A stretch of 64,000 nt of DNA, taken from contig NZ_JACHBD010000016.1 in the NCBI RefSeq assembly GCF_014200175.1, positions 1-64,000 on the forward strand. Reading direction: 5' to 3'. Under the pieces are notes generated by a model. That model saw nothing but the letters and a program-made list of their open reading frames with translations. It was not told the DNA's origin and ran no database searches. Position 1 is the stretch's first letter. Each line of letters opens with the position of its first letter. The position numbers and the translations under genes were made by a program. This DNA comes from Rhizobium lentis (GTDB lineage Bacteria > Pseudomonadota > Alphaproteobacteria > Rhizobiales > Rhizobiaceae). Below, piece after piece: positions 1 through 64,000 of the stretch.

Positions 1-218
1 GATCGACCGGCTGCTAAAACCAAGCCAACGTCCCCCCGGCAATCCCGGCCAGATGAGCCTCCAATGGTGACAAAATTTAAACCGGACAGCAGTGGCTCAA
101 GGCCGAGCATGACGGAGCGTGGGATGGCTTCTGGAGCAGAACCGCAATGCCGGGCGGAGGAAGCCGTATTGATGAAGGCTGCTCGGGTCGCGCGGTCCAC
201 CCCGAGTGAAAGCAAGCC
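1..218. other. Left-edge stretch without a convincing gene
   Basis: A plus-strand frame is open from the window edge to about position 231 but has no recognisable protein motif and no visible start, so it could be the tail of a gene lying mostly outside the window or non-coding DNA. I see no RNA gene, repeat or hairpin here. Confidence 0.3.
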
Positions 219-539
219 TTGGTTGGACGGGTAGCGACGCTATCCTGCAACCAAAATCACATTCGAAGGAAGTGTTTTGCATTCAGGTCTATCCATTTCA
301 GCGTCGATATTGTGGGTCTTTTTCACGCTCAATTGTGGGTCTTTTTCACGCTCGTCTCTCTCGGTTTGGCGTGCTGGTTGGCGCGCTGGCCCAAAAGGAC
401 AAGCGTTGGAATCATCCTCGGAGCGCTTCTGGGGTTGGCTTTGATGTCGATTGCGTCAGTTCTGACCGGTTTCCTCGGAAGCGTTCTTCCCTTGGGGCAA
501 ATCGATTTCTGGCTCTCCAGTTTGACAGCGCAGATCTGA
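219..539 (+). CDS. Possible small membrane protein (doubtful)
   Basis: An open frame of 106 codons whose second half reads as two hydrophobic helices (about residues 38-53 and 64-88) separated by a short basic loop (RWPKR), as in a small inner-membrane hairpin protein. The first 35 residues do not look protein-like, and a 23-base tandem duplication at 309-354 shifts the frame just before the first helix. The true start could therefore be the TTG near 333, or the gene could be a remnant. No family is recognised and no good ribosome binding site precedes 219. Confidence 0.3.
309..354. repeat. 23-bp tandem duplication
   Basis: Two adjacent copies of a 23-base unit (309-331 and 332-354) beginning ATTGTGGGTC differ only in the last base. 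Because 23 is not a multiple of three, the duplication changes the reading frame of any gene crossing it. Confidence 0.85.
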
Positions 540-607
540 AGCAGACAATCATCACAGGAATTGACTGAAATGATCGTTTGCGCACCAATGCTGGTCCGAA
601 GCTGACC

Positions 608-1681
<1,074 letters not shown>

Positions 1682-3499
1682 TCAATTCGCCTCGCCCAGG
1701 ATGTGGAAGGCGAGGCCCTCCTCGCTCTCCTTGGCGGCCGATTTGATGACGGCGATTTCGGCGCTGACGCGGTTGATATCGTCAATGACGAGGCCTTCCG
1801 GCAGCTCGAGCACGCCGATCGAGCAACGCATCAGCGGAAACAGGGCTTCGGCGCCGGTGCGGTCGTGGCCGAGGATGCGGCCGTCGGCGCGGTGCTCTTC
1901 GGAATAGAGGTCGAGCACGTCGTCATGGAAATCGCTGATCAGCCGGTCGAGAATTTCCGCCAGCTCGTCCTGCGTCCAGCCGACGACTCCGATGAAGAAG
2001 TCGTCGCCGCCGACATGGCCGAGAAAATGCCGCTCGGCGAAGAAATAACGGCGCATCAGCGCGGCAAACAGCGAGATCGCATGGTCGCCGAGATGGAAGC
2101 CGTAGGCATCGTTGAACGGCTTGAAATTGTCGAAATCGCAGTAGCAGAAATGGCGGACCTCATCGCCGTCGCGGCCGGACTGGCGCATGAAATCGCGGAT
2201 GGCGCGATTGCCCGGCAGGCCGGTCAGCGGGTTCTGATCCTGGGCGGTCTTCAGCTGCTTCTCGTTGATGACCTTGATCAGCGAGGCGGCGGAGACGACG
2301 CCGGCATAACGCATATTGTCGGTCAGGATCAGGCAGTTGCTGCCTTCCATATTGGCGAAGATCGCCATCAGATGCTCAGCATCGCTGTCGAGGCCGACGA
2401 TCGGCGCCATCTCGACGAAATGCGAAATGCTGCGCTCATACATCTTGTTCTTCAGGAGATCGCGGCCGAAGGGCTGATAGATATATTCCTTGAGGTGATG
2501 CTCGTGGATGATGCCGCGCGGTTCGCAGTTGGCATTGAGCACGGGAAAGAAGGCCTGGCGCGGATTGCGGCGGAAAAGCTCGAAGACGCTGTCGATGGTG
2601 TCGTTTTCATAGACCGCGGGCAAGAGCTCGATCTGCTTGCGGATGAGGATCTCGTCGAGGGACTGGCTGCCCCGCTTGTTTTTCCCGAGCTCCTGCAGAT
2701 GCGGGAAGGACGGCGCCAGCTCCGACATGTGCGTCGTTGGCCGCGAAATGAACCAGCCCTGGACGAGGTCAACGCCATATTCGCGGCAGGCGATGAATTC
2801 GGCCTCGGTCTCGATGCCCTCGGCGATGACGCGGGTGCCGAGCACATGGGCGATGTTGGCAATGCTCTTCAAGAGATGGCGCTTGCGCGGGCTGCGGTCG
2901 ATCTCGGCAACGAAATGGCGGTCGATCTTGAGGTAATCGACCGCATGATCGCACAACAGTTTCATTTCGCCGTGACCGACGCCGAAATCGTCGATCGCCA
3001 GCTTGAAGCCGGCCTTGCGCAGCTTCGATACCAAGGCGGTAAATTCCGGCACGCTGGTATTGTCGAAGCGCTCGGAGAATTCGAAACAGATGGAAGACGG
3101 CGGGATATTCGCGGTCCTTAGATGCTGCAGCAGGTTCTCGACGAGGCGCTCGCCATGCGGGATCAGCCGGACATCGAGATTGAGGAACAGCGTGGCGCTG
3201 GAGAAATTCGACAGCGTCGCGAATTTGGCGAGCGCGCGGCTCGCAAGCATCTGTTCGAGCTGCAGCAACTGGCCGGCCTGATAGGCCTCGTCGAGAATGT
3301 CGGCCGGCGTGTCGAAGCCGATGCGTTCCTGGCCGCGCATCAGCGATTCATAACCGAATACCGTGCCGGTGCCGGCCTCGACGATCGGCTGGAAGGCATT
3401 CTCGACCACAAGCTTGGCAAGGGTGACGATCTGGTCGCTGGCATAACGGCGCAGGACGTCGGGCTCGACGGGGGCAGCCAGGGATGTGCCGGTTTTCAT
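1682..3499 (-). CDS. EAL-CBS-GGDEF cyclic-di-GMP signalling protein
   Basis: A cytosolic 605-residue protein with an N-terminal EAL phosphodiesterase domain (about 20-265), a CBS-like middle (about 280-420) and a C-terminal GGDEF domain. The EAL signature reads ESL. Metal and catalytic motifs FEFSERFDNT, AIDDFGVGHG, YLKIDRHF and AEGIETEAE are all present, so phosphodiesterase activity is plausible. The GGDEF motif reads GGDDF after the usual TGLPGNRA, so cyclase activity or GTP binding is possible but uncertain. No membrane segment is seen, so the CBS pair probably senses a small molecule. The ATG at 3499 follows a GGAG sequence and is preferred over the open frame reaching 3646, whose first 49 residues look non-family. 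Confidence 0.9.
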   Translation of the reverse strand: MKTGTSLAAPVEPDVLRRYASDQIVTLAKLVVENAFQPIVEAGTGTVFGYESLMRGQERIGFDTPADILDEAYQAGQLLQLEQMLASRALAKFATLSNFSSATLFLNLDVRLIPHGERLVENLLQHLRTANIPPSSICFEFSERFDNTSVPEFTALVSKLRKAGFKLAIDDFGVGHGEMKLLCDHAVDYLKIDRHFVAEIDRSPRKRHLLKSIANIAHVLGTRVIAEGIETEAEFIACREYGVDLVQGWFISRPTTHMSELAPSFPHLQELGKNKRGSQSLDEILIRKQIELLPAVYENDTIDSVFELFRRNPRQAFFPVLNANCEPRGIIHEHHLKEYIYQPFGRDLLKNKMYERSISHFVEMAPIVGLDSDAEHLMAIFANMEGSNCLILTDNMRYAGVVSAASLIKVINEKQLKTAQDQNPLTGLPGNRAIRDFMRQSGRDGDEVRHFCYCDFDNFKPFNDAYGFHLGDHAISLFAALMRRYFFAERHFLGHVGGDDFFIGVVGWTQDELAEILDRLISDFHDDVLDLYSEEHRADGRILGHDRTGAEALFPLMRCSIGVLELPEGLVIDDINRVSAEIAVIKSAAKESEEGLAFHILGEAN

Positions 3500-3658
3500 C
3501 TCGGCCGAGCTCCGGTGTGATTTGTTCTTCTTGAGCCAGGACCATGCGGCAGAAGGATCAATGAACCCTTTCGCCAATGTGAAAGTTTTGTGAAAGACGC
3601 GAACCATTGTTGCGCGTTCGGCGTTTAATCGAATTCCCCCATGCAATCAGAGGCTTGT

Positions 3659-3901
3659 TCAGGCGGAGCGACGGCGCTGCGCCTCATGATCGGCAAACAT
3701 GTCGGCGACGCATCTGCCGCCCGAGGCAACGCTCTCGCCATCCAGGGGATCGGCCTTGATTTCGCCGAGCTTGCGGGCGCTATCCCAGAGGCGGAGCGCC
3801 TCGCGGACGACCTCGCTGCTCGAGGCGTAGCCGCCATTATCGACGGCGGCGCGGATGCCCGCTGCCTGTTGCGGAGAGATGGAAACGGTGACCATCGGCA
3901 T
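3659..3901 (-). CDS. ParD-like type II antitoxin (orphan)
   Basis: An 80-residue ribbon-helix-helix protein of the ParD/CopG type. The N-terminal strand MVTVSISPQQ and the helices with YASSSEVVREALRLW match the DNA-binding core of ParD antitoxins, and the acidic-to-basic C-terminal tail would wrap a ParE toxin. A parE gene normally follows parD directly, often overlapping it. Here the next reading frame on the strand is the c-di-GMP gene and no ParE-like frame exists within 300 bases on either side. It may be a solitary antitoxin or repressor, or serve a toxin encoded elsewhere. Confidence 0.8.
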   Translation of the reverse strand: MPMVTVSISPQQAAGIRAAVDNGGYASSSEVVREALRLWDSARKLGEIKADPLDGESVASGGRCVADMFADHEAQRRRSA

Positions 3902-4081
3902 GAACTTCCTCCCTTTTTATTCTGGCAGTACCTGCCTTTGGGGGACGCATGACCATTTGCGGCGATCGCTCGGGGCCGCCCGCAGTTGGCGGTCGGCGCA
4001 TAATCCGTTCAGTCTAATCCCCTGACATGTCCTTGTCAAAACAAGTGCGCCGAAAAGTCCGGCGACGTCGTTTTGGATGGC

Positions 4082-4630
4082 TCAGCTGCGCAAGCCGAGA
4101 CCGAAGGCGATCATCGTCCATCCCTGAATGACGAGATCGACGGCCAGGAAAAGACCGAGAATCCAGAGGCTGTTCACCGGCCAGCCGAGCGCGATGACAA
4201 AGCCGGCCAGCGCCGTCATGACGCCGCTGGCCGCGATCCAGCGCCAGCCCTTCAGCGGTCGCATCCGCATCCCGACCCAGAGACGGAAGACCCCGGCCAC
4301 CAGCAGCGCAATGGCTAGAAACAGGGTCAAGGCCGCCGAAGTGAAGATGGGATTGATGAAGGCGCAGATGCCGGCAAGCACGTAAAGCACGCCGCTCAGA
4401 GCCCAGAAGAGCACTTGATCCCAACGGCGCACCTGAAAAGCGTGGACGAGATAGATGACGCCGCCCGCCAGCATGAGCATGCCGACGTAAAAGACCGAGG
4501 CGACGGTGGCCATCAACAAGTTGCTGAGGGCGATGAGACCGCAGATAAGAAGCAGAACGCCGAGGCCGAGGAACCATGCCCATTTCGACCGCAACGGGGA
4601 TCCGGGCATTTCGTTGAAGACGCTGGTCAT
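4082..4630 (-). CDS. HdeD-family inner-membrane protein
   Basis: A 182-residue hydrophobic protein with about six membrane helices and the HdeD (DUF308) pattern of short repeated helices, for example LLLICGLIALSNLL and MLMLAGGVIYLVHAF. E. coli HdeD is an acid-resistance membrane protein; function in rhizobia is not established. The open frame extends to 4729, but an AGGAGG ribosome binding site eight bases before the ATG at 4630 fixes the start. It is divergent from betI and its upstream region contains the BetI-type operator, so BetI could affect it too (inference). Confidence 0.85.
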   Translation of the reverse strand: MTSVFNEMPGSPLRSKWAWFLGLGVLLLICGLIALSNLLMATVASVFYVGMLMLAGGVIYLVHAFQVRRWDQVLFWALSGVLYVLAGICAFINPIFTSAALTLFLAIALLVAGVFRLWVGMRMRPLKGWRWIAASGVMTALAGFVIALGWPVNSLWILGLFLAVDLVIQGWTMIAFGLGLRS

Positions 4631-4713
4631 AGCACACCTCCTGATCAACTTCGAATATGTTGCGCCCGTTTCTTCCGAAAAGATCTGCGCGAACAATTCG
4701 GCCAAGATTTTTG

Positions 4714-4733
4714 TTGATTGATCAGTCAATCAA
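4714..4733. promoter_or_regulatory. Probable BetI operator
   Basis: A perfect inverted repeat TTGATTGA-N4-TCAATCAA lies 38 bases upstream of the betI start. It closely resembles the TTGATTG-type site bound by the choline-sensing repressor BetI in enterobacteria. It sits between divergent HdeD and betI genes, where it would autoregulate betI and control betBA. Confidence 0.75.
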
Positions 4734-4770
4734 AAATATCCTTATCGGAAATTCGTTAGGAGTTGGCATT

Positions 4771-5358
4771 TTGCCGAAAGTTGGAATGGAGCCGGTGCGC
4801 CGCAAGGCGCTTCTCGACGCGGCGCTGCGGGTGATCGGCGATCACGGCTCGCTTGCCGTCACAATGTCCGACATCGCCCGCCAGGCCGGCGTGTCGCCGG
4901 CCCTTGCCCATCATTATTTCGGCAGTAAGGAGCAGTTGCTGATCGAGACGATCCGCTCGCTGTTGCGGCAACTGCGCCGCGATACGGTGGCGGCCCTGAA
5001 GGCGGCGCGGACGCCGCGCGAGCGGCTGTCGGCCGTCATCCGCGTCAGCTTCCATGCCGACCAGTTCGCGCCCGACACGATCGCCGCATGGCTTGCTTTC
5101 TATGCCGAGGCGCAGCGCTCGGAAGAGACGCGCCGCTTCCTGGTGATCTACGCCGGCCGCCTGCGCTCCAACCTGCTTGTCGATCTCAAGGCGCTGCTGC
5201 CGACCGATGCCGCAGAACGCGCCGCCGAAGGCGCTGCGGCGATGATCGACGGGCTCTATATCAGGCAAAGTCTGAAATCGGCGCCGATCGGCATCGCAGC
5301 CTCGATCGCGCTGACGGAGGATTATTTGAACGCGCTTCTATCCACCCCCGCCCCCTAA
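4771..5358 (+). CDS. betI: Choline-responsive TetR repressor BetI
   Basis: A 195-residue TetR-family repressor. The N terminus [19 protein letters not shown] aligns with the canonical BetI start, followed by the helix-turn-helix [20 protein letters not shown] and the C-terminal choline-binding TetR domain. The chosen TTG start at 4771 gives the family length and has a TAGGAG ribosome binding site eight bases upstream; the longer open frame from 4657 would run through the operator. It is the first gene of betI-betB-betA, ending 11 bases before betB. BetI represses the bet genes until choline is present. Confidence 0.93.
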
Positions 5359-5369
5359 GGACAAATGAC

Positions 5370-6833
5370 ATGAAAGCCCAGCCGAAAGCCTCGCACTTCA
5401 TCGATGGCGAATATGTCGAGGATAGCGACGGCGCCGTCATCGAGAGCCTCTATCCCGCCACCGGCGAAGTGATCGCCCGGCTGCATGCCGCAACGCCTGC
5501 GATCGTCGAGAAGGCGATCGCCGCGGCCAAGCGCGCCCAGCCGGAATGGGCCGCGATGAGCCCTATGGCGCGCGGCCGCATCTTGAAGCGCGCCGCCGAG
5601 ATCATGCGCGAGCGCAACCGCGAGCTCTCCGAACTGGAAACGCTCGACACCGGCAAGCCGATCCAGGAGACGATCGTCGCCGATCCGACCTCGGGCGCCG
5701 ATGCCTTCGAATTCTTCGGCGGCGTCGCGCCGGCCGGGCTTAACGGTTCCCATATCCCGCTCGGCCAGGATTTCGCCTATACCAAGCGGGTGCCGCTCGG
5801 CGTCTGCGTCGGCATCGGCGCCTGGAACTATCCGCAGCAGATCGCCTGCTGGAAAGCTGCCCCGGCGCTGATCTCAGGCAATGCCATGGTCTTCAAGCCC
5901 TCGGAAAACACCCCGCTCGGCGCCTTGAAGATCGCCGAAATCCTGCATGAGGCGGGGCTACCGAAGGGGCTCTTCAACGTCATCCAGGGCGACCGCGACA
6001 CCGGGCCGCTGCTCGTCAACCATCCCGACGTCGCCAAGGTGTCACTGACCGGATCAGTGCCCACCGGGCGCCGGGTGGCGGCGGCTGCCGCCGGCAACCT
6101 CAAGCATGTGACGATGGAACTCGGCGGCAAGTCGCCGCTCATCGTCTTCGATGACGCCGATCTCGATTCGGCGGTCGGCGGGGCCATGCTCGGCAATTTC
6201 TATTCGACCGGCCAGGTCTGCTCGAACGGCACGCGCGTCTTCGTACAGAAGGGTATCAAGGTGGAGTTCCTGAAGCGGTTGAAGGCGCGCACCGAGGCGA
6301 TGCGGATCGGCGACCCGATGGACGAGGCGACGCAGATCGGGCCAATGGTTTCCTGGGCGCAGCGCGAGAAGGTGATCGCCTATATCGAAAAGGGCAAGGC
6401 CGAGGGCGCCACGCTGATTGCCGGCGGCGGCATTCCGAACAACGTCTCCGGCGAAGGCTACTACGTGCAGCCGACCGTCTTTGCCGACGTCACCGACGAG
6501 ATGACCATCGCCCGCGAGGAGATCTTCGGGCCTGTGATGTCGGTGCTCGATTTCGACGAGGAGGACGAGGTGATCACCCGCGCCAATGCCAGCGAATTCG
6601 GCCTCTCCGGCGGCGTCTTCACCGCCGACCTCACCCGCGCCCACCGCGTCGTCGACCGGCTGGAGGCCGGCACGCTCTGGATCAATACCTATAATCTCTG
6701 CCCGGTGGAAATCCCCTTCGGCGGCTCGAAACAATCCGGCTTCGGCCGGGAGAATTCGCTGGCGGCGCTGGAGCATTATTCCGAACTGAAGACGGTTTAC
6801 GTCGGCATGGGGCCGGTGCAGGCGCCTTATTGA
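5370..6833 (+). CDS. betB: Betaine aldehyde dehydrogenase
   Basis: A 487-residue NAD(P)-dependent aldehyde dehydrogenase oxidising betaine aldehyde to glycine betaine, the second step of osmoprotectant synthesis from choline. The ALDH catalytic glutamate motif MELGGKSPL and the nucleophile cysteine in GQVCSNGTR are intact, and the Rossmann region includes [11 protein letters not shown]. The segment [18 protein letters not shown] near the C terminus is typical of BetB. The ATG at 5370 gives the correct family length; an upstream in-frame extension overlaps betI in another frame and is not used. Confidence 0.96.
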
Positions 6834-6845
6834 GAGTGGGAGAAG

Positions 6846-6996
6846 ACCCCTCCCCAACCCCTCCCCACAAGCGGGGGGCAAGCCCGCGGCATCGGTTTTG
6901 TTCTCCCTCGATCGCACCGTTTGCGGCGCTGATTTCGGAGTGAGGCAGTGCCGCAAGTTAAGCCCTCCCCCTTGTGGGGAGGGGTTTGGGGCGGGG
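6846..6996. repeat. Inverted repeat in the betB-betA gap
   Basis: The 199-base gap between betB and betA holds two C-rich arms (6846-6871 and 6971-6996) that are near-perfect reverse complements, each containing CCTCCCC-type blocks next to CACAAG or CTTGTG. They could fold into a long stem in betBA mRNA. This resembles dispersed rhizobial intergenic palindromes rather than a classical terminator, since no T-run follows. Confidence 0.65.
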
Positions 6997-7032
6997 ACTT
7001 TGAACCGTTGCAAAAGAATCTAAGGGAACGTC

Positions 7033-8685
7033 ATGCAACAAGCAGATTTCGTCATCATCGGCTCGGGCTCGGCGGGGTCCGCCCTCGCCTATCGCCTCTC
7101 CGAAGACGGCAAGAATTCCGTCATCGTCATCGAGGCGGGCGGCAGCGATTTCGGGCCGTTCATCCAGATGCCGGCGGCCCTTGCCTGGCCTATGAGCATG
7201 AAGCGCTACAATTGGGGCTATCTCTCCGAGCCGGAGCCCAACCTCAACAACCGGCGCATCACCGCGCCGCGCGGCAAGGTGATCGGCGGCTCCTCCTCGA
7301 TCAACGGCATGGTCTATGTTCGCGGCCATGCGGAGGACTTCAACCGCTGGGAGGAGCTCGGCGCCAGCGGCTGGGCCTATGCCGACGTTCTGCCCTATTT
7401 CAAGCGGATGGAGCATTCGCATGGCGGCGAGGAAGGCTGGCGCGGTACCGACGGGCCGCTGCATGTCCAGCGCGGCGGCTTCACCAATCCACTGTTTCGC
7501 GCCTTCATCGAAGCCGGCAAACAAGCCGGCTTCGAGACGACCGAGGATTATAACGGCAGCAAGCAGGAAGGCTTCGGACTGATGGAGCAGACCATCTTTG
7601 CCGGCCGCCGCTGGTCTGCCGCCAATGCCTATCTGAAACCGGCGCTGAAGCGGGACAATGTCGGGATCGTCTACGGCCTGGCGCGCAAGATCGTCATCGA
7701 GGACGGGCGGGCGACCGGCGTCGAAATCGAACGCGGCGGCAGGATCGAGGTCGTCAAGGCGAACCGCGAGGTGATCGTCTCGGCCTCCTCCTTCAATTCG
7801 CCGAAGCTTTTGATGCTGTCGGGCATTGGCCCGGCTGCGCATCTGAAAGAGATGGGCATCGCGGTGAAAGCCGATAGGCCGGGCGTCGGCGCCAATCTGC
7901 AGGACCATATGGAATTCTACTTCCAGCAGGTGAGCACCAAGCCGGTGTCGCTCTATTCCTGGCTGCCGTGGTTCTGGCAGGGGGTGGCGGGCGCGCAATG
8001 GCTGCTGTCGAAGGGCGGGCTCGGCGCCTCCAACCAGTTCGAGGCCTGCGCCTTCCTACGCTCGGCACCCGGGCTGAAACAGCCCGATATTCAGTATCAT
8101 TTCCTCCCCGTTGCGATCAGCTATGACGGCAAGGCGGCGGCGAAAAGCCATGGCTTCCAGGTGCATGTCGGCTATAACCTGTCGAAATCGCGCGGCAACG
8201 TGACGCTGCGCTCGCCCGACCCGAAGGCCGAGCCGGTGCTGCGCTTCAACTATATGAGCCATCCGGAGGATTGGGAAAAATTCCGCCACTGCGTCCGCCT
8301 GACCCGCGAGATCTTCGGGCAGACCGCCTTCGACGCCTATCGCGGCCCGGAGATCCAGCCGGGTGAAGGCGTGCAAAGCGACGAAGAGATCGATGCCTTC
8401 CTGCGCGAGCATCTGGAAAGCGCCTATCACCCCTGCGGAACCTGCAAGATGGGCGCCAAGGACGATCCGATGGCGGTGGTCGATCCGCAGACGCGGGTGA
8501 TCGGCGTCGAGGCCTTGCGCGTCGCCGACAGCTCGATCTTCCCGCATGTCACCTACGGCAATCTGAACGGCCCCTCGATCATGACCGGCGAGAAGGCCGC
8601 CGACCACATCCTCGGCAAACAGCCGCTGGCGCGCTCGAACCAGGAACCCTGGGTCAATCCAAGGGCGGCCGTCAGCGACCGGTGA
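7033..8685 (+). CDS. betA: Choline dehydrogenase (GMC oxidoreductase)
   Basis: A 550-residue FAD-dependent GMC oxidoreductase converting choline to betaine aldehyde, using the respiratory chain as acceptor. The N-terminal FAD motif [19 protein letters not shown] is followed by GMC signature 1 ([19 protein letters not shown]) and signature 2 ([18 protein letters not shown]). The C-terminal active-site residues lie in HPCGTCKMG and GNLNGPSIM. An AAGGGA ribosome binding site precedes the ATG. It closes the bet cluster; betB acts on its product. Confidence 0.96.
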
Positions 8686-8763
8686 TGGCGGGTCTGCTCA
8701 AGCGTCCGTTGTCAGACCAGACGACACCCTGTAGGTTGCAACGACACTCGGGAGACTGGAAAC

Positions 8764-9201
8764 ATGGCGCTCAAGCGGATGGACAATGTCGGAATCGTCG
8801 TTGAAGATCTTGGAGGCGCGATCGATTTCTTTCGCGAACTCGGCCTCGAATTCGAAGGGCGGGCGACGATCGAAGGCGAATGGGCCGGACGAGTGACCGG
8901 ACTGGGCGATCAGCATGTCGAGATCGCCATGATGCGCACACCGGATGGGCACAGCCGGCTCGAGCTCTCCCGCTTCCTCAGGCCTGATGTCGTCGCAGAT
9001 CATCGCGATGCCCCGGTCAACGCCCTCGGCTACCTCCGCGCCATGTTCACCGTCGACGATATCGACGAGACGCTCGAAAGGCTCCGCACCCGCGGCGCAC
9101 AGCTCGTCGGCGAAGTCGTTCGGTACAAGGACGCGTATCGGCTCTGCTACATCCGTGGCCCTGAAGGGCTTCTCATCGGACTCGCCCAGGAACTCGGCTG
9201 A
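8764..9201 (+). CDS. VOC (glyoxalase/bleomycin-resistance fold) protein
   Basis: A 145-residue vicinal-oxygen-chelate protein with two beta-alpha-beta-beta-beta halves: VGIVVEDLGGAIDFFRELGL at the N terminus and FTVDDIDETLERLRTRGA in the second half. The C-terminal YIRGPEGLLIGLAQ carries the usual metal-binding glutamate position. Family members isomerise, cleave or bind small molecules; the substrate here is unknown. It follows betA by 78 bases with its own GGGAG ribosome binding site and may or may not be cotranscribed. Confidence 0.85.
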   Translation: MALKRMDNVGIVVEDLGGAIDFFRELGLEFEGRATIEGEWAGRVTGLGDQHVEIAMMRTPDGHSRLELSRFLRPDVVADHRDAPVNALGYLRAMFTVDDIDETLERLRTRGAQLVGEVVRYKDAYRLCYIRGPEGLLIGLAQELG

Positions 9202-9273
9202 GCCTGGCAGACCAGGAATGGTCCGCAAGTCGAAGGGCTTCCGAGGCTATAACGCCGTTTCACGAACATATCG

Positions 9274-9747
9274 TCAGAGAAATCCGATCCATCGCCCCGC
9301 CAATAAGGCGGCGGTCCAAGTTGCCGCCGACAGGGCTGCGGAGAAGCGCAGGCGGGGGCGGATCAGGCCGGTTGTCAGGAGCGTCTTCCACCCTTGCCCG
9401 AGATGGACAGCAAGGAGGTTGAGAAGGCCGAACCCGATCAGGGCGAGCTTGGCGAGGAAGGCGGGATTGGCGGCATATTCGACCGCTCGCACGCTGAAGA
9501 GACAGAAGCCGGTGACGACGGCGGCGGCAAGGCCGATGCCCGCCGCGCGCGACAGAAACGGTGCGATGATCTCCGCCGGCACTTTGCGGAAGCAGCCGGC
9601 GAGCCTCAGATCGAGCGGCAGGATGGCGCCGACGAGAAGGCCGATCGCAAGGATATGGCCGGCATTGACGAACATGTAGAGGGTTGCGGAGCGCCGGAGT
9701 GCAACCGCGGGCATCGTGGCCGACACCCATTCGAGAACGGCGATCAC
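9274..9747 (-). CDS. DUF6644-like membrane protein
   Basis: A 157-residue hydrophobic protein with about four membrane helices, including YMFVNAGHILAIGLLVGAIL and AAGIGLAAAVVTGFCLFSV. The histidine and arginine pattern and the neighbouring DUF6152 gene suit the DUF6644 family of uncharacterised membrane proteins, which are often paired with DUF6152. It lies six bases downstream of that gene, so they form a two-gene operon. Function is unknown; cytochrome-like electron transfer has not been shown from this sequence. Confidence 0.65.
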   Translation of the reverse strand: MIAVLEWVSATMPAVALRRSATLYMFVNAGHILAIGLLVGAILPLDLRLAGCFRKVPAEIIAPFLSRAAGIGLAAAVVTGFCLFSVRAVEYAANPAFLAKLALIGFGLLNLLAVHLGQGWKTLLTTGLIRPRLRFSAALSAATWTAALLAGRWIGFL

Positions 9748-9753
9748 GACGGA

Positions 9754-10140
9754 TCAGTTCGTCCGGATGCGATCGGGATAGATATCGTAGCGCTTCTCGC
9801 CGATGATGATGCGCACGGCCTTCATCCGCTTCTCGTTGCGATCCTGCGAACGGTTGCCGAGGGCGATCACCTGGTCGCCGGGCTTGGCAACGCCCTCGAC
9901 GAAACCGGAACGCTCCGTCTGGCGCGGATTGCCGAGTTCGACGCGCCAGACGCCGTCATCGGCGGTCGCCACATCGAGCGTCGGATGCGGCCCGCCCCAT
10001 GATATTTTCTCGATGGTGCCGCGCAGCTCGATCTGGTCCACCTCCGCCCATGACCAGCCGTGATGGGCGGCAGCGCCTGTGGCAAGGGCAGCCGACAGGC
10101 CGACGGCAGCCAGAACATGCTTTATCGAAAGTGCAAACAT
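9754..10140 (-). CDS. DUF6152-like secreted protein
   Basis: A 128-residue protein with a signal peptide (hydrophobic segment about 8-22, cleavage likely after GAAA) followed by HHGWSW and a beta-rich domain with KISWGGPHPTLDV and EKRYDIYPDR. These features match the DUF6152 family of periplasmic proteins. The ATG at 10140 is chosen because it opens the signal peptide and follows AGGGAGA; the longer frame to 10242 adds a non-signal leader. It is upstream of the DUF6644-like gene in the same operon. Confidence 0.7.
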   Translation of the reverse strand: MFALSIKHVLAAVGLSAALATGAAAHHGWSWAEVDQIELRGTIEKISWGGPHPTLDVATADDGVWRVELGNPRQTERSGFVEGVAKPGDQVIALGNRSQDRNEKRMKAVRIIIGEKRYDIYPDRIRTN

Positions 10141-10282
10141 GGATCTTCTCCCTACCCGAATGGGCAGGGAGGTGGAGCACTGCATCAGCGAATAAAGCCA
10201 TTTCACCAAATCTTGAAGAAAGGGATGGTCCTTGCCCCGCAAACGGGGTTAGGAAGACAGCATTTCCAACATTCGTTCCGGC

Positions 10283-11625
10283 ATGCCAGTGTTGTATCGC
10301 AAGTCCCGACTTCTACGCCGCTCCCGTGTTCTCTGGGGTTCTCTAGCGCTCTGGCGTCCGCGGCTGATCTTCTGGTGCGGCGCTTTTGCGATCGGCATCA
10401 TCAGCGTCGGCTTTGCCGGGCTTGCCGATCTCGCCCAGCGCGCCTTTGCCGGCCTGACCACATCGGGCGAATGGGGCTTCCTGCTGCCGCTTGTCATCAC
10501 GCCGCTCGGCTTCATGCTGTCGGCCTATCTCGCGGCGCGGTTTTTCCCGAACGTGCAGGGCAGCGGCATTCCCCAGGCGATCGCCGCCCGGCATCTGCGC
10601 GATCCCGAAGACCGCACCCGCCTGCTGTCGCTGCGGCTCCTCTTCGGCAAGATCGTGCTGACGGTGCTGGGCCTCCTCAGCGGCGCGTCGATCGGCCGCG
10701 AAGGACCGACCGTGCAGGTGGGCGCATCGATCATGCTGGCGGTCGCCCGCTTCGGCGGCATGGCGCAAGCCCGCGGCCTGATCCTCGCCGGTTCGGCGGC
10801 CGGCATTGCCGCCGCCTTCAACACGCCGCTTGCCGGCATCGTCTTTGCCATCGAGGAAATGAGCCGGACCTATGAGTCGCGCGCCAACGGTCTTGTCCTG
10901 ACCGCCGTCATCCTGTCGGGCCTTGCCGCGCTCGGACTTGCCGGCAGCTATAATTATTTCGGCTCGACATCCGTTGCGCCGGCATCGCTGCGCGACTGGG
11001 AACTGGTGCTCGTCTGCGGCATCGGCGGCGGCGCCCTTGGCGCTGCTTTCAGCGGCCTTGCGCTCCATGCCGGCCAGCATATCCGCCGTTTCGCGCAGCC
11101 GCAGCCGTTGCGGCGGATGGTCCTGCTGGCGGCCGTCTGCGGCCTTGCCGTCGCCATCATCGGCATGCTCTCGGGCGGCACGACCTTCGGCACCGGTTAC
11201 GACCAGGCGAAAGGCGCCGTCGAGGCCAACCCCCTTCCCCTCATTTCTTCCTGGAAAAGCTGGTGGCCGGCTTCCTGTCAATGATATCAGTCATTCCGGG
11301 CGGCATCTTCGCGCCTTCGCTTGCTGTCGGCGCCGGCTTCGGCAGCACCGTCGGCCAGTTGATGGGCAGCGGCATTGCGCTTGCGGCGATCCTCGGCATG
11401 GCCGGCTATTTCTCCGGCGTGGTGCAGGCGCCGATGACGGCCTTCGTCATCATTCTGGAAATGACCGGCGATCACCAGGCCGTCATCCCGATCATGGCGG
11501 TGTCGATGATCGGCTACATCACCTCGCGGCTCCTGTCGCGCGAGCCGCTCTATCACGGCCTCTCACGCGTTTTCATCGCCGCGGCGATCAGAGCCCGGCG
11601 CGCCAGGGAACTGCTGGAAAGCTGA
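10283..11625 (+). pseudogene. ClC-type chloride channel/antiporter gene, frameshifted
   Basis: The first frame (10283-11284) encodes ClC residues with the anion-path motifs GSGIPQAIA (near 93) and GREGPTVQVGA (near 140). It ends in a short unrelated tail after NPLPL. The second frame (productive from about 11248 to 11625) continues the family sequence with FFLEKLVAGFLSMIS, then PGGIFAPSLAVGAG and the C-terminal helices. The frames differ by a net -1 shift near 11240-11255, in a C- and T-rich run. Together they make about 445 residues, a normal ClC length. It is a pseudogene, a sequencing error or, less likely, programmed frameshifting. The usual selectivity-region GIPGG reads VIPGG. Confidence 0.8.
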
Positions 11626-11660
11626 TCGTGCCACCAGAGGCGTGATCGCATCGATAGCGG

Positions 11661-12572
11661 TCACTCGGCAGGACGATTTGCCGAGCTCTCTGGGGCTCCG
11701 AACTCCGAAATGATGAACGAGATGATGCTTCGCACGCGTGGAGTCATACGCCGATCCCGGTGATAGACGAGCGACATAGGCCGCTCACGCAAATGCCAAT
11801 CGGGGAAGAGCTGGACAAGAATGCCGGCCCGGATATCCGAAGCCAACAGGATGGCTGGCTGCATAACGATGCCCAAACCGGCACGAGCGGCCATGCGCAC
11901 GGCCTGGCCGCTGTTGACGCTGATCGGCAGTCTGGGCACGACCTCAACCTCCTCCTTGCCTTTCGAAAGCCTCCACGGCGAGCGTGCTGCCGGCGTAAAG
12001 CCGATGGTTTCGTGGCCCGAAAGTGCGCTTGGATGAGCAGGATTTCCATGTCGAGCGAGGTAATCCGGCGACGCGCAAATCATCATTCGATAGGGAGCCA
12101 GCCGACGCGCGATGAGGCGGCTGTCGGGCAGGTCTCCGATGCGGATCGCGATGTCAAAACCTTCGTCGACGATATCGACGTTGCGGTCGGTCAAGGTGAT
12201 ATCCAGCATCACTTCAGGCGCGATCTCTCGATAGCGCGGCAAAGCGGGCATCAGCACCTCCGCCCCGAAAGTCGTCGGCGCGGTGACCTTCAAGAGGCCA
12301 CGCGGCTTCGTCTGTGATGCCTCGGCGTCCTGATCCGCAATAGCCACTCGCTCCAGAATGTCCCGGCACTGCTCGAGGTAGCTCTTGCCGAAATCCGTCA
12401 GGCTCTGCCGGCGCGTGGTTCTGTTGAGGAGGCGGGTACCGAGCCGTTCCTCCAATGCGGCCACGTGTTGCCCGACCATTGCCGGCGATATGCCGAGCTT
12501 GCCTGATGCTGCGCTCATCGAGCCTTCCTGCACCGTTGTTACAAACACCTGCATTGAGCGAAAGAGACCCAT
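11661..12572 (-). CDS. LysR-family transcriptional regulator
   Basis: A 303-residue LysR regulator. The winged helix-turn-helix is at residues 1-60 (GSMSAASGKLGISPAMVGQH) and the substrate-binding domain shows ITLTDRNVDIVDEGFDIAIR and the C-terminal SLVYHRDRRMTPRVRSIISF. It belongs to the subgroup resembling CrgA/AaeR-like regulators of short oxidoreductase genes. It is divergent from the SDR gene at 12673 and the 100-base gap has nested inverted repeats, so that SDR is its likely target. The inducer is unknown. Confidence 0.9.
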   Translation of the reverse strand: MGLFRSMQVFVTTVQEGSMSAASGKLGISPAMVGQHVAALEERLGTRLLNRTTRRQSLTDFGKSYLEQCRDILERVAIADQDAEASQTKPRGLLKVTAPTTFGAEVLMPALPRYREIAPEVMLDITLTDRNVDIVDEGFDIAIRIGDLPDSRLIARRLAPYRMMICASPDYLARHGNPAHPSALSGHETIGFTPAARSPWRLSKGKEEVEVVPRLPISVNSGQAVRMAARAGLGIVMQPAILLASDIRAGILVQLFPDWHLRERPMSLVYHRDRRMTPRVRSIISFIISEFGAPESSANRPAE

Positions 12573-12590
12573 TCGATAGTTCTGCTTTTA

Positions 12591-12659
12591 AATGATTGCG
12601 GATTTTCTCCAATTATCATGAGGCGGTGCTCGAATTACAACCGCCTCGACGCAATCATT
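12591..12659. promoter_or_regulatory. Nested inverted repeats between LysR and SDR genes
   Basis: Perfect 10-base arms AATGATTGCG (12591-12600) and CGCAATCATT (12650-12659) enclose a second perfect inverted repeat GAGGCGGT (12620-12627) and ACCGCCTC (12640-12647). They fill the divergent promoter region and are the likely regulator-binding sites. Confidence 0.6.
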
Positions 12660-12672
12660 CAAGGAGCAAGAC

Positions 12673-13434
12673 ATGCTGCAAACCCGGTTCATCGGCAAAA
12701 CGGTTCTCATTACAGGTGCTGGAACGGGGATGGGGCGGGCTGCTGCCATTCGCCTGGCAGCGGAAGGAGCCCAACTCGTTCTCGTCGGACGCCGCCCCGA
12801 GCCGATCAATCGACTGCTGTCGGAGCTCGAGGCATCGGGCGGTGCGGCCATCGCAATTGCCGGGGATATCGCCGACAATGAAGCAGTCGCGGCGATTGCC
12901 GATAAGACAATCGAACGCTTCGGACGGCTGGATGGGGTCTTCGCCAATGCCGGAATTCTCGGCGAATTCAAACCATTGGCAGTGACTGATGCAAACGATT
13001 TCGACGCGCTGATCGACACCAATCTCAAGGGCACCTTCTACACGATCAAACACTGCCTGCCCGTTATGAAAGGCGGAAGCATTCTCATTAATGCTTCGTG
13101 GACAGCCGCCGGGGTAATGCCGGGCGCAGGGGCCTATGCCAGCACAAAGGGGGCGTTGCTTGCGATGATGCGAACCTTGGCAGTGGAGCAAGGCGCTCGC
13201 AACATCCGGATCAATGCCATCAATCCCGGGATTATTTTCACACCGATGGCGGATGATGTAATCGATCCGAATTTTGCCGCAAGGCTGGCCGCCCACACAC
13301 CGCTTCGGCGAAATGGAACGTCAGAGGATATCGCAGGTACCGTCGCTTGGTTGCTCTCCCATGATGCCGACTTCGTCACTGGGCAAGAAATCACCGTCGA
13401 TGGCGGCTATACGATTGGAGGTCTCCGCCCGTAG
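12673..13434 (+). CDS. Short-chain dehydrogenase/reductase
   Basis: A 253-residue classical SDR. The cofactor motif TGAGTGMGRAAA is near residue 14, the structural NAG motif in FANAGIL near 93, the catalytic tyrosine/lysine as YASTKGALL near 153, and the C-terminal VTGQEITVDGGYTIGG. Arg in VGRRPEP after strand beta-2 suggests NADP preference. An AAGGAG ribosome binding site precedes the ATG. It is paired divergently with the LysR gene. Substrate is unknown. Confidence 0.9.
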   Translation: MLQTRFIGKTVLITGAGTGMGRAAAIRLAAEGAQLVLVGRRPEPINRLLSELEASGGAAIAIAGDIADNEAVAAIADKTIERFGRLDGVFANAGILGEFKPLAVTDANDFDALIDTNLKGTFYTIKHCLPVMKGGSILINASWTAAGVMPGAGAYASTKGALLAMMRTLAVEQGARNIRINAINPGIIFTPMADDVIDPNFAARLAAHTPLRRNGTSEDIAGTVAWLLSHDADFVTGQEITVDGGYTIGGLRP

Positions 13435-13503
13435 GGGAGATACCTGTGTCGCTTCCGCGCAAAAGACGCGCGGCAGCGCGGGAGAAAGCCGGCCGATAGC
13501 CGA

Positions 13504-13950
13504 TCAGGCGAGCAGACGGGTGACTTCGGCGCCTTGCCGCGGGCCGGCGGCATCAGCGATCGTGGTCGAGAACAGCACCTTGCGGGTGGCGTCGGCGACC
13601 TTGGCGAAGACGTGGCGGATTTCACAGGTCTGTTCGCCGTCGCAATCGTCGCATTTTCGGTAGGCGGTGATCGACAGGCACGGCAGCGGCGCGATCGGGC
13701 CGTCGATGATGCGCAGGATTTCGCCGAAGGTGATGGTGTGGGCGGGCTTGAGCAGGAGATAACCGCCCTGCTTGCCGCGGCGGCTGACGACGATGCCGTG
13801 ATGTTTCAGGTCGAGCAGGATCTGTTCGAGGAACTTCTTCGGGATCTTCTGCTGCGCGGCAATGTCAGAAATCATCACCGGTTCGTCGGCATCGGCATCC
13901 GCCAGAACCGTCAGCGCCCGCAGCGCATATTTCGCCTTTTGCGTAATCAT
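13504..13950 (-). CDS. Rrf2-family regulator, likely of cysteine/sulfate assimilation
   Basis: A 148-residue Rrf2 regulator with an N-terminal winged helix (YALRALTVLAD, then IPKKFLEQILLDLKHHGIVVSRRGKQGGYLL). Four cysteines follow in CLSITAYRKCDDCDGEQTC. Three or four cysteines here can bind an iron-sulfur cluster in IscR/RirA-like members, but spacing differs from IscR, so cluster binding is only possible. The ATG at 13950 is preferred to 13968 because MITQKAKYALR is the family N terminus. It is divergent from cysHDN, whose promoter carries a palindrome, so it probably controls that operon, like CymR does in other bacteria. Confidence 0.88.
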   Translation of the reverse strand: MITQKAKYALRALTVLADADADEPVMISDIAAQQKIPKKFLEQILLDLKHHGIVVSRRGKQGGYLLLKPAHTITFGEILRIIDGPIAPLPCLSITAYRKCDDCDGEQTCEIRHVFAKVADATRKVLFSTTIADAAGPRQGAEVTRLLA

Positions 13951-14369
13951 CTCGGACCGTCGACACACACAGGCAGCGCGAATCTTCGCACCGCTTCAAC
14001 ATTACTTTCGCCTCTATTGCACAGCCAGCATGAACGGAATTTGAACGCGCGGGGGAAAGACTTGAGAGACAAGCACTTCGGCCTTGTTTTTCATTCTTGG
14101 CAAAGCTTAAGCAATCTATGCTAAAACAGCGCGTCCCGCACCTTTTTCGGCATCAATTCAGATTTCCAATTGACAGGCTGCGTGTAACTCTACTAAATTT
14201 ATAGACATTCAGGCTGCAACGCGGATTTCCATCGGCCGGCGGCTGCTTTTCTGCATTGCGGCAGGTTCGGAGAGATATTTGCTCTTCCGGCCGCAGCTTT
14301 CGAAATCCCTTTTTCTGTCCGATCCGGGCTTGAACTGCGATACTCCCGTCAACTAAGGACAGGATTCTC
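13951..14369. other. Intergenic region between Rrf2 regulator and cysH
   Basis: This 419-base divergent region holds the cysH promoter/operator noted separately. The remainder is AT-richer near 14020-14210 and otherwise featureless; no open frame with a start signal is convincing. Confidence 0.5.
14170..14205 (+). promoter_or_regulatory. Putative cysH promoter with overlapping palindrome
   Basis: A consensus -35 TTGACA (14170-14175) is followed after 17 bases by CTAAAT (14193-14198). An imperfect palindrome TCTACTAAATTTATAGA (14189-14205) covers the -10. This is a good position for repression by the adjacent Rrf2 regulator. The leader to the cysH start is about 160 bases; I see no recognised riboswitch in it. 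Confidence 0.55.
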
Positions 14370-15110
14370 ATGGCTGTTATCAATGCGAATGCAGAAGCCG
14401 AGGCGCTGAACGACAAGCTGGCAGGCCTCGACCTTGCCGGACGTTTGTCGCTGGTGGCGGGCCTTGGCGGGCGCGTGGTGTTCACCACCTCGCTCGGCAT
14501 CGAGGACCAGGTGATCACCGCCGAAATCGGCACGCACCGCCTGCCGATCGACATCGCCACGCTCGAAACGGGCCGGCTGTTTGCCGAGACGCTGGCGCTG
14601 ATCGAGGAGACGGAAGCCCAATATGACATCCATATCCAGCGCTTCACTCCCGAAAAGGCCGATATCGAAGCCTATGCAGCGAAATACGGCCTCAACGGCT
14701 TCTACGAAAGCGTCGAGGCAAGACATGCCTGCTGCGGCGTGCGCAAGCTGAAGCCGCTTGCGCGTGCGCTCGAAGGGGCGACGATCTGGATCACCGGCCT
14801 GCGCCGCGGGCAATCGGCCAACCGCGCCGAAACGCCCTTTGCCGAATACGACGCCGAACGGCACCTCCTGAAGGTCAATCCGCTCGCCGACTGGGACCTG
14901 GAGGCGATCAAGGCCTTCGTTTCGGAAAACGGCGTGCCGGTCAATCCGCTGCATTCGCGCGGCTATCCCTCCATCGGCTGCGAGCCCTGCACCCGGGCGA
15001 TCAAGCCCGGCGAGCCGGAGCGCGCCGGCCGCTGGTGGTGGGAGCAGGACGAGACGCGCGAATGCGGCCTGCATGTCGCCGAAGAGGCCTCAGCGCTCGC
15101 CGCACGATAA
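14370..15110 (+). CDS. cysH: Adenylyl-sulfate (APS) reductase, assimilatory
   Basis: A 246-residue enzyme reducing adenylyl sulfate to sulfite with thioredoxin. The PP-loop domain region reads VFTTSLGIEDQ. The iron-sulfur ligands CC (HACCGVRKLKPL) and CxxC (GCEPCTRAIKPG) are both present, which marks an APS rather than a PAPS reductase, and the C-terminal catalytic ECGLH is intact. The RBS AAGGACAGGA precedes the ATG. It is first in cysH-cysD-cysN; the missing APS kinase gene agrees with an APS-dependent route. Confidence 0.95.
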   Translation: MAVINANAEAEALNDKLAGLDLAGRLSLVAGLGGRVVFTTSLGIEDQVITAEIGTHRLPIDIATLETGRLFAETLALIEETEAQYDIHIQRFTPEKADIEAYAAKYGLNGFYESVEARHACCGVRKLKPLARALEGATIWITGLRRGQSANRAETPFAEYDAERHLLKVNPLADWDLEAIKAFVSENGVPVNPLHSRGYPSIGCEPCTRAIKPGEPERAGRWWWEQDETRECGLHVAEEASALAAR

Positions 15111-15225
15111 TCAACCCTCACGGCTTTCCCGATCAGGGCGCGGCGACCGCCGCAGCCTTTGGGGAAGCCAACATCAAAGAATTGTTTGCGGGTAGCCGCA
15201 AACGACCGACAGCCTGGAGTAAGAC

Positions 15226-16179
15226 ATGCCCGATAGCCGTCCGGATACGGAACTCAGCAACCCGCAGAGCGCCAAGGCGCCGCTCGACCCGCATCTGAAG
15301 GCGCTGGAAAACGAATCCATCCATATTTTCCGCGAGGTGGCGGCCGAATTCGAGCGTCCAGTGATGCTCTATTCGATCGGCAAGGATTCCTCGGTGCTGC
15401 TGCACCTGGCGCGCAAGGCCTTCTATCCCGGCCGCGTGCCTTTCCCGCTGCTGCATGTGAACACCGGCTGGAAGTTCCGCGAGATGATCGCCTTCCGCGA
15501 CGAGACCGCCAGGAAATACGATCTCGACCTGATCGAGCACGTCAATCCGCGCGGTGCGGCCGAAAACATCACGCCGTTCACGCATGGTTCGGCCGCCTTT
15601 ACCGACATCATGAAGACCGAGAGCCTGCGCCAGGCGCTCGATGCCGGCCAGTTCGACGCCGCTTTCGGCGGCGCACGGCGCGACGAGGAGGCTAGCCGCG
15701 CCAAGGAGCGCATCTATTCCTTCCGCACGCCCGATCACCGCTGGGATCCGCGCAACCAGCGGCCGGAACTCTGGAACATCTATAACGGCATGATCCGCAA
15801 GGGCGAGAGCGTGCGCGCCTTCCCGCTGTCGAACTGGACGGAAGTCGATATCTGGCGCTACATCCAGGCCGAGGACATTCCGCTGGTGCCGCTTTATTAT
15901 GCCAAGAAGCGCAAGTTCGTGGAGCGTGACGGCATGATGATCCTGGCCGAGGACCCGCGGCTCGAACTTTTGCCCGGCGAAGTGCGCCAGGAAGGCATGA
16001 TACGTTTCCGCACGCTCGGCGACTTCCCGCTGACCGGCGCCATCCGCTCACAGGCGACCACGCTCGAAGAGGTGATCGCCGAACTCGAAATCGCAACGGT
16101 GTCCGAACGCCAGGGCCGCGCCATCGACCGCGACCAGTCCGGCTCCATGGAAAAGAAGAAGCGTGAAGGATATTTCTGA
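15226..16179 (+). CDS. cysD: Sulfate adenylyltransferase subunit 2
   Basis: A 317-residue subunit of ATP sulfurylase that adenylylates sulfate. The PP-loop motif [18 protein letters not shown] near residue 46, the [16 protein letters not shown] segment and the C-terminal [23 protein letters not shown]-type tail are all CysD hallmarks. CysN supplies the GTPase that drives the reaction. The start has GGAG upstream. It lies 115 bases after cysH and one base before cysN, so translation of the last two is coupled. Confidence 0.96.
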
Positions 16180-16180
16180 G

Positions 16181-17677
16181 ATGACCGCAGCCAATACCGC
16201 CGTCTCGGCCGCAACCGCCGTCAGCCTGCCCGCGGCCGAGCCGCAGAAGGCCCAGCGCGATTCCCGCCCGCTGCGTCTCATCACCTGCGGTAGCGTCGAT
16301 GACGGCAAGTCGACGCTGATCGGCCGCCTGCTTTGGGACACCAAGGCGGTCAAGGAAGACCAGGCCGCTACGCTGCAGCGCGATTCCACCGGCAAGCAGA
16401 ACGATCTCGGCCTGCCCGACTTCGCGCTCTTGCTCGACGGCCTGCAGGCCGAGCGCGAACAGGGCATCACCATCGATGTCGCCTATCGCTATTTCTCGAC
16501 CGACAAGCGGTCCTTCATCGTCGCAGACACGCCCGGCCACGAGCAATATACGCGCAACATGGCGACCGGCGCCTCGACCGCCGATCTCGCCATCCTGCTG
16601 GTCGATGCCCGCTTCGGCATTCTGGAACAGACGCGCCGCCACGCGACGATCGCCTCGCTGCTCGGCATCAAGCAGTTCGTGCTTGCCGTCAACAAGATCG
16701 ACCTGACGGGCTATGACCGAGCCGGCTTCGACAAGATCAGCCACGAATTCCGGGAATTCGCGCTGTCGCTTGGCGTCAAGCAGATCACCGCCATTCCGAT
16801 GTCGGCGCTGAAGGGCGAAAATGTCGTCTATTCCGGCCAGGCCGCCATGCCCTGGTATGCCGGCCCGACGCTGGTGGAGACGCTGGAGCTTGCCACCGTG
16901 CGCTCGTCGCAGACGGTCGGTTTCCGTCTGTCGGTGCAGCGCGTGTCGCGCCCGGGCGAAAGCTTCCGCGGCTATCAGGGCACGGTCGCCGGCGGCTCGG
17001 TGAAGCCGGGCGACAGCGTCATGATCCTGCCGTCCGGCATGGTCGCCAATGTTTCCAAGATCGTCACCTTCGATCTCGTGCGCAATGCCGCCGTCGCCGG
17101 CGATGCGATCACCCTGGTGCTCGACCGCCAGGTCGATGTGGCGCGCGGCGACATGATCGTCTCGATCGACGCCCAGCCGCAGGTCGGCCTTGCCTTCGAC
17201 GCACAGATCGTCGCGCTGCAGCCCGAGGGCATCGAGCCCGGCAAACGCTACTGGCTGAAGAGCGGTTCGCGCCGCCAGCGCGTCCAGGTGCAGCCGTTAA
17301 GCCAACTGGAATTGAAGACCGGCACCTGGAACGCCGCCCAGCGGCTTTACATGAACGCGATCGGCAAGGTGCGCCTGTCCTTCGACGAAGCGGCGATCTT
17401 CGATCCGTACGAGCAGAACCGCCAGTCCGGCTCTTTCATCCTGATCGATCCGGAGACCAACAATACGGTCGCCGGCGGCATGGTGACCGGCAAGCGCAGC
17501 GAACTCGGCGGTCTGCACACCGGCGACGCCCGCGTCATCCTCTCGCTTCCGGCCGATCTTGCCGAGCAAATCATGGCCAGCGAACTCTTCGCCAGCCGCA
17601 GCCACGAGGCCGAAGTGCGCCGCATGACGGCGGCCGAAGCGGCCGACCTCTGGTCGAGCGCTGCAAGCGATATCTGA
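16181..17677 (+). CDS. cysN: Sulfate adenylyltransferase subunit 1 (GTPase)
   Basis: A 498-residue EF-Tu-like GTPase activating CysD. G1 is GSVDDGKSTLIGRLL, G3 is DTPGHEQYTRNM and G4 is NKID, followed by two beta-barrel domains. The protein ends at normal CysN length and lacks a C-terminal APS kinase domain, unlike NodQ/CysNC fusions. The ATG at 16181, after a GAAGGA within cysD, is preferred to the in-frame 16163 start inside cysD. Confidence 0.95.
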   Translation: MTAANTAVSAATAVSLPAAEPQKAQRDSRPLRLITCGSVDDGKSTLIGRLLWDTKAVKEDQAATLQRDSTGKQNDLGLPDFALLLDGLQAEREQGITIDVAYRYFSTDKRSFIVADTPGHEQYTRNMATGASTADLAILLVDARFGILEQTRRHATIASLLGIKQFVLAVNKIDLTGYDRAGFDKISHEFREFALSLGVKQITAIPMSALKGENVVYSGQAAMPWYAGPTLVETLELATVRSSQTVGFRLSVQRVSRPGESFRGYQGTVAGGSVKPGDSVMILPSGMVANVSKIVTFDLVRNAAVAGDAITLVLDRQVDVARGDMIVSIDAQPQVGLAFDAQIVALQPEGIEPGKRYWLKSGSRRQRVQVQPLSQLELKTGTWNAAQRLYMNAIGKVRLSFDEAAIFDPYEQNRQSGSFILIDPETNNTVAGGMVTGKRSELGGLHTGDARVILSLPADLAEQIMASELFASRSHEAEVRRMTAAEAADLWSSAASDI

Positions 17678-17683
17678 CAGGAG

Positions 17684-17712
17684 ATAAGGGGCCTGCAAGA
17701 CTGGCCTCTTAT
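17684..17712 (+). terminator. Hairpin after cysN
   Basis: Arms ATAAGGGGCC (17684-17693) and GGCCTCTTAT (17703-17712) pair over ten bases with one G-T wobble, seven bases after the cysN stop. No long T-run follows, so it may be an mRNA-end stabilising or weak terminator structure. Confidence 0.5.
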
Positions 17713-17895
17713 GCGAGGTCGAATCCGCCGACGCTGGCTGGCGGATTCCTCGCGAAGGGTGCTGTCGCAAATTTCAATGATGACATCGATCGGACCCTCG
17801 GACGTTGCACGACGGCTTTCGGCCCGAAGCGGACTTGTGGTTGTTTCCTCCCATCTACTCATCTAAAAGAGCGATGAGAAATTGGGGACGAGATA

Positions 17896-18492
17896 GTGGT
17901 CTATGCTGATGGTTACTCCGAAGCCTCGTTAGATCGTCTCTCGATCAACAAATGCGTCTGGGTCGCATTGGCGGCGGCAACCAGGCAGTCCAAGAACTAC
18001 GCGCGATTGCCAATCGGTGAGCAGGCCGGAATCGAGATTTTAGGGCTACTTGCTGACGTTTGGGATGCGGCAGCACGCCAAGATATCGCCTTCTGCGAAA
18101 TGACCCTCCAACGCGTTATGGATTCGCTGCCACCAGAGGACACCGACAACAGCATCGACGTTATCATCGCGGAGAACTGCCTTTTGTCGCTCGCCTACGC
18201 ACTCCGTTGTCAAATAAATGGTGAGAAGAAGGAAGCGCATTGGGCTTTAATGAAGGCCTACGACGCCGCAGATCAAATTGCGCTGATCCTATGGAGAGCG
18301 CAAAACGGCGAATCCTTTGCCGAAGCCGAGATCAGGGCTATGCCAGTTGTTCAACGCGAACTAGCCAATCAGGCTGCGGCATTTGACACGGCATTTTCCA
18401 GTTCCGAAAGTGAGGCGCTCGCATTGTTGGAAGGTGCTGCGTTTGCTGTTGAATTCGCCACTCCGAACGAGTGGCTTGCCTTGGCATCGTAA
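17896..18492 (+). CDS. Hypothetical protein, weak DUF416-like resemblance
   Basis: A 198-residue soluble, mostly helical, acidic protein starting at GTG. The N-terminal pattern (CVWVALAAATRQSKNYARL, then LLADVWDAA) recalls the DUF416/YjaG layout of a conserved NY motif and a later D-x-W, but I am not sure of the match. Cysteines and two W-rich helices lie in the second half. Base composition is visibly lower in GC than the cys genes before it, which hints at separate origin. No functional link to the neighbours is apparent. Confidence 0.6.
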   Translation: MVYADGYSEASLDRLSINKCVWVALAAATRQSKNYARLPIGEQAGIEILGLLADVWDAAARQDIAFCEMTLQRVMDSLPPEDTDNSIDVIIAENCLLSLAYALRCQINGEKKEAHWALMKAYDAADQIALILWRAQNGESFAEAEIRAMPVVQRELANQAAAFDTAFSSSESEALALLEGAAFAVEFATPNEWLALAS

Positions 18493-18736
18493 TCTCGCGG
18501 GCATGGGGCAGCTATCGGCCCGAAGCGGACATTCCATACAGGACAGGCAATTGGCGAGTCTCGTATCCCGGGCGGTCGGCCTTTAAGCTGCAGCCCTCCA
18601 TCGACGCGCCGCAACCAGCACACGCGAAAATGGCATGGCTGCTTGCAGGGCCATCCGGCCCCAAAGCAAAGCAGGCCTGACATCTGGCATCCGCCCGCCG
18701 ACCCTGCCATAAATTGGTTTCATCGAGGGAGGCACC

Positions 18737-19510
18737 ATGATGCAGAAGAATGCGCCGGACTTCAGCCTTGAGGGCAAGGTGACTTTGGTGACAGGAGCGA
18801 GCCGTGGCATCGGTCGAGCTTGCGCGCTTGCCTGCGCCGCAGCAGGCTCCGATATTGTTTTGGGAGTCCGCGATGTCGCAGCGTCGGCAGGACTGGTTGC
18901 CGAACTCGAGGGGACGGGAAGAAAAGCCCTCCCTGTCGAACTGGACCTTCCCAACAAAGCCCATATCGCACAAGCCGTCGACGCGGCGCTGACGACATTC
19001 GGCCGGATCGACGTCCTCATCAACAACGTTGGCGTGGCTCCCGGCGATCTCGCGGAACTCGTTGAGGAGAAGGATCTTGACGAGATCCTCGATGTCAACA
19101 TCAAGGGCACCTTTCTGATGACGCAGGCAGTCGGGCGTCACATGATCAAGCACAACGGGGGCCGGATCATCAACATCAGCTCCCAGGCCGGCACCGTGGC
19201 GCTGCGCGGCGAGGCAATCTATTGCATGAGCAAGGCGGCGATCAATCACCTGACGCGCTGCCTGGCAGCCGAATGGGCACGCTATAATGTCACCGTGAAC
19301 ACCGTATCGCCGACGTTCATCCATACCGATGGGACAGCACCTTTTCTATCCGATGCCGCCAATCGCAAAGCGACGCTCGATCACATTCCCCTCGGCCGGA
19401 TCGGTGAAACCGATGATGTCGTGGGTGCCGTCGTCTTCCTGGCATCACCGGCTGCGAGCCTGATCACCGGCGCGAACCTGCTGGTGGACGGTGGATGGTC
19501 CGTCGCTTGA
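18737..19510 (+). CDS. Short-chain dehydrogenase/reductase (FabG-like)
   Basis: A 257-residue classical SDR with TGASRGIGRACALACAAAG near residue 18, NNVGVAPGD (NNxG motif), the catalytic serine in NISSQAG, the YCMSKAAINH Tyr/Lys pair, and GANLLVDGGWSVA at the end. In many relatives these act on 3-oxo or sugar alcohol substrates; the specific substrate is unknown. A GAGGGAGG ribosome binding site precedes the start. It stands alone on its strand. Confidence 0.9.
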   Translation: MMQKNAPDFSLEGKVTLVTGASRGIGRACALACAAAGSDIVLGVRDVAASAGLVAELEGTGRKALPVELDLPNKAHIAQAVDAALTTFGRIDVLINNVGVAPGDLAELVEEKDLDEILDVNIKGTFLMTQAVGRHMIKHNGGRIINISSQAGTVALRGEAIYCMSKAAINHLTRCLAAEWARYNVTVNTVSPTFIHTDGTAPFLSDAANRKATLDHIPLGRIGETDDVVGAVVFLASPAASLITGANLLVDGGWSVA

Positions 19511-19750
19511 GGCCGCGGCTCCTGCACGGCAGCGCAAATTGTATCCGGATGAAAACGACAATTTCCCCGGTTTAGATCACCTTCCATCAGCCTCGTTTCG
19601 TGGCTAAGTCTCCCAGCCGGATTCTGGCCGCTTGCTTGGAACCAATGACAGGCGAGACGGTTTCAGCTGTACTGTTTCAGCTGTGACTTTGGCATGACGC
19701 TGACGTGCCCTCCTGGCTGTGTAAGCCTCGATTTTGAGGAGACTTGCATC

Positions 19751-20191
19751 ATGAAGAATTTGTCCACAATTCGTTCAGTCGCGGCTGCGGTTATCGCTGC
19801 AGCGGGAATCAGCTTTGCCGGCTCCGCGCATGCCGACAGCGGCACGATCAGCTTCTCAGTCTACAAGGCTGCCTTCTTTGTGGGTGGTTCCGGGGGCGAG
19901 GGTACGCTGACCTTCCATGGCCGCCGCTATCCCATCACTGTCGGCGGCATCTCGGGCGGCCTCGCCTTCGGGGCTTCCAAGACCAATTTTCACGGTACCG
20001 TTCGCAATATTCGCCGCGCTAGAGATGTGACGGGGGTCTACGGTGCGGCGGGCGGTGGCGGCGCGGTCGGCAAAGGGGCCCAGGTGATCGTCATGACCAA
20101 TGAAAAGGGCGCCCAACTCGAACTCTCAGGCAAGCAGGTAGGCCTGCAAGTCAACGCCGATCTCAGCGGTATTGCCATCACGGTAAAGTAA
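19751..20191 (+). CDS. Secreted small protein of unknown function
   Basis: A 146-residue protein with a clear Sec signal peptide (hydrophobic segment about 10-25, cleavage likely after GSAHA). The mature part is glycine-rich and beta-prone, for example FVGGSGGEGTLTF and GGISGGLAFGASKTNFHG, ending in VNADLSGIAITVK. It resembles small exported alphaproteobacterial proteins with EipA-like content, but I cannot assign a family firmly. The ATG at 19751 follows GAGGAGACTTGC and opens the signal peptide. Confidence 0.75.
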   Translation: MKNLSTIRSVAAAVIAAAGISFAGSAHADSGTISFSVYKAAFFVGGSGGEGTLTFHGRRYPITVGGISGGLAFGASKTNFHGTVRNIRRARDVTGVYGAAGGGGAVGKGAQVIVMTNEKGAQLELSGKQVGLQVNADLSGIAITVK

Positions 20192-20522
20192 GGCCGTCAC
20201 TCCGTTCGTCGTCCCTGCAATCGGCCCACTACGCTGAACACAGGTTCGGCGTCACAGGCGCGCGCTGCGGGACGCCGCCAGACCAACAACGAAGATTGAG
20301 CTGGGTGACCTTCCGGCCGCTAAAAAAATCAGAGTTTTGCAAAAACGGAGTTTTTCAATTCACAATTCGCTGTTTACGCTTGCCCGCGGGCCAATGTGGG
20401 ACCATTCTTAGATCGGATCCTGGCGGTGCGGTAAGCGAGAGGTCAGGCCTTGCAGCGTTCAATCGCGACCTCGACTTAACGTGGCGCCTTTTCTCGACTG
20501 ACCCCGAGCGAGGAGGTTGTCC
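20192..20522. other. Intergenic region, nothing assigned
   Basis: 331 bases between the secreted protein and the redoxin gene. It contains an A/T-rich patch near 20325-20365, and the redoxin ribosome binding site AGGAGG at 20511-20516. I see no RNA gene, repeat or convincing open frame. Confidence 0.5.
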
Positions 20523-21164
20523 ATGTCCACGCGCTCTGTCGACCATCCGCTGCAACCGGGCGACCGGGTCCCGAACGTTGTGCTTGATGCGATCTCGCGT
20601 GAGGGGAAGATCGCACTTGACGACTTTCGCGGCCGCAGCCCATTGTTGATCGGTTTGTTTCGAGGCCTGCATTGCCCGTTCTGCCGGCGTCACATCGCGG
20701 CGATGGCCTATCTCAACCCGACGCTGCGTGAGAAAGGCGTCCAATCCCTGGCTGTTGTAAATACCCCGGTCGAACGCGCGCGGCTCTATTTCCGTTACCA
20801 TCCGATACCCGATCTTCACGCCGCTTCCGACCCGGTACGGGCTTCGCACCAAGCCTTCGGCTTACGCGAGATCGGGATCGACGCGCTCATGGCGATACGG
20901 ATCGATCTTCCGGGCGAGTTGCCCGAGCCTATGGGCGTGAGGGCAATGGACGAATTTCTCAACGAGAAGGAAGGCTATCGAATGACGGAAGCCGATCAGC
21001 AGATGATGACCGCCGACCATGGGCAGCTCGTCGGTCAGTTCCTGATCGACCGGGAGGGCATAGTGCGCTGGAGCTCCACTGAAGTTCTGGAGCCTGGGCT
21101 GCAGACATACAAGGCACCGAATTCCCAGGAATTGATATCGGTCGCTTCCCAAGTCGCGCTTTGA
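20523..21164 (+). CDS. Peroxiredoxin-like (AhpC/TSA) redoxin
   Basis: A 213-residue thioredoxin-fold protein. The N-terminal PGDRVPNVVLDAISREGKI and FRGRSPLLIGLFRGLHCPFC give the redoxin fold with a CPFC-type active site (Cys-x-x-Cys). This is as in peroxiredoxin-like proteins rather than the single TxxC peroxidatic motif. The C-terminal region contains GQFLIDREGIVRW, typical of AhpC/TSA relatives. ATG at 20523 has AGGAGG six bases upstream. It may reduce peroxides or disulfides; it is monocistronic. Confidence 0.82.
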   Translation: MSTRSVDHPLQPGDRVPNVVLDAISREGKIALDDFRGRSPLLIGLFRGLHCPFCRRHIAAMAYLNPTLREKGVQSLAVVNTPVERARLYFRYHPIPDLHAASDPVRASHQAFGLREIGIDALMAIRIDLPGELPEPMGVRAMDEFLNEKEGYRMTEADQQMMTADHGQLVGQFLIDREGIVRWSSTEVLEPGLQTYKAPNSQELISVASQVAL

Positions 21165-21269
21165 GGTGTCAATGTCATAGAAGCAGTCCGTCGAGGCCTT
21201 TTGCGGTAGAACACGCGGCATCACCCGGCTATAAAACTTATGCTGCGTTGGCCTTTTTAGCGGTAACCG

Positions 21270-23567
21270 ATGCCCAATTCTCCCGAATCCTCAGGTGAAA
21301 GCATTAGCAGTTCGAGCTCGAGTCGCAATCAGAACCTGGATTCCGCAGCGCAAGCGGCCGCCTCGGATTCGCCGGAAACCACCCAAGTCGGCGACGCGAA
21401 GCCGCCGAATGGATCCTTCGACCAGACCAGGCAGGCCGCCGGAACTCTGTTGCGTGCGATACGCCATGATGTGCAGGCAAGTTCTGCCTTGGCAAAGATC
21501 AAAACCGCCGCAATGCTCCGGGGGACGAAGCTCAGGAGGTCGACGCGACCTGGAATAGGGTCGGCTCCCCTGACATGGATGACGACTGCTTTGGCCAGAG
21601 CGGGGCGCCGTATTCGCGATCGGCGCTCAAAGCCGCGTGAAAGTCGACGGGGCGCGTCGCTCCTGGCGGGCTGGCGGAAGTTCGCTATGGGGTTCGCCCT
21701 GCTTGCCTGCCTCCTTGTCGGAAGCGTGCTAGTGTGGGCACTGAAAGACGTGCCCTGGGGCGAAATCCGCGATGGAACGCTAAAGCCGGTCGTGGTGCTG
21801 GAAACCGCCGATGGGGCGCCGCTGGTAAGACAGGGACCTTATCAAGGACCCTATGCCCGATACGACCAGTTTCCGCCCCATCTGATCGATGCCGTCCTTT
21901 CGATCGAGGATCGCCGGTTCATGGATCATTTCGGCATCGATCCCAGGGGCATCGGGCGGGCGCTTCTGCGGAATTTGCAGGCCGGCTCGGTGGTAGAAGG
22001 CGGCAGCACCATCACCCAACAACTCATCAAGCTGCAATATCTCGACAGCGACCGAACCATAAAACGAAAGATCCAGGAAGTCGTCATCGCCTTCTGGCTG
22101 GAGTGGAAGCTCGGCAAGGCGGAAATCCTGACGCGCTATCTCAACAGCGTTTATCTCGGCGCCGGCGCCACCGGCATGCCTGCCGCCGCGCGCATCTATT
22201 TCAACAAGGACATCGGCGCCCTCACCCTGCCGGAGTCGGCGATGCTGGCGGGATTGCTGCGGGCGCCGAGCCAATGGAATCCCATTGACAATTTCGAAGG
22301 CGCCCGGCAGCGCACCATGGTCGTTCTCGACGCGATGGCGGCCAATGGCAAGATCACCGCGCCACAGGCGGCGGAGGCCAAGACGAGCTTTGCCAAACTG
22401 CACCCGACGACGCCGACGCCGCGCTCCGGAAGCTGGTTTGCCGACTGGATTTCGCCGCAGGCAAGCGAAATCGCCGGCGCCTCGCCAGGTTCGACCACGG
22501 TGCGCACCACGCTGGTGCCGCAGTTGCAGCAGATCGCCGAACGGGTCGTCAAAAAAGCCCTGGACGGTGAAGGAAAGACGGTCGGAGCATCGCAGGCCGC
22601 CTTGGTTGCCATGACGCCCGACGGCGCGGTCGTCGCAATGGTTGGCGGGCGCGACTACAAGGCGAGCCAGTTCAACCGCGCCGTCACTGCGATGCGTCAG
22701 CCGGGTTCCACCTTCAAGCTGTTCGTCTATTACGCGGCGTTGAAGGCTGGGTTCACCTTGTCCGACCAGGTTCTGGACGCGCCGATAGACATTGACGGCT
22801 GGTCGCCGGAAAATTCCGGTGGCGACTATCGCGGCTGGGTAACGCTTGCCGAAGCCTTCGCGCGATCGCTCAACGCCGCGTCCGTGGCGCTTGCCGAAGA
22901 GGTCGGTCTGGACAATGTGATCGCCGCAGCCCGCGAACTCGGCATCGATGCGCCACTGGCCGATACCCCGTCCTTGGCGCTTGGCACATCCGAAGTCAAT
23001 CTGCTCAACCTCACCAGCGCCTATGCGTCCGTCCAACTCGGCAAGGCCCCTGTCAAGCCATGGGGCATCATCGACTTCCAGGCTGCCGGGCAGCCGCAGA
23101 CGTTTCGGGTTGGCCAACAATCGAAGCCGGATGTCGATCTTTCGCCCTATCAGTCGGATCTCCTCGGGCTGCTGCAGATGGTGGTTGAGCGCGGCACTGG
23201 ACGCGGCGCAGATCCCGGCACTTTTGCGGCCGGCAAGACCGGCACGAGCCAGGACAATCGTGACGCCTGGTTCGTCGGCTTCACGGACGCGCTCGTCGTC
23301 GGTGTCTGGGTCGGCAATGACGATGACGCGCCGATGAAGGGGGTGACGGGCGGCAGCCTGCCAGCGCATATTTGGCGGGACTTCATGCGCGAGGCGGCGA
23401 GCGAACGGACGCTGAACGGCGTGCGATCGACCGAAGCGGTCGTCGATGGGCAAGGCGCGCCGCAGTCCTGCAACATCACCGCCTGCTCGCGCAGTTACCG
23501 CTCCTTCCGGCCATCCGATTGTACCTATCAGCCCTATTCCGGCGGCCGACGGCTTTGCGAGAAGTGA
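21270..23567 (+). CDS. Class A penicillin-binding protein (bifunctional PBP1)
   Basis: A 765-residue inner-membrane peptidoglycan synthase. A long Ser/Gln- and Arg-rich cytosolic tail (about 1-135) precedes one membrane helix (about 138-158). The glycosyltransferase domain follows, with SIEDRRFMDHFGID, GGSTITQQLIK and the RKIQE motif. The transpeptidase has SxxK in QPGSTFKLF, SxN in FARSLNAAS and KTG in AGKTGTSQDNR, all intact. The final 32 residues are a cysteine-rich tail (ACSRSYRSFRPSDCTYQPY) recalling BA14K-type motifs of Rhizobiales surface proteins. Monocistronic. Confidence 0.93.
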   Translation: MPNSPESSGESISSSSSSRNQNLDSAAQAAASDSPETTQVGDAKPPNGSFDQTRQAAGTLLRAIRHDVQASSALAKIKTAAMLRGTKLRRSTRPGIGSAPLTWMTTALARAGRRIRDRRSKPRESRRGASLLAGWRKFAMGFALLACLLVGSVLVWALKDVPWGEIRDGTLKPVVVLETADGAPLVRQGPYQGPYARYDQFPPHLIDAVLSIEDRRFMDHFGIDPRGIGRALLRNLQAGSVVEGGSTITQQLIKLQYLDSDRTIKRKIQEVVIAFWLEWKLGKAEILTRYLNSVYLGAGATGMPAAARIYFNKDIGALTLPESAMLAGLLRAPSQWNPIDNFEGARQRTMVVLDAMAANGKITAPQAAEAKTSFAKLHPTTPTPRSGSWFADWISPQASEIAGASPGSTTVRTTLVPQLQQIAERVVKKALDGEGKTVGASQAALVAMTPDGAVVAMVGGRDYKASQFNRAVTAMRQPGSTFKLFVYYAALKAGFTLSDQVLDAPIDIDGWSPENSGGDYRGWVTLAEAFARSLNAASVALAEEVGLDNVIAAARELGIDAPLADTPSLALGTSEVNLLNLTSAYASVQLGKAPVKPWGIIDFQAAGQPQTFRVGQQSKPDVDLSPYQSDLLGLLQMVVERGTGRGADPGTFAAGKTGTSQDNRDAWFVGFTDALVVGVWVGNDDDAPMKGVTGGSLPAHIWRDFMREAASERTLNGVRSTEAVVDGQGAPQSCNITACSRSYRSFRPSDCTYQPYSGGRRLCEK

Positions 23568-23639
23568 TTCGGCTCCAGAGCGCCGCCATCCTCGCCTAGC
23601 GTGCGGTGTTTCCGATCAGCCGCAGCAGGTGCCTGCGCG

Positions 23640-24506
23640 TTACTCCCCCAGAACGTTTTTCAGCGCATCGATGACGACGCGAATGGAGGGGATGTCTTTG
23701 ATATCCGAATGGACAACCAGCCAGACCTCTCTCGTCAAAGGACGTTCCGTCTCAATGCGCTGCAGACCGCTGGACTCGGTGACGGCGAATTCGGGCAGCA
23801 TGACGACGCCTGCGCCAAAACTTGCGGTTGCGGCCTGAAACTCCAGAACGGACGACCTCACGGCGATCGGCCGGCCGGCGGCCAGCTCGATCAGCCGCAA
23901 CTGTTGCGGTGAGGCATTCATGGTTTCGTCGTAGCCGATGAAGGTCCAGTCCTGCGGTGGAACGGTTTCAAGATAGGTCTTTGTTGCGTAAAGGTGAAAG
24001 CTTGTCTCGCCGAGCTTGACGATCGAGTAGTCGCCATCCTCGGGACGCGACATCCGCACGGCGATGTCGGCCTCTCGCCTGTTCAGCGAGGCGAGGCGCT
24101 TTTCTCCGACAAGCGTGATCTCGACGCCGGGATGGTCGCGCCTGACGACCGCGATCGGCTGTGCCAGCAGCACGCTCGAGAGTGCGGGGGGCGCGCTGAT
24201 CCTGACGTGACCGCGCAATTCCGTGGTGCTGCTGCGACCAAGCTGCTCGATGGCCGCTGTCTGGACCGCGACGATAGCTGCGTGCCTGGCAACCTGCTCC
24301 CCGTCCTGGGTCAAACTGATGCGCCGTCCGCGCCGGTCGACGAGCTTGCGACCCAGGCTGGCTTCAAGCGACGAAATGCGCCGGCTTACAGTGGCGTGTT
24401 CGACGCCGAGCTGCTTTGCGGCGCCAAGCAGCGTTCCCGACTGGGCAAGCGCCAAGAAATGCCGAAGATCGTCCCAGTCGATATTTGTGAATTCTCTCCC
24501 AATCAT
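23640..24506 (-). CDS. LysR-family transcriptional regulator
   Basis: A 288-residue LysR regulator: helix-turn-helix in the first 60 residues (FLALAQSGTLLGAAKQLGVEHATVSRRISSL), then a small-molecule-binding domain with GHVRISAPPALSS and RREADIAVRMSRPEDG. It is divergent from the quinone reductase at 24578, and the intergenic inverted repeat TGTGAAA/TTTCACA supports a local target. A GTG at 24530 is an alternative start. Confidence 0.88.
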   Translation of the reverse strand: MIGREFTNIDWDDLRHFLALAQSGTLLGAAKQLGVEHATVSRRISSLEASLGRKLVDRRGRRISLTQDGEQVARHAAIVAVQTAAIEQLGRSSTTELRGHVRISAPPALSSVLLAQPIAVVRRDHPGVEITLVGEKRLASLNRREADIAVRMSRPEDGDYSIVKLGETSFHLYATKTYLETVPPQDWTFIGYDETMNASPQQLRLIELAAGRPIAVRSSVLEFQAATASFGAGVVMLPEFAVTESSGLQRIETERPLTREVWLVVHSDIKDIPSIRVVIDALKNVLGE

Positions 24507-24531
24507 TGTGAAACAATAGGGAATTTTCACA
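24507..24531. promoter_or_regulatory. Inverted repeat in divergent LysR/quinone reductase region
   Basis: Perfect arms TGTGAAA (24507-24513) and TTTCACA (24525-24531) with an 11-base spacer lie immediately upstream of the LysR start and 46 bases from the reductase start, a normal LysR site layout. Confidence 0.55.
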
Positions 24532-24577
24532 CATCACGCCAGCGCTTAATCTCCCGACATAAAGGAGAGCACGAGCG

Positions 24578-25549
24578 ATGACCGACCAAATCATATGGCT
24601 GAACGCCCCCGGCGACGTCACCCAGTTCCATGTCGAGCAGCATGATTGCAAGCCTCCCGGTGACGGCGAGATCAAAATTCGCCATGAGGCGATCGGAACC
24701 AACTTTCTCGATGTCTATCATCGCAAGGGCCTCTATCCGATGCCGGCCTACCCCGCGGTGATCGGCGCCGAGGCGGCGGGCATCGTCGAGGATGTCGGCG
24801 CGGGCGTCTCGATGTTGCGAAGGGGTGACCGCGTCGCCTATGCCGGGCCTCCGGTTGGCGCCTATCGCTCCGCGCGGAATATAGCCGCTGAAAGGGCGAT
24901 CAAGCTGCCGGATGCCGTTTCGGCAAAAACGGCAGCTAGTTCGCTCCTCAAGGGCATGACGGCCTACATGCTGTTGAAAAAGACTTATGACGTGCGTGGG
25001 GGAACGCAGGTTCTGATCCATGCCGCCGCGGGCGGGCTCGGCAGCATCCTCGTTCGCTGGGCCAAATCGCTCGATGCCACGGTGATCGGGACGGTCGGTT
25101 CTGCCGAAAAGGCTGCGCTCGCCGCGTCCTGTGGCGCCGATCACCTTATCGTCGGACGAGACGCCGATATCGTCTCGGAAGTGAAGCGGTTCACCAACGG
25201 GCTCGGCGTAGACGTTGCCTATGACGGCATCGGCGGCGACATGCTCCTCAAAACCATACGCTCTGTCCGGCCATTCGGCATGGCTGTCACCATCGGTCAG
25301 GCCGCCGGTGCCATTCCGCCCGTGCCTGTCGAGGAGCTTCGCCCGGGCAAGGCCCTCTCCCATCCGAGCATCATGGCCTGGTGTGCTGACATCGGACAGT
25401 ATCGCGAAGCAGCACTCGCTGCAGTCGGGGCGATGGAAATGGGAATCGTTTCGCAGATCGCGGCCGAATACCGTTTGGCCGATGTTGCCAAGGCGCACGA
25501 AGAAATGGAATCCGGACGCTCGGCGGGCAGTATCCTGCTGATACCCTGA
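24578..25549 (+). CDS. NADPH:quinone oxidoreductase (QOR/zeta-crystallin type)
   Basis: A 323-residue MDR-superfamily quinone reductase. GTNFLDVYHRKGLYPMPAYP and the VIGAEAAGIVEDVGAGV stretch match the QOR N-terminal domain; the nucleotide site is HAAAGGLGSILVRWAK near residue 148. It should reduce quinones with NADPH by one or two electrons. The start has AAAGGAG upstream. It is divergent from the LysR gene, its probable regulator. It differs from the PIG3-like gene at 608-1603, so the window holds two unrelated quinone reductases. Confidence 0.9.
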   Translation: MTDQIIWLNAPGDVTQFHVEQHDCKPPGDGEIKIRHEAIGTNFLDVYHRKGLYPMPAYPAVIGAEAAGIVEDVGAGVSMLRRGDRVAYAGPPVGAYRSARNIAAERAIKLPDAVSAKTAASSLLKGMTAYMLLKKTYDVRGGTQVLIHAAAGGLGSILVRWAKSLDATVIGTVGSAEKAALAASCGADHLIVGRDADIVSEVKRFTNGLGVDVAYDGIGGDMLLKTIRSVRPFGMAVTIGQAAGAIPPVPVEELRPGKALSHPSIMAWCADIGQYREAALAAVGAMEMGIVSQIAAEYRLADVAKAHEEMESGRSAGSILLIP

Positions 25550-25556
25550 GCAAGAG

Positions 25557-25586
25557 GCGCCGGCAGAGCCTTTGCTTCGCCGGCGC
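25557..25586 (+). terminator. GC-rich hairpin after quinone reductase
   Basis: Arms GCGCCGGC (25557-25564) and GCCGGCGC (25579-25586) lie just after the stop codon. No strong T-run follows, so it is a weak terminator candidate. Confidence 0.4.
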
Positions 25587-25772
25587 TTCCGGCCATCCCG
25601 TTCCTGCCATTTATCCAGAAAACAGCACTATATTATGCATTATAGCTATCTACAGCCGTAATCCCTGTTGAGCTAAAGCTGCCTTGCCATCGGGTGGGCC
25701 ATCGGCATCGGCCACCGCCCTCCCGGCAGAAAGAGGCCCGGCTCTCCAGCCGGCAGCCAATGACAGGGAAAG

Positions 25773-26735
25773 ATGAAAGCCATGTCTACAGACAACAAGC
25801 CACTGATTGCGATTACCGGTGCAACGAGCAAACAGGGCCGCAGCGTCGTTGCGACCCTTCTTGCAAGCCAGCGCTTCCGCGTCCGTGCTTTCACGCGCAG
25901 AAAGGATTCGCCGGAAGCTTTGCGTCTGGCGAAGCTCGGCGCCGAGATCGTCCCCGCGCCTCTCGAGCTCGGCCGGCAGAAGGATCTCGTTGCTGCGTTC
26001 AGGGGCGCGGACGGTGCCTTTCTGATGACGCCGCCGATCGCCCCGCCGGAGACAAGCGAGGCGCCTCTCGGGCAGCAACTGGCGGATGCCGCCGTGGAGG
26101 CCGGCGTTAAGCACATTGTTTTCAGCACGCTGGAGAATGTCGACACGATCACCGGCGGGACGAAATATGCGCCGCATTTCACCGACAAAGCCCGCGTTGC
26201 CGATTACATTCGCGGCCTGCCGGTCTCGCATTCCTTCATCATGCCGGCATTCTTCTACACCAATCTTCTCGAATATTATGCGCCGCGCATGGATGGCGAC
26301 ACTCTGCTCTTGCCGATTTATCTTCCTGAAGATTTCCGGGCACCTTTTGTCGATCCGCTGACGGCGACCGGGCCTGTTGTCCTCGAGATCGTCTCGCACC
26401 CCGAGCGCTTTAACGGCACGACGCTGCCGATCGTCGGCGATATCATTTCGCCGCGTGAGATGGTCGAAACCTTTCAACGCGTGACCGGCATCAAGGCCGA
26501 GTATCGGAATGCTTTCACCAGGGACGGGCTACTGACCTACTTTCCGGAGTTTGCCACCAACGAATTTCTCGTTCGAGAGATTCTCGGGATGGTCGAATAT
26601 GCTGTCGAGTATGGCTATTTCGGCAAGGAGCACGATCTCGAATGGAGCCGGCGCCTGGTCCCCGAGACGCTCAACTGGGAGCAGTTTCTGCGGACGTCGG
26701 GGTGGCGCGGCGACAAGCGGTCTTTCGCAGGTTGA
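25773..26735 (+). CDS. NmrA-like NAD(P)-binding protein
   Basis: A 320-residue atypical SDR of the NmrA/TMR type. The nucleotide motif IAITGATSKQGRSVVATLL is at residues 12-30, followed by FRVRAFTRRKDSPEALRLAKLG with the cofactor phosphate-binding arginines. YAPHFTDKARVADYI contains the modified active-site region. The ATG at 25773 follows CAGGGAAAG; an ATG at 25782 is also possible. The LysR gene at 26776 converges on it, 40 bases away. Members may be redox sensors or ketone/quinone reductases; activity here is unknown. Confidence 0.82.
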   Translation: MKAMSTDNKPLIAITGATSKQGRSVVATLLASQRFRVRAFTRRKDSPEALRLAKLGAEIVPAPLELGRQKDLVAAFRGADGAFLMTPPIAPPETSEAPLGQQLADAAVEAGVKHIVFSTLENVDTITGGTKYAPHFTDKARVADYIRGLPVSHSFIMPAFFYTNLLEYYAPRMDGDTLLLPIYLPEDFRAPFVDPLTATGPVVLEIVSHPERFNGTTLPIVGDIISPREMVETFQRVTGIKAEYRNAFTRDGLLTYFPEFATNEFLVREILGMVEYAVEYGYFGKEHDLEWSRRLVPETLNWEQFLRTSGWRGDKRSFAG

Positions 26736-26775
26736 AGCCTGTCTCGCAAAAGCACGGCAGCGGTATTGCGAAGAC

Positions 26776-27696
26776 CTACGTCGGCCGGATTCCCGGCAGC
26801 CTGGCAATCTCGGCGGCAAGAAAGTCGACGAGGAGCCGAACGCGGGCGATGGCTGCACGCTCCGGCACTATCAGCAAGCTCACCGGAACCGACGAAGGCC
26901 GATAGTCTCCAAGCACCACCTCGAGCCGGCCATCGTCCAGAAGATCGTGAACCAGCCAGAGATGGGTCGGGCCGATGCCGCGTCCGGCGGCAAGGGCTTC
27001 GCGCGCCGCAAGCCCGTGGTCGACACGCAGCCGGCCGCTGACCGGGATCACCAGGCTGGTGCCATCGGGAGAGGAAAGAAGGAGCTGATTGCTGCCTGCG
27101 ACGTTGGACATCACCACGGTTTCGTAGCGTGACAGATCGGCCGGGCGCTCCGGGCGTCCCCGGGCGGACAGATAAGCTGGAGCGCCGACCAGCAGCCGCT
27201 GGCTCTCTCCGATCGCATGAAGTTTCATCGAGCTGTCGGCGAGAGGTCCAAGACGCAGTGCCACGTCAACGCCTTCGCGAACCAGGTCGATACGCTCGTC
27301 CGTCAGGTTGAGGTCGACGCGGATATCAGGATGCCTGTCCTGGAAGTCAAAGATCATGCGCGTGACATGCATGACGCCAAGCGCTGCCGTACACGAAAGG
27401 CGAACTGCGCCGGCGGGGGCCTGACGGGCATCTCTGGCTTCTTCCGCAGCCTGTTCGACCAGCCGCAATATCTGAAGGCAGTTGGTATAATAGCGACTGC
27501 CTTCCTCCGTCAGGGTGACGCGGCGCGTGGTGCGGCTGAGGAGGGCCACGCCGACTGCCTCCTCCAGTTCATTGAGGTGCCGCGTCACGGTGGATTGGCC
27601 GACGCCCAGCTCCCTTGCGACCATCGACAGGTTGGCGCGCTCGGCGACCCGAACAAAGGTGCGCATTCTGTCAAACGACAAGCCTACCTTATCCAT
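26776..27696 (-). CDS. LysR-family transcriptional regulator
   Basis: A 306-residue LysR regulator with an HTH in FVRVAERANLSMVARELGVGQSTVTRHLNEL-type context (residues about 14-45), and ligand-binding elements LNLTDERIDLVREGVDVALRL. Conserved C-terminal ERAAIARVRLLVDFLAAEI is present. It is tail-to-tail with the NmrA-like gene rather than divergent, so the target is unclear. Upstream is the 3' end of the LacI gene on the same strand, 112 bases away. Confidence 0.88.
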   Translation of the reverse strand: MDKVGLSFDRMRTFVRVAERANLSMVARELGVGQSTVTRHLNELEEAVGVALLSRTTRRVTLTEEGSRYYTNCLQILRLVEQAAEEARDARQAPAGAVRLSCTAALGVMHVTRMIFDFQDRHPDIRVDLNLTDERIDLVREGVDVALRLGPLADSSMKLHAIGESQRLLVGAPAYLSARGRPERPADLSRYETVVMSNVAGSNQLLLSSPDGTSLVIPVSGRLRVDHGLAAREALAAGRGIGPTHLWLVHDLLDDGRLEVVLGDYRPSSVPVSLLIVPERAAIARVRLLVDFLAAEIARLPGIRPT

Positions 27697-27808
27697 TTTT
27701 CAGCAAAGTGATCGTCATATCGTCCATATAGGGAATAATGCCAATGATGCCTAGCGGCTGCTTCAGCAAGGCTCGGCTCCACGTCTATTGTTGCGGTGTC
27801 GGAGCGGA

Positions 27809-28846
27809 TTAGCGTGTCGAACCGCGCGGGATGATCGAAAAACCGCAATCGACCCTGTCTTCGTCAGGCGGTTCGTCGCGGATGGCGCGCAGCAGCATGT
27901 CGGCGACGCGGTAGCCGATGTCCTGGCGCGGAATGTACACCGTCGTCAGCGACGGCTCGATGAAGGCGGAGAATTCCAGATCGTTGAAGCCGCAGATGCC
28001 GAGCTCCTCCGGCACGCGGATGCCGCGCGCCTTGCATTCGATAAGGACGCCGAGCGCCAGTTCGTCGCTCTGGGCAAAGACGGCATCGACATCGGGCACG
28101 CGCTCGATCAGGCGGGCAAACAGATCCCGGCCGAGGCCGGTGCGGCTTGGCGCATCCCCGCCGATAATGAGATCGGGATCGAAACGTCCCGCGCCCCGCA
28201 TCACCGCCTCGTAGCCCTCTATCCGCCGGCGCGAGCGGACATCGGCGCCGCGGCCGAAGAAGGCGATCCTCTTGTAGCCCCTCGACAACAGGAAGCGGGT
28301 GGGTTCGGCGCCTGCCATATAATGATCGAGGCCGACGACCAGCTTCTGCGGCTCCTGGCTCAGATCGGTGACATGGGCGATGGGACAAGCGGCATTGTCG
28401 ATCAGCGGCAGAAGATCGCGATAGGATTCGGCGCCGGCAATGATGACGCCGGCCGGCTTCTGCGTCAGGAAGGATTTCAACAGGCCGGCCTCGCCCTCGG
28501 CATGGTGCAGCGTATTGGAATATTGCACGGTGAGATCGGTGTTGCGGAAACGATCCTCGATGCCGATCATCAGGCTGGTAAAGCCGTATTGGTGCAAGGC
28601 GGGCGTGATGACGGCGACGATGCCGTTGTGGCGGCCGGCCAGCGCCCGGGCGGCGAGATTGGGAATATAGCCCATCTCCTCAACGATGCGCAGGATCTCC
28701 TCGCGCAGATCCTCGGAGACGATTTCTGGATTGCGCAGCGCGCGCGAGATGGTGATCGGGCTGACGCCCACCTTCTTGGCCACATCGCTCAGCTTCACAG
28801 GCGCGTCGCGCCTGGACTTCCTCCCCCACTCCACCGACTTGCTCAT
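27809..28846 (-). CDS. LacI-family transcriptional repressor
   Basis: A 345-residue LacI/GalR regulator. Residues 17-40 form the HTH (KLSDVAKKVGVSPITISRAL), and the hinge helix follows as IPNLAARALAG. The periplasmic-binding-like domain runs to the end with AVFAQSDELALGVLIECKARG and the common ICGFNDLEFSAFIEPSLTTV. It resembles GntR-type gluconate repressors in layout. No sugar transporter or catabolic operon lies next to it in the window, so the effector is unknown. ATG at 28846 has GGGGGACG upstream; 28879 is an alternative start. Confidence 0.88.
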   Translation of the reverse strand: MSKSVEWGRKSRRDAPVKLSDVAKKVGVSPITISRALRNPEIVSEDLREEILRIVEEMGYIPNLAARALAGRHNGIVAVITPALHQYGFTSLMIGIEDRFRNTDLTVQYSNTLHHAEGEAGLLKSFLTQKPAGVIIAGAESYRDLLPLIDNAACPIAHVTDLSQEPQKLVVGLDHYMAGAEPTRFLLSRGYKRIAFFGRGADVRSRRRIEGYEAVMRGAGRFDPDLIIGGDAPSRTGLGRDLFARLIERVPDVDAVFAQSDELALGVLIECKARGIRVPEELGICGFNDLEFSAFIEPSLTTVYIPRQDIGYRVADMLLRAIRDEPPDEDRVDCGFSIIPRGSTR

Positions 28847-29356
28847 CGTCCCCCGTCTGCCGTCATGGGACTCGACCACCGCCGATTCTCCCTCATTATT
28901 TTCTGAAGAAGAAATATTTTAGAGTCTACTAACATCTGATCGTCTCGACATGTTCCGGCAGGCTCAGGATCATCATTCGGCAATTTCGGGCGCGGACGGC
29001 GGACCGCCGATCGCCGGCATAGGCCCGCTTAATTTCGATGGAAAGGGAGCCATGATGCCGAACGGAAGCTGCCGGCGCCGCAGCCCTCTCGAAAGCATGG
29101 TTAAACCCAAGTGAAACCTTACAAATCGGCAATATAAACATGATGGATATTTAATTTGTAAATCGGTCCGGCGCGATCATATGAATCGGCAAGCGCGAAT
29201 TCTTCCATTCGCCCGGCCGCCGCCCGCGACGACTGCGCGTGCCCCCGAGAGAATTGGCGCCATACGCCATTCGACGCCAGGTCCCATGACATGGAACCAC
29301 GACGCCATCAAAAGCCAATCTTCTTCCAAAGGGCGAGTGCCCAAGGGATTACCGCC
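28847..29356. other. Intergenic region between LacI and degP-like gene
   Basis: About 510 bases. It includes an inverted repeat TTACAAAT (29119-29126) and ATTTGTAA (29154-29161), each followed by TCGG on the plus strand, in an AT-rich stretch 195 bases before the protease gene. This could be a regulatory site for the protease. Otherwise nothing is convincing. Confidence 0.45.
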
Positions 29357-30859
29357 ATGTCACACATCCTCCGCCAACACCGCACCGCAGCGCTCGTCGG
29401 AGCCGCGATCATCGCCGGCGCGGCCTGTCTGCCTTTTGCGATCAACACGTCCAAGGCTTTTGCCGCGCCTTCGGATACCGGCGGCATCCTTGCCGCAAGC
29501 GGCTCGTTCGCCTCAATCGTCGATGCCGACAAGCCGGCCGTCGTCACCATCACCACGACGATGAGGACGACCGATGTCAGCGCCGATCAGCAATCGCCAA
29601 TGGACGAGCAGTTTCGCCAGTTCTTCGAGGATCAGGGCATCCCCCTGCCCCGGCAGGCGCCGCACAATCAGCCCTCGCAGCATGCGATGGCGCTCGGTTC
29701 CGGCTTCATCATCAGCCCCGACGGCGTCATCGTCACCAACAACCATGTCATCGACAATGCTCTCGATATCAAGGTGACGCTCGACGACGGCACCGAACTG
29801 CCGGCCAAGCTGATCGGCACCGATCCCAAATCCGATGTCGCCGTCCTGAAGATAGCGGCGGGCAAGCCGCTGCAGACCATCGCCTGGGGCGATTCCGACA
29901 AATTGAAGCTCGGCGACCAGATCCTGGCGATCGGTAATCCCTTCGGCATCGGCACCACGGTGACGGCGGGCATCGTCTCGGCGCGCGGCCGCGACCTGCA
30001 TAGCGGACCCTATGACGATTTCATCCAGATCGATGCGCCGATCAACCACGGCAACTCAGGCGGCCCGCTCGTCGACCGCGAAGGCAAGGTGGTCGGCATC
30101 AATACCGCCATCTATTCGCCGAACGGCGGCAGCGTCGGAGTCGGCTTCGCCATTCCCTCCGATGAGGCCAAGGCGATCGTCGCCAAGCTTCAGAAGAACG
30201 GCTCGATCGATCACGGCTATCTCGGCGTGCAGATCCAGCCGGTCACCAAGGACGTCGCCGATGCCGTCGGCCTCGACAAAACCGGCGGCGCGCTGGTGGC
30301 CGCCGTTTCCGCCGATACGCCGGCCGCCCAAGCCGGCCTGAAACCCGGTGATATCGTCACCTCGGTCGGCGGCGAGGCCGTCAAGACGCCGAAGGACCTG
30401 TCGCGGCTCGTCGCCGATCTTTCGCCGGGCACGCGGGAATCGCTCGCAGTCTGGCGCGACGGCAAGACGATCGATCTCAACGTGACCGTCGGCGCCAATG
30501 CCGACAGCCAGAAGCAGGCCGCGACGACAAGCCCGGAAACGCAGGGCCAGGCCTCCGGCCAGCCGAGCCTCGGCATCGGCCTTGCCGACCTGACGCCCGA
30601 TGTACGCCAGCAGCTCGACCTGCCCCGCTCGGTCAGCGGCGCCGTGGTCGCCAGCGTCAAGCCGGACAAGTCGGCGGCCGCGGCCGGCATCCAGTCGGGC
30701 GACGTCATCGTCTCGGTCAACGACCGGCCGGTGCACAATGCCCGCGATGTCAAGGCTGCGATCGCCGAAGCCGGCAAGGCCGGCCGCAAATCGGTGCTGC
30801 TGCTCGTCGAGCGCGACGGTCATAAAACCTTCGTCGCCGTGCCCTTTTCCGCGGCCTGA
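29357..30859 (+). CDS. DegP/HtrA-type periplasmic serine protease with two PDZ domains
   Basis: A 500-residue exported protease/chaperone for misfolded envelope proteins. The signal peptide runs over about residues 13-32, with cleavage near AFA. The catalytic triad is His in TNNHVIDN, Asp in DPKSDVAVLKI and Ser in NHGNSGGPLVD. Two PDZ domains follow, with GYLGVQIQPVT and SLGIGLADLTPD starting each. ATG at 29357 (after AAGGGATT) opens the signal peptide; the longer frame from 29291 does not. A good terminator follows. It is monocistronic and is likely induced by envelope stress. Confidence 0.94.
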   Translation: MSHILRQHRTAALVGAAIIAGAACLPFAINTSKAFAAPSDTGGILAASGSFASIVDADKPAVVTITTTMRTTDVSADQQSPMDEQFRQFFEDQGIPLPRQAPHNQPSQHAMALGSGFIISPDGVIVTNNHVIDNALDIKVTLDDGTELPAKLIGTDPKSDVAVLKIAAGKPLQTIAWGDSDKLKLGDQILAIGNPFGIGTTVTAGIVSARGRDLHSGPYDDFIQIDAPINHGNSGGPLVDREGKVVGINTAIYSPNGGSVGVGFAIPSDEAKAIVAKLQKNGSIDHGYLGVQIQPVTKDVADAVGLDKTGGALVAAVSADTPAAQAGLKPGDIVTSVGGEAVKTPKDLSRLVADLSPGTRESLAVWRDGKTIDLNVTVGANADSQKQAATTSPETQGQASGQPSLGIGLADLTPDVRQQLDLPRSVSGAVVASVKPDKSAAAAGIQSGDVIVSVNDRPVHNARDVKAAIAEAGKAGRKSVLLLVERDGHKTFVAVPFSAA

Positions 30860-30894
30860 GGCGGCTGCATGTTTCGACATTCAAAATTGCAGAT

Positions 30895-30921
30895 GGAAAG
30901 CCCGTGAAGACGGGCTTTTCC
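30895..30921 (+). terminator. Rho-independent terminator of the protease gene
   Basis: A stem GGAAAGCCCGT (30895-30905) paired with ACGGGCTTTTCC (30910-30921), separated by a four-base loop, lies 36 bases after the stop codon, with the T-run inside and just after the second arm. Confidence 0.85.
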
Positions 30922-31290
30922 TTGTCTTCGTCCCGCCCCGGCACAAGGCTGCGGCCTCCGGGCCATTCCTCTCGCCGCGCATGGTAAATTCCGGTATTTC
31001 CCGCAAAAATCCGACGAGAACGGTAGTTTTTCGTGCCGGAAAGCGACAGGGAAACAAGAGGTTGCGCCATCGCCTGACAGGCGGGCAGAAACTGACCGGC
31101 TGCCGCCGGACGAATTAACCCTACCGGCTTACCTTAATATCAGCATCCGCTTGAATGCGTGCCGCCCTATGCCATCGTCTTTTCACGATTACAATGTCCG
31201 GGATGGCTCACCGGACCCACAGCCCACCTTTCCCAGGAAAGACCGGCTCCATGCATCAAGGGCGTAGCAACATCAAACGGAGGGTATGCC
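30922..31290. other. Intergenic region, nothing assigned
   Basis: About 370 bases between the protease terminator and a small gene. The ribosome binding site ACGGAGGG of the small gene lies at 31277-31284. I see no repeat or RNA structure I can support. Confidence 0.4.
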
Positions 31291-31491
31291 ATGAGCAATG
31301 TCGTGGAATTTCGTGCCAAATGCCCGCATGTCGAAACTCTGTCCGACTGCCGCGAGGCGCTTGAACCGCATGTGATGAAGATTGTCGCCGAGGCCGTCGG
31401 CTGGGGCTTTCCCCCGGCGGAAGCGGCCATGGTGGTCGCCGATATCGCCGATGATTACATTCTGATGCTGTCGCGTGAGCTGCAGCATTAA
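31291..31491 (+). CDS. Small hypothetical protein (66 residues)
   Basis: A 66-residue soluble, mostly helical protein starting MSNVVEFRAKCPHVETLSDC and ending YILMLSRELQH. It has two cysteines near the N terminus. A strong ACGGAGGG ribosome binding site 6 bases before the ATG supports it. No characterised family is recognised. It sits alone between the protease and the DUF3606-like gene. Confidence 0.65.
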   Translation: MSNVVEFRAKCPHVETLSDCREALEPHVMKIVAEAVGWGFPPAEAAMVVADIADDYILMLSRELQH

Positions 31492-31811
31492 ACGGAGGCG
31501 CGCAGGCACCCGCACGCCACCGTCAGCCAGGAATGACCTGCCTCAGTGGGCCGCGCAGCGCCTGCAGGGGTAGCAGGGGATACAGGAGACGAAAACCGTG
31601 CCACGCGGCCCATCGATGAAAACACCGGCTCGTGCCGGAAGTTCCCTGCGGAGATACTTGAACAGCGGAGTATTTCCTAACTTATTTCTCGAGGCGGAAA
31701 TATTCCGTTACCGATAGTCGCGCCTCCCGGGTAAAACTTCGCCGCACAATCTATCGATGCCGGCATTTGTGCTTCCGCGTTCGGAAATACAGACAGCTCG
31801 GCTGCATGCAT
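31492..31811. other. Intergenic region, nothing assigned
   Basis: About 320 bases. A short imperfect palindrome around CGGAAATATTCCG near 31694-31707 may be an operator; nothing else is convincing. Confidence 0.35.
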
Positions 31812-31997
31812 TCACCGCCATTTCGGCTGGCGTGGCGGCGCATTGGCCTGGATCTCATGCAACGGCGCGCGAGAGCCGAGCAGCTTTTTCAGCTTCTTCT
31901 CCTCCGCCGGCCCAATTCCAAACTTGCGGCAATGCTCAGCAACATCATGCTCCCGCGGACCGGGAATACGGACTTGGCGATTGTTCATGCTTTTCAT
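31812..31997 (-). CDS. Small DUF3606-like protein
   Basis: A 61-residue basic protein (MNNRQVRIPGPREHDVAEHC, then FGIGPAEEKKLKKLLG). The pattern of a charged N terminus, an aromatic-glycine segment, and a helix rich in Glu/Lys resembles DUF3606 proteins, which are small proteins common in Rhizobiales and often stress-linked. An AGGAGG ribosome binding site eight bases before the ATG at 31997 makes it a real gene; M4 is an alternative start. Confidence 0.7.
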   Translation of the reverse strand: MKSMNNRQVRIPGPREHDVAEHCRKFGIGPAEEKKLKKLLGSRAPLHEIQANAPPRQPKWR

Positions 31998-32144
31998 GTC
32001 TGTTTCCTCCTGAAAGGAATAACAAACAGGCGCCGGTTTGGTTCGTTAGCAAAGTCTAAAATTTAGGAACCTTTATCTCGCCCTTAATGACACCAATGTA
32101 TCAGGCGCAGTTTCGCTGGATTGCTGTCGATCAACGCCCCCACC

Positions 32145-32550
32145 TCAACTGATCTTCAACCAGTGCCTGAGCGCCGCCACGGCGCCGTCGCTGGCATAGG
32201 CGACGATGCCGCCAGTCGTCAGCCCGGCGAAGGCGATCAGGCCTGAAATCCCGTAGCCGATCGATTTCATCCGTTTCCACTCCGCGAGCGCCGGGGCGTC
32301 TCCTGGTTCTTCTCGACGGTTTCCTTGAGCATGCCGATCTCGGCGCGGATCCGTGCATCGGCGCCGCCGCTGATCGCTGCTTTCGTATCGACATGGGCGA
32401 TCTGCCTTGTCTGCTCGTCGAGGCGCTTGTGGATCACCGCCCTTCCATCATAAGCATTGGCTTTTTCGTCGCTCATCTTCTGGCGCAGCAGCGCGACGTT
32501 TTCCTCGATGCCGGTCAGCCTTCCCTCCACGCGCCCGAGAGCGCGCAGGA
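32145..32550 (-). pseudogene. DUF1515-type gene remnant, frameshifted and 5'-truncated
   Basis: Minus-strand sequence encodes EGRLTGIEENVALLRQKM and MSDEKANAYDGRAVIHKRL in one frame. After a net -1 shift near 32300 a second frame gives ALAEWKRMKSIGYGISGLIA and a C-terminal membrane helix ending RHWLKIS. Joined, they match the rhizobial DUF1515 family, small coiled-coil proteins with one C-terminal helix. The 5' end is replaced near 32550 by IS3 sequence, so start and promoter are lost. Confidence 0.75.
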
Positions 32551-32759
32551 TCGGAGCCGTATTCTCTTACCCACTTGCGCAGGACATTTTCATGAACATC
32601 CAGATCGCGGGATGCCTGCGCAACGCTGACCCCACGCTCTCGCACCAACTTCACTGCCTCAAGCTTATACTCGCGGCTGAACTTCCTTCGTTGCATTCAT
32701 GCGTTCCAGTTTCATTGGAAACACCTTAACTCGGTGTCCACGAAACCGGCAGCAGGTCA
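32551..32759 (-). mobile_element. IS3-family insertion sequence, 5' end remnant
   Basis: About 209 bases remain: a terminal sequence reading TGACCTGCTGCCGG from 32759 on the minus strand, and the N-terminal 50 codons of IS3 OrfA from ATG 32696 (RREFSREYKLEAVKLVRERG-like HTH, then VHENVLRKWVREYG). The rest of OrfA and all of OrfB are missing; the reading frame runs into the DUF1515 remnant. It is therefore a fossil that cannot transpose. Confidence 0.78.
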
Positions 32760-32799
32760 CGCCGCTCCGGCTGCGGCTTTGGTGAAACGCTACCCCACT

Positions 32800-32898
32800 C
32801 TCCGTCATCCCAGGCGTTGAGGAGCCTTGAGGCTGGGATCATGCGCGGTCCCCATCGGGACGGGGGTGGATCCCAGGGTCAAGCCTTGGGATGACGGA
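32800..32898. repeat. RIME-like two-palindrome element (dispersed copy)
   Basis: It is flanked by CCGTCATCCCA and GGGATGACGG. The interior holds two palindromes, the first around GGCGTTGAGG and the second around CAGGGTCAAGCCTTGGG. This is a diverged member of the same repeat family as the array at 45951-47556. Confidence 0.7.
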
Positions 32899-33186
32899 GC
32901 AAGGAGTGGACTCTGTGGCAAAACCGACTGGTGTATGATGGCGCTGGCCAGAAAGTCTTGGCGAATACGCATGAGATCGAAGAGCGATACCGACTTGATC
33001 GCCGATATCACCTCTGGATTCAACATTCGCAGCTTGGATTTGCGGTAGTGATAAATGATCTCTCAGGGGGTGACCAAGCGCTGATTGTCGGTCTCGCGCC
33101 AGTGTAAAATCGAGCCTTCTCGACCAAGGTGAACGCCAGATTCCACGCGTTGCTCCGACAGGTTTGGCAAAACGCCACCCCACCCT

Positions 33187-33221
33187 CCGTCATCCCAGGC
33201 CTTGAGCCTGGGATCCATGCC
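33187..33221. repeat. Half RIME-like element
   Basis: The left palindrome (CCGTCATCCCAGGCCTTGAG then CCTGGGATCC) is present but the right half is missing or decayed, about 105 bases upstream of the hydrolase start. Confidence 0.6.
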
Positions 33222-33327
33222 CGACCCAGCAAAACCAACATGGATCCTCGGACGGCAAGCAATACCATCCATGGTCATCGAGGATTATATTAGCAGCAGG
33301 CCGTCGATTACACGGGTGGAGGAGCCT

Positions 33328-34173
33328 GTGAAAACCGCGAGACTTTTTCTGTCCTTCGTCACCTTTCTTGGCGTCACGCTGGCTGAAAGCCCGGCAAAGG
33401 CCGACGAACTGGTGCGGTTCGAAAGCGTGCCCGTGAAGCTCAGCCCGTTTCGTATCCGCAAAGCCCGGGAGCTGGGGGAAATTCTCCCGCAGCCGCAAGG
33501 CACGCCCTTGCTCGGATATTTGTCCCGGCCTCCAGGCGATGGCCCCTTCCCGGCCGTCGTCGTCATGCATGGATGCGATCACATGCGTGCGAGCGTCAGG
33601 GAGCTTTGGCCGCAACGGCTGGTCTCATGGGGTTATGTCGTGCTTGTTGTCGACAGCTTCACCACTCGCAGCCTCACCGACACATGTCGAAGCCACCTCC
33701 CCGACCGCGTCTTCGACGCCTATGGCGCTTTGGAATTCCTGTCGAAATCAGGCTTCGTCGATGCCCGGCGCGTCGCCTTGATGGGCTTTTCGGCGGGCGG
33801 CACCGCGACGCTGGACGCCACGAAAATCGAAGGATACGAGCAGCTCGTGGAGCGCAAGTTCCGCGCGGCGATTGCCTTTTATCCCGCCTGCGACGCAGAT
33901 CGTGGCGATGCGACGGTGCCGAACCTGATTTTGATTGGCGAACGTGACAATTGGAGCCGGCCCGAACGATGCCAGAAGAGGCTTGCCCGTTTCAGTGACA
34001 ATGCCGCGCCCGTCGAACTCAATATCTACAAGGGCGCTTATCACGGTTTCGATGCCCCGGAATTCGCGGTGGGAAAGCGGGTTTTGGGTCATATCGAAAA
34101 ATACGATCGCAACGCCGCGGCAAAGTCCATCCGCAGCGTGTACACGTTTCTTCGCAAGCACTTGGGAAAGTAG
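33328..34173 (+). CDS. Secreted dienelactone hydrolase-family protein
   Basis: A 281-residue alpha/beta hydrolase with a signal peptide (LFLSFVTFLGVTLAESPAKA, cleavage after AKA). The oxyanion/strand motif VVVMHGCDHM is followed by the nucleophile serine in GFSAGGTATLD. The acid lies in GERDNWS and the histidine in YKGAYHGFDAPE. This matches the dienelactone hydrolase family, although classical DLHs use cysteine. The GTG at 33328 after GGAGGAG opens the signal peptide; the frame from 33202 only extends through the repeat region. Substrate unknown. Confidence 0.85.
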   Translation: MKTARLFLSFVTFLGVTLAESPAKADELVRFESVPVKLSPFRIRKARELGEILPQPQGTPLLGYLSRPPGDGPFPAVVVMHGCDHMRASVRELWPQRLVSWGYVVLVVDSFTTRSLTDTCRSHLPDRVFDAYGALEFLSKSGFVDARRVALMGFSAGGTATLDATKIEGYEQLVERKFRAAIAFYPACDADRGDATVPNLILIGERDNWSRPERCQKRLARFSDNAAPVELNIYKGAYHGFDAPEFAVGKRVLGHIEKYDRNAAAKSIRSVYTFLRKHLGK

Positions 34174-34193
34174 GCACCCACGCCGCCCACCCT

Positions 34194-34277
34194 CCGTCAT
34201 CCCGGACCTTGAACCTGGGATCCATGCCAGCGGCCGGAGACCTGCTTGGGTCCTCAGGTCAAACCCCAGGTGGACGG
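34194..34277. repeat. RIME-like element after the hydrolase gene
   Basis: A further copy with flanks CCGTCATCCC and GGACGG and two palindromes, GACCTTGAACCTGGG and GGTCCTCAGGTCAAACCCC, somewhat diverged. It lies 20 bases beyond the hydrolase stop, a typical 3' position for such elements. Confidence 0.65.
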
Positions 34278-34373
34278 AGTGCAAGGCGATCTCTGCGGTT
34301 CGGACCTGAGAGACTCGTGGCGATCTCGCAAGGGCGTTTCAGCGATGCCCGCGGCACGGCCGAACGAAAGTGC

Positions 34374-34907
34374 CTAGACGCCGCTCGGCCGCCCGGATGT
34401 GGTCGCCTGGCCTGCCGGAGACAAGACATCTTCCTCGGCGGTCGGCAGCCTTCCCTCCGGCGTCAGCTCATCGACGGCTTTCGGAAGATCGCGGCTCAAG
34501 CGCCCGAGAATCTCCTCATGCGACAGGCCGGTATTCCTGGCGATCTCGTTCAGAACATCGGGGCCGAGGGCTTCGGCGAGCTCGCCGTCCTTGATGTCGG
34601 CGTTCTGGCCGGGGCGCACCCAGGATTCCATCTTGTCGGCGTGGCCGTTCTGCTGGAACGTCTTCAGGAGGTCGCCGAGACCGCCGCTGACGATGCCGCC
34701 GGAGGTCAGGCCGCCGAGAAGGCCGCCCAAGCCACCGCCGGAACCGAGCCTGCCGAGAATACCGCCGAGCCCGCCCTGCTGCTGGCCTCCCGCGCCGGAT
34801 GGCTGCGGGTTCTGCAGGCCGCGCAGGAGCTCGCCGATTTTCTCCCTGTTCTGGTAGCCGGCAACGGCAAGAACGGCGAGAAGCGCCTTCAATTGACCAC
34901 TCATCAT
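34374..34907 (-). CDS. YidB-like (DUF937) protein
   Basis: A 177-residue soluble protein with an N-terminal helical segment (GQLKALLAVLAVAGYQN), a glycine-rich low-complexity centre (about 38-75, many GG and GL pairs) and a C-terminal YidB domain. That domain has SWVRPGQNADIKDGELAEAL and LSHEEILGRLSRDLPKAVDELTPEG-type helices. DUF937/YidB function is unknown. An AGGAGG-like GGAGG eight bases upstream fixes the start at 34907 (or 34904). Confidence 0.85.
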   Translation of the reverse strand: MMSGQLKALLAVLAVAGYQNREKIGELLRGLQNPQPSGAGGQQQGGLGGILGRLGSGGGLGGLLGGLTSGGIVSGGLGDLLKTFQQNGHADKMESWVRPGQNADIKDGELAEALGPDVLNEIARNTGLSHEEILGRLSRDLPKAVDELTPEGRLPTAEEDVLSPAGQATTSGRPSGV

Positions 34908-35068
34908 GATGCATTCCTCCGGTGATTGTCAGTACGGTTCAGGCGAACCGCTCCATCTGTTGTCTGCAATTCGACGGGAAAACCGCTTCGGTCCGCTCGG
35001 CCAGCCGACGTTGCAAAAAAGCAATGTCGCGCTAAAGCGTCCGGACAGCCGGTTTCATTTTCGTACGG

Positions 35069-35416
35069 TCATATTTCCGGGCAGCCACGCCGGTTGGCGA
35101 AGACCATGCGTTCCGGCCCGCGGCGCGTCATTCCCTGGACGACAATGCTGCGCGGCGACATGCGGACGATCTGGGCGCGGCGAAGGCCTTCGCTGCGGGC
35201 AATGTCGAGCGCGTCATCGGGATCGCAGCCACGCGGCCCGCGACGGCCGTAGCGGTCGTAACGGTCGCGGTCTCGGTCCCGGTCCCGGTCGTAAACGCCG
35301 ACCCCACCGGGGCCGAGGCGCAATTCCAAATCCTGCGCAGCGGCGAGCGTCGGGGCGATGGTCAGCCCGCTCATGGCGGCCAGGCCGCACAATATGAACT
35401 GAAGAGACTTATGCAT
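35069..35416 (-). CDS. Secreted small protein with Asp-Arg repeat
   Basis: A 115-residue exported protein. The signal peptide (LQFILCGLAAMSGLTIAPTL, cleavage after AAAQ) is followed by a DR-repeat linker (about 43-60, alternating Asp and Arg, then YDRYGRRG). The C-terminal domain has DDALDIARSEGLRRAQIV and two cysteines. The family appears restricted to Rhizobiales (inference); function unknown. ATG at 35416 with GGGAGG upstream is preferred over the frame to 35695. Confidence 0.75.
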   Translation of the reverse strand: MHKSLQFILCGLAAMSGLTIAPTLAAAQDLELRLGPGGVGVYDRDRDRDRDRYDRYGRRGPRGCDPDDALDIARSEGLRRAQIVRMSPRSIVVQGMTRRGPERMVFANRRGCPEI

Positions 35417-35707
35417 GGTTTCCTCCCATGGTCTTAGGCTTATTGCCATACCAACATCGCTATTGGGATATTGTTCCGTGAGCAGGAGAAGCCGGGGCAG
35501 GAGCGAAAGCCTCCGGTCACCTCCGCGGCCCGGCCATTCAGTTCTGGAGCCGCACATGCTGCTCCAGCCAGGCGACGCGAAGCTGCAGATCGACGCCGCC
35601 GTCCACCAGAACCGACGCTTCTCCAACCAGGCCTTGCGCACCCTGCCAGCTGGCAAGGAATTCGGCGACGATCCGGGCGAAGCAATCGCTTTCAAGCCCG
35701 GCCACCA

Positions 35708-36694
35708 CTACGCGACATCTGTCAATGTCGCAGGCTCGGCCTCCGGTAAGGAGGAACGCTCTTCGATGATCGCGTTCAGCATCCGCAACACCACGGTCGG
35801 GGCGATATGATGTGGCAAATGGCCGACGCCTTCGAGGCATTTCACAAGGAGGCCGGGATGTCTTTGCCGAAGCCAACCGATGTGCCGGTCCGGATCGACG
35901 ACTAGGTCTTGCGACCCGAAGAGCACATGAACGGGAAGCTGCTCGGGCAGACCTGCCAGCAAAACCATGTCCCGGTTGAAGGCTCGCAACTCGTCGGCCA
36001 TCGTCTCGATCGCGCTTGCCCGGATCATATGGCCGGCAGGCAACATGCTCAGATGGGAGGGAAGAGCATTGGGGAATGATGATGAGCGAAGTCCGTGCCG
36101 GAGAAAGAAGGAAGCCCAGCGAGGCATGATGTGGCGGCGGATCGCCGGCCCTATCAAGGGCGCAACCGCGGCGCGCAGCAGGATCAAGGGTTCCGGGGGA
36201 ACCGGGCTGCAGCAAGGCGAGAGCAACAAGAGCGCTTTCAAGAGCTCAGGTCTGCGGGCGGCCAGATGAAGGGCTGAGGCACTGCCGATCGAATGGGCGA
36301 CGATCGTTACAGGGCCGACCCCCGCGGTCTCGATGAAACGCTCAAGCCAGAAAGACTGCCCGAGCGGACCCCGCTCCGGTGGCGGCAGCGGGGAACTCAA
36401 TCCGTAGCCGGGACGATCGACGGCGATCAGTCGGTGTTTGCTGTTTTCGATAGGAAGCAGCACCTCTTGCGCCAGACTGCCGCAGCCATGAAGAACAACA
36501 ACTGGGCTTCCATTTGTTGAGCCGCTTTCAAGGACATGAACCTGTTGGTCGTCGATGACGCTGATCGTCCCGAGTCTCGGCTGGATGAGCTGCTTCTTCA
36601 ACATGGGCAGCAAACCCGGCAGGCCAGCAAAAGTTCCGGCGCCGATAGGGCAAGCGACTGATAACATGTGATTTAATACGTCGTCGACGGACAT
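35708..36694 (-). CDS. Alpha/beta hydrolase
   Basis: A 328-residue alpha/beta-fold hydrolase. The oxyanion motif VVVLHGCGSLA, the nucleophile serine in AHSIGSASALHLAAR, the acid in FGSQDLVVDPD and the histidine in GVGHLPHH are all visible. The long N-terminal stretch of about 55 residues is not conserved. The ATG at 36694 is a guess, since no good ribosome binding site is seen and the frame reaches 36826. Substrate is unknown; likely an esterase, lipase or epoxide/haloalkane hydrolase relative. Confidence 0.8.
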   Translation of the reverse strand: MSVDDVLNHMLSVACPIGAGTFAGLPGLLPMLKKQLIQPRLGTISVIDDQQVHVLESGSTNGSPVVVLHGCGSLAQEVLLPIENSKHRLIAVDRPGYGLSSPLPPPERGPLGQSFWLERFIETAGVGPVTIVAHSIGSASALHLAARRPELLKALLLLSPCCSPVPPEPLILLRAAVAPLIGPAIRRHIMPRWASFFLRHGLRSSSFPNALPSHLSMLPAGHMIRASAIETMADELRAFNRDMVLLAGLPEQLPVHVLFGSQDLVVDPDRHIGWLRQRHPGLLVKCLEGVGHLPHHIAPTVVLRMLNAIIEERSSLPEAEPATLTDVA

Positions 36695-37029
36695 TCTCGA
36701 GGGTACGGCGAACTTTCGGCCGGCATCCGATTTCCGTGCCGCAGGCCATTCGCTCGCATGATGGCCCGGATTCCCTGGATTGCTGTACGGCCACCTACAT
36801 CTTATTCTAGTGTCCTCGCGCCCCATAGCCGCGGAACGTGTGTCACGCCGATTTCACGCGATTTCTATGGCGGCTCTGATTAGATTCTGCTGAGATTTCG
36901 CCAGCAGGATTTTGGCCAGCACCGCCGGCCGCCGCAATGGTGAGGAGTTCTCGGGCCGATCAAGCATCCCATGGTGGGCGGCGGTCGGCTGTTTGGTCTT
37001 GATCATGCTGCAGCAGGGGGCAGCTGAAG
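36695..37029. other. Intergenic region, nothing assigned
   Basis: 335 bases between the hydrolase and the divergent KTSC gene. Part of it (to 36826) may be the hydrolase 5' end if an upstream start is used. I see no repeat or RNA gene. Confidence 0.35.
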
Positions 37030-37218
37030 ATGCAATTTCCGGTCCATTCAAAGACGATCGCCGAGCTTGATTACGACAGCCAAACCTGCCTCTTGCGGGT
37101 GCTCTACAAAGACGGACGAGTAAGCTCTGTTCCCCATGTCGCTCCCACGCTCGTGATGAAAATCGTCGCGCGCGTTCCCGTCGAAAAATCGTCATACCTC
37201 ATGCAGACGGCCATCTGA
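37030..37218 (+). CDS. KTSC-domain small protein
   Basis: A 62-residue beta-rich protein with the KTSC pattern (SKTIAELDYDSQTCLLRVLYKDG near residues 7-30). The family is a small domain of unknown function that often occurs alone or fused to nucleic-acid enzymes. It is free-standing here. The ribosome binding site is weak (CAGGGGGCAG upstream). Confidence 0.75.
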   Translation: MQFPVHSKTIAELDYDSQTCLLRVLYKDGRVSSVPHVAPTLVMKIVARVPVEKSSYLMQTAI

Positions 37219-37295
37219 GACTTCCGCGAAGCGGATCAGTCAAACAGCGCCTCTTTCCGCGTGGAACCTTTTCCTGGCCGACCGGGATGGATCCT

Positions 37296-38306
37296 CTACC
37301 GCCGATCGCTTCCGCCTAGGCCATCCTTGCGATCTATGAAAGCTTCGGCTTCATCCACCACGCGTTCCTTGATGGCATCATGAGTATCGGAGGCAACGTC
37401 CACGGCCGTGTGATAGACCTCCGACGCTACCTCTTTACCCTGCGCGACGACGTCCTGGGCCTGGCGGCTGAGGCTATCTCTAGTGCTATCTGCGGCTTCG
37501 CCGACCAACTCATCCTCGGTGTCGGTATGGGGCAGCGCCGCGCCGATCGCGGCACCGACCGCGAAAGCCAGAGCACCGCCGACCAGCGGCTGGTCGCGGA
37601 AATGGGTGAGGATCGCCTCGTTGAGCTTGCTCGTTTGCTCCTGAAGACTGGTCGCCGCCGAAGAGGATCGGCTCGACAGCGAGCTCGCCGCGCCGGACGC
37701 ACGGGCGGTTAGGTCGCTCGCGGCGCTTTTCGCCTGCTCCCATTTCTCCGCCGCCCAGCCGGTTGCCGCGTCGAGCATTGCACCAGTTTCGTCGGCGATC
37801 TGATTGATCTGTTTTCCGCTGGCGTCGGCAAAGCCGCGATAGGTCTTGCCCGCCTCGTCCATGAAATGGCCGGCGCGAGCTCCTGTTTCGTCCGTCAACG
37901 CCTTCAACCGCTTGCCGGATTCGTCGGCAAAATGGCTATAACGCGCTCCGTTTTCCATTGCCGGCGGACCAATCCTGCGAACCCGGCCGGTCGCCGGATA
38001 AAGCGGGTATTCAGGATCCTCCCTCCAGGTCGCCGTGTCACCTGATGACGGACTGCCCTTTGCCATGAGCCAGGCGAGGCTCACGCCCATCAGCGCGACC
38101 GGCAGAGGGTTCGCCTTGAGGGCGCGGCCAAGATTGCTGACATACTCTGCGCCGCCGCTTCCCTTGGCGTATGCGATGACCTCATCGATGAGCTGGCCCG
38201 GCGACATCCGTTCCTGAATCGCGTCAATCCGGTCTCCTATGCGGCGGCGGTCCTGGTCGATCTCCCGCTGAAGCTCGGCCGATGTTTTTTCCATTGAACT
38301 TTCCAT
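37296..38306 (-). CDS. DUF3618-domain protein
   Basis: A 336-residue protein. The N-terminal DUF3618 helix (SAELQREIDQDRRRIGDRIDAIQERM, about residues 8-33) and a short hydrophobic segment (ANPLPVALMGVSLAWLMAKG) are followed by Ala/Ser/Lys-rich amphipathic repeats (ADESGKRLKALTDETGARAG, then GKQINQIADETGAM) of LEA-like character. Another glycine-rich hydrophobic segment lies at GGALAFAVGAAIGAAL. Its ATG overlaps the stop of the YqjE-like gene (ATGA), so translation is coupled. It is the last gene of a three-gene stress-envelope operon. Function is unknown. Confidence 0.85.
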   Translation of the reverse strand: MESSMEKTSAELQREIDQDRRRIGDRIDAIQERMSPGQLIDEVIAYAKGSGGAEYVSNLGRALKANPLPVALMGVSLAWLMAKGSPSSGDTATWREDPEYPLYPATGRVRRIGPPAMENGARYSHFADESGKRLKALTDETGARAGHFMDEAGKTYRGFADASGKQINQIADETGAMLDAATGWAAEKWEQAKSAASDLTARASGAASSLSSRSSSAATSLQEQTSKLNEAILTHFRDQPLVGGALAFAVGAAIGAALPHTDTEDELVGEAADSTRDSLSRQAQDVVAQGKEVASEVYHTAVDVASDTHDAIKERVVDEAEAFIDRKDGLGGSDRR

Positions 38307-38722
38307 CAGATTTTGTCCTTCACAACATCAACGTCGCGGCGAAGCGAGGTCGCAGTACGATCCAGTGTCATGTTATTGGCGCGAAGCGCGGCGAGGCCCC
38401 GGGAGACCAATGCCCAGGCGATGCCGGCAATGATGATGCCGACGATCAGAGAGGCGAGCGCACTGGCAGTGGTTTGGGTAAAACCCTGTGTCACGAGGAA
38501 GGCCGCGAGACCGCCGACAAGGGCACTCAGCAAGACGCCGACCGCCCCGATCGCCAGAACCACTCCAACTAGGAGAATTTCCACGCCGCTGAGCGCCTGC
38601 GAAAGTTTTTCCGAAGCCTCCGCCTTGGCAAGATCGATTTCCTTGCGGAGCAGGCCCGTGACGTCACCAACGAGGCCACTGACGAGCTCGGAGAGGGGTG
38701 TGTTCTCTGAAGATTTAGCCAT
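38306..38722 (-). CDS. YqjE-like (phage-holin family) membrane protein
   Basis: A 138-residue protein with the pattern of YqjE/DUF1469: a helix with LLRKEIDLAKAEASEKL, then two membrane helices (GVEILLVGVVLAIGAVGVLL and ASLIVGIIIAGIAWALVS). It probably sits in the inner membrane; relatives are found in stress-induced operons with YqjD-like proteins. It overlaps the upstream gene by eight bases and the downstream one by ATGA. Confidence 0.85.
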   Translation of the reverse strand: MAKSSENTPLSELVSGLVGDVTGLLRKEIDLAKAEASEKLSQALSGVEILLVGVVLAIGAVGVLLSALVGGLAAFLVTQGFTQTTASALASLIVGIIIAGIAWALVSRGLAALRANNMTLDRTATSLRRDVDVVKDKI

Positions 38723-39281
38723 AGTTTTCGCCTCCGGTCGTTGCGATGCCGGGGCGAAGGCCAATCGATGGTTCGCGCGGCGCGGCAGCTGTTTGCCTTT
38801 TCGCGGAGGCTGTCAGGAAGCGGCTCGCGGCCAGGCCTGCAAGTGCGGCTATCCCGAGAAAGGCGAGCGGTTGCCTGCGCCCGAAATCCTCGGCCATGGT
38901 CGCGATTTCGCCGATGTCCTTGCCTTCCATCCGCCGAGCGACGGTCTGCACGCTCCGCCCGATTTGCCTGGCGTATCGCCCGACCTCCGCCTGGCCGGAG
39001 CTTTCCATTTCGGCGCCCGCTTTCTCAAGTGCCGTTGCAACGCCGCCGACCTGGCGAGCAGCGAAGCTGGTGCGTTCGGAAATGACCTCCTTGACCTTCT
39101 CGACGGCAGTGTCGGCGCCTTCCTTGATTGTTTCCTTGGCGGCGGAAACATCTTCGCTCACCTTCGCTTCCAGATCGGAAATGGACGTGCGCGTCCCCGG
39201 CGAAGAACCCAAACCAGGGGATGAGGACGGTGTCTGCGCCGATGCGCTTCTTCCTGCCGGATCTGTGAAATCGTTTTGCAT
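38715..39281 (-). CDS. Nutrient-deprivation-induced-like membrane-associated protein
   Basis: A 188-residue protein with a disordered Ser/Pro-rich N terminus, a long charged coiled-coil-like part (DVSAAKETIKEGADTAVEKV, then KAGAEMESSGQAEVGRYARQ), and a C-terminal hydrophobic stretch (PLAFLGIAALAGLAASRFL). This matches rhizobial proteins annotated as nutrient deprivation-induced. It is the first gene of the operon with the YqjE-like and DUF3618 genes, both of which overlap in series. Confidence 0.8.
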   Translation of the reverse strand: MQNDFTDPAGRSASAQTPSSSPGLGSSPGTRTSISDLEAKVSEDVSAAKETIKEGADTAVEKVKEVISERTSFAARQVGGVATALEKAGAEMESSGQAEVGRYARQIGRSVQTVARRMEGKDIGEIATMAEDFGRRQPLAFLGIAALAGLAASRFLTASAKRQTAAAPREPSIGLRPGIATTGGENYG

Positions 39282-39398
39282 GTCTAACCTCCCATGTCGT
39301 GGCAGCGACTGCCGCGGCCCCGAACCACAGGTTCCCGGCTTTGTTCCCCGAACGCGCTTCGAACGTTCCTCTTCGGCCCATGATGAGATGATGGGGGC

Positions 39399-40517
39399 TC
39401 ACAACTGCGCCTCGGCTCCTTGTTGATCTTTGGCAGGCGTGACAATAGACGCTGCGACGTAACGCTCCTCCCTGTCGCCATCGTTGAAGTAGTAGACAGC
39501 GAGCAGGGATCCATCGCCGCGTTTTGCGATTCTGGGATAACCGAGATCAGCCGTGCCGGCGTCGCTCCGGATGACCTTCTCGGCGCCCCATGTCTGGCCG
39601 TCATCGAAACTCACGCGCATCCTCATACCAAATGGCGGATCACGGTAGCCGTAGACGACGAGAAGCATGCCTTCGATCCGTCCGAGCGCTGGCGGATTGC
39701 CATTGCTGCCCGTGTCGTCGACGACGCAGCCTTTCCGCGTCCAGGTCTTCCCTTCGTCGTGGGAGGTGAAGGCTTCTATCCAACCCTTGCCACCGCCCCT
39801 CCCCATGCAGCGCGTCAAGGTCAGCACGGCGCCACCGGAAAGTGCCGTCGAGGCCGGCATGATCGAATAGCCCTCAGGTTCTGGGCCGACAAAGCCTTGA
39901 AGGACGAAGCTGCGCCCGCCGTCCGCGGTGCGCGCACAGAACACTCTGCCTTCCGCACCGTCCTCTTTGGAGGTGCTGAGCATGAAGAGCGCATGGTCTC
40001 TGCCAAGAGGAACGATATCGGTGCGCGCCGAGATCGGAAGATGCAAGCCGATGAAACGATATGGACCTTGCCATGTCAGGCATCGATCCCGGCTGACATA
40101 GAACCAGCTGACAGCATCGCCCTGTACATCGGTTCTGGCGCACATCACGATCGTCCCGGGATCGAGAAAGTCTATGGGTTCATCCAGAACGCAGAGGTCA
40201 TCACGGACCGACAGATGGGGACGAATCTTGAGATCGGCGTTCAGGTGCTCGTCGGCCGAAAGCGAGAGCCCACCCGGCACGCGGCCGCAGAACGGCTCGC
40301 CCATCCATGTCAGTCCGCCGTCCAGGCTGCGTGCCTGCCAGGGGACGAATGGATAATCACGGTCCAGTTCGTGCAACTCCCCCTTGGCTCCGAGTTTGCC
40401 GCGCGCGAAGACGACGACCATTTCGTCAGCCCAGGACCAGAGACCATAATTTGCCGGCCAGGCTGCGAACTCACCCTCTCTGCGGTAGATTTCAAGATGC
40501 CGGAATTGCGTGTCCAT
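39399..40517 (-). CDS. Sialidase-like (exo-alpha-sialidase/BNR-repeat) protein
   Basis: A 372-residue protein with five Asp-box (S-x-D-x-G-x-T-W) variants, for example SLDGGLTWMGE, SRDRCLTWQGP, TADGGRSFVL, SHDEGKTWTRKG and SFDDGQTWGAE, spaced as in a six-bladed beta-propeller. No signal peptide is seen. Bacterial relatives include sialidases and other glycosidases, but sugar specificity cannot be read from sequence. It follows the 100-residue gene at 40533 by 15 bases, probably in one operon. Confidence 0.8.
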   Translation of the reverse strand: MDTQFRHLEIYRREGEFAAWPANYGLWSWADEMVVVFARGKLGAKGELHELDRDYPFVPWQARSLDGGLTWMGEPFCGRVPGGLSLSADEHLNADLKIRPHLSVRDDLCVLDEPIDFLDPGTIVMCARTDVQGDAVSWFYVSRDRCLTWQGPYRFIGLHLPISARTDIVPLGRDHALFMLSTSKEDGAEGRVFCARTADGGRSFVLQGFVGPEPEGYSIMPASTALSGGAVLTLTRCMGRGGGKGWIEAFTSHDEGKTWTRKGCVVDDTGSNGNPPALGRIEGMLLVVYGYRDPPFGMRMRVSFDDGQTWGAEKVIRSDAGTADLGYPRIAKRGDGSLLAVYYFNDGDREERYVAASIVTPAKDQQGAEAQL

Positions 40518-40532
40518 GGGGGCTTCCAGCGG

Positions 40533-40835
40533 TCAGAGCGTTTCGACCGGAAGTGCCCGCACGAGCAGTTCATCCTGCCGGAGCAACTCTTCGAGTTTGC
40601 GCCGGTATTGGCGCCACCAGGCCCGGTCGAGACTGTTCACCATCACTTCGATCACGATGACGGTATCTTCTTCGGTGCCCTCATCATTGGACCAAAGCCC
40701 CTTTGCGGGGGAATTCAGATATGCCGTCACTCCGCCATGGCGCTCCGTCATCTCGCGCTGAATTGTCGCGATAATGTCTGCGAAGTCGACCGCCGCCCGC
40801 GGCGCTGCCGGAATAAACAACTGTATCAAATGCAT
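40533..40835 (-). CDS. Hypothetical 100-residue protein
   Basis: A 100-residue soluble protein, MHLIQLFIPAAPRAAVDF at its start and ELLRQDELLVRALPVETL at its end, with alternating strands and helices like a small ferredoxin-like or dimeric barrel domain. It resembles none I can name. ATG at 40835 is preceded by GAGGAGA; an upstream frame to 41072 has no family content. It is the first gene of a two-gene operon with the sialidase-like protein. Confidence 0.65.
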   Translation of the reverse strand: MHLIQLFIPAAPRAAVDFADIIATIQREMTERHGGVTAYLNSPAKGLWSNDEGTEEDTVIVIEVMVNSLDRAWWRQYRRKLEELLRQDELLVRALPVETL

Positions 40836-41137
40836 GTGGAATTCTCCTCGTTTCGCAAACTTCGCAGGTCTGACGAGGTTCCGGCCCGGCTCGAAATCTG
40901 TGCGATGGCATGGTGTCGGCTCCGCCGGCGAATTCGCGGATATCCGTCGGAGGACAAGGAAAGCGGCAACAGGCGGTGGTCGCCGTCGTGCAAGGTGCAC
41001 CGAGCTGCGGTGGCGAGCGCAGACGCAAGGTGCCGTCATAGGGCTGTTCAAACACCGGGCATCGCTTTTCACTCAACCCCGGAGACAGATACAAATTAGT
41101 CTTGACTCATCAATTAGTGCAGGCTATTGATTTTCTC
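40836..41137. other. Intergenic region before the ArsR modules
   Basis: About 300 bases of divergent upstream region for the hypothetical gene and the first ArsR gene. Near the ArsR start the words AATTAGT occur twice in direct orientation (41093-41099 and 41113-41119), a possible operator. No other feature is supported. Confidence 0.4.
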
Positions 41138-41467
41138 ATGATCCAGACCGCTTCCATCGACGCCGTCATGCGCGCCCTTGCCGACCCCACCCGGCGGGCC
41201 GTGTTCGAGCAGATCGTCAACTCCGATGAGATCACCGTCGTCGAGTTGACGCGGGCGAGCCACGTGACGCAGGGCGCCGTCTCGCAGCATCTCAAGGCGC
41301 TGAAGCAGGCGGGCCTGGTTACGGAGCGCCCTGAAGGGCGCAAGGTCTATTACCGCGCCGAGCCCGAGGGACTTGCGCCGCTTGTCGATTGGATGAGCCA
41401 TTACGGCCTCTTCTGGCGCGACCGCTTTACCAATCTCAGAACATTGCTGAAGGAAATCGATCCATGA
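41138..41467 (+). CDS. ArsR-family regulator (module 1)
   Basis: A 109-residue winged-helix regulator of the ArsR/SmtB class: MRALADPTRRAVFEQIVNSD and the recognition helix in VTQGAVSQHLKALKQAGLV, then RPEGRKVYYRAEPEG. The cysteine-rich metal site of classical ArsR is absent, so it is the non-metal subtype typically paired with SRPBCC/AHSA1 proteins. The stop overlaps the next ATG (ATGA). ATG 41138 is chosen by family N terminus; 41102 TTG is a longer alternative. Confidence 0.88.
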   Translation: MIQTASIDAVMRALADPTRRAVFEQIVNSDEITVVELTRASHVTQGAVSQHLKALKQAGLVTERPEGRKVYYRAEPEGLAPLVDWMSHYGLFWRDRFTNLRTLLKEIDP

Positions 41468-41928
41468 ACGACGCAGCATTGAAGCCCGACACGCACGAGA
41501 TCGTCGTCGACGAGGTTTTCCCGCATCAGCCGGAAACGATCTGGAAAACGCTAACCACGGCCGAGCTGATGGGCCGCTGGCTGATGATGCCTGAAGGATT
41601 CGAGCCGATCGAGGGCAAGCGCTTCACCTATCAGACGACGCCGGCCGGCGGCTGGGATGGCACCATTCACTGTGAGGTGCTGGAGGTGAAGCCGAACGAG
41701 CGTCTCTCCTATGCCTGGAAAGGCGGGCATGCGGACAATACCGGCTACGGCTCGCCGCTCGATACCGTCGTCACTTTCATCCTTTCCAGAGCCGAAAACG
41801 GCACCCGGCTGCGCCTCGTCCATTCCGGCTTCGTGCTGCCGAAAAACGAAACCGCCTTCCAGAAGATGGGCGAAGGCTGGAAAAAGGTCGTGAAGAATAT
41901 CGGCGCCCTCGCCAGCGGCGAGGACTGA
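41464..41928 (+). CDS. SRPBCC (AHSA1-like) protein (module 1)
   Basis: A 154-residue START-like/AHSA1 protein that should bind a hydrophobic ligand in a helix-grip fold. The N-terminal EVFPHQPETIWKTLTTAELM and the C-terminal helix MGEGWKKVVKNIGALAS are typical. Ligand unknown. It starts inside the ArsR stop codon and is translationally coupled, so that regulator probably controls it. Confidence 0.88.
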   Translation: MNDAALKPDTHEIVVDEVFPHQPETIWKTLTTAELMGRWLMMPEGFEPIEGKRFTYQTTPAGGWDGTIHCEVLEVKPNERLSYAWKGGHADNTGYGSPLDTVVTFILSRAENGTRLRLVHSGFVLPKNETAFQKMGEGWKKVVKNIGALASGED

Positions 41929-41972
41929 GCCGGCTTGAAAGCCGTATTCCCCAACAACATCAGGAGAAAGCA

Positions 41973-42389
41973 ATGAGCGAGCCCTATACCGGTGGCTGCG
42001 CCTGCGGCGCCATCCATTACGAGATCTCGGCCGAGCCGATTGCGATGAACGACTGCCAGTGCCGCGATTGCCAGCGGACGAGCGGCACCGGCCACGGATC
42101 CTATCTGACCTTTCCAAGCCGGCAGGCGGTGAAGCTCGAAGGCGAGGCCAGCCACTGGCAGATGGTCGCCGACAACGGCAACGTCAAGACACGCGGCTTC
42201 TGCCCCGCCTGCGGCGCGCCTGTCTATCTAACCTTCTCCTATATGCCGGATTTCTTCACCATCCACGCCGCCAGTCTCGACGAGCCCGAGCGCTACCGGC
42301 CTGACATGGCGACCTACACCATGCGCGGCCAGGCTTGGGACCGGCTCGACCCTGATGTGGCGAAATTCGAAAAGATGCCGCCGATGTGA
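41973..42389 (+). CDS. GFA-family (glutathione-dependent formaldehyde-activating-like) protein
   Basis: A 138-residue zinc protein of the GFA type with CACGAIHYEISAEP, then NDCQCRDCQRTSG (the CxC and CxxC metal ligands) and FCPACGAPVYL (CxxC). GFA was first described as accelerating formaldehyde-glutathione adduct formation, but many members have unknown substrates. RBS AGGAGAA precedes the ATG. It sits between ArsR-SRPBCC modules 1 and 2, close to a GST. Confidence 0.9.
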   Translation: MSEPYTGGCACGAIHYEISAEPIAMNDCQCRDCQRTSGTGHGSYLTFPSRQAVKLEGEASHWQMVADNGNVKTRGFCPACGAPVYLTFSYMPDFFTIHAASLDEPERYRPDMATYTMRGQAWDRLDPDVAKFEKMPPM

Positions 42390-42400
42390 GGCTCGGGCAG

Positions 42401-42420
42401 CGCCCGCGACAAAGCGGGCG
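42401..42420 (+). terminator. Hairpin after the GFA gene
   Basis: Arms CGCCCGC and GCGGGCG flank a six-base loop 12 bases after the stop. No T-run follows; weak terminator candidate. Confidence 0.4.
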
Positions 42421-42477
42421 GGCCTGTTGCTACCCTGCGGAAATTGCCTTTGACATTTCTCAGGGATGAATATATCC

Positions 42478-42489
42478 ATATAGCTATAT
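42478..42489. promoter_or_regulatory. Palindrome upstream of the second ArsR gene
   Basis: A perfect 12-base palindrome ATATAGCTATAT lies 16 bases before the ArsR start, within an AT-rich stretch with further ATATAT words (42470 and 42492 onwards). It is a good position for ArsR autoregulation. Confidence 0.5.
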
Positions 42490-42505
42490 AGCCAAATGGT
42501 GATAT

Positions 42506-42838
42506 ATGGATGACAAGCTCGATGCCATTTTTTCCGCACTCGCCGACCCCACGAGGCGAGCCATTCTTGCGCGGCTTGCGACGGGCAAGGCGACCGTGGC
42601 CGAACTCGCTGATCCCTTCGAGTTGTCTCAGCCCGCTATTTCAAAGCATCTCAAGGTTCTGGAACAGGCCGGGTTGATCCGCTCCGGCCGGGAAGCGAAT
42701 GCGCGTCCGCGCGTCCTCGAGCCGGCCGCGCTGAAGACGATCGCGGATTGGATCGCCGATTACAGACGCTTCTGGGACCAAAGCTTCGATCGTCTCGATG
42801 ACTATCTGTCCAAGGTACAAGGATACGAAAATGACTAA
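42506..42838 (+). CDS. ArsR-family regulator (module 2)
   Basis: A 110-residue ArsR-type regulator: LADPTRRAILARLATGKATV, recognition helix LSQPAISKHLKVLEQAGLI, and REANARPRVLEPAALKTIADW. It again lacks metal-binding cysteines. It overlaps the next SRPBCC gene by eight bases. It resembles module 1 in layout but the proteins are not recent copies of each other. Confidence 0.9.
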   Translation: MDDKLDAIFSALADPTRRAILARLATGKATVAELADPFELSQPAISKHLKVLEQAGLIRSGREANARPRVLEPAALKTIADWIADYRRFWDQSFDRLDDYLSKVQGYEND

Positions 42839-43316
42839 TCCGGAGACCGACCCCGACCACACCCGCGACCTGGTTATTGTCCGGAGGTTTGATGCCCCAT
42901 GCGATCTCGTTTTCAGGGCATGGACCGACCCGGAAGCCATGGCCCAATGGTGCGGTCCTCACGGTTTTAAGGCGGTGGGCGACAGACTTGAAGCTTGGCC
43001 CGGCGGCAGACACCGCGCCTGCCTGATCGCGCCGGATGGAGAGGAGCATTGGGTGGGTGGAAAATATCTGGAGGTCGAGCCGCCGCACAGGCTTGTCTTC
43101 ACCCATGCCTGGGAGCGCGGAACCGGTGAGACCAGTCCCGAAACGATCGTCACCATCACCTTCAGGGAAAGTGACGGCGGCACGGAAATGACCTTTCGCC
43201 AAAGTGGGTTTGAGAGCGCATCGTCGCTTGAGGGACATGAAGCCGGCTGGTCGCAAAGCTTCGAGCGGTTGAGCCTTTTTCTTCGAACCGAATCCAAGGG
43301 GACGAACCATGCATAA
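42831..43316 (+). CDS. SRPBCC (AHSA1-like) protein (module 2)
   Basis: A 161-residue AHSA1/START-like protein with VIVRRFDAPCDLVFRAWTDP, WCGPHGFK and EGHEAGWSQSFERLSLFL, the standard family signatures. Overlap with ArsR upstream and with the GST gene downstream by eight bases points to a tightly coupled operon ArsR-SRPBCC-GST. Confidence 0.9.
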   Translation: MTNPETDPDHTRDLVIVRRFDAPCDLVFRAWTDPEAMAQWCGPHGFKAVGDRLEAWPGGRHRACLIAPDGEEHWVGGKYLEVEPPHRLVFTHAWERGTGETSPETIVTITFRESDGGTEMTFRQSGFESASSLEGHEAGWSQSFERLSLFLRTESKGTNHA

Positions 43317-43929
43317 GGCGGCGATGAAGCTTTACTATTGCGAGACGCTCAATCCCCGGAAGGCCTGCGCCGCGGCTCGCTTTCTGAAGGCAGACGTCGA
43401 GTTCTTCCGGGTTGACCTGGCAAGCGGTGAACAACGCACCGCAGAATTCCTGGCGCTTAACCCGAACGGCAAAGTCCCGGTGCTGCAGGATGATGCCGGA
43501 ACCTTGTGGGAAGCGAATGCCATCATGTGCAGGCTGTCCGACAGCGTCGCATCGGATTTCTGGCCGCATGACCGCCGGCAGATCGACGTGCTGCGCTGGT
43601 TGAGCTGGGATGCCAGTTATTTTACCCGGCACGGGGCAACGCTGTGGTTTGAAACCCTGATCAAGCCATTGTTCGGCGGGAAGCCGGACGCGGCGGTTAT
43701 CGAAGAGGCAAAGGCGGCTTTTCGGCTCCACGCTCGCGTGCTCGACGGTCATCTGGCCACCAACAGCGTCGCCGTCGGGGAGACACTGACCGTGGCGGAC
43801 TTCGCACTGGCCGCCGCACTTCCTTATGCAGCCGCTGCCGAGATTCCACTCGCCGAGTTTCGGCATATCCGAACCTGGTACGAACGGCTTGAAGAACTGG
43901 ATGCGTGGCGAAACCCTTTCCCAGCTTGA
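43309..43929 (+). CDS. Glutathione S-transferase
   Basis: A 206-residue GST-fold protein. The N-terminal thioredoxin-like domain has KLYYCETLNPRKACAAARFL and the cis-proline segment GKVPVL. The helical C-terminal domain includes TVADFALAAALPYAAAAEIP. The catalytic Ser/Tyr/Cys position reads NPRKA, so activity class is uncertain. Its 3' end, from about codon 160, is partly repeated at 47558-47654. Confidence 0.88.
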   Translation: MHKAAMKLYYCETLNPRKACAAARFLKADVEFFRVDLASGEQRTAEFLALNPNGKVPVLQDDAGTLWEANAIMCRLSDSVASDFWPHDRRQIDVLRWLSWDASYFTRHGATLWFETLIKPLFGGKPDAAVIEEAKAAFRLHARVLDGHLATNSVAVGETLTVADFALAAALPYAAAAEIPLAEFRHIRTWYERLEELDAWRNPFPA

Positions 43930-44174
43930 GAAGCTGATGGTACCGCTTCGCCGCCGACTGGTTGAGCTGCGGCGCACAGGCCGTGCTGACGATCAACAGG
44001 ACGGCATCGCCTTGTATGGGGAGGGCCGATCTCTCGTGAGGACGATTGTCGCGTCTCGACCCTCTTCAAATAGGAACGCACATGCCTATATTGCCGCTAC
44101 GCTGAGCACATCACGCGGGGTTGGGTTTGCTGCAAAGCGTTCTGGGCGTTGCCAACCAGCGGGGATAGTCTGTC

Positions 44175-44987
44175 GTGAGCGCTACAAGGTACCTGCTGAT
44201 CTTGCCGCTGATGGCGGTCATCGCCTACATGGCGCTCGTGGGCCTGATCTATTTTTCTCAGCGATCCCTGCTCTATCCCGGAGCCGGCGCCGCACCTCTG
44301 CCGGAGCCCGCGAACTGGGGCGAGACGATCCACATCAAGACGCCCGACGGGGAAATCCTGCAGGCACTCTACAGCCAGGGCGACAGCGACAAGCCCTGCG
44401 TGCTGCTGTTTTTCGGAAACGGTGACCGCGTTGACAATTACGCGTTTCTCGCACAGGCGCTGGCCGCGCGGGGGATTGGATTGCTGGCGATTTCCTATCG
44501 CGGCTATCCCGGATCGACCGGCTCACCCAGCGAGCAAGGGCTGCTGACAGACGGCATCGCCGCGTTCGACTGGCTTTCGGCACAGACCAAAAGCGGGATC
44601 GTTGTGCTCGGCCGCTCACTTGGCACCGGCGTTGCGGTGAACACGGCCGGGCAGAGGCCGGCCGTGGGCCTCGTTCTCGTGTCTCCGTACCTGTCGGTTC
44701 TCTCGGTTGCGCAGATGCATTATCCGTTCCTTCCGGTCGAGTTTCTCCTCAAGGATCCCTTCCGCTCGGACCTCAACATAGCCAAAGTGAGACAACCGAA
44801 GTTGTTCCTCCACGGCCGACTCGATGACAGCATCCCGCTTTCCTCAGGGCAGGCCTTGTTCCACCTCGCACCCGAGCCCAAGCAGATGTTGATCTATGAC
44901 CGTGCCGGTCACAACGACATCTTCAACGATGGCATGGTCGGCGACGTGATCGGTTTTGTGGAAGCGGTGAAAGCAAACGGGCCTTGA
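44175..44987 (+). CDS. Membrane-anchored alpha/beta hydrolase
   Basis: A 270-residue hydrolase with one N-terminal membrane helix (LLILPLMAVIAYMALVGLIY) and the lid-less alpha/beta fold. Segments include LLFFGNGDRVDNY, the nucleophile serine in VLGRSLGTGVAV, LHGRLDDSIPL for the acid and YDRAGHNDIFN for the histidine. It resembles ABHD13-type hydrolases. GTG start at 44175. No neighbour suggests a substrate. Confidence 0.85.
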   Translation: MSATRYLLILPLMAVIAYMALVGLIYFSQRSLLYPGAGAAPLPEPANWGETIHIKTPDGEILQALYSQGDSDKPCVLLFFGNGDRVDNYAFLAQALAARGIGLLAISYRGYPGSTGSPSEQGLLTDGIAAFDWLSAQTKSGIVVLGRSLGTGVAVNTAGQRPAVGLVLVSPYLSVLSVAQMHYPFLPVEFLLKDPFRSDLNIAKVRQPKLFLHGRLDDSIPLSSGQALFHLAPEPKQMLIYDRAGHNDIFNDGMVGDVIGFVEAVKANGP

Positions 44988-45019
44988 ATCCGGCACGGAA
45001 CGCGATCCGAGGGCGAGGA

Positions 45020-45364
45020 TCATCGCAGTGCGACGGGTTCCGCTTCGAATCCGTAAGCTCGTTGAACGAGCGCGACACGGATTTCATAACGCGTATACCA
45101 GTCGGCCCGGCCCCGGCGTTGCGCTTCGACGTGATCGACAACCGCTTTCCATGCCCGGATGCTTTCCTCGTCCCGCCAATAAGAGTTGATGATGCCGAAT
45201 CCGTCGGCACGGCGGGCGCTTTCGAAACCCAGAAATCCGGGCTGCTGTTTTGCCAGCTCCACCATCGCAGCGCCGACGTCACCATAGCCATGTTCGACCT
45301 CGGTTCGATGCGATGAGAAGCAGACGACGTAATAGGGTGGTGCAGGTAAGCTCGCGATAGACAT
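45020..45364 (-). CDS. ABM-type (antibiotic biosynthesis monooxygenase) protein
   Basis: A 114-residue dimeric alpha/beta-barrel domain: PPYYVVCFSSHRTEVEHGYG, AKQQPGFLGFESARRADG and SYWRDEESIRAWKAVVDHVE are typical of the ABM family, whose members oxidise aromatic polyketides or degrade haem. It could also be a stress protein. It lies between the hydrolase and the cupin, on the opposite strand to the hydrolase. Confidence 0.8.
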   Translation of the reverse strand: MSIASLPAPPYYVVCFSSHRTEVEHGYGDVGAAMVELAKQQPGFLGFESARRADGFGIINSYWRDEESIRAWKAVVDHVEAQRRGRADWYTRYEIRVALVQRAYGFEAEPVALR

Positions 45365-45478
45365 GCCAACCCCTCATTGCCGACAGACAAAGATCTTTGC
45401 AACCATCCGCCGTGCGGTCAATCCCGCAACGTCAAACCCACCAGGCCAGCCGAGGGAAGCATCACGTCACCCTGCGTC

Positions 45479-45904
45479 TTACAAATGGGCCGGCCGTTCA
45501 GGGGGATAAGTGACATAGGCGGTGAATGCGCCTTCCTCATGCGAGCGGATCGTCACGGTCTCGCCCTTCGGCATGTAGACGATCTCACCCGGCCCGGCAC
45601 TCACCGTCCCGGCCTCCGTCGAAACCGAAAGCCGCTCTTCCAGAACGATCATGACGTCGTCGACCGCCATCGCTTCGGTCAGGCTCTGGCCGCGGGCGTA
45701 GCGCCCGTAACCGATGGTGATCGGCCCGCCATGCCGCTCGTCGATGAGATTGCCGACGAAGATGTCGGCCTCCTGCCGGGGGGAACGCTCCAACGCGACG
45801 TCGGCTTTGGTGATTTCCGGATTTTCATTCGTCTTCCTCCATGCCTGCTGCAGAGTTAGAGCGGAGAAAGGGCGCGCCAAGACGGATGAGCTCTCTTGCG
45901 CCAT
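45479..45904 (-). CDS. EutQ-like cupin
   Basis: A 141-residue cupin related to ethanolamine-utilisation EutQ. The strands DVMIVLEERLSVSTEAG and GPGEIVYMPKGETVTIRSHE match the conserved barrel, and the C terminus AYVTYPPERPAHL matches the family. EutQ proteins act as acetate kinases in some species, but here there are no other eut genes. Its upstream region is the start of the RIME-like array. Confidence 0.75.
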   Translation of the reverse strand: MAQESSSVLARPFSALTLQQAWRKTNENPEITKADVALERSPRQEADIFVGNLIDERHGGPITIGYGRYARGQSLTEAMAVDDVMIVLEERLSVSTEAGTVSAGPGEIVYMPKGETVTIRSHEEGAFTAYVTYPPERPAHL

Positions 45905-45950
45905 GCGCGTCTCTGGCCGCGCGTTCGGCGAAATCGCAGCTCTCTAACCT

Positions 45951-47556
45951 CCGTCACTACATGCCTCGAGCCTGGAATCCATGGCCACCGCCGAGGGGCC
46001 AGCATGGGTCCTCGGGTCAAGCCCGAGGACGACGGAAGTGTGGTGAACTCCGTGGCAAATCCAGCGATGGTGAGGCAGCAGCAGCCTTGCGCCTCTTGCC
46101 GATGGCCCTCCACAACCTCCGTCATTCCAGGCCCTGAGCCTGGAATCCATAGCCGCTGCCGAGGGGCCGGCGTGGGTCCTCGGGTCAAGCCCGAGGACGA
46201 CGGAGGGTGGGGTGAACTCCGCGACAAATCCAGGGATGGTGAGGCAATAACAGCAGCGTTGCGCCTCTTGCAGGTCGCCGTCCGCAACCTCCGTTGGGCC
46301 TCCTGCCGATGACCCTCCCCAACCTCCGTCATTCCAGGCCTTGAGCCTGGAATCCATGACCACAGCCGAGCGGCCGGCGTGGGTCCTCGGGTCAAGCCCG
46401 AGGACGACGGAGTGGGGTGAGCTCCGCGACAAATCCAGGGATGGTGAGGCAATAACAGCAGCGTTGCGCCTCTTGCAGGTCGCCGTCCGCAACCTCCGTT
46501 GGGCCTCCTGCCGATGGCCCTCCACAACCTCCGTCCCAGGCCTTGAGCCTGGAATCCATGGCCGCAGCCGAGGAGCCGGCGTGGGTCCTCGGGTCAAGCC
46601 TGAGAATGACGGAGGGTTGGGTGGGCTCCGTGGCAAATCCAGCGGTGGTTGAGCGAATAGCAGCGGGTTGCGCCACTTGCAGATCGCCCTCCCCAACCTT
46701 CGTCATTCCAGACCTTGGGCCTGGAATCCATGGCCACCGCCGAGGGGCCAGCATGGGTCCTCGGGTCAAGCCCGAGGACGACGGAGGGTGGGGTGGGCTC
46801 CGTGGCAAATCCAGCGGTGGTGAGGAAATAGCAGCGGCGTTGCGCCTCTTGCAGGTCGCCGTCCGCAACCTCCGTTGGGCCTCCTGCCGATGGCCCTCCC
46901 CAACCTCCGTCATTCCAGGCCTTGAGCCTGGAATCCATGACCACAGCCGAGCGGCCGGCGTGGGTCCTCGGGTCAAGCCCGAGGACGACGGAGGGTGGGG
47001 TGGGCTCCGTGGCAAATCCAGCGATGGTGAGGCAATAGCAGCAGCGTTGCGCCTCTTGCCGATGGCCCTCCACAACCTCCGTCATTCCAGGCCCTGAGCC
47101 TGGAACCCATAGCCGCAGCCGAGGGGCCGGCATGGGTCCTCGGGTCAAGCCCGAGGACGACGGAGGGTGGGGTGAGCTCCGCGACAAAATGGTGAGGCAA
47201 TAACAGCAGCGTTGCGCCTCTTGCAGGTCGCCGTCCGCAACCTCCGTTGGGCCTCCTGCTGATGGCCCTCCCCAACCTCCGTCATTCCAGGCCTTGAGCC
47301 TGGAATCCATGACCACAGCCGAGCGGCCGGCGTGGGTCCTCGGATCAAGCCCGAGGACGACGGAGGGTGGGGTGAGCTCCGCGACAGAGGCAATAACAGC
47401 AGCGTTGCGCCTCTTGCAGGTCGCCGTCCGCAACCTCCGTTGGGCCTCCTGCCGATGGCCCTCCACAACCTCCGTCATTCCAGGCCCTGAGCCTGGAATC
47501 CATGGCCGCTGTCGAGGAGCCGGCGTGGGTCCTCGGGTCAAGCCTGAGGATGACGG
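45951..47556. repeat. Tandem array of nine RIME-like palindromic elements
   Basis: Nine copies of an about 85-base element start at 45951, 46119, 46326, 46531, 46700, 46907, 47079, 47279 and 47472. Each begins CCGTC, has a first hairpin TTCCAGGCCTTGAGCCTGGA, a second hairpin GTCCTCGGGTC-AAGCCCGAGGAC, and ends GACGG. Spacers come in two related lengths (about 83-87 and 108-122 bases) in the order A B B A B A B B. All share AAATCCAGCGATGGTGAGGC and TTGCGCCTCTTGC words, so element plus spacer was amplified together. Copy 1 is most decayed. The arrangement resembles rhizobial RIME elements, which are normally single dispersed copies. Confidence 0.9.
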
Positions 47557-47557
47557 A

Positions 47558-47654
47558 GGCCGCTGCACTTCCTTATGCAACCGCCGCCGAGTTCCGGCTT
47601 ATTTACGGACGGCTTGAAGAACTGGATGTGTGGCGAAACCCGTTCTCAGTCTGA
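47558..47654 (+). pseudogene. Decayed 3' end of a second GST gene
   Basis: After the last repeat the sequence matches the end of the GST gene at 43800-43929: CTGCACTTCCTTATGCAACC and GGCTTGAAGAACTGGATG, to the shared CGAAACCC and a TGA stop at 47652-47654. About 35 bases are missing from the middle. The rest of the gene is absent; repeats abut it directly. Confidence 0.75.
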
Positions 47655-47704
47655 AGGCGCGTGAATCGATCGAGATCGGGCAACGAGCAGCGACCCATTC
47701 GCCG

Positions 47705-48064
47705 TCAACGCTGCGCCGGCTCCCACAGCTCGACCGGATTGCCCTCGGGATCGTGAATGCGGGCAAAGCGGCCTACCTCCGAGTTCCACTCATCCCGGGT
47801 TTCCACCGCGATCCCACTTGCCGTTAGGCTGGCCATCAGCCCATCGAGATCATCAACGCGGAAATTGACCATCCATTGTTGTTCCGCACGACCGAAATAA
47901 TCGGTGTCCTTCGAAAACGGGCCAAATATCGTCATCCCGGCCTCCTGCTGCCATACCGACTTGTGCAGGTCGTCAATACCGAGATGCTTTTGATACCATT
48001 CCGCCAGGCCGGCCGGGTTCGCCGCCCTAAAGAACACACCGCCGATTCCAACGGCCTTTGGCAT
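47705..48064 (-). CDS. VOC (glyoxalase-like) protein
   Basis: A 119-residue VOC protein, VGIGGVFFRAANPAGLAEWY at the start, NFRVDDLDGLMASLTASGI for the second half and IHDPEGNPVELWEPA at the end, with the usual metal-ligand glutamate. Substrate unknown. ATG 48064 follows GAGGAGA. It is convergent with nothing but repeats and lies beside the LysR gene on the same strand. Confidence 0.85.
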   Translation of the reverse strand: MPKAVGIGGVFFRAANPAGLAEWYQKHLGIDDLHKSVWQQEAGMTIFGPFSKDTDYFGRAEQQWMVNFRVDDLDGLMASLTASGIAVETRDEWNSEVGRFARIHDPEGNPVELWEPAQR

Positions 48065-48140
48065 AGAATTCTCCTCATCCTGAAACAGAATATGCAACCG
48101 ATCTGGCACGCGCGCAACCGTCGAGGGCAAACACGCGCTC

Positions 48141-49073
48141 TCAATTTCCAGCCATGGCTTCTGCCGCCGCAGCGTCGGAGACTTCCTTTGCCACCTCGGC
48201 GATCAATGATCTCAGCCAACGATGGGCGGAATCGTTTCGGTAGCGGACATGCCATGCCAGCTCGACTGGGAAGCTGCCGAGATCGACCGGCGCGGGGAGG
48301 ATTTTAAGGCGCGGGTCGCGGGCAAGGCGCTGACAGATCAGCCGGGGCAGTGTGGCGCAGTAGTCGGTCACGGCCACCATTTCCGGGACTGCCAGGAAAT
48401 GGGTGACGGAGACCGAGACATCGCGCCTGAGACCGGCCTGCTGGAGCATCTGGAACAGGCCGACGCGCATCCGGCCGGGCGGAAGCACGTTGACATGCCG
48501 CATCCGCTGATACTGTTCCTCGGAGATGCTTTCGGTGATCTCGGGATGATCTTTGCGAACGACACAGGCCAGCCCATCATCCATGAGATGCTGCACGACC
48601 ATGTTATCAGGAGGCTCGACGATCCTGCCGAGCACCATTTCCGTCGCCCCTGATATCGCGCCGGTCTCGGCCAGATCATTGCCGAAGGGCGTCAGGCGCA
48701 GCCTGATCCCGGGCGCGCATTCCCGCAGCCGTGCCACGATCACCGGCATCAGAACGAACTCGACGTAACTATTGGGGGCGATGGTGAACTGTCGTGTCGC
48801 CCGCGCCGGATCGAACGCCTGCTGGCCGAGAATGGCGTCATCGAGGCTCGCCAATGCGGTGCGGATCACCGGAGCAAGTGCCTCCGCCATCTCCGTCGGC
48901 TTCATGCCGTAGCGCTCGCGGATGAACAGCGGATCGCGCAACGTCTCGCGAAGGCGTTTCAGGGCATTGGAGACGGACGGCTGCGTCATGCCCAGTCGTT
49001 CGGCTGCGCGCGTGACATTGCGCTCTTCCATCAGCGCCACGAAGACAGGCAGGAGGTTGAGATCATGTTTCAT
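48141..49073 (-). CDS. LysR-family transcriptional regulator
   Basis: A 310-residue LysR protein. HTH (residues 1-60) contains FVALMEERNVTRAAERLGMTQPSVSNALKRL-type sequence; the effector domain carries SYVEFVLMPVIVARLRECAPG. This N terminus resembles the NodD/NahR subgroup. It is divergent from the DJ-1-like gene at 49195, with two inverted repeats between them. Confidence 0.9.
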   Translation of the reverse strand: MKHDLNLLPVFVALMEERNVTRAAERLGMTQPSVSNALKRLRETLRDPLFIRERYGMKPTEMAEALAPVIRTALASLDDAILGQQAFDPARATRQFTIAPNSYVEFVLMPVIVARLRECAPGIRLRLTPFGNDLAETGAISGATEMVLGRIVEPPDNMVVQHLMDDGLACVVRKDHPEITESISEEQYQRMRHVNVLPPGRMRVGLFQMLQQAGLRRDVSVSVTHFLAVPEMVAVTDYCATLPRLICQRLARDPRLKILPAPVDLGSFPVELAWHVRYRNDSAHRWLRSLIAEVAKEVSDAAAAEAMAGN

Positions 49074-49074
49074 C

Positions 49075-49122
49075 CAGATATATTGCTGAACACATATCTG
49101 AAATCAAAGAAATAAATTTCAG
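49075..49122. promoter_or_regulatory. Two inverted repeats between LysR and DJ-1-like genes
   Basis: CAGATAT (49075-49081) pairs with ATATCTG (49094-49100), and CTGAAAT (49098-49104) pairs with ATTTCAG (49116-49122). They overlap by three bases, giving a two-site array typical of LysR recognition and activation sites. Confidence 0.6.
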
Positions 49123-49194
49123 GAATAGGAAGCGGCGAGGCATGATCCCGTCATCGAAAGCGACCGATCACATCTGTCTCGAAAGGATCTCCAG

Positions 49195-49887
49195 ATGAAA
49201 ATCCTCATGGTTCTCACCTCGCACGACCAACTGGGCAGTACCGGCCGGAAGACCGGCTTCTGGCTCGAAGAGTTCGCCGCCCCCTATTACGCCTTCCTCG
49301 AGGCCGGCGCCGAGATCACCGTCGCCTCGCCGAAGGGCGGACAGCCGCCCCTCGACCCGAAGAGCGACGAACCCGGCTTCCAGACCGACCAGACCCGCCG
49401 CTTCCATGCCGATCCGGTTGCGCAGGCGGTGCTCGCCTCGACTGTAAAACTCGCCTCGGTCTCCGCTGACGATTACGACGCCGTGTTTTATCCGGGCGGC
49501 CATGGCCCGCTTTGGGATCTGGCGGAAGACAGCGATTCGATCGCCCTTATCCAATCGCTCTATCAGGCCGGCAAGCCCGTTGCCTTTGTCTGCCACGCAC
49601 CGGGTGTGCTGCGCCACGTCAAGGCTGCCGACGGCACGCCGCTGGTTCAGGACAGACAAGTCACCGGCTTCAAGAACTCCGAGGAAGATGGGGTCGGTCT
49701 CACCCAGGTGGTGCCGTTCCTGGTCGAGGACATGTTGAGGGAGAATGGTGGCGTCTATTCCAGCGGCGACGACTGGTCGTCCTATGCCATCCAGGACGGC
49801 CTGCTGATCACCGGGCAGAACCCCGGTTCATCGGTGGAGACTGCCGGCATTCTGATCGGCGCCGTCGCGGCGGCAAAGGCCGCCTGA
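49195..49887 (+). CDS. DJ-1/PfpI (Hsp31-like) type 1 glutamine amidotransferase-like protein
   Basis: A 230-residue protein of the DJ-1/PfpI superfamily, closest in layout to Hsp31/glyoxalase III-like proteins: LTSHDQLGSTGRKTGFWLEE, the elbow cysteine in AFVCHAPGVLRHV, and the conserved GGHGPLWDLAED with acidic partner. Such proteins detoxify methylglyoxal or act as chaperones. RBS is AAAGGATC. It is the likely target of the divergent LysR gene. Confidence 0.88.
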   Translation: MKILMVLTSHDQLGSTGRKTGFWLEEFAAPYYAFLEAGAEITVASPKGGQPPLDPKSDEPGFQTDQTRRFHADPVAQAVLASTVKLASVSADDYDAVFYPGGHGPLWDLAEDSDSIALIQSLYQAGKPVAFVCHAPGVLRHVKAADGTPLVQDRQVTGFKNSEEDGVGLTQVVPFLVEDMLRENGGVYSSGDDWSSYAIQDGLLITGQNPGSSVETAGILIGAVAAAKAA

Positions 49888-49912
49888 TCAACAGTCCTGG
49901 CGGTGAAGCCGA

Positions 49913-49937
49913 GGGCGCCGGGACAAACCCGACGCCC
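49913..49937 (+). terminator. Hairpin after the DJ-1-like gene
   Basis: GGGCGCCGGG (49913-49922) pairs with CCCGACGCCC (49928-49937) with one mismatch, 26 bases after the stop codon. No T-run follows; weak candidate. Confidence 0.4.
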
Positions 49938-50054
49938 TGGCCCCGCCCCGCAGAAGCGTTTCGAACGCTTCCCCTTGAGGGATCCCCTGATATCTCAGGC
50001 AGCTGGTCGGCTATAACCCACGGTCGGCCGCTCTTTGTTAGATCGCGGCGATAC

Positions 50055-50528
50055 TCAGAGCTTTCCCTCTGACAGCAGTTGGCGGGTCCGCTTCAGCGTC
50101 GACAGCAGGGCGGCCTTGTAGCCTGTTTCGCTATCGAACTGTGCCTGCTCGGCCTGCTCTTCCGGGCCGTTGGGCCGTTGGCCGCGCAGGCCGAGATAGC
50201 AGTAGAAGCGCAGCTGCAGCTGGCCGTCTTCATCCTCGAAGAGCTCGTTGACGATCGCTCCCTCGCGGGGCCCCGTCGCCTGAAAAAAGGTGACCTTGCT
50301 TTGCGGTTCCAGGGTGATGATCTCGCGCAAATCCAGCCCGGCAATCGTCGCCTCGCGCACGAAATAGTCCGGGTTTTCCTCCACGACATCGCAGCGGGTG
50401 CAGAGACCGGCGGGAAGAAAGAGCCGGGCGTCGCGTGCCTTGCGTTCAAGCCCTAGCCAGGCCTCGGCGCGTGTCAGCGGGGTTTCGCCTTCCGGGTTCA
50501 CCGGAACTGTGGCTGTGGAATAGATCAT
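50055..50528 (-). CDS. DUF1857 (AtaL-like) protein
   Basis: A 157-residue protein starting MIYSTATVPVNPEGETPLTR, with LRFYCYLGLRGQRPNGPEEQ near the C terminus. These match the DUF1857/AtaL-like SRPBCC family, whose members include proteins in fungal and bacterial secondary metabolism; function here is unknown. It lies immediately downstream (36 bases) of the NmrA-like gene at 50565, so it is probably in one operon with it. Confidence 0.8.
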   Translation of the reverse strand: MIYSTATVPVNPEGETPLTRAEAWLGLERKARDARLFLPAGLCTRCDVVEENPDYFVREATIAGLDLREIITLEPQSKVTFFQATGPREGAIVNELFEDEDGQLQLRFYCYLGLRGQRPNGPEEQAEQAQFDSETGYKAALLSTLKRTRQLLSEGKL

Positions 50529-50564
50529 GATGATACTCTTTTTGGTCAGATCGCTGTTGCTGCC

Positions 50565-51434
50565 TCAGGCGGAGGCAGCGGTTTCCAAGGCGAAGGCGCG
50601 ATATGAGCGGAGCGGGCGTCCGAGCAGGGCCGTCAGACGCTCGACGTCGCCCGCCTCGGGCAGCATCCCGTCGGTCAGGAAGCGTTCGCCCATCAACCGC
50701 ATGTCGTAGGCCATCCAGGCGGGCATGAACTGCTTGAGATTCTGCTCGAAGCCCTCGGTATTGTCGCCGCCGTAGGCGATCGGGCGGGCGAGCACGGCCG
50801 ACCAGATGGCGGCGATATCGGTTCCGGTCAGCGTCTGCGGACCGACCAGGTTGATCCTCTCCAGCGCCAGCGGCTCTGCAGCCTGTTCGCGGCGCAGCAG
50901 CTCAAGGGTGGCGATCTCGGCGATGTCACGAATATCGATCATTGCGAGACCCTTGGCGCCGATCGGCATCGGGTAGGCGCCGTAGCCGGTGATCACGTCT
51001 TTGACCATCAGATCGTTCTGGATGAAATATGCCGGGCGCAGGATCGTCGCGTTGAAACCCATCTGCTCGATCATTCGCTCGACACCGAACTTGCCGGCGA
51101 AATGCGGCACGTTGACATAGACATCGGCGTGGATCACCGAGAGATAGACGATCCGCTCGATGCCGGCCGATCGGGCGACGTTCAGCGCAATCAAAGCCTG
51201 GGTGAATTCATCCGGCACCACGGCGCTAAGCAGGAACAGGGTCGACACGCCTGACATGGCATTGCGCAGCGAGTCGACGTTGAGGAAGTCGCCCTTCACG
51301 ACGCTGACCTCCGCCGGGAATTGGGCTTTCGACGGTTCGCGGACAAGGGCACGGACATCGACGCCGCGCTTGACGAGGTGTTCGACGATTTGGCGGCCAA
51401 CATTGCCTGTGGCGCCGGTAACGAGAATGGTCAT
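50565..51434 (-). CDS. NmrA-like NAD(P)H-dependent oxidoreductase
   Basis: A 289-residue atypical SDR with TILVTGATGNVGRQIVEHLV at the N terminus, then DVRALVREPSKAQ, IVYLSVIHADVYVNVPHFAG and the C-terminal PAWMAYDMRLMGERFL. The family includes azoreductase-like and NmrA redox-sensing proteins. GGAGAAAG precedes the ATG at 51434. It is divergent from the LysR gene at 51539. Confidence 0.85.
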   Translation of the reverse strand: MTILVTGATGNVGRQIVEHLVKRGVDVRALVREPSKAQFPAEVSVVKGDFLNVDSLRNAMSGVSTLFLLSAVVPDEFTQALIALNVARSAGIERIVYLSVIHADVYVNVPHFAGKFGVERMIEQMGFNATILRPAYFIQNDLMVKDVITGYGAYPMPIGAKGLAMIDIRDIAEIATLELLRREQAAEPLALERINLVGPQTLTGTDIAAIWSAVLARPIAYGGDNTEGFEQNLKQFMPAWMAYDMRLMGERFLTDGMLPEAGDVERLTALLGRPLRSYRAFALETAASA

Positions 51435-51497
51435 GGTCTTTCTCCGCGTTGGGTTGCTTGACACCTCGAATATGTGTGGTTCACTGGCAGTCCGATA

Positions 51498-51523
51498 GAC
51501 GGCAATTCTAGACAAACCGTCTC
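51498..51523. promoter_or_regulatory. Inverted repeat in NmrA/LysR divergent region
   Basis: AGACGG (51498-51503) and CCGTCT (51518-51523) are perfect arms 14 bases apart, lying 16 bases before the LysR start and 64 bases before the oxidoreductase start. Confidence 0.5.
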
Positions 51524-51538
51524 GCTGATGGAACGGAC

Positions 51539-52429
51539 ATGGATCTTCTTGCGCTTGCCGATTTCAATCTTGTCGCCCGCCATGGCGGCTTCGGCAAAGC
51601 GGCACGGGCGACGGGCCGACCGAAGGCAACATTGTCGCGCCGGGTCGCCGAGCTGGAAAGCGCCCTCACTCTGCGACTGTTTGAACGGGGTGCGCGCAAT
51701 CTGAAGCTCACCGAGGAAGGGCGGGCGCTGTTCGAGCGGACGGGGGCGCTGCTTGCCGAACTGGACGAAACGGCTGCAGCGATTGCCTCAGGCGGTCAAA
51801 GACCCAAGGGCAGATTGCGCATCAGCGCACCCTTGCACTTTTCCCAGACCGCCATGGGCAGGATCGCCGCGGGCTTTGCCCTCGAATATCCGGAGGTCAG
51901 GCTCGAGGTGACGAGTGAGGACCGGTCCGTCGATATGATCGAGGAAGGCTACGACCTGGTCATCCGGGTCAATCCCGATCCCGACGAAAGCCTGGTCGGA
52001 CGGGCCTTTCTGCGCGACCGGCTGGTGGTGGTGGCAAGCCCCAACCTTCCCCGCCCGACCGGCGGACGTGCGGCTCCCGGCGTTGCGCGTGGCGCAGGCG
52101 AAGCGCAAATATGGCGGGTGAAGACCGCCGGCGGCCAGTCGACGATCAGGATCGAACCCGTGCTCACTTTGTCAACGCTCATCACGATCCGGGATGCGGT
52201 GCGCGCCGGCGTCGGTGCGGGACGTCTTCCCATATCGCTGGTGAGCCACGACCTGGCGGATGGCACATTGGTCAGTTGGGGGGACATCGACGGGCCGGAG
52301 ATCGCTCTCTGGACGCTCTACCCCTCTCGGCGGCTGCTGAGCGCGCGCGTGTCGGCGTTCCTGGACTTTTTGAAACAGGCGTTCCCTAACGGGACGCCTG
52401 ATGAACTCGCCGCCTATATCGGCAGGTGA
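51539..52429 (+). CDS. LysR-family transcriptional regulator
   Basis: A 296-residue LysR protein with the HTH in FNLVARHGGFGKAARATGRP and TLSRRVAELESALTLRLFER. The effector domain holds LRISAPLHFSQTAMGRIAAG and LEVTSEDRSVDMIEEGYDLV. Probably it activates the divergent NmrA-like oxidoreductase. A perfect 14-base hairpin follows about 100 bases later. Confidence 0.9.
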   Translation: MDLLALADFNLVARHGGFGKAARATGRPKATLSRRVAELESALTLRLFERGARNLKLTEEGRALFERTGALLAELDETAAAIASGGQRPKGRLRISAPLHFSQTAMGRIAAGFALEYPEVRLEVTSEDRSVDMIEEGYDLVIRVNPDPDESLVGRAFLRDRLVVVASPNLPRPTGGRAAPGVARGAGEAQIWRVKTAGGQSTIRIEPVLTLSTLITIRDAVRAGVGAGRLPISLVSHDLADGTLVSWGDIDGPEIALWTLYPSRRLLSARVSAFLDFLKQAFPNGTPDELAAYIGR

Positions 52430-52530
52430 TGCCGCGCTTTGCCGGCGCATGGACGAGCTCCGGCATTGACTTTATAAGCCTCGTCAATGCGATCGTCATG
52501 GCCGGGACGGGCACAATCGCGAGCACTGCG

Positions 52531-52578
52531 AGAGCATGATGCCGATAAGCGAGCCGCTTTCTGACGGCATCATGCTCT
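52531..52578 (+). terminator. Perfect 14-bp hairpin between convergent LysR and SDR
   Basis: AGAGCATGATGCCG (52531-52544) pairs exactly with CGGCATCATGCTCT (52565-52578), followed by TACTCTTTTATT. It can act as a terminator for the LysR gene and resembles a repeated rhizobial hairpin. It lies between convergent genes. Confidence 0.7.
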
Positions 52579-52666
52579 TACTCTTTTATTCAGATCAGGA
52601 TCGAGATTTCAGGCCGGCCCCGGCCTAAACACCCACCTCCGTGATCCGAAGAGAGCGGAAATGCCC

Positions 52667-53413
52667 TCAACGGAAGCCGCCGCTGGCGGCCAGCCGTTCG
52701 CCGGTCATCCAGCGGGCGTCGTCGGACGCAAGGAAGACGGCGACGCCGGCTATATCGTCCGGCTGGCCGATGCGGGCAAGCGGCGTCTGGGCGACGACGG
52801 TCTGCTCGAGATCCGAGCCGATGACTCCGGCCGTGTGCGTCCCCTCGGTCTCGACCATGCCCGGCAGGATGGCGTTGACGCGGATCTTGCGCGGGCCGAG
52901 TTCCTTGGCGAGCACGCTGTTGATGCCCTCCACGGCGCCCTTGGTGCCGGTGTAGACGGCAGAGGCCGGCGGCGCCATGCTGGTGACCACCGAGGAGATG
53001 TTGATGACACTGCCGCCCTCACCGAGGTGCTTGACCGCCGCCTGGGTGGTCAGGAGAACGCCGAGCACGTTGACGTCGAAGATGCGGCGATAATGGTCCT
53101 CGGTCACTTCCTCGATCGGGGCGAATTCGTAGACGCCTGAGTTGTTGACCAAGACGTCGAGCTTGCCGAATTCCTTGACGGCGGCATCGACCAGCCCCTG
53201 CGCCTGGTCGGCCTTGGAAACATCGCCCTGAACCGCGATGGCCTTGCCGCCGGCGGCGCCGATCGCCTCGACCACGGCGTCGGCTCCCGCCTTGCTCGAG
53301 GCGTAATTCACCACCACCTTTGCCCCTTCGGCCGCCAGCGCCTTGGCAATCGCCGCGCCGATGCCTTTGGAGGCCCCCGTGACCACTGCGACCTTTCCGG
53401 TGAGCTTCGCCAT
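52667..53413 (-). CDS. Short-chain dehydrogenase/reductase (FabG-like)
   Basis: A 248-residue SDR: KVAVVTGASKGIGAAIAKAL at the N terminus, VLVNNSGVYEF, the catalytic YTGTKGAVEGI and MTGERLAASGGFR at the end. Structure and length match 3-oxoacyl-ACP reductase-like SDRs. The start at 53413 has AAGGA upstream; the frame to 53464 is rejected as an upstream extension. It is divergent from the ArsR regulator at 53520. Confidence 0.9.
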   Translation of the reverse strand: MAKLTGKVAVVTGASKGIGAAIAKALAAEGAKVVVNYASSKAGADAVVEAIGAAGGKAIAVQGDVSKADQAQGLVDAAVKEFGKLDVLVNNSGVYEFAPIEEVTEDHYRRIFDVNVLGVLLTTQAAVKHLGEGGSVINISSVVTSMAPPASAVYTGTKGAVEGINSVLAKELGPRKIRVNAILPGMVETEGTHTAGVIGSDLEQTVVAQTPLARIGQPDDIAGVAVFLASDDARWMTGERLAASGGFR

Positions 53414-53464
53414 TTTGAATTCCTTCTGATCCGGACTGCTGCCGGGATTGGCAGCTTGTTCCAT

Positions 53465-53483
53465 AGTTCAGAAATTCGGAACT
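53465..53483. promoter_or_regulatory. Inverted repeat in SDR/ArsR divergent region
   Basis: AGTTC (53465-53469) and GAACT (53479-53483) flank a nine-base centre, midway between the two start codons. Likely operator of the ArsR regulator. Confidence 0.45.
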
Positions 53484-53519
53484 GTTGATCTCGATGTCAA
53501 GGGGCGCTATATAAAATTC

Positions 53520-53894
53520 ATGAGACCGCTCTTTCACCCAGCCTTGGAGGATATACGCCCGGAGGCGATCCTTTATGCGCTGTCCGATCCCGAGCGCGTT
53601 GCCATCTTCGCAAAGCTTGCCACCGCCGGCTGCGGCGGCACGTGCTCGGCCCTTGCCGACCTTGGCGACCGCATCATTCCAAAATCGTCGCTCTCCAACC
53701 ATTTCAAGGTGCTGCGCGAATCCGGCCTGATCCGCAGCGAGCGCCAGGGTGTGGAGATGCGCAACCAGACCCGTTGCGCGGAGCTCGACGCACGCTTCCC
53801 GGGGCTGATCCGATCGATCCTGGTGGCTTATGGGCAGCTTCCAGCGCAGTTGGAGACGATGTCAGGGGAAGAAAAAAGCCGCGACAGGCGATGA
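53520..53894 (+). CDS. ArsR-family regulator
   Basis: A 124-residue ArsR-type regulator: LYALSDPERVAIFAKLATAG, recognition helix IPKSSLSNHFKVLRESGLIR, and EMRNQTRCAELDARFPGL. It has cysteines in TAGCGGTCSALADL that could form a metal or thiol sensor, but that is inference. It is divergent from the SDR gene, its likely target. ATG at 53520 gives the family N terminus; the frame extends to 53448. Confidence 0.88.
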   Translation: MRPLFHPALEDIRPEAILYALSDPERVAIFAKLATAGCGGTCSALADLGDRIIPKSSLSNHFKVLRESGLIRSERQGVEMRNQTRCAELDARFPGLIRSILVAYGQLPAQLETMSGEEKSRDRR

Positions 53895-54095
53895 GCCGGC
53901 GCGGCGCTGGCTGAGGCTTTACCCCTGACCGATGAGACCGATATCCGCCGCTGCCCTTAAGGTCCGGCTTGCTTTTGGCGCATCCGTCAACGTTCGCGGG
54001 GCGCCTTGAACACGGGATGACCACGCCTCAAGCCACGCTCGCGCGTGGCAGGAGTGCGTGAAGAAGGCAACCGTTTGGGGGCGCCTCCTGTTTCG

Positions 54096-54353
54096 TCAAG
54101 CCGGACGTCTGATCATTCTTGCAATAGCGATCAGGATGCAGGCTCCGATGAAGCCCGCGATCAGATAACCCAGCCATCCGCCAAGAGCGACGCCGAAGAG
54201 CGACAAGATAAAGTTGGCGACGATGGCGCCGACAATACCGAGAAGAACGTTCATCAGCACGCCCATGTTGCTCTTCATGAACATCTCGGCGAGCCAGCCG
54301 GCAATGCCGCCGACGATGATTGCGGCGATCCAACCGATACCTTCATTTTCCAT
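54096..54353 (-). CDS. GlsB/YeaQ/YmgE-family membrane protein
   Basis: An 85-residue membrane protein with three helices: IGWIAAIIVGGIAGWLAEMF, MNVLLGIVGAIVANFIL and LGYLIAGFIGACILIAIARM. The family (transglycosylase-associated, GlsB/YeaQ/YmgE) is small, stress-linked and of unknown function. The ATG at 54353 gives the canonical MENEGIGW start. Confidence 0.88.
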   Translation of the reverse strand: MENEGIGWIAAIIVGGIAGWLAEMFMKSNMGVLMNVLLGIVGAIVANFILSLFGVALGGWLGYLIAGFIGACILIAIARMIRRPA

Positions 54354-54541
54354 GGAATTTCCCCATTGTGAATTATTGAGCGCCGGCGCCGGCCATCGTG
54401 TCACGCAGATCGAGCGAAACCGAAGGCGAAGCGACAAGGCTATAACCTTCCGCGACGCGAGTTGGTTCCATAAGGCCCCGCCCCAAGGCGGTGCGTGCTC
54501 TTGTTGATCCCGTTCAGATCACTTGTGGGCCCGGACTCTTT

Positions 54542-54808
54542 TCATGCAAAGCGCATCGCTGATCGTGCACGCGCCTTCGCCGCGACTTCGGCACGGTCGC
54601 GAGGCGGCTGTGAGGTCTCCAGCGAATGAAGCAGTTCCTGGGCGCACTTCGCGGTCGCATTGACCGCCTGTTCGAACGCCGCCTCGTTGCGTTTCGAGGG
54701 TTTGTTGGTCCCGCTCAGCTTCCGCACGAACTGCAATGCGGCATCATGGATCTCCTCGTCCGTCGCCGGCGGATCGAAATTGAAGAGAGGCTTGATATTT
54801 CGGCACAT
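54542..54808 (-). CDS. DUF2277-family protein
   Basis: An 88-residue protein, MCRNIKPLFNFDPPATDEEI and then ALQFVRKLSGTNKPSKRNEA, ending in RAEVAAKARARSAMRFA. This is a strong match to the DUF2277 family of small soluble alpha-helical proteins common in Proteobacteria and Actinobacteria. GGAGCAAGTC precedes the ATG. Function unknown. Confidence 0.88.
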   Translation of the reverse strand: MCRNIKPLFNFDPPATDEEIHDAALQFVRKLSGTNKPSKRNEAAFEQAVNATAKCAQELLHSLETSQPPRDRAEVAAKARARSAMRFA

Positions 54809-54959
54809 GACTTGCTCCCGTCGTCTCCCCTCCCATTCGGGAGGATTGCTTGCCATAAACTAGTCGCGTGACCGTAAATGACAAACGGTCTGGTCGTCAG
54901 CAACGCAATCGGCAAACAGCGCGGCAAGGCGAAGTATGGCAGCAACGGCACCCCACCCT

Positions 54960-55044
54960 CCGTCATCCCAGGCCTTGAGCCTGGGATCCACGGCCGCAAT
55001 GGACGAGGCCGGCATGGGTCCTCGGGTCAAGCCCGAGGACGACG
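54960..55044. repeat. RIME-like element (dispersed copy)
   Basis: CCGTCATCCCAGGCCTTGAG then CCTGGGATCC, and GGTCCTCGGGTCAAGCCCGA then GACGACG, give the same two-palindrome element as in the 46-47.6 kb array, here as a single copy 38 bases from the methyltransferase stop. Confidence 0.75.
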
Positions 55045-55082
55045 AGTGGGTGGAAGTCCGGCGCCCTCAGCCGCCGGTCTGG

Positions 55083-56159
55083 TCAGAGGCGGGCTTCGAG
55101 GATCAGGTTGAAGGGCGTCTGCATTGCCTTGCGGAAGCGGGTGAAGCCCGCCTTGCGGAAGACGTCCTTGAGCCTTGCCTCGCCGGCCTGGGCGCCGAGC
55201 ACGATGTGACCGCCATCGGAAATCGCATGGGCGCAGCAAATCGTCGTCGACGCGGCATAATAGAGCCGGCCGACAGGCGAGATATTGTCCTCCACCCGGT
55301 CATTGGCGAAGGGCTCGACCAGCATCACCGTGCCGTCCTTGGCAAGGGCCTTGGCCGCATGCGTGGCGGCTGCCACCGGATTGCCCATGTCGTGCAGGCA
55401 GTCGAAGAAGCAGATAAGGTCATAGCCCGTCCCCGGATAGGTATCCGCCCGCGCCGTCGAAAAGCTCGCGCGATCGGAAACGCCCGCCTCGCCCGCCACC
55501 TCTCGTGCTTCGTCGACCGACTTTTCGTGCGTGTCGAAGCCGTGGAATTTCGACTTCGGGAAGGCCTGCGCCATCAGCACCGTCGAATGGCCGTGGCCGC
55601 AGCCGACATCGGCGACCAGCGCGCCAGCCTTCAGCTTCTCCACCACGCCGTCGAGCGCGGGCAGCCATTCCGGCACGAGGCTGGCGCGGTAGGCGTTGCG
55701 GTAGAAGGAAGCGACGCCGCAGAAGAGCCGGCCATCATGGTCACCCCAAGGGATGCCGGCGCCGGTGCGGAAGGCCTCGACCGCCTTGTCCTCGTCGGCC
55801 CACATGGAAGCCGGCGTTGCCCAGGCATTCGGGATGAAGACGGGGCTGTCCTCGTTCGCCAGCACGAAAGCCTGTTCAGGCGTCAGCTCATAGGTGCCGC
55901 TGACGGCATGATAGGTGACATAGCCGCCGGCGACCTGCGAATTCAGCCATTCGCGCACATATCGTTCGGCGCAGCGGGCGCGGGTGGCGATCTCGCGAGA
56001 CGTGAGCGGACCGCGGTCGGCCATCGTCTTGTAGAGACCGAGGCGGTGGCCGAGGCTGACCATGACCCCGCCATAGCCGGCGGAAAGATCGCTGACGACG
56101 CGGCCGACCAGCGTGTCGAGCTTCGCACTGTCGATGGCCTTGCTTTGCATGGTATCCAT
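55083..56159 (-). CDS. Class I SAM-dependent methyltransferase
   Basis: A 358-residue methyltransferase. The N-terminal winged-helix-like region (about 1-100, REIATRARCAERYVREWLNS) is followed by a Rossmann domain with motif I VADVGCGHGHSTVLMA. Motifs ICFFDCLHDMGNP and VMLVEPFANDRVEDN follow. This arrangement is like the O- or small-molecule methyltransferases related to Rv2258c. GGGAGAA precedes the ATG at 56159. It is divergent from the GlxA-type regulator (181 bases away), a possible regulator. Confidence 0.88.
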   Translation of the reverse strand: MDTMQSKAIDSAKLDTLVGRVVSDLSAGYGGVMVSLGHRLGLYKTMADRGPLTSREIATRARCAERYVREWLNSQVAGGYVTYHAVSGTYELTPEQAFVLANEDSPVFIPNAWATPASMWADEDKAVEAFRTGAGIPWGDHDGRLFCGVASFYRNAYRASLVPEWLPALDGVVEKLKAGALVADVGCGHGHSTVLMAQAFPKSKFHGFDTHEKSVDEAREVAGEAGVSDRASFSTARADTYPGTGYDLICFFDCLHDMGNPVAAATHAAKALAKDGTVMLVEPFANDRVEDNISPVGRLYYAASTTICCAHAISDGGHIVLGAQAGEARLKDVFRKAGFTRFRKAMQTPFNLILEARL

Positions 56160-56340
56160 GATGTTTCTCCCTGGTTGCAAACCTCCGTTCGAGGTCGAGG
56201 GAAGGATCGCAGACCGGGAGCGTGAGCGGCAGAGCGGTGCCGGCCATGATCGGGCCATTTGCGCCACGCAAGGGAAGCTGTCGCGTCCGCAGTGGCCCCG
56301 GCTGCGCTCCGGGGTTATCATTGCTGCCAAGGGGGAACCG

Positions 56341-57405
56341 ATGATGACGGGAACGCAGCAGGAGGCGGAGGGGGCGCCGGGGCCGCAGCCGCTCCATGTC
56401 AGCCTGGTGGCGCTGCCGGAGGCGGCAGTCTCGACGCTGAGCGGCATCTTTGATGTCATGAACGCCTTTTCCATCGTACCGCCGGACGACGGCATTGCGA
56501 AGACGCCTCCTTTCCACGTCGAAATCGTTGGCGAACGGGCCGGCCCGCTGACGCTCGCCAGCCGCGTGCCGCTGGTGGTGCAGCGGCCGGTCGCCGAAAT
56601 CGAGCGGACCGACATCGTCATCGTGCCGTCGGTCGTGCTCGGGCCGGAAGGTTGGGTGAAGCGCCGCTATCCCGAACTGGTGGATTGGTGCCGGAGGATG
56701 CACGTGAGGGGGGCACTGATCTGCTCGGCCTGTTCGGGCATCTTCCTGCTTGCCGAGACCGGGGTCTTCGATGGCGCCGACGCCACCGTCCATTTCGGCT
56801 ATGCCCAGACGTTCCGCGACGCCTATCCTGAGGTTCCGATCCATCCGGAGCAGGTGCTGGTGGTCGCCGGCCGGCGGGACGAGCTGATTACATCAGGCGC
56901 CTCGATGACATGGCACGATCTCGTGCTCTACCTGATCGCCCGCCATGCGGGGGCGACGGCGGCGCAGACGGTGGCCCGCTATTTTGCCCTGCAATGGCAC
57001 CAGGACGGGCTGGCTCCCTACATGGTGTTCGAGGGGCGGCGCGACCACGGCGACCAGGCGATCCAGACTGCACAGGACTGGCTTGCCGTCCATTTTTCGG
57101 TCGCCAATCCGCTGGAGGAGATGGTCAGGCAGGCGGGGCTGACGGAACGGACCTTCAAACGGCGGTTCACCCGGGCGACCGGCCTGAGCCCGATCGCCTA
57201 TGTCCAACGGCTGCGGATCGAGGAAGCGAAGCGGCGGTTGGAGCGAACCGAAGCTTCCGTCGACGAAATAAGCTGGCAGGTCGGCTACGAGGAGCCCGCC
57301 TTCTTTCGGCGCTTGTTCAGGCGGATAACCGGCTTGGCTCCGGGAAACTATCGTCGTCGGTTTCAGGTGCCGGCCTATGCCAAGCGGCCTTCATCGCACG
57401 GCTGA
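56341..57405 (+). CDS. GlxA-type AraC regulator (DJ-1/PfpI plus HTH)
   Basis: A 354-residue transcription factor. The N-terminal DJ-1/PfpI domain contains the conserved ALICSACSGIFLLAE elbow. Two helix-turn-helix motifs of the AraC type follow: MVRQAGLTERTFKRRFTRAT and the last in SVDEISWQVGYEEPAFFRRL. GlxA regulators typically sense small ligands with an inactive amidase fold. AAGGGGGAA precedes the ATG. The divergent methyltransferase may be its target. Confidence 0.9.
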   Translation: MMTGTQQEAEGAPGPQPLHVSLVALPEAAVSTLSGIFDVMNAFSIVPPDDGIAKTPPFHVEIVGERAGPLTLASRVPLVVQRPVAEIERTDIVIVPSVVLGPEGWVKRRYPELVDWCRRMHVRGALICSACSGIFLLAETGVFDGADATVHFGYAQTFRDAYPEVPIHPEQVLVVAGRRDELITSGASMTWHDLVLYLIARHAGATAAQTVARYFALQWHQDGLAPYMVFEGRRDHGDQAIQTAQDWLAVHFSVANPLEEMVRQAGLTERTFKRRFTRATGLSPIAYVQRLRIEEAKRRLERTEASVDEISWQVGYEEPAFFRRLFRRITGLAPGNYRRRFQVPAYAKRPSSHG

Positions 57406-57446
57406 TGCGGCGTTCTCCGTCGCTTCCCAGCGACTCTGCGCCACGA

Positions 57447-57556
57447 TCAGGCGTCTTGGGGCCGCCGGGAGAGTTCTGCGATAAAATAGTCCGCCACCAT
57501 TCGAACCGAAGGGAGCTGCCCGCGGCGATCCGCAATCAGCAGGATTGCCGTCACCC
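57447..57556 (-). pseudogene. LysR-family 3' end remnant
   Basis: On the minus strand, codons ending LIADRRGQLPSVRMVADYFI and ELSRRPQDA to a stop at 57447 match the C-terminal end of LysR regulators (arginine-leucine-PSVR, then a helix). Upstream there is no helix-turn-helix and the frame becomes unrelated beyond about 57556. It is a decayed 3' end. Confidence 0.55.
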
Positions 57557-57879
57557 CACCTCCTCTCCATTCGGGTAAAAAAGCGTGATCTTGGCGGCGG
57601 CGCCTTCGCCATTGCGAAGCGTCAAAACCGCTTCCGAAGGCGATGCCGTTAGCTCGTCGAGCTTACTCGCTTCATCGGGTCGCGAACACACCTTTCTCCC
57701 TGATATAATCGGCCGAGGCGACGAGCCGGGTGGGATCGTCATGGATCCGGCGCTGGAACTATTCCGCAAACGGGACGGTGCTGGACATGGCAACGGAGAT
57801 ATTTCAGGCGTGTTTGAGCTGATCCGGAGCAGGCGCAGGAGCAGCGCTGTCAGCTGAAGGGCTGACCGGCCATCCCGAA

Positions 57880-58042
57880 ATAGAAAAGCCTGCCGCGGGA
57901 GGAGGTGCGGCAGGCTTTCCTAAAAGAACCGAACAGCGACTTGGGAGGAGGAGTGCCGCTGTTCCAACAGACGTCCCTTCGGGAGGAGGAGTGGACGTCT
58001 GAATTTCGAAGCGTTGCGGGAGGAGGAGCATCGCTTCGATAG
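57880..58042 (-). ncRNA. alpha-r14/NfeR1-like ('cuckoo') small RNA with four anti-SD hairpins
   Basis: On the minus strand four stem-loops follow each other: stems TCGAAGCG, CAGACGTCC, GAACAGCG and GCCTGCCGC, pairing with exact complements at 58007-58040, 57969-58002, 57932-57965 and 57889-57916. Each loop contains CTCCTCCC or ACCTCCTCCC, complementary to the Shine-Dalgarno core. The last stem is GC-rich and followed by TTTTCTATTT, a Rho-independent terminator. A TATGAT -10-like box lies just upstream at 58049-58054. This matches alphaproteobacterial sRNAs with repeated anti-SD loops (alpha-r14, NfeR1 in Sinorhizobium meliloti; CcsR/cuckoo elsewhere), which repress translation of mRNAs by pairing to SD regions. 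It could be one or two transcripts. Confidence 0.82.
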
Positions 58043-58048
58043 AAATAA

Positions 58049-58054
58049 TCATAC
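58049..58054 (-). promoter_or_regulatory. -10 box of the small RNA
   Basis: TATGAT reads on the minus strand at 58054-58049, seven bases upstream of the first possible transcript base. A -35 is weak (CTGGCG at about 58072-58077). Confidence 0.4.
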
Positions 58055-58298
58055 TCGCACCAGCGCCATCCGCCAGCGCCTATGTTGCACTGCAGCTATG
58101 CACCCGCCGCAACTGTCGGCGGGGCGGATAGGCATTCCTGCTCCTATTCTGTTGGCTGTTTTGCCGCTCCCCATGGAATTTTCGGTGCCTTCAAGGACTC
58201 GGATAAATTGGGCGAATTAACCCGGGAGTCCCATTGTGCGGCGCAGCAATCGTCCCCACATCGAGAGTTGAGGCCGATTGGCGGCCAAGGAGACGACA

Positions 58299-59393
58299 TT
58301 GCTCGACAAGCCCCCACAAAATCACCGCTTGGTCGAAATCGGGAGGTTTGGCTCCAATCCGGGGTCATTAAAGGGGTGGCTATATCTGCCGTCGATCATG
58401 GCCCCCGGCACCCCGCTTGTCGTTGCGCTGCATGGCTGCACACAGACGGCAGAGGGCTACGCCGCAGGTTCCGGCTGGTCGCAACTCGCCGAGCGGCGCG
58501 GATTTGCGGTGCTCTATCCCGAGCAACAGCGCTCGAACAATGCCAATCTCTGCTTCAACTGGTTCGAGCCCGGCGACATCAGCCGGGATGCGGGGGAGGC
58601 ATTGTCCATCCGGCAGATGATCGGCCATCTCGTCCAGTCGCAGGGCATCGATCCGAAGCGCATCTTCATCACAGGCCTGTCGGCAGGCGGTGCGATGGCG
58701 AACGTCATGCTGTCGACCTACCCTGAGATATTTGCAGGCGGCGCCATCATCGGCGGGCTGCCCTATGGCGTGGCAGGCACCGTGGCAGAGGCTTTCCAGC
58801 GCATGCAAGGCCGCAATCCGCCGACTGTCCCCAGGCTCCAATCGGTTCTCAAGCGCGCCTCGAACCACCGCGGGCCCTGGCCTAGGATTTCGATCTGGCA
58901 CGGCACGCATGACCAGACGGTCCGAGCCAGGAATGCCGAACAGATCGCCCAGCAATGGAGCGGCGTGCACTCCCTTGCCATCGAGCCAACGCGGAGCGAG
59001 TTGATACACGGCCATAGGCGCAAAGTCTGGCTCGACGCGAAAGGCATGGAGGCCGTCGAGATCTATCTCGTCAAGGGCATGGGCCACGGCGTTCCCCTGG
59101 CGACGAGCGGCGATCGCGCCATCGGGAGAGCCGGCCCGCATATGCTCGAGGCGGGGATTTCCTCGACCGTTCGTATCGCACATGCATGGAATCTGGCGAC
59201 GGAAGCAGACGTCGAGGAGGCTGAGGCAGGCGGAAATTTCGCCCGCCGGGAAGAGCCCGACGCCGCTCCATCCACGATAGATAGAGCATTGCGCTACGCC
59301 AGGTCGCGCGCCAACGCCGCCAGCGCCGCCCCCGACGGCAAGATCGCCAAGGTCATAAACGACGCGCTCCGAGCGGCGGGGCTGATGCGATAG
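58299..59393 (+). CDS. PHB-depolymerase-family esterase
   Basis: A 364-residue alpha/beta hydrolase of the PHB depolymerase/Est type. VVALHGCTQTAEGYAAGSGW is the oxyanion region, GLSAGGAMANVMLSTYPEIF holds the nucleophile serine, WHGTHDQTV the acid and VKGMGHGVPL the histidine. Substrates may be short polyhydroxyalkanoate esters or feruloyl esters. TTG at 58299, six bases after AAGGAG, is preferred; TTG at 58278 is an alternative. It lacks a signal peptide, so it may be intracellular. Confidence 0.88.
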   Translation: MLDKPPQNHRLVEIGRFGSNPGSLKGWLYLPSIMAPGTPLVVALHGCTQTAEGYAAGSGWSQLAERRGFAVLYPEQQRSNNANLCFNWFEPGDISRDAGEALSIRQMIGHLVQSQGIDPKRIFITGLSAGGAMANVMLSTYPEIFAGGAIIGGLPYGVAGTVAEAFQRMQGRNPPTVPRLQSVLKRASNHRGPWPRISIWHGTHDQTVRARNAEQIAQQWSGVHSLAIEPTRSELIHGHRRKVWLDAKGMEAVEIYLVKGMGHGVPLATSGDRAIGRAGPHMLEAGISSTVRIAHAWNLATEADVEEAEAGGNFARREEPDAAPSTIDRALRYARSRANAASAAPDGKIAKVINDALRAAGLMR

Positions 59394-59525
59394 CCAGACA
59401 ATCGCCGCAAGCGGGAATGATCACCTTGACCACAAGATGCCAAAAGCCGCTCGTCGCGGCGGGGATGTAGCTCCCGTCGGGCTACACCAGCCCTTCGTCA
59501 CACCCCCGCAGCAAGCAACGCGTGT

Positions 59526-60419
59526 TCAGCTCCGATGTCTCAGAGCATCGACGATCAGCGCCATCGCCGGGGACATCTGGCGTCGGCTGGGATAGTAGAG
59601 ATGGTATCCCGTGAACGGCTCGCTCCAATCGTCGAGGACAGCCTGCAGCGTTCCCGCCTGGATGTGTTCTTCCACGAGATCCTCCGGAATATAGGCGATC
59701 CCGTATCCTTTAACGGCGGCGTCGATCTGGGAGATCGAGGAGTTGAAGCTGAGCTGCCCCTCGACCCGGACCCGAAGCTCCCTCCCGTCCTTCTCGAACT
59801 CCCAAGCATAAAAGCCGCCCCATGTGGCTTGGCGCATGTTGATGCAGACATGGCTTACGAGGTCCTGCGGCGTCTTGGGGATCCCGTGGCTGACGAGATA
59901 TTCCGGGGCGGCTACGGCACGCAGGCGCCAGTCGGGGCCTATGCGTACGGCGATCATGTCCTTGTCGACGCTCTCGCCGAGCCGGACGCCGGCGTCGAAA
60001 CGCTCCTCGACGATGTTGCGCATTCCGTTATCGCTGTAGAGCTCGACCTTGACGTCGGGATTGTCGGACAGGACACGGCTCAGCTTGGGCCAGACCGTCG
60101 TCTGTAGAGCATGATCTGAGAGCGTCAGGCGCACTGTGCCCGACGGCTTCTCCCGGAAAGCCACCAGATCTGCAAGATCTGCTTCGATCCCCTCGAATCT
60201 TGGAGCGAGCGACTGTAGCAGGCGTTCGCCAGCCTCCGTTGTCGCCACGCTGCGGGTCGTCCGCGTCAGCAGGCGCACTCCCAGTCGCGCCTCCAACTGC
60301 TTGATCGTATGGCTGAGGGTCGACTGAGAGGTGCCGAGCGTGGCTGCGGCCTTGGTGAAGCTCTGCTCCCTCGCCACCTCGATGAACCACAGCAGGTCCT
60401 TCACATCCTCCCGCAGCAT
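59526..60419 (-). CDS. LysR-family transcriptional regulator
   Basis: A 297-residue LysR regulator, HTH in FIEVAREQSFTKAAATLGTS with STLSHTIKQLEARLGVRLLT, effector domain VRLTLSDHALQTTVWPKLSR. It is divergent from the MFS gene at 60549 (129 bases), so it likely controls the MFS-cyclophilin-hydrolase-SDR series. It has the usual C-terminal YPSRRQMSPAMALIVDALRH. Confidence 0.9.
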   Translation of the reverse strand: MLREDVKDLLWFIEVAREQSFTKAAATLGTSQSTLSHTIKQLEARLGVRLLTRTTRSVATTEAGERLLQSLAPRFEGIEADLADLVAFREKPSGTVRLTLSDHALQTTVWPKLSRVLSDNPDVKVELYSDNGMRNIVEERFDAGVRLGESVDKDMIAVRIGPDWRLRAVAAPEYLVSHGIPKTPQDLVSHVCINMRQATWGGFYAWEFEKDGRELRVRVEGQLSFNSSISQIDAAVKGYGIAYIPEDLVEEHIQAGTLQAVLDDWSEPFTGYHLYYPSRRQMSPAMALIVDALRHRS

Positions 60420-60548
60420 GCCGTCCTGGCTCCTATTAATGTTCTATATCGATAACTCCATGCGGATTAGCACGGATTGTTCGCAAAGTCCCCCGGCAAT
60501 ATCTTTCTCTTGCAAGTCGCCAAACGCGAGCACGCAAGGATCCATGAC

Positions 60549-61736
60549 ATGAGCATAACATTCGAAGATGGCATCGAGAGCCAGAAAGCCGCTTGGGGAG
60601 CAGTATTCTCCATGACGTTGTGCGTCTTCGTTCTGATCGCGTCTGAGTTCATGCCGGTCAGTCTTTTGACCCCGATCGCGTCGGGCCTAAGCATCTCAGA
60701 GGGGCAGGCGGGACAGGCGATCTCGATCTCCGGCGTCTTTGCAGTCATCACCAGCCTCTTCATCTCGACGTTCGCCAGTCGGCTCGACCGAAGGATCGTC
60801 GTTCTTGGATTGACCGCTCTTCTGACGCTCTCCGGCATCATCGTGACGTTTGCACCGACCTATCCGGTCCTGATGATCGGCCGGGCCATTCTCGGCATCT
60901 CGATCGGAGGCTTCTGGTCGATGTCGACAGCGATCGTCATGCGGCTTGTATCAGAAAGCCAGGTGCCTGCAGCGCTGGCCCTGCTGAACGCGGGAAATGC
61001 GATCGCCGCGACCATCTCGGCCCCGGCCGGCAGCCTTCTGGGCGCCTACATCGGCTGGAGAGGAGCGTTCTTCCTCGTGGTTCCGGTCAGCCTTCTTGCG
61101 ATCCTCTGGCAGTTTATCAGTCTTCCCTCGCTGCCTGCCCGGGCAGGCCAGGCTTCGCCGAACGTGTTCAGGTTGCTCCGGCGTCCTCCGGTCATCGCTG
61201 GGATGATGACAATTCTGCTCCTGTTCATGGGGCAGTTCGCGCTCTTCACCTATCTGCGTCCTTTCCTGGAGCAGGTAACCCATCTCGGCATCGAGACGCT
61301 TTCGTTCAGCCTGCTGGTTATGGGCTTCGCAGGGGCGGGTGGCACCTGGATGATCGGTAAACTGCTGATGCATCGTCTGTTCAGCATTCTTGTTGTCATA
61401 CCCCTGGTGATGGCAGGCCTTGCCTTGTTCCTGATCGCTTTTGGAGACAGGGAGCTTCCCGTGTTCGCCGCACTCGTGGGATGGGGCCTTTTCGGGACTG
61501 CCGCTCCTGTCGGTTGGGGAACGTGGCTCAGCCGATACCTCGCCGATGACGCCGAGGCCGGAGGAGGTTTGCAGGTCGCGGTCATCCAGCTTGCGATCAC
61601 GGCAGGAGCATCGATCGGCGGCCTCCTCTTCGACATCGTGGGCTGGCGGTCCGCCTTCGCCCTCAGCGCAGCCTTGCTTGCCGGCTCGTCTCTCACGTCG
61701 ATCGTCGCCTGGCACACCGTCAGGAGAGCCTCATGA
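60549..61736 (+). CDS. MFS transporter (DHA1-type efflux)
   Basis: A 395-residue 12-helix major facilitator. Helix 1 begins WGAVFSMTLCVFVLIASEFM and an early segment has LDRRIVVLGLTALLTLSG; the signature-like YPVLMIGRAILGISIGGFWS is in the first half, and QLAITAGASIGGLLFDIVGW in the second. It resembles DHA1-type exporters of drugs or sugars such as arabinose exporters. ATG at 60549 gives a family-like N terminus. It ends overlapping the cyclophilin-like gene (ATGA) and is the first of four codirectional genes. Confidence 0.88.
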   Translation: MSITFEDGIESQKAAWGAVFSMTLCVFVLIASEFMPVSLLTPIASGLSISEGQAGQAISISGVFAVITSLFISTFASRLDRRIVVLGLTALLTLSGIIVTFAPTYPVLMIGRAILGISIGGFWSMSTAIVMRLVSESQVPAALALLNAGNAIAATISAPAGSLLGAYIGWRGAFFLVVPVSLLAILWQFISLPSLPARAGQASPNVFRLLRRPPVIAGMMTILLLFMGQFALFTYLRPFLEQVTHLGIETLSFSLLVMGFAGAGGTWMIGKLLMHRLFSILVVIPLVMAGLALFLIAFGDRELPVFAALVGWGLFGTAAPVGWGTWLSRYLADDAEAGGGLQVAVIQLAITAGASIGGLLFDIVGWRSAFALSAALLAGSSLTSIVAWHTVRRAS

Positions 61737-62188
61737 GGGATCGACCGCGCTTCATGACCCGTCGAACACTGGTGCTAGGCGTCGCTGTCCTTGGCCTGTC
61801 GGGCCTGAGTCAACCGAAACCAACAACAGGAGGCTTTGACGTGAAGATAAGGCTTACCTTCGGCGAGCACACGATGACGGCGACACTGTACGACAATGCG
61901 TCCGACCGTGACTTTGCCTCCCTGCTTCCACTCGAGCTCGAGATCAAGGACTTCGGATCGAACGAGAAGATCGCATACCTGCCGCGCAAGCTGACAGTCG
62001 AAGGACACGGACCCTTCTCCGACGAGCGGCCATACGACCTCTGCTACTACATGCCCTGGGGAAATCTCGCGATGTTCTACGCCGACTACAAGCATCCGGG
62101 CCTGGTCCGCCTCGGTCGCTTCGACGACGGGTTCGAAGCGCTTCACGTACCTGGGGAATTCCCGCTGCGCATCGAGCGCATCCAGTGA
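61733..62188 (+). CDS. Cyclophilin-like-fold secreted protein
   Basis: A 151-residue exported protein. Two arginines and a hydrophobic helix (RRTLVLGVAVLGLSGLSQPK) precede a beta-rich domain with KIRLTFGEHTMTATLYDNAS, LPLELEIKDFGSNEKIAYLP and YDLCYYMPWGNLAMFYADYK. This matches the cyclophilin-like family (small proteins called cyclophilin-like 2). It is translationally coupled to the MFS gene; ATG at 61754 (MTRR) is an alternative start. Confidence 0.8.
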   Translation: MRDRPRFMTRRTLVLGVAVLGLSGLSQPKPTTGGFDVKIRLTFGEHTMTATLYDNASDRDFASLLPLELEIKDFGSNEKIAYLPRKLTVEGHGPFSDERPYDLCYYMPWGNLAMFYADYKHPGLVRLGRFDDGFEALHVPGEFPLRIERIQ

Positions 62189-62219
62189 CACTCAGCCCAT
62201 CCAGACAGGAGACTTCCAA

Positions 62220-63302
62220 ATGAGCAAGCACAGTGAGACGCAGGACGGCTTCAATTCGAGCAGGCGTGGTCTGATGAAGGCGACCGGCGTCGCCGTCGCG
62301 GCCATCAGCCTGATCCCGGCGGCTGCCGCGACCCGGGCCCTGGCTCAGACCACGGATTGGGACAAGACCTTCCCCAAGAGCGACAAGGTCGACCATCAGA
62401 AGGTCTCGTTCAAGAACCGATATGGCATCACTCTGGCCGGCGATCTCTACCTTCCCAAGGATCGGGACAACAATACGCTCGCCGCCATCGTCATCAGCGG
62501 GCCGTTCGGCGCGGTGAAGGAACAGTCGTCCGGGCTTTATGCGCAGACGATGGCAGAACGTGGATTTGCAACGCTTGCCTTCGACCCATCATATACCGGA
62601 GAGAGCGGCGGCGAACCGCGTAACATCGCCTCGCCGGACATCAACACCGAGGACTTCAGTGCCGCAGTGGACTTCATCGGCCTGCGGCCGGAAGTCGATC
62701 GTGAGCGCATCGGCGTAATCGGCGTCTGCGGCTGGGGCGGCATGGCTTTGAATGCCGTTGCCGTCGACAAGCGCGTCAAAGCTGTCGTCGCCAGCACCAT
62801 GTACGACATGACGCGCGTCATGTCCAAGGGTTACAACGACAGCGTTACCCTGGAGCAACGCACGCAAACGTTGGAGCAGTTAAGCCGGCAGCGTTGGGTC
62901 GATGCGGAAAAGGGTACTCCCGCGTACCAGGCGGCCTATAACGTCGAGGTCGGCCCAGATGCACCGCAGTTCATGGTCGATTACCACGACTACTATTCGA
63001 CGCCGCGCGGTTATCATAAGCGCGCTGTCAACTCGGGCAACGCCTGGTCGCAGACCACGCCGATCTCATTCATGAACATGCCGATTCTGACCTACATCGC
63101 GGAGATCTCGCCGCGTCCGGTGCTGTTCATCCACGGCGAGAAGGCTCACTCACGCTACTTCAGTGAAACCGCCTTCGCAGCCGCCGCGGAGCCAAAGGAA
63201 CTGATGATCATTCCGGATGCAAGCCATACCGACCTTTACGACCGCATGGACAAGATCCCCTTCGACCGGATGGCCGAGTTTTTCGGTCGACATCTGGCAT
63301 AA
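62220..63302 (+). CDS. TAT-exported alpha/beta hydrolase with possible Cys nucleophile
   Basis: A 360-residue hydrolase with a twin-arginine signal SSRRGLMKATGVAVAAISL (S-R-R-x-L-x-K) and cleavage after RALA. The fold shows AAIVISGPFGAVKEQSSGLY, the nucleophile elbow GVCGWGGMALNAVAVDKR, and DASHTDLYD as the histidine region. The elbow has cysteine where most alpha/beta hydrolases have serine, as in dienelactone hydrolases; I infer cysteine-based or weak activity. It follows the cyclophilin-like gene by 31 bases, so all are probably one operon. Confidence 0.88.
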   Translation: MSKHSETQDGFNSSRRGLMKATGVAVAAISLIPAAAATRALAQTTDWDKTFPKSDKVDHQKVSFKNRYGITLAGDLYLPKDRDNNTLAAIVISGPFGAVKEQSSGLYAQTMAERGFATLAFDPSYTGESGGEPRNIASPDINTEDFSAAVDFIGLRPEVDRERIGVIGVCGWGGMALNAVAVDKRVKAVVASTMYDMTRVMSKGYNDSVTLEQRTQTLEQLSRQRWVDAEKGTPAYQAAYNVEVGPDAPQFMVDYHDYYSTPRGYHKRAVNSGNAWSQTTPISFMNMPILTYIAEISPRPVLFIHGEKAHSRYFSETAFAAAAEPKELMIIPDASHTDLYDRMDKIPFDRMAEFFGRHLA

Positions 63303-63386
63303 GCGAAACTCGCCGGTCGAAATATCACAGGCGGCCAGGTGACCTTCTGGTCACAACGCCGTCTCGCTTCTCATCAGGAGACACGA

Positions 63387-64000
63387 ATGACAGACAGCAT
63401 CGCTGGCAAGACTATCGTAATCACGGGCGCCTCGAGCGGCATGGGTGCCGCAGCCGCCCGGTATCTCGCAACCAAGGGCGCCAACGTAGTCCTTGGAGCG
63501 CGCCGCTCCGATCGGATCGACGCCCTAGCCGCCGAACTCAACGAAGCCTGCCACAAGGCCACTGCTGTAGCCACCGACGTGACGAGGCAAGAGGACCTGC
63601 AAAAGTTGATCGACGCGGCCGTCGAGACCTACGGACGGGTCGACGTGCTCATCAACAATGCGGGCGTCATGCCGCTTTCGCCCATGGATCGTTTGAAGGT
63701 GGACGAATGGGACCAGATGATCGACGTCAACGTCAAAGGCGTCCTCTACGGCATCGCCGCAGCGCTCCCCCATATGAGGGAGCAGAGGTCGGGCCACATC
63801 ATCAACGTGTCCTCAGTGGCCGGCCACAAGCTCTTCGGCGGCTCGGCCGTCTACTCGGCCACCAAGTTCGCAGTGAGGGCATTGTCGGAGGGGCTGCGGC
63901 AGGAGATGGCGCCTTACAACATCCGCACGACGATCATCTCGCCCGGAGCCGTCAAGACGGAGCTGCTGGACCATATCAGCGAGAAGGACGTGCAGCAGGC
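63387..64000 (+). CDS. Short-chain dehydrogenase/reductase, truncated by the window end
   Basis: At least 204 codons of a classical [23 protein letters not shown] at the N terminus, [34 protein letters not shown] and the catalytic [20 protein letters not shown]. The reading frame is still open at 64000, so the 3' end lies outside. CAGGAG precedes the ATG at 63387. It follows the TAT hydrolase by 84 bases and may belong to the same operon. Confidence 0.88.

Follow-up and report, generated by a model that had tools for sequence, protein, structure and literature searches.

Position 58 kb of a 64,000-nucleotide stretch of Rhizobium lentis DNA (the window, which is the whole stretch analyzed) carries a row of hairpins with anti-Shine-Dalgarno (aSD) loops. 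A preliminary description, made from the letters of the sequence, had assigned it to small RNAs of the alpha-r14/NfeR1 (cuckoo) kind. The locus raises the questions of which RNA is encoded there, whether four loops stand for one longer RNA or for two tandem ones, and whether the RNA has a connection to the betIBA genes in the same window.

Four consecutive hairpins on the minus strand

Both the sequence and the MFE fold give four consecutive hairpins on the minus strand in 57881-58040, with loop regions 1 to 3 reading CUCCUCCUCCC and loop 4 reading ACCUCCUCCC. Table 1 lists the features of the locus. The predicted fold of 57878-58046 (minus strand) reached -76.9 kcal/mol, compared with -41.8 +/- 4.2 kcal/mol for 200 dinucleotide shuffles (z = -8.4), and none of the shuffles (0/200) was equally stable. 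The motif CTCCTCC has 19 matches in the 64-kb window, 7 of which fall within the four-hairpin stretch, all on the minus strand. While the four hairpins with aSD loops were found as described, the stems are not all perfect, since the stem of hairpin 1 contains one A/A mismatch. The predicted fold pairs the motif's first C in hairpin 1 and places two bases of the hairpin 2 loop in a weak 2-bp helix. A TTCTTTT linker is present at hairpin 3 in several homologous arrays.

Hairpin 4 is a GC-rich, terminator-like stem followed by the T-rich tail TTTTCTATTT. The tail is restricted to the minus strand, and the plus strand has no such tail, in agreement with the preliminary description. This tail and the minus-strand match to the ar14 family (see below) predict that the minus strand is the RNA strand. 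A simple consensus scanner called no sigma-70 promoter and no terminator in 57600-58400; its terminator rule admits loops of 3-8 nt, and the hairpin 4 loop, at 10 nt, is beyond that rule.

Table 1. Predicted features of the small RNA locus and its upstream region in the window
Feature	Position	Strand	Basis
Four-hairpin sRNA, predicted, ~160 nt, SmelA099 class of alpha-r14/cuckoo	57881..58040	-	Rfam RF02344, R1, SmelA099 alignment
Hairpin 1 (5'), outside Rfam model, loop region CTCCTCCTCCC	58006..58039	-	MFE fold
Hairpin 2, loop region CTCCTCCTCCC	57968..58001	-	MFE fold
Hairpin 3, loop region CTCCTCCTCCC	57931..57964	-	MFE fold
Hairpin 4, terminator-like stem, loop ACCTCCTCCC	57881..57922	-	MFE fold
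T-rich tail TTTTCTATTT	57878..57887	-	Sequence
Putative -10 region TATGATTAT	58045..58053	-	Sequence; not called by consensus scan
Conserved upstream box GCATAGCTGCAGTGC	58087..58101	-	Only match with <=1 mismatch in window; position kept in homologues
LsrB-like T-N11-A box, TGCG-N6-GCAT	58098..58111	-	One mismatch to TGCA-N6-GCAT

The locus belongs to a four-hairpin class by sequence

Using Rfam release 15, we found that ar14 (RF02344) was the sole match over the gathering score in the whole window. The covariance search with the alpha-r14 model, which had been proposed as a check, gave 97.3 bits against a gathering score of 58.8, and the match (57881-58007, minus strand) covers the full model from 1 to 123. 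The ar14 model has three hairpins, which fit hairpins 2-4, and hairpin 1 is additional. Since alpha-r14 is described with three hairpins, each with an aSD loop (PMC10746234), and the RNA in the window has four, we filed it under a four-hairpin sister class.

Such a class has been published. RFMSmelA075 and RFMSmelA099, reported in 2011, have three and four hairpins, respectively, with CCUCCUCCC-like loops, and Reinkensmeier et al. (2011) suggested uniting the two in a single family whose members differ in module number, as described in PMC3927594. The cuckoo motif is described as having 2-4 hairpins (PMC4504443). The idea that known relatives carry fewer loops is thus not supported, and the impression of four loops as unusual is corrected. 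According to PMC2873474 and a table entry in PMC7143759, SmelA099 is a sequenced 160-nt transcript from S. meliloti pSymA (1328175-1328334). The window locus aligned with SmelA099 from end to end, with 80.9% identity over 157 nt, and the SmelA099 stretch of pSymA also folds into four hairpins.

We then scored these loci with R1, a covariance model made from 47 genus sequences (alignment A1). R1 gave 190.7 bits for the window over 57874-58048 and 187.6 bits for the paralogue L004 in the same genome, both of which are in its training set. The copy on plasmid p42d, a locus that is not in the training set and resembles the trained row L045, scored 179.3 bits, and SmelA099, which is outside the training set, scored 167.3 bits. 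The three-hairpin and weaker copies scored 21-93 bits, the three-hairpin SmelA075 stretch being at 71.4 bits. On these sequence comparisons, the locus in the window is assigned as a SmelA099-class copy of the alpha-r14/cuckoo sRNAs and not as the NfeR1 gene itself; the original family assignment was right in kind and has to be narrowed on this point. The locus is very probably a real, conserved sRNA gene which joins a class published in 2011, and four loops are not new.

The RNA in the window and SmelA099 are alike in their four hairpins, CCUCCUCCC-type loops, length (~160 nt predicted in the window, 160 nt listed for SmelA099) and full-length homology. They differ in replicon, neighbours and stem sequences, and while the transcript of SmelA099 was sequenced, the RNA in the window is predicted. 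The likeness to alpha-r14 (RF02344, type member NfeR1) consists of the match over the gathering score, the aSD loops and, if the start is at 58040, an LsrB-like box at about the NfeR1 position; in contrast to NfeR1, the RNA in the window has a fourth hairpin, its LsrB-like box departs from the motif at one position, and the NtrC motif is absent at -101 to -116. With cuckoo RNAs (Reinkensmeier and Giegerich, 2015), compared by the description in PMC4504443, it shares a number of hairpins within 2-4 and a conserved loop motif, with no difference seen. Also compared by description, SisA-D of Caulobacter crescentus are four sibling sRNAs with a shared 10-mer anti-Shine-Dalgarno-like motif (PMC12559287). 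The Rhodobacter RNA RS0680a is described with two hairpins (PMC3927594), compared with four in the window.

Conservation and covariation of the hairpins

A 185-nt sequence of the locus was matched in 143 of the 148 genus genomes at E <= 1e-6, the weakest of these matches possibly being three-hairpin copies. Exactly four aSD hairpins were parsed in 89 of 93 genus loci, a set in which the window is counted twice (as L005 and L040). L124 and L129 parse as three hairpins, with one loop reading CTCCTTCC, which is outside the parser's pattern, and L134 and L148 parse as five, with the fifth beyond the terminator. The hairpin counts vary with the parser rules: in the parse used for box spacing, L133 gave one hairpin and L153 two, both being four under the other parse, and L006 gave one and L078 two despite full-model Rfam matches.

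For the covariation analysis, 47 sequences with less than 95.5% pairwise identity were chosen from 75 unique ones (A1). The RNAalifold consensus of A1 has 39 pairs. The lack of conserved stems had been named beforehand as evidence against an RNA; the stems were found to be conserved, with 99.0% of the cells in the 47 sequences paired, compared with 34-47% when the structure was slid. Two-sided changes occurred in 12 pairs, compared with 4.9 +/- 1.0 in shuffles (0/500 as high), and the number of further pair types was 31, compared with 28.8 in shuffles (reached by 11/500), in a test whose structure came from A1 itself and whose shuffles take no account of relatedness. The two-sided changes were in 5/9 pairs of hairpin 2, 6/10 pairs of hairpin 3 and 1/13 pairs of hairpin 4. 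Helices 1-2 of A1, which form hairpin 1, were 100% paired in the 47 sequences with no two-sided change, so that the pairing of hairpin 1 rests on conservation.

The mean identity of the loops was higher than that of the stems in hairpin 2 (0.972 versus 0.924) and hairpin 3 (0.975 versus 0.889), and the stem of hairpin 1 (0.991) was about as conserved as its loop (0.974). The loop columns of hairpin 4 were invariant in the 47 A1 sequences; L132 carries 3 extra nt. In four close relatives, the RNA was 96-97% identical and the surrounding collinear block 91-93% identical. However, since the other flank in one of these relatives (L041) was also 96.9% identical, the RNA can only tentatively be called more constrained than its neighbours.

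Upstream region and the predicted 5' end of the RNA

The putative -10 region is located at about the position of TATAGT upstream of SmelA099, and its sequence is common to the paralogue L004. Further upstream lies the conserved box (Table 1), whose consensus is GCA[T/A]-N-GCTGC-NN-TGC. Since 1.18 chance matches are expected in 64 kb at one mismatch, the evidence for this box is its position. The box was found 73-77 nt before the first aSD loop in 28/29 four-hairpin loci of the 185-nt genus search set, in 46/58 of the fetched genus set and in 16/26 of the first family set, and at -74 to the first aSD loop in 24/28 three-hairpin loci of the genus set. It was present in just 38 of the 52 four-hairpin loci of the full family set and in just 6 of the 26 three-hairpin loci of the wider family set. 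Where the box is present, its distance to the first hairpin is constant whatever the hairpin number, which indicates that the fourth, 5'-most hairpin is part of the RNA. Rfam ar14 covered three of the four hairpins in all four SmelA099-class loci scanned (the window, L004, L157 and L188), and the Rfam annotation would therefore give genes of this class a wrong (truncated) 5' end.

If transcription starts at 58040, the LsrB-like box TGCG-N6-GCAT is at -71 to -58, with T-N11-A kept and one mismatch. In the NfeR1 promoter, the reported positions are -72 to -60 for the LsrB motif TGCA-N6-GCAT and -101 to -116 for the NtrC motif TGC-N11-GCA (PMC10746234). The NtrC motif was absent at -101 to -116 in the window, where its nearest matches are at 58086-58102 and 58424-58440.

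Paralogues and genomic context

Six ar14 copies in the source genome exceed the cut-off, and four more matches at E <= 1 are weaker. Four hairpins are present in the copy in the window and in L004, which are 82.6% identical over 172 nt. A DUF1127 domain match lies ~180 nt upstream of L004, and a DUF1127 gene beside such an RNA constitutes the CIN1 locus (PMC10253847). The genome has 10 DUF1127 matches at E <= 0.1, all of them outside contig C16, to which the window belongs, and the copy in the window is an orphan with no DUF1127 neighbour. Its flanking genes, both on the plus strand, encode an AraC-type regulator (56344-57402) and a PHB-depolymerase-type esterase (58278-59390). In the four close relatives, the RNA is collinear with the esterase side, and the other flank was matched in one of the four.

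The four-hairpin class often lies downstream of a DUF1127 gene. When DUF1127 was scored by motif search, not HMM, in fetched flanks of varying length, it was found upstream of 47/58 fetched genus four-hairpin loci, 10/29 of the 185-nt search set and 19/52 four-hairpin loci of the full family set. For three-hairpin loci, the counts were 0/28 in the genus set and 4/26 in the family set. In the CIN1 locus of Rhodobacter sphaeroides, CcsR1-4 lie beside the DUF1127 gene ccaF1 (product CcaF1), as L004 lies beside DUF1127, and are described as cleavage products of a single precursor, which they have in common with the DUF1127 mRNA (PMC10253847), whereas the copy in the window has no DUF1127 neighbour.

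Two further elements of this kind were seen. At L008:1281-1580 (G000:C4, ~272.1-272.4 kb), a DUF1127 gene is followed by one hairpin with a TTCCTCCC loop and then by a terminator-like hairpin; the element lies ~0.5 kb downstream of the three-hairpin ar14 copy L003 and is possibly a minimal single-hairpin form. At L007:1494-1618 (minus strand), there is a weak ar14-like match of 46.1 bits, under the cut-off. On inspection by eye, its loops differ from the aSD motif, and it may be a degenerate copy.

Distribution across genomes

R1 had a match at E <= 1e-8 in 169 of the 199 family genomes. At 110.9 bits or more, there were 56 matches in 26/199 family genomes and 14/109 genera, and the next match was at 104.2 bits. 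A script parsed 52 of the 56 high-scoring loci as four hairpins. The other 4 (L196, L201, L212 and L213) parsed as fewer than four, and each was taken as four arms on reading: L196 and L212 have a changed loop, L213 has a wider last spacing, and L201 has a shifted second motif and was read through hairpin 2, the remainder resting on a full-length R1 match of 155.1 bits. The lower-scoring family loci that were parsed had three hairpins (17/17).

In the order, R1 exceeded 110 bits in only 3/199 genomes, the three of the genus in that sample, a lower bound because R1 was trained on the genus and underestimates distant four-hairpin RNAs. RFMSmelA099 is listed among the models of 2011 with members in several other families (PMC3927594). 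Rfam ar14 was found in 194/199 family genomes at E <= 0.001, with 184 of them over the cut-off.

Copies on plasmids

A four-hairpin copy with 90.8% identity is located on plasmid p42d of R. etli CFN 42 (L157:8001-8247; NC_004041.2, 77555-77801), which we take to be the symbiotic plasmid of R. etli. A copy with the same score is present on 34 further listed plasmid records, hence on at least 35 including p42d; the host or source is Phaseolus vulgaris in 31 of the 35 listed records, and none is given in 4. In the p42d annotation, the match overlaps at its upstream end with a hypothetical protein (RHE_RS29785). The window and p42d are 86.6% identical over 57862-58168, with just ~314 bp in common, and no further match at E <= 1e-5 was found between the stretches compared. 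It is conceivable, if improbable, that the orphan copies in the window and on the plasmids of bean isolates represent a mobile promoter-plus-RNA cassette of ~310 bp which came from a DUF1127-linked locus and through which an accessory replicon would lower translation in its host without the DUF1127 RNA-binding partner. Since the loss of NfeR1 is reported to impair symbiosis in S. meliloti (PMC7143759), the plasmid copies are of possible genetic interest.

Alternative explanations

The preliminary description had also considered two tandem RNAs instead of one four-hairpin RNA, and an Rfam model that spans hairpins 2-4 alone would agree with this. However, hairpins 1 and 2 are just 4 nt apart, the distance from the upstream box to the first loop is equal in three- and four-hairpin arrays, and SmelA099, the best match, is listed as a single 160-nt transcript (PMC2873474). 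With one upstream box, one terminator-like hairpin and a single-transcript homologue, the tandem arrangement is very improbable and was rejected. A coding region was rejected with still greater assurance: an 82-aa ORF (57804-58052) is open on the minus strand over the RNA, but it has no Pfam match at E <= 0.001, the unique homologues (169 to 179 nt) differ in length by steps not divisible by three, and the changes follow base pairing. There is likewise hardly any chance that the locus is a palindromic repeat acting at the DNA level (REP- or RIME-like) without RNA function. While the several dispersed copies per genome would fit such a repeat, hairpins 2 and 3 vary more in their stems than in their loops, the terminator-like end and the upstream box confer an orientation, and a homologous transcript is known (SmelA099; PMC2873474); the repeat was rejected on these grounds.

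The copy in the window could also be a decayed or silent duplicate of the DUF1127-linked RNA, without meaningful expression. S. meliloti has six NfeR1 copies, of which one was reliably detected by Northern blotting (PMC7143759), so that the copy in the window, which has no DUF1127 neighbour and belongs to a genome with six copies over the Rfam cut-off, could be nearly silent; the flank in L041 is also as conserved as the RNA. On the other hand, all four loops are intact, as are the stems, the upstream box and the terminator-like hairpin, the RNA is kept at 96-97% in the four relatives, and S. meliloti transcribes SmelA099, a member of this class (PMC2873474). We consider a silent duplicate unlikely.

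Proposed mode of action

The locus quite likely encodes an orphan SmelA099-class four-hairpin sRNA, with a minus-strand transcript of ~160 nt whose aSD loops would block translation initiation. In this most likely reading, the identity comes from sequence, and what is said of transcription, targets, redundancy and processing is extrapolated from relatives. A sigma-70-type promoter of its own, bearing the LsrB-like box, would drive minus-strand transcription of the RNA from about 58040 to hairpin 4. Each loop would expose, in single-stranded form, a CU-rich stretch complementary to the Shine-Dalgarno sequence and would pair with the translation initiation regions of many mRNAs, thus blocking ribosome binding. 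The four loops are probably redundant and would give a higher effective dose. The RNA may also be processed into shorter species. NfeR1 is described as Hfq-independent, its aSD seeds pairing with the ntrB initiation region and thus silencing ntrBC (PMC10746234). The three aSD motifs of NfeR1 are reported to act redundantly (PMC7143759), and SmelA075 to occur in processed forms (PMC3927594, PMC2873474).

The presence of betIBA in the same window had been taken as a hint of a role in osmoadaptation. Both betB (within 5088-6830) and betA (7033-8682) were confirmed, but they are ~49 kb from the RNA, and the start region of betA paired weakly with one loop (-5.6 kcal/mol) in a crude duplex test. 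This weak test compared one loop with the 25 nt preceding each ORF start, the start codons having been picked in favour of pairing, and gave energies from -2.0 to -18.9 kcal/mol over the listed ORFs. By distance and by crude loop duplex energy, no connection between the RNA and betIBA was found.

Elsewhere in the window, the translations of 45944-47580 and of the start of the ORF at 54936-56225 contain strings like SSSGLTRGPTPAPRQRPWIPGSGPGMT and MGPRVKPEDDE, which we take to be typical of rhizobial intergenic repeats and not of real proteins.
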